The notes beneath the pieces are model-generated. The model ran no database searches. It had not been told where the DNA came from and worked only from the letters and a program-made list of their open reading frames with translations. A program made the translations under genes and the position numbers. DNA of 64,000 nt, taken from the NCBI GenBank assembly GCA_022605425.2, contig CM061249.1:992001-1056000 (forward strand), given 5' to 3'. Shown one piece after another: positions 1 through 64,000 of this stretch. The stretch comes from Hamiltosporidium tvaerminnensis (taxonomy: Eukaryota > Microsporidia > Dubosqiidae). Every line of letters starts with the position of its first letter. Within the stretch, counting starts at the first letter, position 1.

Positions 1-3000
1 CATATACTTAAATTTTAATTGTTTGGGGATATTGTTTTTTTATCAAGAGAAAAATATTTCTTTTATACATTATGGTGCAAAGATCCAGTACAAATCATTT
101 TCTCGTTTTTTCTGCCATTATATGGATATCTTGGATTTTAAAGGATAGAAACCTGAAGATTTAACTTTTTATAATACATGTTAAACGTCATAAAAAGATT
201 TTTCTTGTAAGACTTCAGATATGCTCTTAATAAATGATATATGCTATATTAGACCAAAAATTGATATATCGAAAATGATTTGATATAAAATAATATTCTA
301 GAGAACAACTGTATATAGCTCTGCTTCTTAGAAAAATTACGCGTTTTATAAAAAATCACTTAATTGTTGCTTCTCAACAAGTATATATTTTGAAGACAGT
401 GCAATTTATAGATTACGGCAACAAGTATTTTTTGATAAAATGTATTGTGGATGTGTTTTTAACCCAATAAGAACAGTTGTTATAGGCCTGTATTAAGGTT
501 TATTAATGAGTATAAGATGCACCAAGTTTTTTCTTAAATAAGATATGTGTGAATATAACTTGTTTTGTTTAGTTGATACATGTAAAGGATTTTTTTTTGA
601 ATATCATGGTGGTTTTTACTTCTCGAAACTTTAGAGTGTGCACAAAGAGCAATATTTGTAAAACATAGACTGTAAAGCTATTGTAAAACATTTCAGGAAA
701 TATTTAAAGTATAAAGTTTGCTTGAATGTCTCTGATTGCAAATATATCGAAAAGTTCAAAATTGGCAAAAATTCTTCAAAAAACGCACTAAAAAAATGAA
801 GAAAAGCCACTCAAACATGACAGAGCTATTTACACTTTGCATTATTGTAGAATATAAAATTAAAAGAGCAGATTTTTACTCCCTAGACACGAAATAAAAA
901 GGATGGGACAATAAAAATTTCTGCTGCAGGTAAAATCGTTTCCACAAACGTTTAATATTTTTCTATGCAATTTTCAATAATAAAAAATACAATCAAAACG
1001 GGTATATTTTTGGGCATTAAATGAGTTTTCCTCGTGTGTCTATTTTTTTGCAAACATGAACAAAATAAGAAAATAATTTTCTCTTTTGTAAATAAAAATG
1101 TATATGAATGCTTTTGTGAATAATTTTTCAGGCTATGAAAAAAAACGGAATTTTACTGAAAGTTTGAATCCATGGATAATGTTTCATATATGTAAAGTTA
1201 ACAATTTTTTGCATTAAAAAAATTAGATACGTATGTTTTAACTGTCTAGAACTTAATTTTACAATAACATATTTCACAAATATAAGAAATTATATTTTGT
1301 CTAGGAAAATAAACGAGCTTCCGATATAACAAATTGTACTAAAACAAATTATAATTAAGACTTTACCTTTTGCAGCATTTCATTTCACAAATATTTTTAT
1401 TCTATCTTTAGTTTTCAAATTTGAACAAACCTTAAAGGAAAATAACAATATGCTTAACAAAGAAAAAGTTTTGATTTTTATACAAAAAAGAAATTTCATA
1501 TAAAAAAAATACATGTAACCAGATCCGGCTTTGTAAAACCACTCATCCATAATATATTTCAATTTTTATATTTTGGAATAGCCTTAATTACCAGATTTCA
1601 TATGTGCCCAAAAAATATGTCGAAAATTTTAGTTACATGTTGCTGTTTTTAGATCGAAAATTCTTAACCGTGGGTCTCCGCATTCCCGAGGTGAGGGAAG
1701 GTATGTTATTGAGTGCGACCAGAGCCCAATCAAAAGCTAAACCTCATACAGAAATCTTGATTTTGTTTTTTGTCAAAATATAACAAACAGATTCTCGAAA
1801 AATCAAAAAACCTTTTCATAAGGGAAGAGGCTATGATTAGTTATCAGATTCAAAGAGGAGCGGCTTACTAAAAGGTTAGGAATTACGATTTTATATAGAG
1901 CCCAATTTTTTAGGAGAAATTTTGTGTTATGAGTGCGATTAAATACAACTCTCACTGTATTTTGTAATAAGCTAGAAATTTATCTAAAAAAACCCAATTT
2001 TTTTGTCATATATTGCTGTGTATTTAAACATTTTTTTATCCGACGATATTATAGAAGATATCATAAGTAGTGAAACACAGAAACACTACGTAAAAGTAAA
2101 AATATATCTAAAAGATAATGTACATTTATTTTAAATAGCATTTTTTTCATTCATAAAGCTCAGAATATTTGATAAAATGATGTTTTTTACACTTTGAAAT
2201 GTATCAATAGCTTCAAGCTCAATCAATTTATATTTATGCTAGTTAGTGAACAGAAAACCAAGGGGAAAAAGCTTGTATCTATCATGTATTTATTATTTAC
2301 ATCCCTGTAATAATCATCAAACAAAAACTAACGATTAGCTTAGCTACAAAGACCGGGTAAAAAACATTTAGTAAGTATGTTGGTATAGGTAAAATCTCTG
2401 AAAAATTTCAATTTGACATTAGTCAAGAATTGTAATCACTATGATATATGCGGAAGTCGCAAATATAACAGTTGGATATAGTGGTTGGATATAACTTTGA
2501 AATAGCACTTCATCAAAAGAAACAAAACATTTCTTGTAATCTAAAAAACACAACTCGAAAGAAAATGTTTGCGAAACTCGGATCATTTTTTTTCCGACAA
2601 TAAATTAAAATTTCGTTTTTAAAGATACTTCATATTAGAAGTAAAGACAAAATAAAAATCTTCTAAGCCATAGAAAAAAATATAATTAAAGTTAAATCTT
2701 TCTTTTTAATTAAGTGTTGTAAATAGATTCAACTTTCATTAACTGTTTAATGTAAATCAATTCTAAAGAAATTTTTATTTTTATGTGAAAATTTGCATTT
2801 TACGAGTTTTAAAATGTAAAAAGCCTAGAAAATTTATTGTTAAATCAAATCACTAAAAATATTTTAAATAAGCCAATTCTTTTCTATGGTTAATAATATT
2901 TTGCCATAATTTTGTATTTACCTATAATACATGAATAAATATCTTAAATATAATCATAAATTTATACACCACGCTTTAAAATTACATATAATAATAAAAA

Positions 3001-6000
3001 GGTAAAGTTTGTTTATAAGAATATGATTTTTCCGCCTATAATATAGAAATTAACAAATTTCAGTGTTTGAATTTTCTAAACAGGCCAATTGTTTTAATTA
3101 TGTCGGTATCAGAAAATAATATAGAGATAATGGTTTACTTAAATAGCCATTTTCACAATTTTGTTTTTCGTAGAACTTGTTAAACACTAATTTGACTTTT
3201 AGATGATCGCGACATCAAAGCAGCACTTTGTTTCTGCAAGTCATGATAAAAGACTTTTTGCGCATTTATGTTAAAGTATTTTTTGAAATAAGTCATTTAA
3301 GAAGCTAATTAAAACTATAGGTATGTCATTCCAATTCTTAGGATTCCTTTGTAATTAAATTTAAAATATAAATTAGACTTGTTAAACAGCTAAAAATGTA
3401 GAATCTAAGAAGGCCGCTGTCTTTTAGAGAGGTAGAAAGTTTTGGTTTTAGACATACCGCTAAATAAATCCTAAGTTCTACTCCTTTAGACATTAAAATT
3501 GATTCGGGCTTTATGTTTAAAGGATATTATAATACAGGTATTTTAGAAAACCCCACTTTGGTTTTAAGAGTCAGTAATTTATTATCGTGCAAACTGATTT
3601 ATTTCAAAAAAGATAAAAAGGGCTTTTTTTCAAGGACAATATTTATCAAAAATAAATAATAAATACCTATAAACTATGACTTTAAAATTTTAACTCTAAT
3701 ATTTCATAAAATGTAATCTTCATCTGAATGAGTAAGCTATAAAAAAGATATAGAGATCTATTATGCATACTATAATATGAAAAATTATTTTCATTGCTCA
3801 AAAAAGGGGAGTAGAAAAACCGAAACTTGAAATTAACGGTTAAAATTTCACTTCCTGTTATTATATTACCATAAATTTTTATATATTAAAAATAAAAAAT
3901 ATATAATATATAAAGCAAAACAGAAAGTATAACGAAACTTAATCTCTGTAAAATTGGATCTATTATATTTATTTAGTAACACAAGATTGCTTATAAATCA
4001 CATCTAAAGAATAGAATTTTATATAACTTTACGTGTTTAGTAAGACGAGTTTTTTTACTTAGAAAAAATTTAAAGCTATATATTCTAGTAATATTATACT
4101 CGCCACAACCATGCTGTAATTATAGTCAAATTATAAATATAATCCAAACTTAACATATTTGAACATTTGACAACGATTATACCTCCTCCAAAAGAATTTA
4201 TAAATCATGTCTACTTGCAAATTTTGTTATTTGGATCGATTTTCTCAAATCTAAAAGATTTGTGTAATTAAACATAATAATAGATGGTATAGTGAGAAGA
4301 TGAGCGTGTCACATATTATATAGGATTAATTTGCCATTTTGCACCTATTCCATTGAGGTTATTTTCGATTTTTTTTTCATTAACCTTGAGCGGATATGAA
4401 TTTTTTTATACTATGTCCATTTTGAATTTAGGTGCAAATCTAAGCTTTTTGCAGTATTTCTTCCTTAAATATATCCTTCAAAATTGTAGAAAGACTTCTG
4501 CGTGTTGTAAAAAATACTATATTATAAAAAAATCCGTTGAACACTCAAATTTTAATGGGTTTGGTTTCGTGAGATTCATTTAATCCTAGTTTTTTAAAAG
4601 CAAAAATTACGTTCTTTTTTATTACTTTAAGATATAAATCATTATATTTTAAATTTCTATCTTAAAAGTACTTTTGCCAAGTTTTTTAAGTATTGACGCA
4701 TTTATTCCAATTTTTAACGGATAAACAATTATATATGATAATCTCTTTATTACTAGAGATTCTATGTATTTATTTCTGGCATAAGCGTACTAGCAAACAC
4801 TTGCTAATCAAATCATGGCTCAATAGTTTGTCTTACTTATCGCATTATTTTGTTAGTTCGGTTGGATTTAGAAATATGTTATAGATTTTCTTAGAAAACC
4901 TTTTTTGAAATTATATTTGAATATCATAATACTTTTAACCAAAAACAATATTTGAAATTATTAATTTATACATTTTTTTAATAGCCTGCTTCTTCCCTAT
5001 GGATAGAACAAAATCAAACCATGAAGCATAGCATCGCTAAGAAATAGGCGTTTCTAAAGACAATTATTTTTTGACTGGTTAGGCTGTCAGCCTCAGGCAA
5101 ACTTTCTATACGATAGATGATTAGTACAGCTACCGGGGATCGACCCATAACATTCGGAAGTAAGTTTCGATATCTTCACCACAAAAAAACAAGTGACATT
5201 TAAATTTCTTAAAATTTTCAACTCTGATGTTAAAATTTCTAAATGTATGACAGCTTTTTAAAAAAGCCGTTTAATTGTAGGAGGAAATATACATCCTTTC
5301 ATTGGTTTTAATTCATAAAGCAAAATACATTTGATATCTTGTTTTTTTATTATACCTTCGTGTTTTTGTAGATCTTTTGGTATTAATATTTCCGGATAAT
5401 ATATATCTATTTTTATTTAATTTCCTTAGATCGAAAAACATGCTGAAAAACCTATTAATAAAAGCCTTAATACCTTACTGAATGGAATAAACTCATTATC
5501 TTTATTTTTATCTAGTAAATTCGAAATTATTTATCATTTTTATATCATTTAAAAAAATTCAATAACATTAACTTTCTTATAAATCATAACCTTATAAAAA
5601 TACTTTCGGTGTTACTGTAACAAGATATTATTTATCATATTAATTACTCGTAAAATAGACTACCTTTTTGACATCTTGCATAATTTTATTTAGAATGAAA
5701 TATAACTCCTAAAGCTTTTTTTGGCATTTCCTGATCTAATAAATCCTAACCTATTCTTGAACATATTTTGTTTAGTAAATAAAAGTCGAATTTTAGGTAA
5801 ACAGATATGGCAAGAGGTTATGTTTCATAATGTTTATAACATGCAGACAGTTCTAAAATATTATTAAATACAAAAGGCTTATTTAAAAATGTCATTATGG
5901 CAATTGTCTAATTTGAAACCAGACATTAAATCATATTCACGCCTGAAGTAAAAATTTGACCGATTTTTTTACAAAAAAACAACAGTATATTACGAACAAA

Positions 6001-9000
6001 AAAAGCTTTTAAAACTATCACCAGTTTCTGACGGTTAAAATAACTTTCAGAAAAATATAAATCAGCTATTTCTATAAGTACTTAAAGGTTGGGCAAACGC
6101 AATTTTATGGTATTGTTTTTGGTTTTAAAACAATTTTTTTGCATTAAGACTGTTTCATACAATTTCAAATGTATCGCAATACGCAAAAACTAGTTATTTT
6201 AGAAAATATATATTTGTATTATTTTATACATTTTCGTATTAAAATTAATTTTATATTTTGTGATTTTAGTATATTTCTCTTATTATTTTTTTTTGTATAA
6301 TTGTCGTGTGGCTTTGTTTAATTTCTTCGATATAATCAAGCTGCCACCAAATTTAGCCTTATGATTCTGATTCTACGCATTCGACAGTTGTAACATTTAT
6401 ATTATACCAAAGAACCTAAAAGTTCTTAATTTAGAAGTTTTTTTTACATTTGATTATGTTTACTTTTCATAGACTGTTTCAATTCATAATATTAAAAAAA
6501 CTTTAAGAAATATTTTTTATATTTGCAGTAACAGTTTGTTTCAAATTCTATAAATAACTAAAGATGTTTTGGTTTTATTTTATAAATAATATACATATAA
6601 TAAAATATAGGACAAACTATGTATTTTTTCAAATTTTTTAAAATTGAAATTATGCAATAAATTGTACATTTCAGAAAGTTTTAATAAAATCTATGATTAA
6701 AAACCAAGTTTGTATTTATCTTTTTCGTGTGCATAAAATTAAGTTAGTAAATCTTAAAATAAAAGGAATAAATCTTGTGGATTTGGCATATTCCTACTCT
6801 TTATCTCCAATCTAGTTTTTAATACGGCTATGTTACATGTAGAAATATTTAAGATCTAAATATGAGTTTAATGCTTTTATTAAAACAATTTATGAATTTT
6901 TTTTAATTATTTCTACCTCATATTCAAACTTTTTCTATTAGGTCTAAGGATTGTAATCTCATGCTCTAAGGGTGTATAGAGCTCTATGTTTATGGCGAGC
7001 TTCAACTATTGCATAGATTCCTTTGTTTTCAACGAGATATACTAAAGATGTATCTTTTGGCTGTGACGAACAAATATAAATAGTGTACCTAAGATCTAAA
7101 AATTGTGATTATAATAATAATTTCTAAAAAATCATTCCAATAAAGTGCAAAAATTAAGATTATAATTATGATTTTTATGCATATGATAGAAAAGCTATTA
7201 ATATTTATATCAAGTTAAATAAATTTTAAATTTGAACTATGTATATCTTCTTAAATATTTTTTTAACCCTAGATTTATCATACACCAAGTTCAGAACCTT
7301 AGATTCCATAATCAAATCTATTTTCTTATAGCAAATTTATGAAATCGACAAAATATTTTTGATTTAGCTTTTTCGGCTCTATCTATATCTTATTTCATCA
7401 CCAAGAAAACGCGTTTGATGATGATTTTTTAACGTTTGCTCGACAATTGAAAGATTCGAAATTTTTATTTCTTTGAAGCATGGTTAATAAGTACAAATAG
7501 AATAATATTGCAAATTTTATAGTTCTCTTTGCAAAAACAACATTTTGAGATTTAAATTATATATAATATTTTAGTACTATACTTGAAAGATTTTTTTTAT
7601 TTTTTTTCGTGTTAAAAATAAAAATTATGCATTAGAAATATTTCCGAATTAGGTTTTTAAAAATATCTGAAAACCCTAAAGTATTTATTACGATCTTGAC
7701 CAAGGGTAACTTTTATATAAGATAAGCTAACAAAAATTCAAGATATGAAAAGTTTGACACATCATCGATTCGGGCATAGAATCTATAAAAATTCAATTAA
7801 AAATGCCCCAATAACACTTAATATGATAGAGAACTATGATATCTATCTAGGGCCCGAAGTTTACTTCTAAATGTGTTTTTATGGTATTAAAGTACTACGA
7901 AATACAGTACAGTGTACATAAAAAATATTTTTAGAGTCCTTAGATTAGTTTTTAATTTGAATCCTAATATAAAGACTTATTGTCTGTAAGTTTTATAAAC
8001 TATTCTTAAATGTAACATATTTTCTATATAAAATTTCTTTTATATAGCAAAAGATATTTCTATGTTCATAAGTTTATATTATACGATTTTTTTATCAAAA
8101 AATAACTTAAATCAATAAAAAAACGATAACTTTAAAGCTAAAATAATTTTCATATATAAGATATCCAGTTTCTATATGAACGTCTAAAATGTAATTTATT
8201 GATGTTAAATTTATAAATTTATATTAGACAAGGTTTGAGTTTCGAATCCGCGCCTAGCTTGAAAGTAAAAACTCTATTTTATTATTTTGCTTTATGATTT
8301 CTTCACCTATAGCATTACATCTAACGAGATAAATATTCAATTCCTTACAATATATTTATTGCATCAACGGAAAACCGGTAGATATACTGTACTATTTATG
8401 AAATTCTCTTGAAAAAAGCGAACAATGTAAAAAAGCTTGGTCGCTGAGCAGTGATAAAGGTTAATTTAAAAGAATTTTTTTTGATGCATTGTTTCTACGA
8501 GCATTAAAAACGCCTTTATATTCAACCAGAAGGGTATACGAGGACCGGAATGAGTAAGTATGTAAGAAAACCTTAGAAAATCTGAATTTAGCAAACTTTT
8601 TGAACTCAAAATAAATATTGTTTGCCCTGTTTAAAAATAATTTGATTATCTAATTGAGTAAGCTAACCTATGAATTGGATGCAATTCACATATAAAATAC
8701 AGTAATTTTGGCAACAATACTTTTAAATCCCAATTCTTCGGCATTTGATAATATATTATCGAAAATGTATTTTATATACAATTTTTCTATAAGGTTAGCC
8801 TAATTTAATTTATGACATTTTATTTCAATATTTAACCTGTCTATTATGCTAAATAGACTCACCTGTTTTATTACTTCTTCATTAATGATTTGAAGACTAG
8901 AAGTTTATTTTTTCTCACTTTTCTCAAAAATAAGAATTATTTATAGAAACAAAAAAATATAGATTATTTTGAACGGTGTATTAGCCAGAAATGTGCTCGG

Positions 9001-12000
9001 TTTAAGCTGAAAAATTTTAATTCTTTGGTAGTTAGTTAACTTATGCTTTTCGTTTTTAGTTTTGAAGGTGTAAAGGTCTATTTTTCTATGGATAAATGTA
9101 TCGAGATTCTAAGGAACTCAATAATTGTTAAGTACTCTTAATTATAGGTTTGTGCCATAGATAAAAACATATTTTTTTTGTAAATTTAGCCTCATCTTGT
9201 GGTTAATTTGATGTATATGATCTATCATTTGAATTCGTGGCTTGCAATATGAGTATTCTATTCAAACCTTAAAATACTAATAAGGCAAAAATACTTAGAG
9301 ATCATGTGTCTATCTTATGAAAACTTTAAAGCAAACTAAAAAGCTATCTATAAACGTTGATACAATTTTTTCTTATACTTGGACTTTGAATGCAAATATA
9401 TTTTCTAAATCCATTGAAGCCAAATAGTTGTATGCGGAACCCATATTAAATTATCTGCTCACAATATTTTGGTTTATATTTATAGATAAATTCTATATTT
9501 TAGACAAATGATATTCGTTTGGTATTCAAAGTTAGAATATTAATGTCGAGATATACTTTCATATTGGGTTTCGATACCAAAATCAAAAAAAATAATATTA
9601 AAGTATAATACTTATCGTACCTTATATTTTGACTATAAACTACATCTATAAAGAGAAATATATAACAATTTTTATATTTTTGTGTTATAGAAATTTCAAA
9701 TACGAGAGATATTCGCTGTAAATGTATAGATTCTCGAAAAGTTTTGATCCATTTATAATATTATACTGATTATTATAGATTGCAATAAATTATGTGCTAG
9801 ATTTAAATTAAAATTTTTATCGAAATAATTATAACTCAATGTAATGCTTCGGTTTGGATATTTAAGGTAGTCATGTAATAGTATTAAGGTATCGAAAAAT
9901 GTTTTAATATGATTGAACCAAATACTAAGTCATATTATTTCTATTAAAAACCCGTTCGTAAAAAAATAGCATATTACAATTAAGAAAAAAATATATAAAT
10001 TTAAGCTTTTGATTGAATTTCACATATGTTCAACGTATTTTTATGCTGATCTTTTGACCTGGTTGTCAATACGAACAATTTTTACTTCGATTCCCTGCTA
10101 TAATTACATCTTAGTCAAAGTAAGAAATTTTTTGAAAGGATATATACTAGATAAAAAAATTTGATAATAATCACTATTTATCTATAAATTTCTAAATCTG
10201 GTTAAAAACAATGTAGATTCGCGATTCTACGGATTAAACATACTGGTACAATATATTTAGGTCATTTTATAAAAATAAAAAAAAAATACTTATATCTTTG
10301 TTCTTAAAAATTATTATCTATTATATATTGAAAGCTATGCTTTGGCGAAGCAATATTTCGAATGATGATAAAATTGTGACACACATACCACTAATCTTGT
10401 GTCGTCAATGCATCTCTAGCATGGTTTAAATTTAACCTTTAAAAATTTGTCTTTGTTTGAAGCGAAACACTTTGCTGCCGTTAACAAAAAAAATAATTTA
10501 GCCGACAAAAAAAGATATTTTTTACAGATTCAAATTGTATCTCGTATCAGACTAAAGCGTATATTGTACAATAAAGAAATTTGATTATCTATTTTTTGTA
10601 AAAAAATGAAAATACGCGATCTCAAAAATTCAATAAGACATCCTATCATATAATATATTTTTTTAACATTTTTAGAAATATTACAAATCAAAAAGAAATA
10701 CTACAGCGAAATTAAAGATTTATAGTCAAATCATAATAAAAATTTATAATATTACTTATAGCGGTATTAGAATTTGTTGAACATTTTATTTTGATTTTCA
10801 AAAAAACATAAACATGAGTTTAATTTATGTCCTTGGCATCATCGAGCCAAATTATCGTCTCTGTGACTTGGATTAAGCTCTAGATGCCAGAATCTTCCAA
10901 AATTGTCATTTTGTGTTAATACTTTATAATAGAAAAGAAATTTACTTAATGTTTTTTGCTTATATTGAATGTAGTATAAGTCGATAAATTTCATATGAAT
11001 AAACCTTTGCGTACGATAAATCTAAAAAACATTTAAACTTGTTTCCAAATTTTTTAAACTACAATTTTTATTTTTGATAGTATTGGATCTTAGTATACTT
11101 CGTTTATACTACAAAACTTATCAATATATAAATAAATTAACATTATAATAGAGATAATGCAATTTTGCCATAAAAAAGTTAAGGAATATACTAAGCATTA
11201 TAATATACCTTTTTATTTCTTTTCTTTGTTTTTTTTTGGAAGGTTAATGTGACAACCAAAATTTTAGAATTGATTTAAAACGAATTAAAGGGTTTTCAAG
11301 TCATCATAAAATAGGCTATATTTTCCCATGCATCAAAATTCGGTTTTTAGTATTGCTTTTTCTCCGCAATATTATGATTTGAGAAAGGTATGTGAAGGTT
11401 TTTAAAGCATTTTTAAAAGTATTATGTAAAAAATTATATTTTGCGTTAAAAAAACGATAAGTTGTGAGAAGAGCTTGCTTAAATATATTTTTTAAAACTT
11501 GCAATTATAATTCTTTTGGTATTGTAAACTAATTCCAAATTTTTATAGTAAAAAAGAGTTCAAATACATATTTATATGCTTACTCAAAAAAATTGAGACA
11601 TATAGATTATTTACCGGTGTAAGATCAAGTTCTTCATACAAAAACATAATTTTTAAAGTGAATAACACTATATTTGTTGTTTTTATGTTCAAATCTTTTA
11701 TTTGTTTATAATAACTTTGAGTTTTGGTATATTTTCACAATGTCTGTTACTTTAAAGAGTTGTTTGTGACCCTCTTTCTTCATCTTTATTTCAACAATGA
11801 TAACAGAATCAGTTTTTTATACAAACAATTTTTAAAGACTTTGTTTTAGAAATTTTCTTTACTCTTTATTGGGATTTTTCGGATTAAATTATAAATTGGA
11901 AAATATAAAATGGTTTATAGTGATTTTGGAACCAATGTACTGTGTATGAAAATCAATTTGAAATTACTGGTAACTGAATTTTTTTCCGAGGATTTTGCTT

Positions 12001-15000
12001 TGATTCATAATTAAAAAGAATAATTGATTCGCTTATCGTAATGGATGTATCGAAATATTGCGCGAGCAAATTCCTAAAATGTTAATATCAAAATCCGAAG
12101 CAAATTTTCAAGAATAATATTATCTAGTGCGTATTTTTTTAAACTCTTTTTAAATATATTCAAGCAATCTGATATTAACGGTATGAAAATGGCTTTTTGA
12201 AGCGCCTTAGTGGTTTTTGATACAATTTACAAATATCTTAAGAAAACGCTAGAGAACTACTGTTTTGATTATTTATAAAATATTTAAAAAAAAGTTGATA
12301 TTGACTACATATGTCATAGTGTAGACTAACTTGTTTTTTAAGAATGCTTTGGCAGAGATTAATTTCTTCTTTTCAAGTTACATCTACGGTTTATAATAAT
12401 ATACAAATAGTTAAGAAACGCATAATAGATTCATATTCACTAATTAGTGGATTAAAATTAGATTCGATAACAAATATATTTTTCATTTTGCTATGTAAGC
12501 AATACCTTATGTGCCTAAATTACAAACAGAATAGTCTATTCTTAGGAAATAACTTTTAACTAATCTAAACAATTCTATTTAATGAATGCAAATATTAAAA
12601 CCCAATAAAAAAAAATTAATCTTACTTTTAATTTAATCAGATGCAATAAATCTATGTGAGAATTTTTCTTATAGCAAATTTAATATTTCCAAATATATTT
12701 TCTTATGCGTGTCCATCAATTGGATTAAAAATATAATATTATGATCTAACATTTTTAAAATACTCAGAATTTTATTTAAAAATTTTGGTTATTGAAAACG
12801 CAAAAAATTTTAATACGCTAGGAAACTCTTTAATATGTTGAATTAATAAAAAACACAATGTTACATAAGCTTTGAAAAAATTGAATACAATATAGTAGTT
12901 AATACATTTATAAATTAAATCACATGTCTGAAGAAAACCAAAATCATGAGTTTCTCACCATTAATCTTATATTTCTCCTATTTATTGAGTTTCGAATATT
13001 TATTGCGAAGCTTGCTCCTATCTTAACGAGAGTATGGCCTCCTTAATTATATATTCCGATAATTAAATATAAAATAAATATATATTGTAGCAAAAGTTTG
13101 GTTTAAAAACCTTATAATTCATTTTTGGCATAAATTATCGATATAATAATAGCGTTGTTGAAAAAATTCAATCTTTTTCGAAAACAAAATACCTTCGCAG
13201 GAAAAAATTAACTAAATTTTTAGAATAAATAGTTCAACAGAAATAAATATAGTTCTTTCCATTTTATGATTATTAAGAATTTAAAAACATGTTTCGTATA
13301 AACTATAGAAACTTTTCACATTGTTTCGTGTGGTTGTATTCTTGATAGTTACTAGCTTTATCATGCTCATTAGACAAGAAAAAATGTCGGATGAACGTGA
13401 CCGCATACATTTCAAGAAAATCTACATACAGAAGCCATAACAGACTAGTGGATTACTTCGACTGTGTATACTAAAGTATAGTTAGGTAGGTGTTCGAAAT
13501 GATAGAAATGGTAAAAAAATTAGTCGCGATAGATATTTACATTAGAAAAGCTAGGAAATTTAAGTAAATTATAAAGTAAATATATTTTTTAATGATTTTA
13601 CAACTTAAAAAATCTTATCATAGAATTTTTTGAAATCGTTTTTGTGTTCTTATAGATAAGTTTGAATATAATTTTTCGCTTTAAGGGGGTAACCTAGCTT
13701 TTATATTTTTAATTCAGATTTAGGGTTACAATCGAATGAGTTCTGAGCGCATTTTAATGATATCCGGTAGCTTGATATTGACAGATATCTAAAATTATAT
13801 ATGACTTGATATAAATTCTTTTCTATTGCTATTCAAAATGTGCAAAAGGTAAAGTCTAAAATAGCAAAAAACGTGTAACATATTGTTGCATTTAAAGTAG
13901 ACTTGTAGAAGAAAAAAATATTGAATTCGGAATTTATGTATCTTATGAGAGTTTAAATTGCTTATGATGCATTAAAATGTGTTTTCATAATAAGAATGAA
14001 TATCTATGTTTTTGAATTTTTATTAAGATAAATAATTGTATTAGTCTATATATCTCAAACTTGATATTCTTTGAGCTGTACTGCAATTTTTAGATTGAGT
14101 ATGTCAGCTTTTAACCCGAAAAACATTTCTGTATTACTTTTTAAAAAGATGTCAGCGAAAAATTAGCGATGTAGAAGGAAATAAAACTTTTCTTTAAAAT
14201 TGGAACAGTTGCTTGGTCTAAAACATCTTTTCTTCCGACAAATTGATAGATACTATTTATGAAAAGCTAAAATAATTAGTTTAAAATAGAATACGGAATC
14301 GGGGAAGGGCAGAACTATAGATTGAAGTTCGAGCCAAAATAAATTTCGACCATCTTATAAAAATAAGAAGAAATACATTCTGAACAGTTCAAGTTTTCTA
14401 TTAAATTGTAAATATTTTTTGCAAAATAAGTTTGATTTTTGTTTTAAATACATATTAGAAATTTTGAGAAGTTTATATCTGAATTAAGGTTTTTTGAAAA
14501 TTTTCGCCAAAGATTTCGATTGGTTTGTATCGCATTTTATTAAAATTTGTTTTGACTTATATTTAGAGTAAAGTAGCTTCGTTATAAATACCTAAATAAC
14601 TTTTTTCTTGCGATATCAAAAGTTTGTTTTTTATGAAAAAAATCTTGACCAATATTTTTGATATATATTTAAACTGTTTAGGTTATTTGTCTTGCAAGCA
14701 TTATTCCACCTTATCTCTATCATCGCTCTATGTATATGAAAATTCTTTTCATATTATATCATGCAAAGCGTTCACATATTGAATTATTTCTTTTACACGA
14801 AATTTCTATCACAGGAAAACTACATTTCTTTATTTCATAGGATTATTTTATTACAAATAAATATTACTAGTGCACTTTGTCAGATTAATTGCGCATTATT
14901 CATCGAATATAGCGTAAATTCTTGTTATGTAGCACATATTTGGTTTTAGGTTTTCTGATCAATCGGATATTCTTGTAAAAATCTAAAGATAGACTTATTA

Positions 15001-17130
15001 AAACATAAAGTGTTCTAATTCAATAACAAATCTCTATTCTATGTTATCACAGTTTCTTTTAAATTATTAATATATCATATCTACTGGCTTTTCTGTTGTT
15101 TAGATCTAAATTTTTTAAACCTAAAATATTTTTTGCAAAAATGGATATTTCTTTCGAACCAGATGTATTAGAATAATGACTCGTTTCTGTAATTTATATG
15201 CACTTTTGAAAAATAAATAAATGAAATTATGAGAATACCAAGGTTGAAATATATTATTTACGTCTTTTGAAAAGTATCTTTTTTTCTTTTAGAACATATT
15301 TTCTATTATTAAATCATGTAGTTCTTCAATTTTTTTGCAGATCAATTTAGATATTAAATTTTATCGAAGAATTTACATTTTTCGATCCTTCTTTTCCACG
15401 GATAGGAAAAATTTATGCTTGGATATGCTTTTTAAATTATTATAGGCGTTTTTGAGAAAAAATTTTCGTTCGATAGGTGGTCAATTCAATCACGATTTGA
15501 CTTACCCTAAAAATAAAGAATTTACTCAACAAAGGTCGAATTCGCTTTTGCGGTAATGAAATTCGATATCCATTTCTATAATATATTATATCGATAGAAG
15601 ATATGAATAATTTTTTTTCATTCGTATATTTTCAATTTAAAATATTCGAACCCATGGACTCTCCTATATCATATAGTCATTTATTATTTGCTTAATGAGA
15701 AGATGATATATATAAGATAAATGATTAAATTTTGTAAGTATATGTTCTGCAGAAGGTTTTTTTTAGACATTACATTATACAATTTTTTGTTTAAAGTAAG
15801 TAAGTTTTTTTATTTACACACTTTAAATATCTAAAGATTGATATATTATTCATAGCCGTATGCTAAACCTATTTAATTAACTTCTATATTTCTATATTTG
15901 TATTTACAGTTGCAAGTGCGCATGTGATGTTCATAAAAAAATTGCGTAAAAAGGGTTTATGTTTGTCATAAACAATAGAATCTTCATTCTTTTTGATGAT
16001 TTGATTTTCGAAAAAATCTAATTCCTTTGATTAAGCTCTTGTCAATAACAAAAATAAGTTTCTCAGTCGAGTTAAATCAAAACAAGAACTAATATTTAAA
16101 TTGATTTTTAAACCATAACCATTTGCCAAGAAGAATATTATGCGTTCCTTGATTATATTATAAATTCAATGAAAAAATGAAAAAGTTTCAATCTTTTCCT
16201 CTATTTTTCCGATATTTTTCAGGAGCATGATAATACTAAGCTTTATAGTTTTTGAATCACTAATGTAATGTTTGGTTTTCATTGTCCTAAAAAGTGGGTT
16301 TGTATCTTTACAAAACCAAGGCTAGGATGAATAGAGATCCTAAAAGGCTTGTAAATAAAAGCCATAATATTACTTAAAACTATACCGAGGCGGTAATTTT
16401 CGATTGATCGTCGCATTTGTGTGAAATGACTAAGGTTTGGCTATAATTAAGCGCAAGAGTTACGTATAAATAGCCGACTCTAAGTTCCTAAAAAGTTTAC
16501 CAAAGAGAAAAAATTTTAACAGTAATAATTTCATGAAAAACATAAAAATTTCAAATCAAATATTTAAGCAAAAACCAAGTAGACATACGAAATAATCAAA
16601 AAACTTAATGATAAAATCATATTGTTGTCTGCACACTATAAAAAAATCATGGCAATGCTTGAGTAGCTTGTAATTTCGAAAAACATCCTTTTATCGTAAT
16701 ACAGGAAACCTTGAATTCCTTTTTAATGAAATATAATTCATCAAAAAAAATCAAACCTTTTCATGATCAAGGTTGCGTCAAAAATTCGGTGCGGTTTTTA
16801 GGTTAGATTTGTAGCTATGATGATTCTAGCCCAGTAAGACGAAAAAATATCTTTAAACTGTCTGATATACTGATTTTTGCTTTTTTTTGTCTTATAGTTT
16901 CTTCTTTAATCAAATTTATTAATTTATTTTATATAAAAAAAGTTTGTTACTGTTTGACATGTCTTACTGGTTCTAATTAAAATTTTTATAACTCATTTTG
17001 TTTTCTTTCTACTAATAATAACCGGTTTAAAGCGATAATAGAAGTTAAAATTATATTTTTAAGAACTTACGTTAGTGAGATAGCCTTTTATAGCAGTCTT
17101 ACGCCTAAACTTACCTCAGTTTCTATATCT
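1..17130. other. Gene-free, very AT-rich DNA
   Basis: No open frame here has a recognisable domain, a C-run motif before its ATG, or a length beyond chance for such AT-rich sequence. Two short patches are richer in G and C than their surroundings: about 1,655-1,730 and 5,075-5,175. They may be worn repeat fragments, but I could not match them to the repeat families seen later in the window. No tRNA or rRNA was recognised. The stretch most likely consists of mobile-element remains decayed past recognition. Confidence 0.6.
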
Positions 17131-17139
17131 CTAATTAAT

Positions 17140-17370
17140 TATTCTGGGCGCCACGGCCTTGCACGTGTCTTGGCTTCTCACAGTAATGCTTCTCACCAGT
17201 CTCTTTCCAGTGGGTTCGTTTACTTCTTTGAATTTTGTAGAAATGTGGTTTTAAAGGGTGTGTTTTTGGCTCTACGCGTAACCCTAACTTGGAAAACAAG
17301 TCCCTTTTATTCGCCTCTTAAGACAAGCAGGGAATACCAAAATCCAATTCTGCTCAGGGTATCGCAGGAA
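17140..17370 (+). repeat. Interspersed repeat module A, copy 1
   Basis: This copy aligns by eye with 52,375-52,545 on the same strand and with 36,596-36,895 and 52,765-52,965 on the opposite strand. Shared blocks include ACCAGTCTC, CAGTGGGTTCGTTTAC, GGTTTTAAA and a block close to CAGTCCCTTTTAGTCGCCTC. The open frame across it is a by-product of its higher GC content. Module B begins about 150 bp further on in the same orientation, so the two may once have belonged to one element. It could be a SINE or the 5' untranslated part of the RLE retrotransposon (see the 36.6 kb copy). Confidence 0.7.
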
Positions 17371-17519
17371 AGATCTCTACTTTATAGAGACCAAGAATAT
17401 GAAGATGAGCAAAATAACTATGTTTTTTATTTAATTAAAAGCTTTCGTAAGCACCAAATCTGTTATGGAAATAATATTCTTCATCATGTTTTGTTTTAAT
17501 TATATATTATAAATATTTT

Positions 17520-18200
17520 GGTGAAGGAGAATAATCACATTAGAAACAATCTGCTTAGCAATATGCATGTGAAATCAGGGCAAAGATAATTGAAAGGATT
17601 TTTTGTGAATAAAACCACACTAAATTTTCGGTTGTTCCATTGGTGTTTGAATTTGGAGGTTTACGAACTGACAAAATTTTTTCTACAAATTTATTTTGTA
17701 GTTTTACAAGCAACTAGATCATGGAGAACAGCCGAATTCATAAATAATCGCAATGTATAAAAGCTTGGAAACATAATTTTAGTCAAACGGGTTAGAAAAC
17801 TTAGCGGCTGGGAGATATAAAAACCAAAATCTTTTAATTTAGGAAAATGGGTAGCAGGTTTTACCTATTGGTGTAATATTGATCTATCTAGGTAAACTCA
17901 TCTAGACCGAGATATATCTTCGCTAGAATTTTATTTAGTTCTTAAGTGTAAAGTAAGTTGGAATGTTACATAGTCTTGGAGGACCCAATGTGGGTTCCGC
18001 TTACTATTACATTCCATCCTTCTGACATTAACTAGCTCCGGTCAACGGCCTCGCCTCTTAATTAGGTTCTATACCCTTTTTAGATGAAAGGCTTTAAGAA
18101 TAATGTATCATAGGGACGCCGATGTAGTTTCGGGTACCTGTTATTTGTGTAAAACCTAGAACCGAGTTTTTCGGAAACAATATAACACTTGCTACTGTTC
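17520..18200 (+). repeat. Interspersed repeat module B, copy 1
   Basis: This non-coding repeat of about 680 bp is shared with 46,849-47,545 and with the 63,726 copy that runs off the window. Landmarks in order are AACCACACTA, a block close to TTCGGTTGTTCCAT, CTACAAATTTATTTTGTAG, GTAATATTG, a block close to AACTAGCTCCGGTCAAC, GCCTCGCCT and ATAACACTTGC. It has many small differences from the other copies and no conserved reading frame. The terminal structure and the autonomous partner, if any, are unknown. Confidence 0.75.
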
Positions 18201-18204
18201 TTTG

Positions 18205-20240
18205 AAACTTTGTGAATTCTTAAATAACAGTATTTAGTTTTACATAGATTTCTAGGATCTTATTCGGTTTTTAATTTTTACTTTGCAATTCACATACGAT
18301 TAGTGGGCTAAAATACACTTTTATTAAACAAAGAAAATACTCCAGAAATAGCTAATATCTATATAGTATGCATATCGCCGTTTGATTCTCTTTGTAAACC
18401 TTATATCTTTCTTCAAACTATATAAAGAACTGCCAAAAATAGTCCGAAGTTCTTTATTGCTGTATTTTATAATCCTTAGCAGCTAAATAAAGCGATTAAA
18501 AACCAAGTCGTTATTTAAAATTAAAACAAAGCATCGTTTTAATAATCATTACAAGAACTCGGATGCATTATAGGCTTAATCAGTAATCTTTTTATGTAAT
18601 ATATGGCTTTTAAGCTTTTAGTAAGTTTTACGAATATTCTACGCACCTTAAATTCATCATAATACTTTGATTGTGAATTGCAGCCGAAGTCTGATTACAA
18701 TGACAAAAGAAAATTTGGATTAATATGTACAATTTTTTTTATATCTTCGAAGAATACCTTCAAACATAAAAAAATTCTAATATATTTGCTTAATGAATAA
18801 ATTTTTATTATCATGATCCTCAGAAAAGCGCTTATAAACCAAAAAGCTATTTGATTTGTAAATTTAAGCAACTTTTTGATTATGAATGATTTATATTTGA
18901 TTTTTATATCTAAAATTTGTAGTTACAGATATTTGATGTAATATTACTATAATCTATTTATAAAAATAAAATGTAGCCATGGTTTTTAGAACGGTTCTTG
19001 GACTTTGTGTTAAATATTTTAATTTGAAGGGCTATGTTTGCGTTTTATGTGAAATTTTAAGGATAGTCTTGGTAGAAATCTTTTGTGTAAAAAATTGGTT
19101 ACTAAGGGTCCCAGCTTTTTCATTTTATCACTTTCACTTCTTATGGATATAACATTTAAACACATATATAAATCCCGCGTATAAAATTTCCCTTTATTTA
19201 AATAGTTTGCCTTTTATCAATTTTTCGCATACCAAGATTGAAAACATATATAAGAAACACAAATATACGGGATCTTACTCTCTTAGGATGTAGAAACCTC
19301 TTTTATCCTTCAAATATGCTGCTCATATTAAAATCCTTGGATTCATTTCATGATTGCACTGTGCTCAATTGTAAATTTTTTTTTACAACTAAAACCACAA
19401 TATTAAACTTAGATATTACCGTTTTAATTTTAATTTTATGGCAAATTTACCATTAACACCAATGATTTGTAGAAATAAGTTTCTTTGAATATGTCTCTGG
19501 ATCGCATGTTACAATTTCTACCATATTTATTACATTAAAATTTTTAATTAAAACAAATCTAGGGATATTTTAAAACTAAAAGATAAAGCACATTTTGCAT
19601 TTACTTTAAGATTGTATTGCTTTAATAGTTTATTTAGATTAAGATTTTCAAAATAAAAAAACTTTAAAACTTTTCGAAAGTAAAATCAGCTAATGCGTTA
19701 CTGTAAATTATTCTCATAACAAAAAATTCGTTACCTCCAAAATTTCTTTTCCTAGCCAAAACTCTTTCTAGAAGAAATAGAAATTGTATAGTGAAATCTA
19801 TTTCAAGATATCATTAATTTATGCAGTTAGCTAAAATTCGTAATATCAACAATTTACTTGTCTCTTTGAAAGATAATTTACAAACAGATGTTAAAACATT
19901 TTTTAACCGAAATGCAAAGTAGCACATTATTACAAAAATATTTTATTACAAATTTTACTCTTTTGCGCATCATAACTCGTAACTCGTGATTCCGGATTTA
20001 AACTAAACGCGTATATGCAAATAAATATATTATACTTATGTATCTATTTAGAAGAGCATTTTTTTCGCATAATAAATTCGATGTTGCAATTTATATGGTT
20101 ATATTTGAATGAATATATTACTTTTTTTAATATCTTTACAAATTATTTTTCCATATAGTTTTATATTGTTTAATAAATTCAATATTAAATACTATATTTA
20201 ACCTGGTAAAATAAATTAGAAATTTTAATTAAATTTGTCT
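18205..20240. other. Intergenic, nothing recognised
   Basis: AT-rich sequence with no supported gene or known repeat. The last 100 bases share short blocks such as TGTTTAATAAATT with the upstream flank of the family member at 28.5 kb, so the duplicated unit begins a little before the TATA box. Confidence 0.5.
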
Positions 20241-20248
20241 CGGCAAAG

Positions 20249-20256
20249 TATAAATA
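20249..20256 (+). promoter_or_regulatory. TATAAATA box of Cys-rich family, copy 1
   Basis: The sequence AAAGTATAAATA lies about 20 nt before the family ATG at 20,277. The same block stands before the other two members (28,482 and 39,023). It survives although the gene behind it is broken. No C-run motif is present. Confidence 0.55.
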
Positions 20257-20276
20257 AGAAGAAAAACTCGATTTTT

Positions 20277-20836
20277 ATGAAGAAAGTTTCTGTGCAATTT
20301 ATAGTAATGTATATTGTTTAATAACTTATATTGGTTTTTGTTTCGGTATGGGAACGCACGATTTCAGATGTTGTAGAGCACCTACGTATTGCAGACCATG
20401 TTGAAGTAATCCATGTTTTAAGGAGCCTGTGATCGAAATTATTTTATAAGTTCCGATAGTGCAAGCAACTCTAATTCTGAAAATGAAAGTGTAAATGTTA
20501 ACATTGTTTATCCAAAGATGAAAAAAGAGAAGAATGTCTTGTGGGCATAAATCACCCGGCTGCTCTGAACAAAAACCCGTCGAACCAGCTGAACCATCTG
20601 GTGGGAATATATGTATCCATATGAACGTAATCCGCGACCCCACTGCACTATCTGGAGAAGAATCGGAGGAAGAATCGGAGAAAGAAGGGGAAGCAGAAGA
20701 TGAAATCGAAGAAGTTGTAACAATCTATGTAACTAAAAAGGCGGTTTCGGCTAGTTCCGCAAAATCTAGAAAGTCTTCTAAACCTGGAAAATCAAAAAAA
20801 TCTGGAAAATCTAGGAAATCAAGTCGACGTAGTTGA
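20277..20836 (+). pseudogene. Broken secreted Cys-rich family member, copy 1
   Basis: The ATG at 20,277 opens a start of the form MKKVSVQF, but this frame stops after 14 codons. A different frame then encodes a hydrophobic, Cys-containing stretch ending in CCRAPTYCRPC followed by a stop. A third stretch (20,534-20,836, 100 residues) carries GHKSPGC, then GGNICIHMN, an acidic Glu-rich segment and a Ser/Lys-rich tail. The same order appears at 28,509-29,247: Cys-rich start, HKS motif, GNICIHMN, acidic tail. The intact 39,041 gene aligns over the signal-peptide region. The simplest reading is a secreted protein gene broken by at least two frameshifts and a stop. The last piece could still be made as a separate 100-residue protein, but nothing upstream of it supports a start. 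Confidence 0.65.
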
Positions 20837-20869
20837 AAATCTAAATCGAATGGAAGAAAAACCGATAAA

Positions 20870-21395
20870 CTTATTTTGAACATGTGTAATTCAATTCTTA
20901 TTTTCCTAAATCGTAAATGTGTAAATTTCTTTTAGGAGAATAAGAAATATAAAAATATTTTACTAGGATTCCAATGAATAAAAACGGAAAAATAATTCAT
21001 CTTCTCAATAATATTTTAGAATTAAATTATATGAAAATTGTTTGTATAAGATTTCCAACACTCGAAATGATGTTACTCTTTCAATTCAAGCTATAAATAT
21101 ACAATCAATTGTTTTTTAATTATAATATTATATTTTACCGATTTCCAAATGATTAAAATCATAAAATTTATATTTGTAAATAAAATATCTAAACCATGAA
21201 GTTGAATATTATCATTAGAAAGTCAAAGAATTTATACGAAGTAACTTCATAACTATTAAAAATTATAAAGAAAGTGTTTATTTGATTAATTCGAATCGGA
21301 TGACTGAAAAAATATATTCGGACGATTTTATAGAAAAGGACAATGAATTATACGACGTTGGAATGATTAAAGTCTCATTGTAAATAGTTTTTCCT
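20870..21395 (+). repeat. 3' flank shared with the 39-kb paralogue
   Basis: This non-coding stretch aligns by eye with 40,020-40,555, behind the intact family member. Matching blocks in the same order are GTGTAATTC, a block near GATTCCAATGAATAAA, ATATACAATC, GAATTTATACGAAGT and a final block near GATTAAAGTCTCATTGTAAATA. The match shows that the gene was duplicated together with several hundred bases downstream. Confidence 0.7.
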
Positions 21396-21399
21396 TTTA

Positions 21400-22140
21400 T
21401 TTATATTTAATTCTTTAAAACTAAAAGTTTTGATTTAGTAGCATTAATTAATTAATTTTATCTAGCTATGTTCAGTTATGATTGGTTATATTTAGTTATG
21501 TATAGTTTAAATTTGTTTTTTAAATTCGAATTATAAGCAATAAATTACACATTCTATATTGACAAACATATCCAATAAAAAAACTATCTAATACTTATAT
21601 CGGATGCATTTTGCTGCTAAATCCAATATCTTTGTCTGGTGTAAACCCGATCTTTCTGGTTATTTAGAATCCATACCTCCTTATTCAGGATATATTAGAG
21701 AAATTTATATTTTTGTTACCATTAAAAATATCGGATTAAGATTTCTTTTATGATCCACTTAGGTTAAGAAGAACCTGTAAACATAATTAACAGAAAAGGA
21801 TAAAAAAATTCCATGAAAATATATTAATAATGAAAAGACGGATTTTAGTATGAAAAAAATTTTGAAAAATCAAACGCGCTCTATTAAGTCACGGTTCTGA
21901 TTGCCCCTTCCTCTTTTTTCTCAGTATTTATTTATTTTAATTTTAATTCTTGTCAAACTCAAAATCAAGGAGATTCTTCTCTATTGCTAGATCATTGGGC
22001 TCAGGAAAAACATTTTAGGTTTTTTGCGTTTTTTCATTTTTGATAAAAAAAAAGCCAGAAACTTTAAGGTTTATCAACTAATATACTATAAATATTATTT
22101 TATAAAATACAAAGATCGCAATTTTTATATAGTATATTTT
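21400..22140. other. Intergenic, nothing recognised
   Basis: AT-rich sequence between the duplicated flank and the 3' end of the decayed retrotransposon. It holds a short repeat of AGTTATGTTTAGTTATG type near 21,465-21,510 and no supported gene. Confidence 0.5.
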
Positions 22141-22144
22141 TTGA

Positions 22145-25100
22145 ATAAAATTTTTCGTTAAGGTTTTATATATCCTCTTCTGCCTCTTCAAGTACTTTAT
22201 TTTTTTCTTTCGAATCCGAATATTTGCTTATATCTATTGTTGATAAGTCTAGCATAGTTCCTTCCTCTGAAATATTAGGTGGATTAAAATTTTTTGGGTT
22301 TTTTAACGCCATTTTTCTTGATACGCTTGTATTATGTGAGCCTTTATTCCCAAGTATCTCTGCTTCCTTGATAACAACAATGATGCTTTTTAATAAATCT
22401 CCGTGAATTTGGTTCACACTTAGGTCTTCTTCGTCTTTCAAAAGAGAATGTTTTTGACTGTTTTATTGCGCTATCGACGAAATAGATCCTTCTGTATTCA
22501 TGAGTATTCGGTTTCTTTTAGAATAAATCTTATATTGTTCCTTTAAAATACCTTCCCTGGTTATAACATATGCTTTTGTTTTCTAAACTACATTTATAAA
22601 TAAGATCGAGCCCTTCGTCTAATAATTCAGATTCTCTTAATCTATAGTTTCAACAATTTCAAGTAAATCAAAAGAATCGCTTCTTGCTCAATGTGCGTTT
22701 ATTTCATTACTCCATCTAAAAGATATATTTAGTGTCTATCATTTCGAATCTTAACATATGCTTTTATTATTGGGTCGACATTTATCTCTGCATACTCTTT
22801 TTCAATAATTTCTACCTGCTTGGCTTTTCTTCGCCGAAACCTTGGATTTAGACTCATTGAGGAGCGTTATATGTTAAAACAAAGCGCACGATGTGAAGTT
22901 CTGTATAATACCCATGTAATCTTTTAAATAGCGTTCTAATACTTATTATTATGATAACCACATTGCAAGTTTAAACATTGATTCCGCTTCCCACAATAAA
23001 TTTATATCCGAATATACTAGGACATTGTTAAATGGATTTAACTCATATTTCCCTTGTTAGTCATCTTGAAGGTCCCTAAGACACACCTTTTATTTTTTTG
23101 CATTAAGGTCTCGAGTGACTTTTATAATTTGATATTTTGTTACATGGTCTAGCAAGTTGAGGCTATTCGTAATTCCTTTTGTTGATTTATTTTAACTTAT
23201 ATTTTACCTTTATGAAGCTTTCTATTATTGCAGGATGCGCTTTCTTGGTATTCCCGGCTTATAATTTTTGATGTTCGGGTTGGTAATTCTTAAGTTTTTT
23301 TCTAGATACCTAAGAGTTGCAGACGCATATTTTCACTTTGCAAGTAACACCATTTAATCCTCTTACATGCTCTGTTCTAAGAAGATACTGGCGCTCTTTG
23401 CATCTTGATTAACGGTAAATTATATTTAAACTTAAACGCCGCACATATCATATAATTAATTATGACATTTAGCCGGTTCAAGTTAACCTTTTCTATTTGA
23501 TTTCTGTTTAACAATATCGCATGTTGGTTAATAGTAGAAAATATTTTTTTGATTTACTTACTACAACAAAGTCTTTCTACTTTTGCTACAAGTTTGCTTA
23601 TAATGTTTCAATGGACCCTCGTATAAGATTTTTTCTGCTGACTTCTAAATTGCAAAAAATTTATAAACCAAAAATCTTCGCGAGGCAATAAATTCACCAC
23701 AGGTATCATTTGTGGCTCACTGCTTTCTGTTTATCTCTAATCTAATAATGTTTACATGTAACTCAACTAGCATAGACTTTGATGTTGTAAAATTCTACGT
23801 GAAAGAGATTATGATCATAAATTGAAAAGAGATAGTTGCTAGTGTAAATATCTGCATTGGTTTGTATTGTAAATGTTGTTTAATTCTAATTGGTCCTTGT
23901 TACATTTTTCGCACAGCACAAAAAGTTAGGAAAACCATCTCTTTGTAGAATACCTCTTAATCTCTTTATGTTTTTATGAGCTTACTGATATATTTAATTT
24001 CGTTTTTGAATAATACCATAATGGAAACAAGAACACCTCAAGCAAAAAAAAATTAATGAATTTGGTCAGATAAATATTATCATATGCTAACGTGTGCGCT
24101 CTTGACACCAATGCATGTTTCATTAGAAAATTGATTACGACTTCTTAATAGGAACATTCGATAGTGCCCGCCTAATCGTTTTTTGCTTAAGCTCCTATCG
24201 TCGCTACTTTTCTAGCTAGAAACTCTCGCGTTAAATCTTAAAGTTGGATACCTTTGTTAAGGATTCGGTTGCTAACTCATAGAATTTATACATATCTGTG
24301 ATAATCTTTGGTTTGGGTTCCTTTGTGGATGCTTATACTAGCAAATACATATGTCCGCAGTAGAACCAGGCAATTTGGAATTCGGTTTATATTCTAAAAT
24401 TTCAGTTAAAATAAAAATATTTTTGAAAAGTCGTAGTCTGTTAAAAAAAAAACAATTGCTATCACATGTAGGTGCTTTTTGGGTTTAAATATATTGGGGA
24501 TGTTTATCAATCCATAAAGTGAAAAAAACATGACTTGTGATGTATCCGGCCCCAGCTATATCGGCTGATCTAATATATGGCTATACTATTGATCTTCTTC
24601 TACGCTGTAAAACGAAAAAATACAAATTAATCACAACCAAACATGTCCTTTGATTTACTACGCTCTAATAACCTACGAATAATTCCACCTCGAAACAGTT
24701 CATAAATATGATGCTCTTTTTGAGATTATTCCTTGGTGTTAAACGCAAAGATTTTTAGACCTTTACATTTCTTTATTTGTTTTTCTAACTAGAGCTTCCA
24801 AATGATTAGATATAGGCTTATGTTTGAATAATATTTTAAAATAACTTTCTTTAGGCGCTTATCGAAATGACAACATGTTTTCTCTGTAGACTACCAATCT
24901 ACAGAAAGCTATTAATAAATCTCTCTAGGAGATTCACCTTCTATTTTAACTATCAAGCATATCCCTGTTTAGCTTTGGTTTTTCCATTGTAATGTAACCC
25001 TTCTCACCTTATATGAACGATTTCTCGTTTTTAAATGTTCTTGGTAGATGATACACTGCATAGGCAACGGCTTTTCATCAATGAATAAAGAAATTGGGTT

Positions 25101-25400
25101 TTAAGAAATTCATAAAGAATTTTTCAAAAGGTGAACCTATGCCTTCTAGTTTGCTTTTATTAAGAATTTTGGTTGCATTTAATTTCTTATGGTTGATATA
25201 GAATTCCTTGTCGGCTTGGAACATTTCTCAGCGAAAAAATAAACGAATCTACTTTGTTTCTCTTTTTTTATTTAAGTCGATTTGCGCTTCGTTCTTTATG
25301 AAGATTTTTGTACGTGTAAATTAAAGAAGAGCCAAATTTGTTATTGTACTACCTATCGAGCTCTGTCCAGCAAATTCGAATGATGGCTTCCGAACATTGT
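22145..25400 (-). mobile_element. Decayed RLE non-LTR retrotransposon, copy 2
   Basis: This region aligns in patches, and in the same order, with the better-preserved copy at 32.65-36.44 kb. The 3' untranslated block near TTTTTCGTTAAGG at 22,150, the acidic C-terminus, the segment just past the endonuclease (22,560-22,630), the RT-endonuclease linker (23,300-23,400) and the region before the RT domain (24,640-24,860) can all be matched. It has many indels and stops, so it is older than the 33-kb copy. The 5' limit is uncertain because similarity fades beyond about 25.4 kb. Confidence 0.8.
22166..22441 (-). pseudogene. C-terminal tail fragment of the copy 2 retrotransposon protein
   Basis: This 91-residue open stretch matches the last part of the retrotransposon protein. 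NPKNFNPPNISEEGT corresponds to the NFKPKNKAPFISQ segment of the 62-kb fragment, and the acidic end (VLEEAEEDI) corresponds to the acidic end of the 33-kb copy. It is upstream-truncated by stops and would not be expressed as a functional enzyme. Its value is that it confirms where the intact protein ended. Confidence 0.7.
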
Positions 25401-28400
25401 TCTTAGTGTAAAAAAAATCGTTCCAAGCAATTCTATGCGTGTGCGGTGGAAGAATCTTATAATCCGCAGTGAACATATTCCATATGTTTCGAGAATAGCG
25501 TAAGTACTAGAGGCAGGACATGTCGATTGCTTCTGCGCAGAAATATAAATCGCTAAGTACGGTGTTCTTTAAACTATGGTAAGAGGACAAACCAACATTT
25601 ATGTATACCATTGCAATTAGGCTTTAGAATGAATACGAATTGGAATATAAAAAAGGAAGGAAGAAATTTGTCTGAAAAATTTGGCAATTATTTTACATGA
25701 TTCAACTTTTTATTCGCATGTACATCACCTGCGGCTTTATTCAATTTTTTCTTATAACATATAAAGATCGCATAAATACAAATATTTTATATTTTGAGTC
25801 TTATCTCTCATTTTTTTGTTTTGTTAAACGGATTTTTTTTATTTTAGCCAAGCCTGTAATTTTCATTTCAGACTTTTCCTATATTTTGAGCCGAAAAAAT
25901 ATACCGACGAAATAAAATATGCGATTCTAACTATATTTTGTAGGTGTTTACTCTGTAGCAGATTATTTAGCACATAGTTTACTCAATTTTATACATTACA
26001 AGATGTAACTCAAATAATACAAAGTGGATGAGCTGGAAATTAAATGTCTAAAAGGATGTATTGTTTTATCTAATACCATATTCAAAACGACAAATAGCAA
26101 ATATAAAGCTCGTGATAAACACTATTTCGCGAGGTTTTTAATCATATGATATAATTTTGGAATACTGGTTGCAGTCAGTGGCATCTTCCGCTAATTTAAA
26201 ATTTTGGTGATGAAATAATTTTGATTTTTGTCAAAAAAGTACGCAATATCCGAAGGAAATAATATTAGGTATCTTAAAGGGTTTCAGCGTGATAAGTTGC
26301 GAATTTTCTGGAAAACAATGGATCATTGGAAGTTTCTCAGTTTTCTTTTATTAGTTAACGCATTGGCTATAGATTTTCAAGTTTTTATAAAAAAAATGTT
26401 GTGATCGCCGTAAGATACAGAAAAAATATTTGTTGGAATTTATTAATATTTTTAGAATAGATGAAATCACTTTAGGTATATAGAAATGAATTGGTCTTAA
26501 AAAACGAAATGAAAAACTTTCTAAAACGCTTAAATTGTAAATTTCATGGTTATTAATATATGAGCGATTGGTCAAACCTACAAGTAGTCTGGCGACTTAA
26601 TCCGAAATAGAAACCATTCTAGGCTAAAATTATGTTTATCTATACAAGAGAAATTTCAGCTAAGAATAAATTTCATTCTATAGCAACATAGTACTGAAAA
26701 AATTTTTTTTTATATTTTAATCTATAATTACGAGAAGAATATATTGTGTGTGTAAGTTCGGGGAAAGAAAAACAAAAGTTTGTTAGATCGAATTCAGATC
26801 GTTTTGATATTCAGCTGTATCATCGGAAACCTGGTATTTTCTCGGTATTTTAGTTTCCCGGGCACGGTTCGCTGAGTTTTCGAAGATTTAAAGTTATTTG
26901 CTTCTTAAAAGAAAAATTTTTACGTTGATATAGATTTCTACGGAAAAAATCATCTCTTAAGCGAGAAAACGAAGAATTTTAATTTTCTTGAATCTTGTTT
27001 TAAAAAACGATACATAGCAACAATGTTTGTTTGGTACCATTTAGTCATTTTTAATCTCCTTTAAAAATTTTCTTAAAAAATGCTAATGTTTCTTGATTGA
27101 AATACCTTTGACTGCAAAGTATGGTACCGCAAATTTCTTTTTTATATTTAAAATTAATCTTAAATTTCTGTTTTATTTTAATAAATTTGTTCTTTGGATC
27201 TGTATGATGTATCTATAGGATTATATAGCACCATAAGCCTGTCAATAATAGGTTACTGTTGATGCGTTTGAAGCGTTTTACTATTAAAAACAAAGAAGCC
27301 TCGAAGTATAAAATGCTACATGTTCTTCATCTTAATCATTTTATAGAAAATTTTTTACCTTTACACATGTATTCAATAGCTGTAATCTTTCACATGGGGT
27401 GATAGTGTTATTTATGGCTATTTTTTGTCTAAAAAATTATATTTTTGGAGAATATATGTTTTTTACATTTATTCTAAGTTTTGGGATATTAAGATTACTG
27501 GTTAAAATTGTTTTCATTATATTCATAATTAAACATCTTTTGGCTATTCTAATATTTCTAAACGATATTTCATGGAATTCTCTTAGATAACTTATTTTAA
27601 TATTTGTTTGTTAGAGAGTTACATGTTTTAATACAATTAATTCGACTTAAAAAATATTCTGTTAGTGATTGAATATCATAATCAATGGTTAGACATTGTT
27701 TTGATCTTAATTAAGCGGTTTTATAATTTAACTTCTACATTTGACATTTGTTGCTTGCTTAATATTGATATTAATTATTTTTTAGTTAAATTTTAAGTAT
27801 TGAGCTTAACAAGTAATTTACTTTGTTGTACTAGATACGATGTAATTTATTTTAAGGTTATTATGAAGAGAAACGGTTGCTTTATTTAAACAAATAAAAC
27901 TAAAAATTAGTAGTATTCGAACAATTTTTTCGAACTACTTTACGTTTGGTTTTCTGTTAACATCTAATCATCGAAATGAAATTATCAAAGGAAAATAAGC
28001 AATTGATATATCTTTTTTGGTGTTTTCTGACGTTGATTTCTATTTTAAGTTTCTTGAAACTTGATGCTATTTCAAAGGCATCATTCATGGACATAAAAGA
28101 TGGGCAAGTCGGGTATTGATGCATATTTTGCTGTTATATCCAATTTTAAACTGCTAGTATCGATCTAAAGAGGTTAATATAACTCTGTTTTAAATTTAAA
28201 TTTTATTAAATTTTATTCAATTCAATTTAATACAATATAATATACTATAATACGGCGTAAAAGGGTAATTTTATGTAAAGAAGTAGTTAAATTCAAAAAT
28301 TGCTAATTTCATGACTTAATTAATAATATAAAATGCATGTGATTTTCTAAGAACAAATTTACAATCGTAACACTATATTTAAAATTAATTTGCTTTGTAT

Positions 28401-28480
28401 TGTTTAATAAATTTATAATTAAATTTATGATTCTAATTAGTTGCTCAACCAAAAATATAAATTTAATTTATATCTTAAAA
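25400..28480. other. Intergenic, nothing recognised
   Basis: The region contains only short hydrophobic open frames typical of AT-rich chance ORFs. The part just beyond 25.4 kb may hold more of the decayed retrotransposon's 5' end. A GC-richer patch near 26,820-26,880 was not identified. The bases just before 28,480 belong to the duplicated upstream flank of the Cys-rich family. Confidence 0.5.
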
Positions 28481-28481
28481 G

Positions 28482-28489
28482 TATAAATA
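28482..28489 (+). promoter_or_regulatory. TATAAATA box of Cys-rich family, copy 2
   Basis: The AAAGTATAAATA block lies about 20 nt before the ATG at 28,509. It is identical in sequence and almost identical in spacing to the copy 1 box. There is no C-run motif. Confidence 0.55.
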
Positions 28490-28508
28490 GGTGGGGAATT
28501 TAATTTTT

Positions 28509-29247
28509 ATGAAGAAAGTTTCTGTACAGTTTTACAATAGTTTTTATTTTTAATGATTTATATCAGTTTTTGTTTTGGCATAGGGATGTACGATTGTGGA
28601 TGTTATGGAGTATGTGCCCATTGCAAACCATGTTATAGTAACCCATCTTTAAAGAAATCGAAACGCAAAAAAATTTCTTCTGTCAGAGCTGTGATGGTCC
28701 GTTAAAATCATCTCCTAAGAAGAAATCTGTAAAATTTAATATTATTACACCACAAGATATCAAAAGAGAGGCATGTACAGGTGTACATAAATCGACTAAT
28801 GGTTCAGAACACGGTATTTGCAATCAAACAAAAAATGAACAAAACCTAATAACTTTAAGCAAATTAAATGAGGGAAATATATGTATTCATATGAACCTTG
28901 CGGGTTTCGGCGGCAAACAACGAAAAAAAGTACCTAAACAAAAGAAGAAAGAGAGAATTCCTCAAGAGTCTGAATCAGAATCCAAGGAGGAAGAGGAAGA
29001 AGATCAAGAAGAGGTGGAAGATCAAGAAGAGGAGGAAGATCAAGAAGAGGAGGAAAAGGAAGAAAATGGTGGTTAAGAACAAAAGAAGGAGAGTGAAGAA
29101 CAAAGTGTAACTACTGTTCATCAAACGTTTCAAGCATCAAAGACAATAAGTAATGTAGGAGAATCTCCATCTACTACCGAGGCACAGATAAGTTCAAGTT
29201 CAGGCTCAAGCTTGATTTCAGTTCCCCCGACTCCGCCGATCAATTGA
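28509..29247 (+). pseudogene. Broken secreted Cys-rich family member, copy 2
   Basis: The start (MKKVSVQF) is nearly identical to copy 1 but stops after 14 codons. In another frame, from an ATG at 28,553, the sequence reads a hydrophobic start and a Cys-rich block (DCGCYGVCAHCKPC). An A7 run at 28,667-28,673 marks a frame change, after which CQSCDGP, an HKS motif, GNICIHMN and a long Glu-rich region follow. A TAA ends the open frame at 29,076, yet the same frame stays open for 57 further codons of Ser/Thr/Pro-rich sequence ending PPTPPIN. I read this as a secreted protein with a Cys-rich head and a charged tail, broken by at least one indel early, probably one at the A7 run, and one nonsense codon. 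Sequencing error at the A7 run is possible. The function is unknown. Confidence 0.65.
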
Positions 29248-29249
29248 TA

Positions 29250-31115
29250 CAGGGGCTGGTAAATATTAAAAAAAAAATCCAATATATGTCCTTTAGTTTA
29301 GGTCGTTGAATCGTTTTTTTGTTTATAATTACGTGGGCCAATGGGTAAAGACAATTTGTTGAACATTTGTAATATATTACTTTATCTTATTTATTATTAT
29401 TTACAAGAATTCATTGGAATAAAATTCAAAGAAAAATAAATGTTATTTAAAATTGATTGCTATTTTAGGTAAAGCGGTAATTTGCAAATATTGATCTGAA
29501 GTTGCTTAAATATCAGAGACATTATATTTTGATATTTAAACTGTAAATATGTTTATTGAATCTGATTAAATACATAAAGTCCTTAATATACTATAGAATT
29601 TTAAGAGCTAACTGCAAAAAAATTAAATAAATTTATTAATTTTAACTATAATTATTGAGCTAATAATTTGCATAGTTCGGTAAGATTTATGAGTTAGTAT
29701 AATATTTTAAACTTGTAAATAAAACATTTACACATAATTAAATAAACATGAAGTATAGATAATGCGAAAACAATAAAAAAAATAAATATTGGGGCTAATG
29801 CGAGAAATTAATTGACCTTATAGTGTAAATATTTGTCATTTTCATTTTCTTTAACATAATTATTTAATTTTTCTATTTCTTTTTATTTAAATTTAAAATT
29901 AAAATTAAAATTAAAATATCATACCTTATATGGGAAATGAATAAATACTATTTAAGCGAGACGCGAAAATACTTTCATTGATAATCTTTTTATGTCATTT
30001 TGCGTGGCAAATCTAACAAATATTATTTATATGGTTTTTATCGTGTCAGACAAGTTTTAACACGATAAGGATTAAAAAAATGTTTTTTTTTAGATTTTTT
30101 TAGAAATCTTTGATAGCTTAAATATGTTTTAAATAAATGAGCCTTTAAACAAAAGTTCAAACATGCCTTTTTGTATGCAGTAACACCACTAGCCGATGTA
30201 ATTTTGTTGTAAAAAATATATAACATTTGCATCATGTCAAGTCCATATTGATAAATCTAAAAGGACATCCGAGGCACTGGATTTATTGTCCACACTAGCC
30301 TATTCGCTCTTTATATACTGTTTATTGCGGCATTTATCGTTTGATACTCTATATAAGAAATATGGGTAAAATGACTCTCACAAATACTTTAATAACCTCA
30401 AAAACTTAGGGTGTATAAGTACCAGATTTAATTTTTTTTTTGACAGTTTAAATAAGGTTTACTATTCTATATTTTTTTATTGCTTACATGTTGTTTCTGA
30501 AAGTAATATTTCTTTTTTCCATATAAAACTGGGTTTAAAATCAATCAATCTTTTTCGTAATCTTCTAAAATTAGTCTTTCCAAAATCACTAAATTTAGTT
30601 TGTTTGCTGGTGTCAAATAAATAAGATAAATTATTTTATTTTTGTAAAGTTTTAGCCTTGATTTAAACTCCAGGCAAATTTGTCTATTTTATCAGATAAT
30701 TGCATTTTTTTCTGTCGAATAAACTTATTCTGATTTCTCCTGAAATTCGCAATCTGCACGATTCCTTTGTACTTGAAATTTTTTTTTCAAGAAATATAGT
30801 ACATATGCAAATTATTAATTGTCAACCCATGTTTTAAAAAAAAGATGGAGAATAAATTTAAGTAAATAAATTTTTTTGTGTAAACTTCCATATAATGAGG
30901 AGCACGGTGGTTTTTGTTTATATTCTTGTTTTTGAGGAGAATAAATATATTGTATTTTTAACGGTAAAAATTTTTATCAAAATGGAATTGATTGTGACAA
31001 ATTTGGGATTAGAAAACATAAATATCTGTAAAATTCCAAGAAATTTACAATTCAATATGCAGCGCTATCGGAAAAAAAAGTTTTTAAAACGAACAGGTGA
31101 TATAGATTGAAAACA
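29250..31115. other. Intergenic with traces of the duplicated 3' flank
   Basis: About 29,345-29,440 retains blocks shared with the flanks of the other two family members, such as TTGAACATTTGTAAT and a block near GAATTCATTGGAATAAAA. A short (TTAAAA)n run lies at about 29,890-29,917. The rest shows no supported gene. Confidence 0.5.
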
Positions 31116-31119
31116 ATAA

Positions 31120-32330
31120 GGTATATATGTTAAACTTTCCATTAAAGAGGTTATAGCGGATGGTGATGCAGAAATGCAACCTAATGTTTTTGCTTCTGTA
31201 CATGTCCTAGTTATATAAGGTATAAAAACAATGCACTAGTAGATCATAAGAAAATACTGCGGACTTAAGCGAGAGAGAACGGAACCTTTCGTTAAAACAT
31301 GCCAAGATTGCTTATATTATCAACTTTTGAAGTGAAATGATGCAATTTAGATGATAGCTGCAAATTATCCATAAGAATGAATTCAGATAGATCTAGTTGT
31401 TATGCAGAAATATTCAACTGATAACGACGGCTTGGAATGATCTTAACATTTTGAAGTTACCCTATAAGTTTTTTTAGGGTACCCTTATAAACAAATTCAG
31501 TAGCCGGTTTTGCAAACAGGCTTGAAATTCTTATTTTACTTGAAGGTGCGCCTAGTATTCTACAAACAGATAATAAAATAGTTTGTACACGGACGAAACA
31601 AACAAATATATGTTGATAAAAACATTTCTTACAATAGGGGAATAACAATGCACCTATAGATCAAGGCCAAACTGGGAGATGCAACTAGAAAATTTAACGC
31701 AGGGTTGGTATAAATTTGGGAACATCGTGCCAAAAAAGATTGATGCATTTATATAAGAAACTCGTACATAGCTACAATCTAATCTCGAATGGGGCAAAAA
31801 ACCGACCTCGATGGGACCATTTGGAGGTCTTATAGCCAAAAATGCAGTGAAATACGAATAAAACGCAATAAATGAAGAATATTCTAAAGATTTGAATTAA
31901 AAGAATATCTCGACTATACAGTTCTTAAGATAGAAATATCATGTGATGAAGATATAATGGCTGTTGAGAAATAAGTATTGAAAAAAACCATATGTTTCTA
32001 ATTGTTTTGCTTAAATATCGAGACAAATATGTTGCTCGTATGAAAAATCATGCGGATGTTCACACCTGTCGCTTGAAATTTAATTTTGGTGGTGGATGCG
32101 ACTAAGGAGAAATTACGATTCCAATCAAAGACTCAAAAAAAGAAAATATGCTTCTAATGGTTTTACTTAAATATCGAGAAAAATATGTTGTTTGTATGAA
32201 AAATTATGCGGATGCTCATACCTGTCGCTTAAAATTTAATTTTGGTGGTGGATGCGACTAAACAGAAATTACGATTCGAATCAAAAGACAAAAAAAACAA
32301 AGTGACTGGCTTCTTTCGGGAAAAGCTTTG
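31120..32330 (+). mobile_element. Decayed retroviral-type integrase (LTR-retrotransposon remnant)
   Basis: Pieces of an rve-type integrase appear in order on the plus strand across shifting frames. VKTCQDCLYY (31,291) resembles the end of the HHCC zinc finger. IDLVVMQKYS (31,387) matches the region of the first catalytic Asp. EGAPSILQTDN (31,542) matches the second catalytic Asp motif. DQGQTGRCN (about 31,659) matches the region of the catalytic Glu, with Gly (GGG) where Glu is expected. PTSMGPFGGL (about 31,801) matches the conserved SP-F segment after the core. A C-terminal segment is duplicated in tandem (31,989-32,300). Stops and frameshifts interrupt it throughout. A Ty3/gypsy-like source is likely, but no reverse transcriptase or LTR was found. 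Confidence 0.65.
31989..32300 (+). repeat. 157-bp tandem duplication in the integrase remnant
   Basis: Two adjacent copies start at 31,989 and 32,146. Each contains CTTAAATATCGAGA, TGCGGATG, ACCTGTCGCTT and TTTGGTGGTGGATGCGACTAA. Both carry the same TAA in the same frame, so either the stop predates the duplication or this frame was never translated at that point. The encoded LLKYR.KYV pattern suits an integrase C-terminal region. Confidence 0.85.
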
Positions 32331-32691
32331 GAATTTTCTTGATAGAGGTGATAAGGATAGCTTTTAATAGGATGTGATGGTATTCAGAAAATTGTTGGCA
32401 AAATCGTAGAAGAAATATTATTCTGATTAATTATCTCATCTTGGCAAAAACATGAATGATTAAAACTGTTCTTTTGCACATATACGGTTTATATCTATTG
32501 CAGTAATATTTTTCTATGTTTTGTTTTAGTCAACTTCTTAATTCTTGTTTTTCTAGTAATTTCTATTCCTTAAAACAAAACGAAAATGAAAACATATTAA
32601 AAGATGAAGAAAGGGCTTAAAAAATAATCAGAATGAATAAATGAATTATTTTATTTAATAAAATTTTGCGTTAAGATATTTTTTGCCATTT

Positions 32692-33909
32692 TTATATGTT
32701 TTCTTCTATCTCTTTAACCACTTCTGTCTCTTCTTCCAAATCCGACTCTTCATTTATGTTATTGGTCGGTTCCTCTAAAGTGGTTCCTCCTTGTGAAATA
32801 AGGGGTGCTTTATTTTTCGGTTTAAAATTTTTTGCACCATCTTCCTCTCTCTTCTCTTCTTTTAAAGAGGGTGTTGGCTCCTAGTGCATCTCTGCTCCCA
32901 TAATAACACCCATTGACGCTCTCTCCCAGCTCTCTCCGGCATTTAGTCCTGACTCAAGTCCTCTTCGTCGATCAAAGGAAATTGTTTAAACTGTCTTCTT
33001 AAGTATTATAGACTGAATGTTTGCCTCTACATTCATGGGTATTTGTAGTCTTTTAAGATGAGATTTATGGTATTTTGTCACAATACCGTCCTAGGTCATC
33101 ACATAAGGGATTATCTCAACACTACACTTATAAATAAGACCCAACTCATTGGCTAGCAGGTCATACTGCCTAAGTTTTTCAGTTTCAACTATTTGAAGTG
33201 AATCTTGGGAAGTGATTCCTACTTCAATGAGTGTTATCTTATTCTTCTTCTGATCTAAAATAAATATGTCGGGTCTGTTATTCCGAATTTTAACATCAGT
33301 TTTTATTCTGGTGTCCACTCTTATCCTTGCATACTCATTATCAAGAATTTCCTGAACTGAGTGACTCGTAATTCGTTTTGAAGCCTTAAACTTATATCTA
33401 TTTAGGAGAAGTAAGTGTATGCATCTTACCACTTCATTATGCGATCTGCTGTAGTCATAGCCTAGCATTTTTTCACATCGAGTTGCTAGATGATCTACAG
33501 TCTTACCAGACTTCCCGCAATGTTGACACACACCATCTGCTCCCCAGAATACATTTCTATCCTGGATATAGCAGAACACAGCTTCATTTCGTGGCCTAAT
33601 ATTTCCTCTCTTTAGCCATCTTGAAGAGTCACTAACACTCACAAGCTCATTTTTCCTTGCATTATATAACTTTGAATGGAGTTTTCGTTTTTCTATTTCG
33701 TTATATAGTTTTGCAAGTTGAGCTTCTTCTAAACTTTTCTTAGTGACTTCTTCTACCAACCTGTACTTTACTTTTAAGAAGCCTTTTATTAGTGCAAGAT
33801 GGGTTTTATTATTATTCTCCACCTTGAGGATTGCTGCTCGTCTAGTTGATATTGCTTTACTTTTTTCCAGACAATCCAAGAGTTGCAGAAGCATATGTTC
33901 GCTTCGCAA
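32692..33909 (-). pseudogene. CCHC knuckle, restriction-like endonuclease and acidic tail
   Basis: This continues in frame from the RT part after the TAG at 33,910. It shows a C-x2-C-x8-H-x4-C knuckle (CQHCGKSGKTVDHLATRC) followed by the PD-(D/E)xK-like endonuclease core RNNRPDIFILD...ITLIEVG. A TAG at 33,091-33,093 replaces a TGG that is kept in the 62-kb fragment. The frame continues through TAA (32,986-32,988) and TAG (32,881-32,883) into a Glu-rich C-terminus ending VKEIEENI. The tail beyond the endonuclease is about 130 residues and its end is acidic; I do not know a role for it. Confidence 0.85.
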
Positions 33910-35332
33910 CTAAACACTATGTAGGCCTCTTCCAAGTTCTGTTCTAGGATGATAAAAACGCTCTTTACATCCTGGGCGGAGATGTATCTTATTCTTCACA
34001 AAAACCGCACGCACTGCATCATCTAACTTAGAGAAGTCAGCCGGTTCAAGTCGAAGTACTCCTATGTGGTAGTTGATTAACGATATCGCATGGTGCTCGA
34101 TTGCAGAAAATAAATTTTTTGCGTTTAATCTAGTGTGACAAAGTCTTTCAACTCTTGCTATCAGTTGTCTTTGTACTTCTTTAAATGAGCTACGTGTTGG
34201 GATTCCTCTGCTATCTTCTATTATTCCTAAATATTTGTAAACACTAACACCTTCTAGAAGAGTAGCAGTATCTTCACAACACGTATCATTTGTGGCTGAC
34301 TTCTCTTTGTTAATCTCTAAGCCAATACCCTCTAAAAATTTATTTGCCTCGCCTGTCATAGCACTCAATGTGGAGCTGTCTTTTGCAAGGAGCTTAAGAT
34401 CATCAATAAACAAGAGATGATTAGTAGAGTGGGATTCTGCATCTGTTTGTACTGTCACTTTTGTGTATTTTTCATTAAGCTTTCGGCTTAATGGATCCAT
34501 ACACAACACAAATAACAAAGGTGACAAACTATCTCCTTGCAGAATTCCTCTATCAATCTTCTTGCTCATGATTTTTTCAGGCCCTACTGATATATCAATT
34601 TTCCATTTTGATAATATTACTTTAATAAATTTCAGGATCCAATCAGGTAAATTAAGGTTTTACAATGCATTGAGTTAAATATGCATGATCTATTGAATCA
34701 TTAGCTTTTTCAAAATCAATCCATGTTGCTTAAAGATTGTTTCCATACTCTTTTTTTATGGCAATATTAAGTATAGCCTGCTCTTTCGCTTCCTGCACAC
34801 CTCTAACTGCTCCCGACTGGTTCTCTGCAAGCAACTATCGCCTTTCCACTTCAAGTTGTACGACCTTCGTTACACACTTTGTCGTTAACTTATAGAGGTT
34901 GGACATATAAGTGATTGGCCTGTAGTCAGAGCCTCTTTGTGGAATTCCTTTTGGTATTAAATACGTAAGCCCGCAGTAAAACCAATCAGCTTGTGGTGTT
35001 CCTTCTAAACATATAACCTTCCTAATATCATAATTATGTTTGTGAAGAGTTGTAAGTTTCTTAATGAAAAAATTGTAAATACCATCAATTCCAGCAGCTT
35101 TCCAATTGGGAAGCCAATTAATGATATTTACAAATTCATCAAGTGAAGGAAACGTGGTCGGATGATTATCTGATACAAATCGAATAAAATAATCATCGTA
35201 CGTGACTGTGTTTTCATTTTTATTCCACATTGTAGACCGAAAACTTACAATTTCATCACGACTAACCACGTGCTCTAATTCCACACGCTCAGATAATCCA
35301 CAGTAAAATCGACCTCGGAAAAGCTCAAACAT
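33910..35332 (-). pseudogene. Reverse transcriptase domain of the retrotransposon
   Basis: The RT core is recognised by ENQSGAVRGVQ (before the fingers), ATWIDFEKANDS (motif A, first catalytic Asp), GILQGDSLSPLLFVLCMDP (motif B) and LLFIDDLKLLA (motif C, the Asp pair). It is interrupted by TAG at 34,835-34,837 (where Gln would fit), TAA at 34,730-34,732, a one-base frameshift near 34,660 and TAG at 33,910-33,912. Motif A has Asn where the family usually has Tyr (KAYDS). The role in an intact element would be target-primed reverse transcription of its own RNA. Confidence 0.85.
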
Positions 35333-35584
35333 AAGATTCTCTTTTCAGAATTTCTTCCTACTTTCATGCATCGTAATTTTTTTCTCGTAAACATTCAAAG
35401 ACTCATTCTTCTTAACTAAAGCCTCAGAAAGATTCGTTACACTGCTCAAGTTTAAATTAAACTCTCGAATGATTTTCTTAAGGCTCTTCGTTTCCGAAGT
35501 GGAGAGCTTTTCCTGCTTACGAGCCTTCTCGAGAAGATCTTTGGAAAGTACTAACTTGGAAATTTTACTTTCTAGGTTTTCTTT

Positions 35585-36439
35585 TTAAGCGGATCTAGGC
35601 CTCTCTTTACGTGTTGCCTCGTCATAGCATACCTGGGCTGCCTGTATTATCCGTGCCACTGTAGTAATCGTCATCGGCACATAAGAATCAGCATACTCAC
35701 CGATAATTCGATTAATAAGGTCTAAAACTTTACTGTCAACCAATTCACTTAGAAGCTTTCGAGTTCGGACAACCCCTTTTCCAATTTCCTTCTCCGAGAT
35801 TTCGTTGATTTTACTCAAAAATTTATCTCCCAGGTTTATGTATTCCGTGGTGTCAGTCAGGGTGCATGGCTCAGTGAGACAAGTGGCGATTCTACGTCGC
35901 TCTCCATTCTCTTCTTGCCTTATTTCCCTTTCTGCCTCATTTTGTGCGAGTTTTTTAAACGCATCGATATCTAGTGTGCAGCCAAATTTCTCATTATAGT
36001 ACCTCAGAGTAGCGGGCCAGCCATTTCTGGGCATTCTCTCAAACCTCTTTTGCACTGCTAGAATAGCATATCTAGGCCATTCCTGCTCTACGACTATGAC
36101 AGAGTCAAGTATTGAGTGCAATACCATCAGTCGATTTTCTTCTAGAATGGCATCTGTATTGAGGTTTGTCATGCCGTTGACTGGTCCACAAGCAGTGGTA
36201 TCGGTACCAGAAGACGAGGGTATGGTGTCAACCAATCAGACTGGAATAGTCTGGCAACTACTGCTTGATAGTTGGTGGGTGGTGTTATAGAAGGTCGGTG
36301 GAGATGGAAGTCTCTCGGATAACATTGCTACATCCACATCACACATCAAAATCTCTCATGCGCTGTTCTCCAAGTTGTTTACAGCCTTTATTTTTTCATT
36401 TTTTATATTTTCGCTGTCTACTTTTTTCCTTCTACCCAT
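35585..36439 (-). pseudogene. N-terminal region of the retrotransposon protein
   Basis: From the ATG at 36,439 (MGRRKKVDS) the frame runs to the TAA at 35,585-35,587 and crosses two TGA codons (36,356-36,358 and 36,236-36,238). At the second site the 60.6-kb copy has TGG, so it is a Trp-to-stop change. The segment rich in basic and aromatic residues (WPRYAILAVQKRFERMP...GWPATLRYYNEKFG) sits where R2-type elements carry DNA-binding zinc-finger and Myb-like domains. No zinc-finger spacing was seen. After the TAA the frame stays open as a Lys/Glu-rich linker until a TGA at 35,345-35,347. Confidence 0.75.
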
Positions 36440-36595
36440 AATAAATGTATTATTAATATAAAATTGCTATAATATAATATTTTTAAATCTTTCTTTGAAT
36501 TTTTTTTAACATATGGATGCAGAATGAATTCGACATTATTTCTCTTTGATACTTTGATCAAAATTAAATGGAACAAAAACTGGTATATATTATAT

Positions 36596-36895
36596 AATTT
36601 CGCAGCCCGTAATACCCCCCTCCTATTTTTGTTTTTAATGCATCTGTAGCCTCATTTTTTCCCCACTATGTCGGGTGCAGAATTGGCTTGGAGTATTCTT
36701 TCTTGTCGTAAGAGGTGACCAAAAGGGACTGGTCCTCTAGGTTGACATAGGGCAATAACACAGCTTTTACAAACCACGTTGTTACGAAACCCAAAGAAGT
36801 AAAAGAACCCACTGGGAAGGGACCGGTTGGCGGTATTACCGAGGGCGACTAAGGCTCGTACTGAGCTGTACTGCCGAGGATGATGAATCAAATCG
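36596..36895 (-). repeat. Interspersed repeat module A, copy 2
   Basis: On the minus strand it reads through the same blocks as the 17-kb copy: CAGTGGGTTC, TTTGGGTTTCGTAAC, CGTGGTTT, GGACCAGTCCCTTTTGGTC and AATTCTGC. It then adds a tail with GGAGGGGGGTATT. It lies directly upstream of the retrotransposon ORF in the same orientation. The 79-residue open frame across it is not conserved in frame with the other copies. Confidence 0.75.
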
Positions 36896-36899
36896 AATG

Positions 36900-39018
36900 T
36901 AAAAACATTTTGACTAAATTCATTATTTTTTTTATATTTTAGTAAAATAAATGGTTTAATGCTTTTTGTTTTTGATTTACCATTAATTCCTCTAAACCAA
37001 AGAGAATTTAAAACTTAATTAAATCAAAATTTATTCTTGGAAAAAGCTTGAAACTAGTTTCGTTAGGAAAGCTAAATCTCATGATATTCATCTAAAATTT
37101 GTTTTAAGTTTATGATAAAAAAATTCTTTGTTTATTGTCTTTTTGACAGACCTATATTTCGCTTTTAAGTACTCGCTATTTATCGACTACATATTATTAG
37201 CGGCTATGTTAAACATTCATCATACATAATTTTCCAAAGGAACCTTTGAATACTAATTGTGTAAATTAAGCAAATGAATATATATGACCATACCGTGTTT
37301 GCATTTTCTGCTAAATTTATGACATTTGAAGCTTATAAAAGCATCAGATTCTCTATTTTTCCGTCAAAAAAATTGGCACAATTTTATTTGTTTGCAATAA
37401 ATTAAGATGCTTTGATATATTAAGAATGTATATTTTTTGCGGAAGGAAATAAAAAATACTGATTTGGCATATTTGTTATTCATTGTATTTATTTCTTCAA
37501 CTAACTTGCAGGGAGATTTTAGTTGAGCCATAAAATAAAAATTTAAATCATTTAATTCTAATTACGATAATAGGGTTTTCCTGACTTAATTAAAAAAAAA
37601 ATTTCTTAATTCTGGCCAGATAAAGAAATACTTTCTTGGCTGAATAAATTAAAAAAATTATATGTTTCTTGTTACCTTTTAATATAGACTTTCTTCTCTT
37701 GTGTGATACTTCTATAAACTATACAGGAGAAGGGAAAATTCGAAATATTTTATTTTAAATCTCAAAAAATTGTGTCCGGCATCGTTTTATTTTAATTTCA
37801 TGCATTATTATATAAATGCACTTTACAGTAAAAATAATTAACAGTGGATATAATATTCAAATTGTGTTGTTCTAAACATTTTTTTGATTTGTTTTGTTGT
37901 AGATTTAAATATTCATTGCAATAACGAAAATATGAACCAAGGTTTATAGATTTGATCATGAAAATTTGGTATATTTAAGTATAATACTATATTTGAAATC
38001 TATTAATATTTTATTTAAATTAAATGTTATTTTCAGCGAGTATAGAAGATTAAACTCTTATCTGTCCTCTAGTATTGCAATATTTATTTGTTTGTTTGCG
38101 CACTTATGCCTTTTTAAACATCTTTAATGCTGTCGGGGAGGCGGGTAAATTTGCTATAATAACATGTGTTCTTGGTTGTTTCATCAATTCTATTGTTATG
38201 TAAAGCATTTTTTTTAACAAATTTAAACTGTTTCAGTTTTATCAAGATTTTCTATCGTCAATAAATTAGTTTTGGCAAAATTACGGATTGAAAGTAAATG
38301 ATTCATGATTAAGATTTGATCACATTAGAAGATTAATTTCTTTAAAAAAAATTCGAGGCAATAAACAAAAAACTTGCATCTATTATTCTTTTATAAACAA
38401 ATAGATTTTTTTAATCCTACGATTTGTGATAGTATGAAGAAATATTATTTAATATATAGGTTTTATGAAGTCGATTATTTTTATTTTCATACCTGTAGCT
38501 TGAAATATTTAATTTGAATATTAAACTTGCCTTTTTGCTACAAAGTTATTAACTCTTCAAATTTAATTTGGATTAAAAGTGTAATTTGTTTTCTTGTCGC
38601 GAAATATAATAGAATATAACCGGTTGGTAAATATAGTTTGAATTTATATCTTTAAATTGGTTTATGGAATTTATTAACTATAAAATTTAATGAAATTCAA
38701 ATGAGATTTGAAATTCTCATAAAATTTGTCATTTGCTTTAAATAAAAGTTAATTGCGCGGCCATAAATTTCTAAATAATCTTTTGTTTTTGAATTTGTTT
38801 TGAGGACAAATAATATATAATTTATTCTTCAAAATTAATTTTTAATAAAAGGTGTTCTGTTTAGACTTTCAATAAACTAAATTTTAAGGATAACAGGGAA
38901 TTTAAAACAAATAATTCATTAAAATTAATTTGCCATAAATATTTGTAATCAAAATTATGTCTAGATTATATGTTTTACCAAGCCGAATTAAAATTATTCT
39001 AAGTTTATATTAAACTTG
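36900..39018. other. Intergenic, nothing recognised
   Basis: AT-rich sequence with no gene I can support. The final 150 bases share scattered blocks (AATTAATTTGC, a TAAAATTATT-like run) with the upstream flank of the 28-kb family member. Confidence 0.5.
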
Positions 39019-39022
39019 AAAG

Positions 39023-39030
39023 TATAAATA
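39023..39030 (+). promoter_or_regulatory. TATAAATA box of the intact Cys-rich gene
   Basis: AAAGTATAAATA ends 10 nt before the ATG at 39,041. It is identical to the boxes at 20,249 and 28,482. The C-run motif found before the housekeeping genes is missing, so this family may use a different promoter class. Confidence 0.6.
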
Positions 39031-39040
39031 CAGAAGAAAA

Positions 39041-39850
39041 ATGGCACTTATGAATCGATTTTCAGACAAATTTTATAGTTATTTTTGCTGCTTAATAATT
39101 CTTTGCTATATTTGCCTGTGTCATGAATTTTGTGACTGTGAATATTCGGAAGCAGATACACCTTGTCCATTATTTACTGCTGATCTTGAATGCCATGAGT
39201 ATACTTGCTCTGATTTTAGACTTTTAGATGAAAGCGATACATATTGTGATGATCATCATATGATCTTTCAAGATATGAGACCTTACGAAAATAATGAGTG
39301 TATAATTCCTAGTGTTTGCGAAGAATTCAAAAAATGTGTTCGCTATTGTGAACCGGAATTCCGGAAATGTGTTCGCTATTGTGAACCGGAAGTTCAAAAA
39401 TGTGTTCACTATTGTGATCCAGAAGTTAAAAAATGTATTCGCTATTGTGAGCCAGAAGTTAAAAAATGTATTCAATATCTGGAACTCGAAGTTCGAAAAT
39501 GTATTCTTTATGTAGAACCCGAAGTTAAAAAATGTATTTACTATTGTGAACCCGAAGTTCGGAAATGTATTCATTATTGCGAACCTGAATTCAAAAAATG
39601 TACACCCTGTTGCCATAAATGTTCATGTGAGAGCAAACCTAAACTAGAAAAGGTAATACATGTATTTATTCAGCGCAAATGTGGCTCTGAAGAAGACTTT
39701 GATTGTATTAAGAAATCATATTGGGAGAAAGAAAGGTCTGTTTGTTATGCTCATCGGCAAAAAGAGTGTTCTTGTGCTAACTGCCAGCGTTGCAGACCGA
39801 TTTCATGTATTCGAAATATACCCTGTAGAAGAAAATGTTCATTTTTATGA
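39041..39850 (+). CDS. Secreted Cys-rich protein with 11-residue repeats
   Basis: The 269-residue product has a hydrophobic segment at about residues 11-27 (FYSYFCCLIILCYICLC) that fits a signal peptide or anchor. A Cys-rich, acidic part follows to about residue 90. Residues 97-190 form a ladder of 11-residue repeats, pattern KC(I/V)xYCEPE(V/F)(K/R), with the first Cys at 99, 110, 121, 132, 143, 154, 165, 176 and 187. The second Cys of the unit is replaced by Leu (148) and Val (159) in two units. The C-terminal 75 residues are basic and Cys-rich. It is probably exported and disulphide-bonded, perhaps a spore-wall, polar-tube or host-directed protein; that is inference only. It is the only intact member of a three-copy family. 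A second ATG at codon 4 could be the true start. AATAAA lies just after the stop. Confidence 0.8.
   Translation: MALMNRFSDKFYSYFCCLIILCYICLCHEFCDCEYSEADTPCPLFTADLECHEYTCSDFRLLDESDTYCDDHHMIFQDMRPYENNECIIPSVCEEFKKCVRYCEPEFRKCVRYCEPEVQKCVHYCDPEVKKCIRYCEPEVKKCIQYLELEVRKCILYVEPEVKKCIYYCEPEVRKCIHYCEPEFKKCTPCCHKCSCESKPKLEKVIHVFIQRKCGSEEDFDCIKKSYWEKERSVCYAHRQKECSCANCQRCRPISCIRNIPCRRKCSFL
39329..39610 (+). repeat. 33-bp tandem repeats inside the Cys-rich gene
   Basis: About eight and a half units of 33 bp encode the 11-residue ladder, each with a block like TATTGTGAACC(A/G/C)GAA. Divergence between units is moderate, and the period never changes, which keeps the reading frame. A 130-residue open frame on the opposite strand is a by-product of this periodicity. 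Confidence 0.9.
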
Positions 39851-40019
39851 ATAAAACGTATAATACTGCTAAACATTCCCAGGGAATTTTCGTAGTGATG
39901 ATGAAAATGTTGTTATCAATAAAAAAATTAAAAAACTGAAGTGAAATATCTATAAAATTGAGTAAATTGTGTTGAGTATAAAACCGAGATGTCTTGGTTC
40001 AAAATAAATCGATGAGACA

Positions 40020-40555
40020 TAAATATGAAAAAATTGTTTGATATACATGTGCTGTAATTCTTATTTTTAAAATTCATCACATTTAATTTTTTTCATAGGA
40101 AGAATAAACATATAAATATTTTAATAAGATTCCCAATAAATAACAAAAAATATCAATGTTATTTTCTTAAAAAAATTGCAGAAACGAATTGTAAAAACTA
40201 AGTGTATTGGGTTCCTTCTCTCTTAAGATAAATGTTTTTTCTTTTACATCAACTCTGAATATACAATCGGCGGTTTTCTAACCACAATAGCATAATTTAA
40301 TGAACTATAGATAAAAATCTTTAAAAATTTTATTTCTACATCAAAAATTCAAAATATGAAATTTTTACTGTTATCAATAAATTTAGGAATTTATACGAAG
40401 TGCACTTAAAACTGTTAAATTTTATAGGAAAGAATTTTTTATTCGATTTTTTCTTTTAAAAGATCGCTCAAAAATATTTTGGGAATGATTTCGTCGAAGA
40501 AAAATCGAAAATTATACTGTGTTGGGATAATTAAAGTCTAATTGTAAATAATTTC
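40020..40555 (+). repeat. 3' flank shared with the 20-kb paralogue
   Basis: This non-coding flank matches 20,870-21,395. Shared blocks include TGTAATTCTTATTTT, GATTCCCAATAAATAA, ATACAATC, GAATTTATACGAAGT and ATTAAAGTCTAATTGTAAATA. The last two are the best conserved although nothing there is coding. Confidence 0.7.
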
Positions 40556-40799
40556 TATTCTAAATTTTTTTTTGTAAATTCTTAAAAAATAAAATTTTAT
40601 TCGTTTTTTTTAAAAGTAAAATACATTAGATTGTTTTCTTAATTCATATGTAGTTGTAGATTTGGAAATTTTGCTATGAATTTATTTTAATTAACTTTTT
40701 GAATAATTTTCTAAGTGATGAGAAGATATAAGCTTTTAAAATTTTCTCTTAGCAGTGATTGGGTGAAATTAATGTAAACATAATTTGGCTAAATTTACA

Positions 40800-41285
40800 C
40801 CGTAAATAAAAATCACACTATATTTTCGATTTTTCGAGGAAATTCTTATAAGTGTAGAAAGTCTACAAAATTTAAAGAATTTTTTATAGGGAGGTTTGAA
40901 GTTTTTTTATGCCACTAAATGTAAAACAAAGAAACAACTTAAGGTAATTCTCATAGGAAACCATGATAAATAGCCTTACCGCCTTGATTTGAACACATGG
41001 TTTTGCGAGATTCAAAACTAATTCTGTTTAAAATTTCTAGAAATACAAGTAAGAGGTTATAGTTTTTAGCATGGCATTTCAACGTCTAGGTAAACCCTTG
41101 TAAGTCGCCGAGATATAACTAAACCGAAAGTCCCAACTTTTTAAAATAGATTACGTAGATGGGAATGCCGCTGGTCATTAAAGACCCGAATCGAGCTTCA
41201 ATTACATACAACGCTATAATGGGTTCAAAACCCCATTTAACTTTCGTCTTATTTCTGGCTGGCATATCCTCTAGCTAAAAATTTA
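40800..41285 (+). repeat. Divergent module B copy
   Basis: This is weakly but collinearly similar to 17,520-18,200. It contains AAAAATCACACTATATTTTCG, a block near GGGAGGTTTGAAG, and GTCTAGGTAAACCC followed by CCGAGATATA. It appears older than the other copies. Boundaries are uncertain. Confidence 0.45.
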
Positions 41286-44105
41286 TTCCGAGGTATTGTG
41301 TATGATACGGATAACGTAAAGTCAAGAAATTATTTATATTAAACCTGGAAGTTTATTGATGTCATAAAAACAAAAAAGACAAAATATTGATCCAAAAAAC
41401 CATATTATTTTTAGAATTTATATATTACATGATAATAGATCACAGATAAATTATATGCGCTGAAACAACAATGAATGAATAAATAGTGAATTTTGGTTAA
41501 GGAGACAAAAAAACCTAAGATGCACATTTAGTGAGAAACCGTGTTTAGTGATAAATTTTAGAATGAAATATCTCATAAAATTTCGGCTTGTTTGAATCAT
41601 TAATTGGAAAAGGTTAACAATGGAAATATAAGAATTTAAATCACATCAAGAAATATCTTATCAGTCCAATTTTACCTGATTTGAGAAAAAGATATTCATA
41701 AAAACAAGTTGTGTTTTTATTTAATGAATGTGATTTTGACGAAATGCGATTGCCAAGTTACAACAAATTGAGTTTGTGGGGCTAAATGTATAGTTATCAC
41801 GCCTGTAAGGCCTCGGAAAAGATATTTTGTCAATGTTACTCAATAAGACTAAGCTTGTTGGTTTATGGATGGTTGCTATGAATAAAAAATATGTGATGAT
41901 CTTCTGACCCAAAGTGAAATTTCAGATGTGATGGCTTTATATTGTGTCAATCTAGAGGTAAGTTTTCTGTATATTTGAATATTTTGTGTAACTAAGCCTG
42001 ATTTTATTTTATAAATTATTTTAATTTGTGCAGTTGATGGGGACTAATTTTTCTTCGAAAAAACTTCGAAGTAAAATATATTTGAAATAATCATGAATAT
42101 TTTGGCTAAAAATTTTTTTTTACTTTACTTGCATTTTGCAAGGATAATTACTATATTTTGTTTTGCGTCTTGAGAATTACTCTTATATTTGGAATAATTT
42201 ATGTTATAGCTGCATTTTTAGTTCGAAAAAAAACATTCTGCATGTAAAATAGGCAGAACTCTTTGGTCTGGAATCGAAAATAAGTTTTTTTCAGCTTAAT
42301 GCTATTGAATTCACATGATAAATGAAATATGCTCTATCAATAATGGTAGATAATATAATTTCACCTAAATGTTAACATTCGCTTAAATTCTTTGTGTTAC
42401 TCAGCAACGAATGAAACTAGCAAATTTTAGAATCTCTTGAAGAGCTTTTAGAAGGAAGACTATTCTGGGATATTAAATTCGAAAAATATTCATACTTTAC
42501 AAATAATTATAGTTATAAAGTACTAGATTTCTTTTGAATAGTCGTACTGTATGAGATGCTCCGTAATTTGCAATATAAAACCATGGAGACGTACCGATAT
42601 GTTATTTCGCTAACGATGCCGATGCATTGGCAGTTTCGCGTGCTGATATTAAACTTTAATAATCAGAAAACTAACATGTAAATTAAATATCATTCCAAGC
42701 CATATTTTCAGCTGTTTCTTATGGACGTTTTGAAAATTTATTATAGTTTAACACATGAATGGTGCCAAAAATAAACTCATTTAGTCAAAAATCATAAACA
42801 TAAAGTATACTCCATGTTTTATTGTTGCATAACCAGGTATTACAAAAGAGTATATATTTTAGACGGTGGTTTATTAATTCCAATTTTTCGACTTCGAGGT
42901 TCTTATTTTATGGTTCGAATGCTTGAAAGCATGATCTGAGACTCCGAAATTAACGTTTTATCGGTGTTTTATATACAGATGAAGCAATGTATTAAACTAA
43001 AATTTTGTGAAAACAAGGTGATTTTATTTTCAATTTGTGGTTTTTCATCAATTTGGGCAATATTTGCAACGGATTTTGATATAAATAAAAATTGTAATAA
43101 AAAAATCTTTAATAAAATTGAAAGGTGTGATAAAGCCCATCATATTTTATAATGATGATGTTCTATTTGTATTTAACCTGTGGAATTAAGCGTATTATTT
43201 AAAAAAAATTACTGCTGAAATTTAAAGCGTATAATTAGAAATTAAAATTTTGATTTCATACTTCTCTCTTATTTACAATATTTTCCTGCTTTCTATGAAA
43301 TGTAATATAAAATGGTTTTTTAAGTTACAAAATTTAATTTTGTATAATTAAAAAGTATATGCTCGAATTTTCTATCGTAATGTTGTTATATTCCAATGCA
43401 TGTGCTTTATGGGATTCTTAATCCATGAATTATAATGCTTTGGATATAAACATATTTTAGATATTTTTATAATTTCTAGGAAGACAGAATATTTGATGTG
43501 TCAATTAGCTTAAACGAATCGCTTGTTGCCTTTTTATACCTAAATTTTAATCTCGAAAGACTTTATTACACATTTTTAGCTATAAATATGCAAAAAAATA
43601 ATTTTTGGCTTTTATTATAAATATGTTTTCAATTTAATTATAGAGATCAATGATGCCCGAAATATAAAAATACCTCTTATCGATGACAATAAGAAAGAAG
43701 TGCTGTATTGTGTATTTTATTTAATGAATACAATCAAAACAGAGAATATAAAACAGGAAGCTGATTAAAATTTTTCAGTATTTATAAAAAATTGAATAAA
43801 ATTCGTTTTTCGTTAAATCACTATCAAGTCTTTTAAAAAAAATTGATGTAAATCCACACAAAAAACAGATGAACTTTCAATTGTAAGTATCGGCATTAAA
43901 GATGTAAAGGAAATAAATATTTAACACAAATAAACGAAATTTCACCAATTAATTTTTAAAGCCAAATATGAAAAAAATTTAAGCAAATTATAAAATTTTA
44001 ATCATTTTAAAACATGTTTTTATAAACGAATTTAAATTTTGTATTCGAAAAAAAGTTTCTAAAATATAAAAAAAAAGATTTTATATATTTTTTTTACCAG
44101 TTTTA
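41286..44105. other. Intergenic, nothing recognised
   Basis: Only short chance frames are present. A GC-richer patch at about 42,575-42,650 was not identified. The sequence becomes strongly A-rich just before the RRM gene. Confidence 0.5.
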
Positions 44106-44108
44106 ACT

Positions 44109-44111
44109 CCC
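44109..44111 (+). promoter_or_regulatory. C-run start motif before the RRM gene
   Basis: CTCCC lies five nt before the ATG at 44,117. It is one of six such motifs in the window and supports this start. Confidence 0.55.
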
Positions 44112-44116
44112 TATAA

Positions 44117-44776
44117 ATGTACCTGAATATAAAAAACAATAATTTACTCCTCTGTATCTCAGATCTACCATCTAACTTTCCAGATACACTTTTAGAAGAA
44201 ATTTTAAAATTATTTGGAAAATATCAACATTATAAAAGACCAGCTGATGTAAATGGTTCCTCGTGTAATTTCTGTTTCGTTTTATATTTCAATATTGATT
44301 CAGTTATTAAATGTATAAAAATAATAGAAACTGTTGATATTGGTGGTTTAAAATTAAAAGCTCATCATGATGATTTAAATAATATTTTAAATATAATTTC
44401 AAATATTTCTTCAAACAATACAATACTTGATGAAAATACAAATATTTATAGAAAAGCAGCTGATATAGATACACAAGATTTAAAAAGAATTAATAAAAGA
44501 ATTTCTGAAATATTTTCAGTTTATTTTCGAATTATCAAACGCGACAAAACAATTAGAAATTTCATCGAAGAAAACTGTATTAAGAATGAAAAGTCTTCAT
44601 CAATAAAACAATCTAATTTTGTAAATCTAGAAAATGAATGGTTAAAAGAAGAACAAGAAATTAGAAACAAATGTATTTGGACAATACAAAATCAACCAAC
44701 AAAAAAAATTAAGGAAATCGAAGAAGAAAATTACAATTATTATCTCACTTACGATGATGATAATACAGATAACTAA
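44117..44776 (+). CDS. RRM protein, probable RBM25/Snu71-like splicing factor
   Basis: The product is 219 residues. Residues 8-86 fit an RNA-recognition motif: LLLCISDLP as the first strand (RNP2), a helix LLEEILKLFG, then YKRPADVNGSSCNFCFVLYF covering RNP1, and GGLKLKAHHDD as the last strand. The pattern KR-(5)-SG/SS-(3)-F-F, then IGGLKL, resembles the RRM of RBM25, the metazoan relative of yeast Snu71 in the U1 snRNP. Downstream, ENEWLKEEQEIRNK and the ending EEENYNYYLTYDDDN also resemble the central region of RBM25 (W followed by RE-rich sequence, then an acidic D/Y cluster). The RE/RD-rich and PWI domains are absent, so it is much shorter than its relatives. If correct, it acts in the nucleus in 5' splice-site choice. 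A different RRM protein is the alternative. Confidence 0.6.
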   Translation: MYLNIKNNNLLLCISDLPSNFPDTLLEEILKLFGKYQHYKRPADVNGSSCNFCFVLYFNIDSVIKCIKIIETVDIGGLKLKAHHDDLNNILNIISNISSNNTILDENTNIYRKAADIDTQDLKRINKRISEIFSVYFRIIKRDKTIRNFIEENCIKNEKSSSIKQSNFVNLENEWLKEEQEIRNKCIWTIQNQPTKKIKEIEEENYNYYLTYDDDNTDN

Positions 44777-45229
44777 TTCTATAAAAATACAATTCGTTGG
44801 AAGTTAGGACACAAAGTTATTAGAGTGATTTAAGTAATTTAATTTATTTAAATAAATTATTTCACTAAATTACTTTTGAAGTTTAAATTTGAGCAAAAAT
44901 TTAAAAAAATAAATATTTAGAAGAAATAAAACTTTCAAATCTATAACTCTATTTTATCATCAGAATTTGTATCAAATTAAAATTTAAATGTTTAATTTAA
45001 CATCAATTTTTATTTTATTTTTCTAAATTATAATCTGATATCCTTAAAGAAAATAAAAAACATAATTTTTTAAAAACAATTTATTATTTGTCATTTCCCT
45101 AAAATCTTTATAAATTATGTCACATCAGTGCCATGAAATACTCATAAAAGTAAAAAAATCTTTTGAATTTAAATTGGTAATTTACTAATAAATTGGTTTG
45201 TCTTTGTTCTGAGAAATATAAAAAATATT
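44777..45229. other. Intergenic between convergent genes
   Basis: A 453-bp AT-rich gap separates the 3' ends of the RRM gene and the kinase regulatory subunit gene. It presumably contains both 3' untranslated regions; AATAAA occurs several times (for example near 44,920). No gene was seen. Confidence 0.6.
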
Positions 45230-46204
45230 TTATGTAAAAGAGGAAGGAACTAGAAATCCTTCAATCTCAGAAACAGCCACCAAACCATCCGATTCGATAA
45301 AATCACCAACACAAACCTTTGCAACACCTTTCTTATCATTTATTACACCGTCATCAGTTACTAGTAAAAAATAATCTTTTTTAATTTCAATACGAGTCCC
45401 TTCTCTGAAAAATACCCGCTTGGAGCCATTTACAACCTTTAAAAATGTTTTTTTATCTTTAAATTTTAATTCTTTCATTTCACCCAATCGTTTTTCTAAA
45501 AAATCTCTTTTTTTCATTTCATCTACAATTTTAAGTGCCATGTAACATCCTTGAGTTATAAACCAAACCTTAGAAATACGCACAGATCTTACAGTTGCAG
45601 TTCTTGGTACGTTATATAATAAAGCTACTTCGCCAAATACTGCACCATTACATACTTTTCCTACCACCTCTCCATCCTTATAAATATCGAATTCCCCATC
45701 CTCGACAAAATACATTTTATCACCTTCATCATCTTGATTTATCAAATTTACATTATTTTCAACTGTCAACGGTGCCATACACCACACAAATTTTCTTCTT
45801 TGTTTTGGATTCAAAAATTGAAATAATAAAGATTTTTCTAAAATATTATACAACATAGCAAATGTTTGACTGTCCTTATCATAAAATTGTATATCATTTT
45901 CATTTATATTGGCTCTTTTCCCACTCACACTCTTTCGCCTTAATTTTACAATATTTGGCTCCAATTTTATATTTGCAGCTTTCCTATAATAATTTATCTC
46001 CTCGTTTTCTTTATAATCTTCCATATTATCATTCTTAGATAAAACCTTTTCTACACAAGAAATAAGAATATCTTCATTATATGACATTCCCTTTGCTGCT
46101 ATATTATACAGAAATAGTATTTCGCGTGCTACTTTAAAAGGATCGGATACATTCTTTTCTAATAAAATCTTTTTTATCGTTGAAAGTGTACGCTCTTCGT
46201 CCAT
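45230..46204 (-). CDS. cAMP-dependent protein kinase regulatory subunit
   Basis: The product is 324 residues. LRRKSVSG (residues 88-95) is a pseudosubstrate inhibitor site of the RRxSV type, very like that of yeast Bcy1; because it carries Ser it would be phosphorylatable (type II-like). The first cyclic-nucleotide-binding domain (about 125-225) has a complete phosphate-binding cassette, FGEVALLYNVPRTATV, with Glu192 and Arg201. The second domain (about 226-324) is short and has no recognisable cassette, although strand-like sequence (DYFLLVTDDGVI, KVCVGDFI) remains. The role would be to hold the PKA catalytic subunit inactive in the cytoplasm until cAMP binds. Usual family members have two working sites and 370-420 residues. 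The N-terminus is helical but not a clear dimerisation/docking domain. The C-run motif lies 17 nt upstream of the ATG. Confidence 0.85.
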   Translation of the reverse strand: MDEERTLSTIKKILLEKNVSDPFKVAREILFLYNIAAKGMSYNEDILISCVEKVLSKNDNMEDYKENEEINYYRKAANIKLEPNIVKLRRKSVSGKRANINENDIQFYDKDSQTFAMLYNILEKSLLFQFLNPKQRRKFVWCMAPLTVENNVNLINQDDEGDKMYFVEDGEFDIYKDGEVVGKVCNGAVFGEVALLYNVPRTATVRSVRISKVWFITQGCYMALKIVDEMKKRDFLEKRLGEMKELKFKDKKTFLKVVNGSKRVFFREGTRIEIKKDYFLLVTDDGVINDKKGVAKVCVGDFIESDGLVAVSEIEGFLVPSSFT

Positions 46205-46221
46205 CAGGCTTTTAATTAAAA

Positions 46222-46225
46222 GGGG
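46222..46225 (-). promoter_or_regulatory. C-run start motif before the PKA regulatory subunit
   Basis: CCCC on the minus strand lies 17 nt before the ATG at 46,204, the longest spacing of the six seen here. The intervening bases are A/T-rich. Confidence 0.5.
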
Positions 46226-46848
46226 ATTTTTTTAAATAAATTTTTTTAATTTTTTAAAAAATAACGGTTTTTTTTTATAATTTATCATTTCTGAAATAAA
46301 TGACATTTTTCTTTTTTTCGTTGTTTTTATTACATTGGTTTATAATTTTATATAATTTTCTTTTAATTCTTGTTTCTTATTGCTTTTTCTTATTCTTTTC
46401 TTTACGATGATTTCTCATTTCTTTTCCTTAAGATAATTTCTAATTTAAATGTATTTTTTACTTGAATAACGCTCTTTCCTCAAAAAATAATTTGTTTTTT
46501 AAATAATTTCTTTATCATATTAAAGATAAGAAAATAATATATTTTTTTAAAAAGAAGAAAGCTCCTAAGAAATACTATGCCATATTTAAAATTAATTTAT
46601 ATGAATCGTGACAATGACTATAAAAAAAGGTTATATCTAGTTATATCTGGAAAGTCTGATTAATGGAGTATAAATAATAAATTGTTTTTTTGGTTCCTTT
46701 CTGCTAAATTATTTGATAAAAATTACTGTATCTCATTTACTGAACAAAGAAATATTTAATGAATTGTATTTTGCTTATATATAAAACCTAGCAATAAAAT
46801 ATTTAATTCATATTTTAATTTAATTTTATTTAATTTTATTTAAATTAA
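46226..46848. other. Intergenic, nothing recognised
   Basis: T- and A-rich sequence upstream of the PKA regulatory gene, ending in a (TTTAATTTTA) run just before module B. No gene was seen. Confidence 0.55.
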
Positions 46849-47545
46849 GGTGGAGGAGGATAACCATATAAAAAACATCTGCTGGGCAATGAGTATGTAA
46901 AACAGGTATGAAAATCGTTGTTTAAATTTTTAGTAGGAAAAAACTACACGTAATTTTTGGTTGTTCCATTGGAGTCTATATTAGGAGGTCTATGACATAG
47001 CGAAACTTTTTCAACAAATATATTTTGTAGTTGCTATGTAACTAAATTGCAGACCGCAACTGAACTTGAGGGTAATTGCCATGTATAAGTATGGAAACCT
47101 GGCCTTTATCTATCGGGTTAGAAGACTTAGCGCCCAGGAGATATTAAAAAATTAACCATTTAAAGCCGGGAAAGCTCAGTGGCAGGTTATATCTGTTGTT
47201 ATGATATTGCACTGTCTAGATGGACCCCATGGAAGCCGCCGAAATATATTTTCGCTAAAAGTTTTGGTTCAGCTGGTTTCGAGTTGATGGTGATACACTT
47301 AGCCTTGTGAAAGTCCAGGGTAGGCTTCGGCCTTCGATTATACTTCATGCAACGGACATTAACGAACTCCGGTCAACTGCCTCGCCTATTAATAAGTTTC
47401 TGCACACCTGTTTGACGAAAGGCTTTGGGACATGGGTATCGCAGGAAGTCTGATGGAGTGTTGAGATGGCAGTAATTTATGTTAAACCTAGAACTGCCTT
47501 AATATCATGGAAACAAATATAACACTTGCCACTGTTTGAAAAAGA
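46849..47545 (+). repeat. Interspersed repeat module B, copy 2
   Basis: This is the most complete copy in the window, starting GGTGGAGGAGGATAACCA and ending near ATAACACTTGCCACTG. Compared with the 17-kb copy it is collinear throughout, and its first 270 bp match the copy at 63,726. AGCTCAGTGGCAGG (near 47,180) resembles a tRNA-type box A and GGTTTCGAGTT (near 47,277) loosely resembles a box B, which would suit a SINE. The spacing of about 95 nt is longer than usual. Confidence 0.8.
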
Positions 47546-50500
47546 TGTGATGCTTTTAAATAAATAAAATACTTATTAGCTCATTTAGCAGACATCTAGT
47601 CTATAATAAAAAGATCTTGGCGGGCCAGATGCAGAAGATCTCTGAAAAGTTGCCAAAGACCAGATAAGATGTACCACGGGTGCTAGTTTGTTGATAACGC
47701 TTAAAAATCTACTAAAACCGGGTTGTGTCAAATTAAACACAGAATTCAGAAATTTTGATCATTTCATTAGTATTTTACCAAAACTCAAAAAATACAATGT
47801 AGTGCTCGCTTTCTAATATTTCACTCGAAATCTCTTTTTTTCTGATTTTATAGCTTACATTCCTTGAGTTTTTAGATAATGCACGTATTCTTAGTTGAAA
47901 TCAATATTCCAAAATAGAGTAAAGAGCATAACTAAATTTATAACCCGTGTAAAGACTGCCCGCACATTATCATGATTACTACGTTTTTCATTTTTGAAAT
48001 TTACAAAGCAAAAACTGAAAACTGCAAAGAAAAGGCTCGAAAAAAATATTTATAATTTTATTTGATCAAGTTCACACTCAGGTGTCCAGGTTAATTATAG
48101 AAATCAACCATTAAAATTTTATGAATAATGAAATTTCTTAATGCATGACATCAGGTGATCTATAACACTAAGAAAATAACTAGAACATAGTGGATATACA
48201 ATACAAAGAATATTTAAAAAATAGAGGATAATGAAAAAATGTAAAGGAAATGCCGGAGTCTTCTTTGACATGGTTATTATTTTAGACTCTGGCAAATATT
48301 GTAAAAAATGATTTCTACGATTAAAATTGGTTTTAAAAAAATTTTGAAAGTGTGAATTTATTAGAAATTCTTTTTACTAATAATAACTTAGGCTGAGCCT
48401 CAAAATATCTATATAAGAATTATAAATTTTTTATATAGATGACATAATTGGAAATAAATCTAATTAGAAATGTTTTTAAAAACTTTAAATTTAAAAATCG
48501 ACTTGATATAGGTCATATTATTTTCAGTAGATATAAATTTGAATTTATAATGTTAAATATATGTGAGATGGTTTGGAAAATATTCAAATTATAAACTCTC
48601 GGTGTCATATGTTTATTTAAATCTCTAAAAAGATTTAATAGATTTATTATACCATCATCTCATTTTTGAGAATTATTTTCGATTTTGTTTTAGATTAAAT
48701 AAAATAACTAACTTCTCTGATATTCAAGTTCTTATTTATAACTTTATAAAATAATGGAGAGCAGAAGAATTTTATTTGAATAATTAACTGAGATAAAAAT
48801 AATTTCGATTTGATAATCATGGTATTCAATGCTTTATTATCGCATTCTTAATTTACAATAAGATATAATATATTATGGCTTTTACAAAATTAAAACTTGT
48901 CGAAAATATTTATTTCTTTATATATAGAATTTAATTTGCAGTGACATATGTCTATAACGATTTTAAAGTTTATTACGGCATAAAAGTTAAGTATGAATCA
49001 AACAAAATTTAAAATAAAATTGTAAATTTATAAATTTAAACAAAATTTAAGTAAAGATCTCGTAAAAAATGATTTATTAAAGTTATTAATAATGTGAGTC
49101 ATAGGTTTATTAATACAATAAATAGTATTATTTGCTAAATTTTTCAATATTAATAATGATTTAGAACATCCACATAGTTTTTATGGAATACAACTTATCA
49201 TATTCATATAAAATTATTGTTTAATATCAATTGGTTTGGACTATATTGTGATTTTTGATGTATGTTTATCAGTCATCGGTAGTTCTCTTCCATATGAATA
49301 TATTCTCAATGCCTAAATATCATGCCAGTCCAATCATTTTCTTTTTTCTCGTACATTTATGGTTGATTTATTAATTTCAGAGGTTTTATTTGTTCTAAAA
49401 TTTATTTTGAGGATCTATAAAGCTAATAGTTATTAAATTTTAATCTTTAAATAGGTTTCTGAAGTTTTACATTTATTATATTATGAAATTAAACTTATAA
49501 AGATTATTTTTGCCTAGTTTGTTCTTTTGTATTCCATTTTGATGATTTCTTATAATTCAATAATATGTATGGTTCTTTCCTTATTTTTTATAGTTAAATA
49601 TATCTACGATGTAACACTTTTTTTAGAATTCTTTTTGAGCTTTAAATATATTTTATTTCAAATAGAAAATCAAATTTTATCTATCCATATTCCTGACTAA
49701 ATTCCTTGATATATGTGTTGTTTTTAATTTTAAATTTTCGGATTCTGTAAGTTATCAATTTTTATTTTGTTTTTAACTTATTATTTCTCTTGGGTTGCTT
49801 CTAATTTTCTTTTAATTTCAATAAAATATTCTGTAATTTAAAACAAAGTTTTCAATTTAAAATTTTTCTTTCTTTAAACCTTCTTTTGAGGGAGGGGGGT
49901 ATTTCTTGTTTCGACAGTTTCATTTCTGTTTCTTTTTTTTTCTTTATTTTCGATATATCATAAGTAGTTATTCAAACTCGATAATATCTTTTTTTTCTGT
50001 ATTTTCGCATATTATGCTCTAAATTATATTTTTCTTGGTTTTACGATTCTAATATACTTTTTATGCTTTTTCAAAAAGTCTTCGGTTCTTAAGATCATTT
50101 TTTGATCTTAGCTTTACAACCCTATCAATCCGCTTTCATTCTGAATGACATTTGTGTAACAGAATTCTAGTGTTCCACACCACCTCCACATAATTCTCTT
50201 TCAACTTGCATTTCAGTATTATCTTCGAAGTTCCATAGCAATGAACCCCCCTCCCCAATCGTATCTTTAATTTGTTCTTATGGTATCCTGCCTATAGATG
50301 CTTTAATGCATTCGTAAAATACACTTCGATTTTTATAGCTTACTATTTCTGGTAAGATATTGCTTCTGAATTATTCATAATTTCTGGGTTTTTTCGCTCT
50401 ATAAATACTTTTTTTTCGAACAAATTTGTTTCCTGATTAGGAAAATTTATATTTTCAGAATATTCTATGATATTCTTACATTCGTTTATGGAAGAAAAAT

Positions 50501-52365
50501 CTCAAAAATTTTATAGCTTTGATTAAATTTGTTATGAATTGCATTGTTCTAGATCAAATCCACCTTTTGCCCATTAAAAGTAGTAGCAATTTTGGAAATA
50601 GAACTAGTTCTAGATAAAGCTTAATATTATAATTTATAGTAATCATTACTTCTCGAAACTAAATTTTATAATAAGAAATTTCATATTTGATATTGTATTT
50701 GCTTTATATAAAATTTGTATACTACTCAAATGCAAGATCTAAATAAAAGAGTTAAACTTTTCGATCAAAAATAATATATATAAACAATTTAAAAGTATTT
50801 TAAATAGTTTTTTTAAGAGATTTTGGAGAATTTCCGTCTGTTTAATTAAATTATATTTTTGGTGTTATTTTTTATTTATTAGAAATTCGTATAGTGTGTG
50901 CTTCAATTCCTCATAATTTAATAACGTATTGGTGAATATAGTTGAACAAAAATACTTTAAAATTTAAGTTTATTTGATGTAGTTTTTTTTGCTTATTTCA
51001 ATATGAAATTATCTTTTTTTGCAAATGTAATTTAGATTCTGGTAAGCAAAAATGTTAACGTATTATGATTAAATAAAGCTTTCACTTATAAAATTATTTT
51101 CTGATTCAAGATTAAAGTTTCAAATTGAATAATTGTAAGGTTTTTAAGCAAAAAACAAAGTAAATAATTTTTTGTAAGTATTTAAAAATTTTGCTTCAAA
51201 TTCTAATTTGCCAAAAAAACTTTAAAATTATTTGCTTTGCATTGTAACTTTTTTAAAGTTTATATTCTACCAATATAGATACATTTATAGTCAGAGTAGG
51301 TTTTGAAGCAAACAAATTTAAATACGATCTATGATTGAACTTGGTACTTATAAAACTTTAAATAATTTAGAATAAAATCGTCTTCAGATTCATTGATTTA
51401 AACGATTTCAATCTATAACCAGATAGTATTATAATTTTAACAATAAAAGCCCAAAACAAAAAAAACTTCAGAAAAAGGATTAATTGATATTTAATCCTGG
51501 AAACTTAATTTTTGATTTTGTTTGGAAAATAATATATTTTACTGGAGAAATCTATATAATAGTTAGTGTCGCTCAATTTTTTTTAGAAATAACTGACAAA
51601 GAAGTATGAACATTGTTTAAAGTGTATTTTATGATGCTTTCTATTAGATCGGCCTGTACTGGAATGTGTATGTACCTTTACAAATTTTAGTTTTTTTATA
51701 GATATATTTAATCCTGAGAAATCTTTCAAAATTAGTAAATATAGGCCTCCAAAATATTCGAAAAAATCGAGCGATCAACTTAGTTTTTGGTTGGGTAAAA
51801 TCAAATTCGAGATCTTGAAATCGCTAATGTTAAAGGATTAATGCGTTTATAAGTTACAAAATCAAAGGTTAACATCTATGTATGTCTGGTTTAGGTACTT
51901 ACAAAAATTTTGAGAAATTCATGTAAAATTAAGAATTGTGTTCGACCAATTTATTTTTGCCAATCAAATTTTGATATATAATAAAATTTTAGACCAGCTA
52001 TCCCCGTTAAAATGTATGGCTTTTGGCCTGAAATAAGTCATATTGTGTAATCCAAGTCAAAAATCATGAAAAATGTTTTGATAACAATAAATAAAAGGTT
52101 TTTCATTATAAAAACATCGCTTTTATCTCCAAAAAACGCTCGAATATATTAACACGATTTTGCAAACAAGAGTATAAAGTAATTTTTTCTGTGCTAAAAC
52201 TTAAGAAATAATAATCGTCTCGCTAAGAAAATTATTCAACGATTCTGCTATTTACTGCTAATCCGCACTTATTTTTTTTATAAATGTAAGTTTTTTATAA
52301 TTTATCAATATACCAGTTTAAATAACAATTCAGAGAATATATCTGAACCATTTTCATCATCTTCG
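47546..52365. other. Intergenic, nothing firmly recognised
   Basis: Mostly featureless AT-rich DNA. A GC-richer island at 49,880-50,290 contains GGAGGGGGG and CCCCCCTCCCC runs and a roughly 40-codon open stretch on the minus strand. I could not assign it to a family. A short GC-richer patch follows module B at 47,615-47,700. Confidence 0.5.
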
Positions 52366-52374
52366 GAACTACAG

Positions 52375-52545
52375 CTCGGCACGGGCCTTGGCTTCCCTAA
52401 GTAATGCCGCTAACCAGTCTCGTTCCAGTGAGTTCGTTTACTTTTTTGGGTTTCGTAACAAGGTGGTTTTAAATGGTGGAACATTAACCCTATGCTTAAT
52501 CCCAACTAGAAGACCAGTTCCTTTTAGTCGCCTCTTGGTAAGATA
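52375..52545 (+). repeat. Module A, left arm of an inverted pair
   Basis: Reads GGCCTTGGCTTCCCTAAG, TAATGCC, ACCAGTCTCGTTCCAGTGAG, GGGTTTCGTAACAAGG and TTCCTTTTAGTCGCCTC, collinear with the 17-kb copy. It faces another copy at 52,765-52,965, with about 220 bp of unrelated AT-rich DNA between them. Confidence 0.75.
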
Positions 52546-52764
52546 TTAATATAAAATTTTTAAAAAAAATTAAGATTAAATCTAATTGCAACCATTTTAG
52601 GATTTTTAGGCAGCCCTTATTGAATATGAAAATCACTCCTCTATATTTAAATATCTGTTGTTTTGAGATGAAGTAAGGCACATATCGGGAAAAAATATAA
52701 TTTAGTAAAAAATGGAATATAGAAGTACATAAGAAATTAAGGAGTGTATTGAAACTACCAGCTC

Positions 52765-52965
52765 AGAGTATTCCCGTTCTATCGTAAGAAGCGACTAAAA
52801 GGGACTGGTCCTCAAGGTTAGGAGTTTGGCGTTAGGATAAAAACCCATCCTTTAAAATCATCTTGTCACGAAATCAAAAACAGCAAACGAACCCACTGAA
52901 AAGAGACTGGTAGAGGGTATTACCGAGGGAGGCCAGGACTCATACAGGGCAGTGGTGCTTAAAAT
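52765..52965 (-). repeat. Module A, right arm of an inverted pair
   Basis: On the minus strand it carries GGCCTCCCTCGGTAATACC, ACCAGTCTCTTTTCAGTGGG, GATTTCGTGACAAG and GGACCAGTCCCTTTTAGTCG, matching the left arm. The two arms differ enough to look like separate insertions, but together they could fold into a long stem. Confidence 0.75.
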
Positions 52966-52969
52966 GAAT

Positions 52970-53830
52970 GAATACGAAATAACAGGGAATATAGACGCGG
53001 GTGCATTTTTGACCCGGAAATATATCAAACCATCATTAGATTGGAACTAAATAGAACACGAGATGAAGTTGAACAAATATTATACTTCTTTTTAACAATT
53101 TATAACTAAAATTTTCGTAGTGTTGATAAAAGTATTTCTGGCTATAAAATTTCCTGAAAATCTGATGTGTGCTATGAAATACCATTTTTTTCATGTGATT
53201 CTGTTCTTTATACTACATTTAAAAGTGCAATTACAAATTTCTAAATCTGTAGTAATTTTTTAGTAGGAGGTCTATAAAGTAACAAAATAATATACTTACA
53301 AACCTTATTAATCCTATATTTTCTTGAAATGAAATTCTATTTATACGAATACTAAATATTATAATCTCACGACTCGGTTATCAAAAATTAAGCTTATTAA
53401 GCATGAATCATTTTTATACCTTCTTTAAGTTATCTTATCTTATTTCGACTTTAAGTAAAGACATATTGAGTTTGAAAATTCTCAAGCCAGTAACCAAACA
53501 TATTGTGTGGATACAACATATCTGTTGTCGATAATTACTATCTTTTACTTTTCTTAAAACTTGTCTCCTAGGATACCTTCAAATTATTGATTGCAAACTA
53601 TTGAAATTTAAGATAAATATCTGATCTTTACATAAAAATTTCTTAACTCTTCGATTTAAACAAAGAAGTTGTATTAATTCATATTCCTTCATTATGATAT
53701 AATTTCTAAACCAGCCATTCTAAGATAATCAGTCTTTTATTTACAGTTTTTATTCATAATTTTCCTAGGTTTTGTTTTTTCTACAGAAATTCTTTATATT
53801 TCGGTTTAATCTAAAGATAATTAAGAAGAA
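52970..53830. other. Intergenic, nothing recognised
   Basis: AT-rich sequence between the inverted module A pair and the 19-bp repeat array. No gene was seen. Confidence 0.55.
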
Positions 53831-53831
53831 A

Positions 53832-53939
53832 CCCAAACTTATAATTAAAACCCAAACTTATAATTAAAACCCAAACTTATAATCAAAAAACAAACTTATA
53901 ATCAAAAAACAAACTTATAATCAAAGAAACAAACTTAGA
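53832..53939 (+). repeat. 19-bp tandem array
   Basis: Five full units of 19 bp, first form CCCAAACTTATAATTAAAA, plus a partial sixth. The last units drift from CCC to AAC and from ATTA to ATCA. It lies about 540 bp upstream of the Nup54-like gene. Confidence 0.9.
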
Positions 53940-54123
53940 GAGGTCTTGTCACTGTTCCGTTTTTTTTAAAGCTACGCTTAAATTTACAATACCATACCAA
54001 GTTATCATATAAAGATTTATTTCTATATTACCATTATAACTAAGAATTAACTTAATAATTAAAGGTTGTATTCACTAAGTAAATTATAATTTGCATAGAT
54101 TCTTATTTTTATTCCTATTTCTA

Positions 54124-54260
54124 TTCTTGGTTCTATTCTTATTTATTTTTCTATTTCAATTCTTGGTTCTATTCTTATTTATATTTCTATTCCTATTCTT
54201 GGTTCTATTCTTATTTATTTTCCTATTTCTATTCTTGGTTCTACCTAAATTTATTTTCTT
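54124..54260 (+). repeat. 36-bp pyrimidine-rich tandem repeats
   Basis: Three full units begin with TTCTTGGTTCTATTCTTATT at 54,124, 54,160 and 54,196, and a degenerate fourth starts at 54,232. The wider T/C-rich tract covers about 54,098-54,320. The 84-residue open frame over it (Phe/Leu/Val only) is a low-complexity by-product. Confidence 0.9.
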
Positions 54261-54468
54261 ATTTATATTCCTATTTCCATCTATATTTCGATCCTTAATT
54301 CTATCTATATTTATTTTCTTTAGCAGAATGTATTATTTATTGTAAAAATACCTATATCTTTATATTCTAATATCTTTGTACCTCCCTACAAGTATAATAA
54401 GTAAGAACCCTCTTTTGGTTTTCTTTTTTATGCATTTAAAAACCAAAAAATATGAAAAAAATGTTAAA

Positions 54469-54472
54469 CCCC
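54469..54472 (+). promoter_or_regulatory. C-run start motif before the Nup54-like gene
   Basis: CCCC ends one base before the ATG at 54,474. This very close spacing is characteristic of microsporidian genes and fixes the start codon. Confidence 0.65.
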
Positions 54473-54473
54473 A

Positions 54474-55100
54474 ATGGAAAAGACAACTATTTATCAAAAA
54501 GAAAAAGAAATATTACAACAAATAGAATCTTTAGAATCTTCATACAACGAAATGTCACCTTTATATAAATTTAAATACATTTTTTATAACATTGTTTCTC
54601 AACCTATTGAGACATGTCCTATAGATTTTCCTGTACATTTATGGGAAAGGGCTATAAAAAATGCACCTGCTTTAAATACCGTACCAGTAGTAGTTAAGGG
54701 GTATAACGGATTAGAAGAAAGAAGAAAGCGACAAATAGATGTAACAACAAAAATTAAAGAATCTTTAGAATCTTTGTGTTTAAGAACAGGTAAGTTAAAA
54801 ATGAGAACAGAAAATATAACGTGTAGACTTAAAAATGCAGGTGACAGTTATAAAAAGCTTTTTAGTAAAATTTATTGTAATATTCGTCAGAATAATACGA
54901 CTGGTTTGACAGGTGAGTTGTTTAGATTGAAGGGGTATATTAATGAGATTGGGATAAGAAATGCAAATTCTATTAATAAAGATTATAAAGAACAGGTAAT
55001 TAACACACTAGGTTCTTTTAAAAATTTGGGGGTTAAAATGTTGCAGGATTTAGAAAATGATTTAAAGGTTTTGGAATCAAAAAAAAATAATTTAATTTAG
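54474..55100 (+). CDS. Nup54/Nup57-family nucleoporin, minimal form
   Basis: The product is 208 residues. IESLESSYNEMSPLYKFKYIFYNIV (residues 17-41) and LWERAIKNAPALNTVPVVV (61-79), followed by KGYNGLEERRKRQ (80-92), match the conserved alpha/beta part of the Nup54 domain (family pattern W..A...NP....VPV...GF..L..R...Q). The rest, to about residue 203, is helical and coiled-coil-like, as expected for the part that joins the Nup62-Nup58-Nup54 central channel complex. There is no N-terminal FG-repeat region at all, although relatives carry one, so this protein could scaffold but not itself form the permeability barrier. The C-run one base before the ATG argues against a longer N-terminus. The 38-bp repeat array starts 13 bp after the stop. 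Confidence 0.8.
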   Translation: MEKTTIYQKEKEILQQIESLESSYNEMSPLYKFKYIFYNIVSQPIETCPIDFPVHLWERAIKNAPALNTVPVVVKGYNGLEERRKRQIDVTTKIKESLESLCLRTGKLKMRTENITCRLKNAGDSYKKLFSKIYCNIRQNNTTGLTGELFRLKGYINEIGIRNANSINKDYKEQVINTLGSFKNLGVKMLQDLENDLKVLESKKNNLI

Positions 55101-55112
55101 ATGTGTAGAAAT

Positions 55113-55460
55113 AAAGGGGGGTGTTAGTATATTATTATGTGATATTTATAAATAGAGGGGTTTTAAGGTATATGTTTGGTAAAGGGGTGTTAATATACTA
55201 TAAATACATTAAAATAAATAAAGGGGTGTTCAATCATGTACTATTTATTATATATTATAGGGGTGTTAATATACTATAAATATATTAAAATATATAAAAG
55301 GGTGTTCAATCATGTACTATTTATTATATATTATAGGGGTGTTAATATACTATAAATATATTAAAATATATAAAGGGGTGTTCAATCATGTACTATTTAT
55401 TATATATTATAGGGGTTTTAATATACTATAATTTAATCTATTCAAAAAAGAGGTGTTAAA
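55113..55460 (+). repeat. 38-bp GGGGTGTT array 1
   Basis: Seven core sites of the form AGGGGTGTT sit exactly 38 bp apart (55,183, 55,221, 55,259, 55,297, 55,335, 55,373, 55,411), and irregular sites occur at 55,113, about 55,154 and about 55,450. Alternate units differ (TGTTAATATACTATAAATA versus TGTTCAATCATGTACTATTT), giving a 76-bp higher-order repeat in three copies from 55,183 to 55,410. The array starts just after the Nup54-like stop codon. The same core, reversed, forms the array at 61,157. Confidence 0.95.
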
Positions 55461-57165
55461 TAAGCATTTTTTAAAAATAATATCATGTGTTATCTTAGCC
55501 CATTTTATTATTAAATGTTGAGTCTGTTTCACAATCACAAAAAAATAATTTATTTCAAATTTTAAAAACCATACATTAATTTCCAGTACTTTTTGTAATT
55601 ATAAATACAAAAATCTACTTAAATTCTTTTCCTAAGCCTTTTTCTTACATTTGTATCGTTTTCTTTTGATATTCTAAGAAATACAAATAAGCGAATCATA
55701 CAGGAAAGAAAAAAAATACAGTTTATTTGTACATAAGTAACATTATAAATGAGCTTTTGATCATTAAAATTATATAATGAAGCGATATTAGGTAAAAAAA
55801 TACTCCTTAAGGCATGTACATTTATATTCTTAAACTTATTTCATTCTTTACTAAAATAACTATTTCAGATCTTAAGAAAATTAAGGAACATTTTAATAAA
55901 CGTATATTCTTCTGTTTTGTTTGACCTTTTGTTTGCTAAAAATACATCTTTGGTAACTGAATACCTGGGATTTATTTTAGACGAATGATGATTATAATTG
56001 CATTCTTTTTCATAAAAGTCATAAATCTATCTCGAATTTCTACCGAGACGATATATAAAAAAACTTTAATTTATCCGCGTCTATTATATCAGATAGTCAA
56101 TATATTTTGCCAAAGGTTGTTTAAGATTTAAACACACATTTTTCCGATATTTTTTTTAATCAAATAACTTAAATAGAATTCTTTATTAAATTAATTTATT
56201 CTGTATTGTAGGTATTTTTACTATTATTGCTTTAAATGTTTTAACTTATGGGAGCTGTTTTTTCGACACTCTATGTTTATTTGTAGCGATGCAATATCTG
56301 TTTATTTAAATGAAATCAAATTGTATTCTCGAAAACAAAAACTTTTAGTAATATAACGAATAAAATTCTTATTGCGTTTTAAAATCTATGTTTTCTTTAT
56401 ATAAGCTTTATTCTTTCGATAATAGAAAAATAAAATTAATTGTCTTATTTCATTTATATTTTCGGTTTCAAAACCATCTAATGGTTGTCTATCTACAAAG
56501 CAATAAAAACCAATTCAAATATAATTATTTGTTACATTTTCTGCTTATTTGTGTGTAATATTGAGACTGAAAGGAAACGTTTTACACCAATAAATTGCAA
56601 AGATAATTCAAACATGCGATTATTTGTTTACTTCTTGTGCATATGAAGAAGGTATTCTCTAATATTTTTCAAGAAAGCTCCGCAGTTAATATAGTATGCA
56701 TCGGTGCACTATGAATTACTCGTAAAACTTTCGGTTCTGAATATTTTCTTGTCTAAACTTGTACAAATTTCTGATAATTTTCTAATATAACGAATGGTTT
56801 AAATGTTAAAAAAACTTTTTAACTTTAAGACGCGTAGGTGATTAGTTTATATCAACTGAAATTAAGATTATTAGTTGATTTAATCAATATCTGGGTAATA
56901 TTTAACTGTTTCTGGAATCATCAGAACGGTTTTATTTCAAAATAAACATATCTTTGCTTGCATTTTGTTATAATCAAATATTTCTAAGTTTTAAATGCTT
57001 GCAGATTTTTTTTTTGATTTTTTGTAATTCTCTTCATTCTTAGAAAAGTTTATATTCGCAAAGTCTACAAAATTTCTTCTGAAATATGTATATAACTAAA
57101 AAAAACTCAGATTAAATGGCAAAAACAGTGATAAAATAATATAAGTCACTATAAAAAGTATTTGT
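55461..57165. other. Intergenic, nothing recognised
   Basis: AT-rich sequence between array 1 and the 3' end of the decayed retrotransposon. No gene or further 38-bp core was seen. Confidence 0.55.
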
Positions 57166-57169
57166 TTGA

Positions 57170-60100
57170 TAAATTTTTTGTTGCAATATTTTTTGCCTAT
57201 TTTTTATATTTTTTGCCTATTTTTTATATTTTTTCGTTGTTCTTTTTACGTTTTTACTTTTCCTTCCAAATACGAATCTTCATCTAAATTTTTTGTCAGT
57301 TTCTATAATATGGTTACTTTTGCTTATATATTAGTAGTTTGTTTTTTGTATTTACTTGTTTAGAATCATCTTTCTTGTTCTTCGCTTTTGCAAGAAATTT
57401 ATGGTTTTTTATATTTCTCAGTTCGTCCAATAACACACAATGAAGCTCTCTCCTTACTATTTAGGCAGTTGATCTTGATTTGAGTCTTCTATGTGAATAA
57501 AAAAAATTGATTTGACTGATTTTGAGGCATTCGAGTAGAATAAATGTCTACGCCACAGACAATTTCTAATCTTTTATGATATTTTTTGTAAAACATTGTC
57601 ACTATAACTTTCTGTGTCAGATATGCGATCATTCTAACACTGTATTAATATATAAGATACCTCTACTTAGCCATGGTTTATATTTCAGTGTTTTTGGTTT
57701 TTATACTCTGTTATAAATATTGGAAATGATTCACAATTCAATGAAATGATCTTTTCTGACTTCTGTCTAAAATAAATATATCGCATGTGGTTTCTCGAAT
57801 ATTGAGAAAGGGTTTTCGATGTATTCTCATGATTCGGAAACACATGATTAAGAATTTAATAAAGCTATTGATTTCGTATATCGTTTTTTTGGCTAAAATT
57901 AAATAGATTTGAAAGATTTGGTTTGCAATAATGATTTTTTAACGTCTAACCTGGTCCTGCCGCGAATTATGTATTATTAGGCTGTTTAATGGTTTACGTT
58001 AATGGTTGCAGTATTTTATCTTTGCTTCTGTTTCTCATTATATAATTCTACTTTGGATATAGCAGATAACGGCTTCATTGCATTTACTGCTATTCTCTTT
58101 CTTTAACTTTTTTAGAGAATATTAACCCACAAAGCCCATTTTTTTGCATCACATAATTTTGAAAAAGGTTTTTTTATATTGTTTTGCGTGTATTAGTTGC
58201 AGTTTTAACAAATTAAAAGTTCTTTTTGGTAAATCTTTTTGGTTTACTTTTTATTTTTAGGATAATTTAGACGGGACAAGACAAGTTTTTTATAATTAAT
58301 GCTTTATAAAGTTATTAAAAACAATCATGACCCATAGTTTCGTTTCAAAACGATCTTTTGGTTACAGAAGATTGACAACAATTTACAAACTCAAATTTAA
58401 AGGCTTGCTCTAAGCTCTCTTTAATAAAAGAACAAGGTTCTTAAGATTCTGCTCTAAAACGTATCGTATATTTCTACAATATTACATGCAGTGCATCATT
58501 TAATTAAAAGAAACCGGATTCAGTGTGTGTATGTCAGTTTAATAGGCAACCAACGATATTAAATGTAAATATTTGCATTAAAAATGTTTCTTGCATTTAT
58601 TTTTGTGCGTTAAATTGCCATTTCTTACTATTAGTTTGTTTGCACTTATGTATATTAGCAGCTTGTATTAGCACTTCTGTTTATCTTCTATCACTTACAG
58701 ATGTTTTTAGCACTAACGATTTCTTGAATGTAGCAGAATTATAGAAAATTTTATGATTTGTGATTGTGTTCTTCAATTATCTCAAAATCAATAATCTTTA
58801 TAGAATTCTTATACACATGTACCATAGATCTCAATGTTATGTTTTTCATTGCAATTATCTTTATATCATTAAAGAACATGAAATATTGCCAGTCGATAAA
58901 CAGCATTTGCATTTAAATTGTATTAGTATATTTCGGGTTAGTTTCAGCTCCATAGAATAATTACTATGAAAAAAGAAAAAGAGGCATGGTATTATATTTA
59001 AATATATCTCCATTAGAATATTTGTTAAAAAAATTGTAAAGCCATATTAAAAAACACATTATTTTTAAAATAATGCATCAAACATATTTACGATTTATTG
59101 GTATTATTTAGATTTTAAAAGCATGGAATTAATTAGGCGAGGTTTTTCGACCATAATGATCAAATCTCATACAAGTTTCTTTAAGATTGTTTCCATATTC
59201 TTTGTAAAGAGTAAAGCTATCGTTAAAGTCTTTTATACGGGTTTTGTACATCACTAAAATTTATAATGGAAAATCCGAAAGTAAATTTTTTTCTTACAAG
59301 AAGCTGATCGGTCTCTGTAGTTAGAATTTTCAACTTTAAAATGACATTTTTTGGCCTTGATTCGGAATTTTTCTGACAGTATTCATGTTTTCTTTTAGAG
59401 CAGCCAGCGATAAAAGAATTTTACCGAAGATGTTTTTTTTATATGCATTTCCATGCCAAAATGATAATTAAACGAGCTGTACTTTTCCGAAATAGAAATT
59501 CTGAATGGCTTTAGTTTCTGCGATTTCTAGTCTAAAAGCCAATCTATAATCCTATATATTAAATATGTTTGAAGTATCTGTATTCTAACTGCTACAAATT
59601 GAATTTATATCTGATAATTAATGACTTTTTCTTCATTTTTATTACATACTGTAGACTAAAAACTTAAACTTTATGATGACAAACCCTATTCCCAGATTAA
59701 GCAAACAAAATTGCTTCCTGAACAGCCTAAAAACAAGATTATCTTTTTGATTAACTTATAGTTTCGAAGAAAATCCTTGTGCTCTTTCGACATTTAAAAA
59801 TCAGTCTTCTTAAGTATCCCAATAGAAAATTTATGTTGCCCGCTTAGTTTTAATTCAATAATTACACGATCTTCATGCGGCTTTATGCCTTTGAAGCAGA
59901 GAAGTTTTCTTTCTTCAAGCCGTCTCGATAAAATCTTTAGTGCGGTTTTACTTTTATTTTAGGGCTTATGATATATCTCGTGGCGAATCTGTGTTGCCTT
60001 TGTGTGTTTCCTCGTGATTACATACCATCTCGCGTGAATAATGCCTATCGCGTCATTCATCTTTATTGAGACAGGTGCTCTAGAAAATTCATTACATATT

Positions 60101-60650
60101 CGAACAATAGAATCTAAAATTTTACTATCAACCAATTCACTTGGAAGCTTTCAATTCAGACCACTACAGTTTCTATTTCCTTCTTCAAGAGTACATTTAT
60201 TATACATAAGTGTTTCTATTTCTGGTATAAGGAAGATGCTTTTATATAGAGTAAAGGATCATAAAAAAATGGGCATTATATGTTCACTTATGTTTTTTCC
60301 TGTTCTATTAGAATCTCGCTTTATCTTGAAATATTTTTTCAACTCGTTGATAGTAACGGCAGACTCAAAATTCTCATAAGGGTATCTCAGTATTAAAGTT
60401 ACCTTAAAAAAGTAATTCTTTCTGACCTCTTCTATACACAGCAAGAATATATACAGGCTATTCTTTTTTACGGCTGTGACTGTTTTTTAATATTTACATA
60501 AACTTTAAAGCGTTTTCTTTTAGAATAGCAGCAGTTTTAGGATTTATCATGCTTTTGGTCAGTCTATCACATAGACACCTGGAACTTAGGAGTGAGTAGG
60601 GTGTAGAATAATTCGACCAGACGCGTTTAATATCTCATTTATATGTGAGT
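57170..60650 (-). mobile_element. Decayed RLE non-LTR retrotransposon, copy 3
   Basis: Collinear matches to the 33-kb copy include the 3' end and acidic tail (57,170-57,310), the segment near AATGAAGCTCTCTCC (57,440), GGATATAGCAGATAACGGCTT in the CCHC region (58,055) and TTTACTATCAACCAATTCACTT in the N-terminal region (60,118), and then a block near 60,600. The middle is shorter than the other copy, so deletions have occurred. No long coding frame remains. It fills most of the interval between the Nup54-like and Rpb10 genes. Confidence 0.8.
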
Positions 60651-60914
60651 TTGTAAAGCATCCAGTAATCAATGCATGTAAGGCTCTCTAAAAATGTGCT
60701 CATACATGCGAAACACATACTTTTCACATTTTGTTAATTTGCCAAAGGGTTTAAAAGTCTTTATTTTCTTGTATATTTTCCGCTTTTAATATATTCATTC
60801 TATCCACATTGGTTACTAAAAATCTTCTAAAAATATTATGATTAAAAGGGTGTTATTTATTGCATTCTGACGAAAATCAAAGAGTAAAATTTTTTTATTT
60901 TAAAGAATCTTCAA

Positions 60915-60919
60915 CCCCC
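60915..60919 (+). promoter_or_regulatory. C-run start motif before Rpb10
   Basis: CCCCC ends one base before the ATG at 60,921, the same spacing as at the Nup54-like gene. Confidence 0.65.
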
Positions 60920-60920
60920 A

Positions 60921-61130
60921 ATGATTATTCCGGTACGTTGCTTCACATGTGGGAAAGAAATATCAAGCAAATGGGAACCATATGTAGATTTGTTAGGCCA
61001 AGGAAGGACTGAATGTGAGGCATTAGATATTTTAGGACTTGGAAGAAAATGCTGTAGAAGAATGCTTTTATGCCACGAGGATATTATAGAAAAGGTTTTG
61101 AATTATGATGTTTTTCAAAATCTTTCGTAA
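60921..61130 (+). CDS. RPB10: RNA polymerase subunit Rpb10 (ABC10-beta)
   Basis: The product is 69 residues, the normal size for the family. The start [12 protein letters not shown] carries the first zinc pair (Cys7, Cys10) and [12 protein letters not shown] carries the second (Cys44, Cys45). The segment between them, [20 protein letters not shown], follows the family closely. Rpb10 is a shared core subunit of nuclear RNA polymerases I, II and III and helps anchor the Rpb3/Rpb11 platform. The family signature is complete, so the protein is likely functional. A decayed retrotransposon lies upstream and the reversed 38-bp array begins 27 bp after the stop. Confidence 0.97.
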
Positions 61131-61156
61131 ATTAAAATTTTAAATTCTGCATTATA

Positions 61157-61360
61157 TTAACACCCCTTTAATATATAGTAAAATAAATTCTATTTAACAC
61201 CCCTTTAATATATAGTAAAATGGTACAACGTTTAACACCCCTTTAATGAATGATAAAAACATATGTTATTTAACACCCCTTTAGTATATACTAAAATGGT
61301 AGAATATTTAACACCCCTTTAGTAGTATATATAAATACCTTTATTTAACATCCCTTTATT
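61157..61360 (-). repeat. 38-bp GGGGTGTT array 2, reversed
   Basis: Six sites of TTAACACCCCTTTA (one with CATCCC) begin near 61,157, 61,194, 61,232, 61,270, 61,307 and 61,346, that is every 37-39 bp. On the minus strand the core reads TAAAGGGGTGTTAA, the same as in array 1, with the same period. Spacers between cores differ more than in array 1. The array fills most of the 313-bp gap between Rpb10 and the myosin light chain gene. Confidence 0.95.
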
Positions 61361-61433
61361 ACTATAATATCTCTTCCTTAATTATAACCTTTATTTTTCT
61401 TTAAAAAATTTAAAATTTTAAAATCCTTTAAAA

Positions 61434-61437
61434 CCCC
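61434..61437 (+). promoter_or_regulatory. C-run start motif before the myosin light chain gene
   Basis: CCCC lies six nt before the ATG at 61,444 (CCCCATATAAATG). This resembles the spacing at the RRM gene and at the 63-kb gene. Confidence 0.6.
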
Positions 61438-61443
61438 ATATAA

Positions 61444-61941
61444 ATGAAAAGACGAAGCAAAAGACAAAACTCTAATGTATTTGCAATGCTCAGTAAAAAT
61501 CAAATATTTGAATTAAAAGAAGCATTTGGTCTATTAGACACCAACAACGATGGTATCATATCAAAAGAAGATTTAAAAACATTTCTTAGTTCGATAGGAG
61601 ATCCATTTACCGAATCGGAAATAGATGAAATGATGGAAGAAGCAGGAAATGAAATGTCATTTATGATGTTTCTTACCTTAGTTGGAGAAAAACTGAGCTG
61701 TACGGATGAAGAAAGTGTTATTCTTCACGCATTTAAAGATTTTGATGAGAATAGAAACGGATTTGTTGAAGAAAAAGTTTTAAAAAAATGGTTGACACAA
61801 GAAGGAGACAAAATGTGTGAAGAAGACGTGGATTTTTTATTAAAGGATTGTTGTGAAAATGGAATGGTTGATTATAAAAAATTAACTGAAATTATAAAAC
61901 ACGGAGAAGTTTTAAAGAAAGAAGAAATTGTTTATCAATAG
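61444..61941 (+). CDS. Myosin regulatory light chain
   Basis: The product is 165 residues, normal for the family. The basic N-terminus followed by RQNSNVFAML (residues 7-16) matches the phosphorylatable start of myosin regulatory light chains; Ser10 lies at the main kinase site, and the preceding Thr of animal proteins is Asn here. EF-hand 1 (DTNNDGIISKED, residues 33-44) keeps all calcium or magnesium ligands. The later hands are degenerate, as usual, except that DENRNGFVEE (about 100-109) keeps part of a loop. MMFLTLVGEKLSCTDEESVI and the ending IIKHGE are family marks that separate it from calmodulin and centrin. The role would be to bind and stiffen the IQ neck of a myosin II-like heavy chain, for example in cytokinesis. 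Confidence 0.92.
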   Translation: MKRRSKRQNSNVFAMLSKNQIFELKEAFGLLDTNNDGIISKEDLKTFLSSIGDPFTESEIDEMMEEAGNEMSFMMFLTLVGEKLSCTDEESVILHAFKDFDENRNGFVEEKVLKKWLTQEGDKMCEEDVDFLLKDCCENGMVDYKKLTEIIKHGEVLKKEEIVYQ

Positions 61942-62170
61942 AAATGGGTTTTTTATTGGTAAAACATTACTTTGTAGTTTCTTAATTTAATATTTATTTT
62001 AATTATCGTATTTCTAATTTCTATTTTTGATTTCTACTTTAATTTTTTGTAGTTTCTTAATTTGATTATTTATTTTTGATTTTAATTTTTATTTTTGATT
62101 TTTATTTCTAATTTTTTGTGTTTTAACTTATATTTTAATTTATTTATTTTTGATTTTATAATATTTTTAT

Positions 62171-62642
62171 TGCTAGCCAATGAGTTGGGTCTTATTTATA
62201 TGTGTAGTGTTGAGATAATCCCTTATGTGATGACCTGGGACGGTATTGTGACAAAATACCATAAATCTCATCTTAAAAGACTAGAAATACCCATGAATGT
62301 AGAAGCATACATTCAGTCTATAGTACTTAAGAAAACAGTCGAAACAATTTCCTTTGATCGACGAAGAGGACTTGAGTCAGGACTAAATGCCGAAGAGAGC
62401 TGTGAAAGAGCGTCAATGGGTGTTATTATGAGAGCAGAGATGCATGAGGAACCAATACCCCCTTTAAAAGAAGCGAAAAGAGAGGAAGATGGTGCAAAAA
62501 ATTTTAAACCAAAAAATAAAGCACCCTTTATTTCACAAAGAGGAACCACTTAGAGGAACCGACCAATAACATAAATGAAGAGTCGGATTTGGAAGAAGAG
62601 ACAAAAGTGGTTAAAGAGGTAGAAGAAAACATATAAAAATGG
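62171..62642 (+). mobile_element. 5'-truncated fragment of the RLE retrotransposon
   Basis: This 470-bp insert carries only the end of the endonuclease gene and the 3' region, in the opposite orientation to the other copies. It begins at TGCTAGCCAATGAGTTGGG, inside the endonuclease core, and runs through the acidic tail to ACATATAAAAATGG. It is closer in sequence to the 33-kb copy than copies 2 and 3 are. It keeps TGG where the 33-kb copy has TAG at 33,091, and lacks one T (ACCACTTAGAGG against ACCACTTTAGAGG), which creates an early stop at 62,553. It lies between two convergent genes. Confidence 0.9.
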
Positions 62643-62688
62643 TAAAATTATTTATTCGAATTCTATAATTTATTTTTAAGATTTATTT

Positions 62689-63381
62689 TTAATCGCATTT
62701 TTTTATTTTAATTAAATCGATAATTAAAATATTTTTTTGAATTTCTTTAAAAAGATTATCAAGTTGTGTAAAATTATGAATCATTCCAACTGTAAGTGCA
62801 CATATCTCTTTAATATCACACATATGAATAACATAATCCCATTCAAAATTACTACAACACGAACACTCTGGCTTACTAGAATAATCAGAAATATAAATAA
62901 TTTCTGATTTATACGTAATAAGTTGTCCATTATTTACCAATTCATTAATAAAATTGGTAGAAAATATTTTACCGCCATTTTTTAAATTAAAAACGAAATC
63001 TTCAATATTTTTACATTCAATAAAATTGGAAGAAAATATTTTATTTCCTCTTGAAATTATTTTTTTTGTATCAAAATCCATATAAAAATCTGGATTGGCT
63101 TTCTCTATAAATTCTATATACTCATCCTTCGTAAATTTTCTATTTCCTCGTCTGGTTCGTAATAAATTACTTTTATCTTTAAAAGTAACAATTATATTGT
63201 TAGAAACAGAACAGAACTCTTTTATAGGTAAAACATCTTTGTTTAAATAATAACTTCCATTGTAAATAAAATCATCGACATAAATTTGAAAAGTTTTATT
63301 AAAACATTTCATATCTTTATAATCAACAACATGTGGTATAGAACCGTATTGTGTTGTTATTACAAAGTCGTGTGATTGCAT
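62689..63381 (-). CDS. Shortened QTRT2-like queuine tRNA-ribosyltransferase subunit
   Basis: The product is 230 residues, against roughly 400 for usual QTRT2. The start (FVITTQYGSIPHV, residues 6-18) matches the family's entry strand (T..GS.PH). TRRGNRKFTKDEYIEFIEKANPDFY (76-100) matches the GRR...Y.E....PD segment. The end, PECSCCSNFEWDYVIHMCDIKEICALTVGMIHNF (171-204), matches the zinc-site helix region. The family has C-x-C-x2-C plus a distant His; here the Cys are at 173, 175 and 176, with Asn at the usual third position and His at 202. The middle of the TIM barrel is missing. With QTRT1 this subunit exchanges guanine-34 for queuine in GUN-anticodon tRNAs, at mitochondria in animals. Whether this version still works is doubtful. 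Confidence 0.7.
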   Translation of the reverse strand: MQSHDFVITTQYGSIPHVVDYKDMKCFNKTFQIYVDDFIYNGSYYLNKDVLPIKEFCSVSNNIIVTFKDKSNLLRTRRGNRKFTKDEYIEFIEKANPDFYMDFDTKKIISRGNKIFSSNFIECKNIEDFVFNLKNGGKIFSTNFINELVNNGQLITYKSEIIYISDYSSKPECSCCSNFEWDYVIHMCDIKEICALTVGMIHNFTQLDNLFKEIQKNILIIDLIKIKKCD

Positions 63382-63386
63382 TATAT

Positions 63387-63389
63387 GGG
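63387..63389 (-). promoter_or_regulatory. C-run start motif before the QTRT2-like gene
   Basis: CCC on the minus strand lies five nt before the ATG at 63,381 (CCCATATAATG), like the myosin light chain gene. Confidence 0.55.
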
Positions 63390-63473
63390 TTTTTCTAAAA
63401 ATTTGATAGTAAATCTATATTTTTGTAAAAAAAACAGAAAAAATTATAAAAGGGACTTAAATTTATTCAAAAT

Positions 63474-63600
63474 ATTGTATTTAACTTATGATTGTATTTA
63501 ACTTGGTTTTATTTAACTTAATTGTATTTAACTTATAATTGTATTTAAAAGAAATTTTATTTAACTTACAATTTGATTCAAAAGAAATTTTATTTTTTTA
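63474..63600. repeat. Degenerate TTGTATTTAACTTA tandem repeats
   Basis: Five to six loose repeats of (A/T)TTGTATTTAACTTA and the related AAAAGAAATTTTATTTAACTT occupy the space upstream of the QTRT2-like gene. The unit length varies between about 13 and 30 bp, and no function is evident. Confidence 0.7.
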
Positions 63601-63725
63601 ATTCTCTTTAATCATATCAATGAGTCTTTAATTCTCTTTGAATCTCAATGCTAGTAATAAAATTTGTATTTCTTTGAATCTTAATGTTAGAAATAAAAAT
63701 CTTTACTATTTGTATTTCTTTTTCA

Positions 63726-64000
63726 GGTGGAGGGAGGATAACCACAAAAAAAACTTTCTGCTTGGCAATGAGTGTGTGAAACTGGTGTGAGATCATTGTT
63801 TGGATTTTTAGTGGGAATAAAACCACACTACATCTTCGGTTGTTCCATGGGAGTTTGTATGAGGAGGAGAGGTCTAAGAAATGGAGAAACTTTTTCTACA
63901 AATTTATTTGTAGTTTTTTACGTAACCAGATTGCAGACCGCAGCTGAACATGTAGGTAATTGCCATGTAAAAGCATGGAAACCTAGCCTTGCTCACTCGG
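63726..64000 (+). repeat. Interspersed repeat module B, copy 3 (cut by window end)
   Basis: Starts GGTGGAGGGAGGATAACCAC and follows copy 2 through ACCACACTACATCTTCGG, TTGTTCCATGGGAG, TTGCAGACCGCAGCTGAAC and GGTAATTGCCATGTA. It ends at the window edge, so its full length is not visible. Confidence 0.85.

Follow-up and report, generated by a model that had tools for sequence, protein, structure and literature searches.

The arrangement of two G-rich repeat arrays in the genome of Hamiltosporidium tvaerminnensis, a microsporidian parasite of Daphnia (water flea), raises the question of what such arrays are and how they came to lie where they do. The arrays were identified in a window of 64,000 nucleotides (the whole stretch of DNA that was analysed), along with the following features:

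54474..55100, plus strand: Nup54-like gene (PF13874), with TTAAACCCCA-ATG at its start
55113..55460, plus strand: array 1, ten core-like units, beginning 13 bp past the end of the Nup54-like gene
55600..60700, no strand: inter-array DNA, present once in the genome apart from a stretch of about 100 bp (60113-60210)
60844..60857, plus strand: a solitary core, AAAAGGGTGTTATT, some 65 bp 5' of the Rpb10 start
60921..61130, plus strand: Rpb10 gene (PF01194, RNA_pol_N/Rpb10), with AACCCCCA-ATG at its start
61157..61366, minus strand: array 2, six cores, five of them exact AAAGGGGTGTTAA, 37-38 bp apart
61444..61941, plus strand: EF-hand protein gene, 3' of array 2, with TTTAAAACCCCATATAA-ATG at its start

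Both arrays are real, far beyond chance: the window contains 12 matches to AAAGGGGTGTTAA when up to one mismatch is allowed, compared with a mean of 0.15 over 100 shuffles (largest 1). The initial annotation placed them in opposite orientations and at a fixed phase, 13 and 27 bp behind the Nup54-like and Rpb10 genes, and this is borne out by the strands, by the core spacing and by the Pfam matches of the two genes. The regular part of array 1 (55183-55431) is a 76-bp double unit present in 3.3 copies with 97% matches, within which the cores are 37 and 39 bp apart; its G strand is directed away from the Nup54-like gene. Array 2 lies 77-88 bp upstream of the EF-hand gene, and its G strand points from that gene to Rpb10, which is the nearest one, an exception to the outward-facing tendency of the intergenic arrays described below. 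The core is common to both arrays, although the whole 38-bp unit, previously taken to be the same repeat, is not. In a core-based alignment of array 2, all six units agree in 13 of 14 core columns, as against 4 of 24 spacer columns, consistent with the earlier impression that its cores are more alike than its spacers. Better conserved cores in array 2 suit a function, and count against a reading of pure turnover. The arrays do not mark the two ends of a single transposon, since the 5.1 kb between them is single copy except for the 100 bp or so mentioned above and does not recur as a unit. No known RNA families (at gathering thresholds) and no tRNAs were identified in the window.

The core is not peculiar to this window. 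The exact core 13-mer has 258 copies in the genome (0 for the backward control) and AGGGTGTTA has 3785 (110 for the control). The search of the whole assembly for spaced cores that had been suggested yielded 206 tandem pairs at 35-41 bp, compared with 0 for the control. Matches to the arrays occur on all 17 contigs and not as one array per chromosome, and arrays are found both between and within genes. The family core can be written as (TAAA)(G)GGGTGTTA, with a shared word of 8-13 bases, and the head-to-tail units are mostly 27-40 bp long, within the minisatellite range of about 10-100 bp. None of the literature matches listed describes this core for Hamiltosporidium.

Detailed counts of cores and open reading frames (ORFs) come from 296.6 kb of genomic loci picked for holding the core, the densities of which are not genome averages. 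The loci L041, L045 and L048 were excluded due to overlap with other loci, both of the paralogues L021 and L022 are included in the core, frame and spacing counts, and the gene models are our own calls based on open frames and codon usage (training set of 36 ORFs). Core spacing peaks at 38-40 and 30 bp outside called genes and at 30, 39 and 27 bp inside them. Unlinked arrays have the core in common, and the intergenic spacers are largely locus-specific. The best cross-locus spacer identity has a median of 0.78 for sense arrays in genes and 0.63 for arrays outside genes (0.52 when shuffled, in both cases); given the more locus-specific spacers, the case for seeding by copying is weaker outside genes. 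Human hypervariable minisatellites likewise form tandem arrays at unlinked loci, with a common short G-rich core, a locus-specific remainder and length change by whole units. Unlike these, the Hamiltosporidium arrays are also found in frame, with five frames in use, in many conserved genes, and their blocks tend to be convergent.

Of the 1000 core 8-mers in the 296.6 kb, 523 lie within called ORFs, where all five stop-free frames are used (311, 52 and 25 sense; 126 and 9 antisense). Core spacing is a multiple of three in 320/348 cases in ORFs vs. 159/371 outside. The in-frame inserts fall inside conserved Pfam domains (HDAC, SNF2, kinase and myosin). The first insert of the HDAC is missing in all six aligned homologues from other microsporidia, and the second in five of the six; the remaining one carries an insert of unrelated sequence at that site. 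All 41 matches in a translated array search are Hamiltosporidium proteins, and the peptide of the L046 array region gave no hit at E 0.001 among 1239 candidates. GV is coded by GGT GTT in 350 of 444 instances and NTP by AAC ACC CCY in 75 of 99. Control peptides from the spacers have a similar codon bias; thus, the bias shows DNA copying rather than selection on the core. The sense-strand bias in genes (388 vs. 135 counted per core) is gone when counted per array (52 vs. 45). Protein-level selection for repeat peptides as the sole cause is ruled out by the use of five frames and both strands and by the extragenic copies.

Under its former name, Octosporea bayeri, this species was reported to have in-frame inserts of 15-57 aa in 14 conserved proteins, retained in the mRNA as judged by RT-PCR (PMC2784321). 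Those inserts are, like the genic arrays, large in-frame insertions in the same species, and are candidates for being the same feature; the section of that paper on the inserts mentions neither a shared DNA core nor the frames nor a link to intergenic arrays (PMC2784321).

The arrays differ between related genes by whole units. The only indels longer than 4 bp between the paralogues L021 and L022 are of 60 and 57 bp, each corresponding to two whole core-to-core units. The array of the CPSF1 orthologue of H. magnivora shows indels of 17 and 10 aa, and a UBA1-like pair from the two species (73% identical, one partial, perhaps non-orthologous) has an array difference of 30 aa. Within H. tvaerminnensis, no change in array length was identified between two records of the HDAC, or in the CPSF over the part common to P0130 and P0133. 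Substitution rates in the paralogue pair are equal in core (8/369) and spacer (42/1642; p 0.85, low power), and no core constraint is seen in this pair.

We consider it somewhat probable (about 55%) that the arrays constitute a Hamiltosporidium-specific minisatellite family, whose members are seeded by a common DNA core and gain and lose units in step with it. The core would serve as the registration point for duplication, contraction and copying, possibly via core-to-core template switching or unequal exchange. Units copied to other sites would found new arrays, and selection would then retain mainly frame-keeping, hydrophilic versions inside genes. A bound protein, or a site of fork stalling or breakage, may be the reason that the core acts in this way.

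A terminator or boundary role, one of those entertained in the initial annotation, is kept as a live reading because intergenic arrays tend to face away from the nearest gene (16/18). The intergenic arrays could be functional stop or boundary arrays that end transcripts leaving genes, with the genic copies as a by-product, a possibility that we regard as rather unlikely. Transcripts reading through at the 3' end, or divergent antisense transcripts at the 5' end, would meet repeated UAAA-GGGGUGUU, which might act as a poly(A)-signal-like tetramer plus GU-rich element, or as a polar road-block site. UAAA has been reported as a 3'-end motif for H. tvaerminnensis (PMC10542269). The orientation count (p 0.0013) refers to the G strand and to the nearest called gene; it omits L022, arrays 30-85% inside genes, arrays more than 300 bp from any called gene and arrays with at least 60% of gaps divisible by three, the last of these filters removing window array 1. 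Two of the 18 arrays share the locus L038, and another (L030) is situated among strand-alternating cores. The outward proportion is 23/28 without the spacing filter, 16/19 if two cores are allowed and 20/25 if the gene may be within 1000 bp, and five of six further arrays judged by eye (one of the six with a single strict core) also face outward. UAAA is directly 5' of the G run in 203/436 non-coding cores vs. 77/372 coding-sense cores (71/154 vs. 29/135 with one core per 150 bp), and A[AU]UAAA occurs within 3 nt in 115/436 non-coding cores compared with 16.6 when shuffled. However, coding-antisense cores are intermediate (83/220; antisense vs. sense per 150 bp, p 0.1), so UAAA may be just part of the DNA core. 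Coding arrays are 52 G-sense and 45 G-antisense, so genes tolerate sense copies; window array 2 points at Rpb10, its nearest gene; and this explanation was formed after most of the data had been seen.

The spread of the unit as a small inverted-repeat element (RPE- or MITE-like), with cores as its ends and tandem growth later, is unlikely. It would account for the tendency of blocks to be convergent, which is seen in cluster transitions in genes (36 convergent vs. 15 divergent, p 0.005) and outside them (14 vs. 5, p 0.06), in close opposite pairs genome-wide (57 convergent vs. 19 divergent) and in mixed clusters, which have the G strand first and the C strand last in 24 cases vs. 3 reverse in genes and 12 vs. 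3 outside. It would also fit the placement of in-frame inserts in conserved genes. Against this, one-orientation clusters are common (21/58 in genes, 40/56 outside), 10 of the 37 mixed genic clusters have the same orientation at both ends, there is no constant element length, and strict opposite 8-mer neighbours within 130 bp are 17 convergent vs. 14 divergent in genes and 7 vs. 4 outside. At the 50 of 57 close convergent pairs tested, the junctions have no extra complementarity beside the core, and no hairpin or palindrome beyond the core was seen. Rickettsia palindromic elements (RPEs) are described as repeats of about 150 bp that encode a conserved peptide and are inserted in frame in unrelated genes (PMC10969869). 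The Hamiltosporidium arrays are like these in being DNA repeats placed in frame in unrelated, conserved genes. They are unlike them in being tandem arrays of variable length, in five frames, that form neither a single defined element with a conserved peptide nor a palindromic stem.

That the arrays are an amplified form of the microsporidian CCC-like start signal is very improbable. CCC-like and GGG-like start signals are known in Microsporidia (PMC2803860), and 30/67 of our gene calls have a CCC no more than 20 bp from the first ATG, compared with 9/67 for the next 25 bp upstream. The start signal resembles TTAACCCC, which is close to the C strand of the core (TTAACACCCC), and the last core of L030 directly adjoins the ATG. 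However, arrays are also found 3' of genes, as are 8 of the 16 that face outward, and within genes in both orientations. The UAAA 3'-end signals resemble the edge of the core. The available descriptions of the CCC, GGG and UAAA signals place them at gene ends and contain no intragenic arrays (PMC2803860, PMC10542269).

The least probable explanation is that the arrays are iterons of an origin, a centromere or a telomere-like sequence, as the G-rich strand, the phased cores and, in our own comparison, the resemblance of the core to the telomere unit GGGTTA plus an extra G might suggest, since hundreds of core pairs occur on 17/17 contigs, rather than at one or few loci per chromosome, and many are in frame inside protein genes. 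Derivation from telomeres was rejected: the two telomeres examined (1.5 kb in all) consist of TTAGGG repeats without the core.

The reading of the arrays as core-registered minisatellites has a broader form, which we put forward tentatively and think may well not hold: that a short DNA word colonised a eukaryotic genome as self-seeding minisatellites, in any open frame, the arrays between genes facing out and maybe co-opted as polar stops or boundaries. If true, some in-frame protein insertions and the repeated DNA of this parasite would have a common cause at the DNA level. The arrays would then provide a natural system for following the entry of a repeat into conserved genes that stay intact, a process made measurable by the use of five frames, by the two paralogues and by the sister species. 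Should the intergenic arrays act as transcription stops, they would constitute signals specific to this lineage, on top of the ordinary ones.

The two arrays lie where the initial annotation had placed them, and the core was matched 12 times in the window with at most one mismatch, far above the chance expectation of 0.15.

55113-55460, forward strand: array 1, downstream of the Nup54-like gene; includes a 76-bp double unit
61157-61366, reverse strand: array 2, six cores 37-38 bp apart; flanked by Rpb10 and an EF-hand gene

The annotation had treated both as the same repeat, which holds for the common core and fails for the spacers, as these differ between the arrays. The greater uniformity it saw in the cores of array 2 was reproduced (with units delimited by us at the cores, all six agree in 13 of the 14 columns of the core and in 4 of the 24 in the spacer). 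Other tandem arrays, which lack the core, lie upstream of the Nup54-like gene at 53834-53937 (19 bp) and 54099-54320 (12/36 bp). Farther to the left, the window holds a reverse transcriptase fragment (PF00078) at 33913-34569. A dispersed repeat of ~100 bp at 60113-60210 has 39 further places among 40 matches scored (71-85% identity); copies on contig C4 at 483380, 497455, 511530 and 525651 follow in steps of 14,075, 14,075 and 14,121 bp, which suggests a large tandem unit.

In the assembly (21,638,905 bp, 17 contigs), exact AAAGGGGTGTTAA occurs 258 times (0 for the backward control) and AGGGTGTTA 3785 times (control 110). The search for regularly spaced cores proposed in the initial annotation recovered 206 AGGGGTGTT pairs at 35-41 bp genome-wide (control 0), and three sub-patterns with wider spacing gave 101, 89 and 118 (control 0 for each). 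Array 1 DNA has 55 matches in the genome at 67-100% identity and, among the matches listed, all 17 contigs carry core places or array 1 matches. The core 8-mer also occurs within a repeated GGGTGTTATTATGAGAGCAGAG-like stretch (window 62418 and 32911; position 87 of locus L055); rather than forming an array, this stretch seems to belong to a dispersed element.

Many arrays lie inside protein genes. Across 296.6 kb (the window plus 36 loci chosen for holding the core), 523 of 1000 copies of GGGTGTTA fall within ORFs that we called ourselves. All five stop-free frames are used (sense 311, 52 and 25; antisense 126 and 9), and the sixth, which reads TAA, has no copies in these ORFs. Core spacing is a multiple of three in 320/348 cases within ORFs (commonest 30, then 39, then 27 bp) and in 159/371 outside them (peaks at 38-40 and 30). 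Arrays sit within Pfam domains in an HDAC, a protein kinase, a myosin and an INO80-type SNF2 protein. Of the HDAC inserts, the first (about residues 78-164) is missing in 6/6 other microsporidian homologues aligned and the second (about 285-341) in 5/6; the T. hominis homologue has an unrelated insert at the second site. Searched against 5.77 billion proteins, with candidates limited to 0.55-1.75 times HDAC length, the first insert had 1684 candidates, of which 41 reached E 0.01 or better; every one of these hits is to Hamiltosporidium (tvaerminnensis or magnivora), in proteins unrelated to one another. A protein search with a second array region, from locus L046, gave no hits. The 2009 genome paper on this species, under its earlier name Octosporea bayeri, describes in-frame inserts of 15-57 aa in 14 proteins that remain in mRNA (PMC2784321) and that may be arrays of this kind. 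The queuine tRNA-ribosyltransferase-like gene at window 62692-63381 matches only the later part of PF01702, and P0146, another QTRT-named protein of this species, has an array peptide.

Spacers of sense arrays in genes resemble those at other loci (median best identity 0.78 vs 0.52 shuffled), and those outside genes show weaker cross-locus likeness (0.63 vs 0.52). Codon choice shows relatedness at the DNA level: GV is encoded by GGT GTT in 350/444 cases and NTP by AAC ACC CCY in 75/99. Spacer control peptides, however, are biased too (NST as AAC AGT ACT in 40/63).

Large changes between copies take the form of whole units in one paralogue pair, L021 and L022 (contig C1 at 1166 and 1262 kb), an inverted duplicate of a gene of ~1800 aa that is 98.5% identical (6325/6421 aligned sites agree). 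The only indels longer than 4 bp, of 60 and 57 bp, are both exactly two core-to-core units and keep the frame. Array surroundings change faster, with differences at 42/1642 spacer sites vs 46/4410 elsewhere (p 3e-5); cores (8/369) differ at a rate as for spacers (p 0.85, with low power). CPSF1 and its H. magnivora orthologue are near-identical beside the array, with indels of 17 and 10 aa inside it, and two UBA1-like proteins that may not be orthologues show a 30-aa difference within the array. Within the species, no length change was found in HDAC or in the shared part of CPSF.

Opposite cores tend to converge. Mixed clusters begin on the G strand and end on the C strand in 24 of 37 cases in genes (opposite 3, same at both ends 10) and in 12 of 16 outside them (3 and 1), and close opposite pairs genome-wide are convergent in 57 cases vs divergent in 19 (p 1.5e-5). 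Strict neighbouring opposite 8-mers are near even (17 vs 14 in genes, 7 vs 4 outside), so the evidence for convergence comes from whole blocks and from the count across the genome. In arrays outside genes, the G strand is directed away from whichever called gene lies nearest in 16/18 cases (p 0.0013), in 23/28 once the spacing filter is removed, and in 5/6 additional arrays judged by eye; seven of ten array-flanking genes checked had a Pfam hit. Array 1 points outward and is not among the 18 because the spacing filter removes it; array 2, one of the two misses, faces away from the EF-hand gene and toward Rpb10, its nearest gene. This orientation, together with UAAA preceding 203/436 non-coding vs 77/372 coding-sense cores, is the basis of a second reading, in which the arrays may act as outward-facing transcription stops.

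Minisatellites with a shared core are a known kind of repeat. In-frame selfish inserts are known as well (PMC10969869). In the literature covered, outside which most subscription papers lie, we found no earlier description of the two united, in five frames and across spacers. The data show how the core is distributed, which frames it occupies, that the paralogue pair changes by whole units, and that cores tend to converge; the seeding of new arrays and the cause of registration at the core are inferences. We read the arrays as minisatellites registered at the core, from which new arrays would be seeded and on which, inside genes, frame and peptide would act as a filter.
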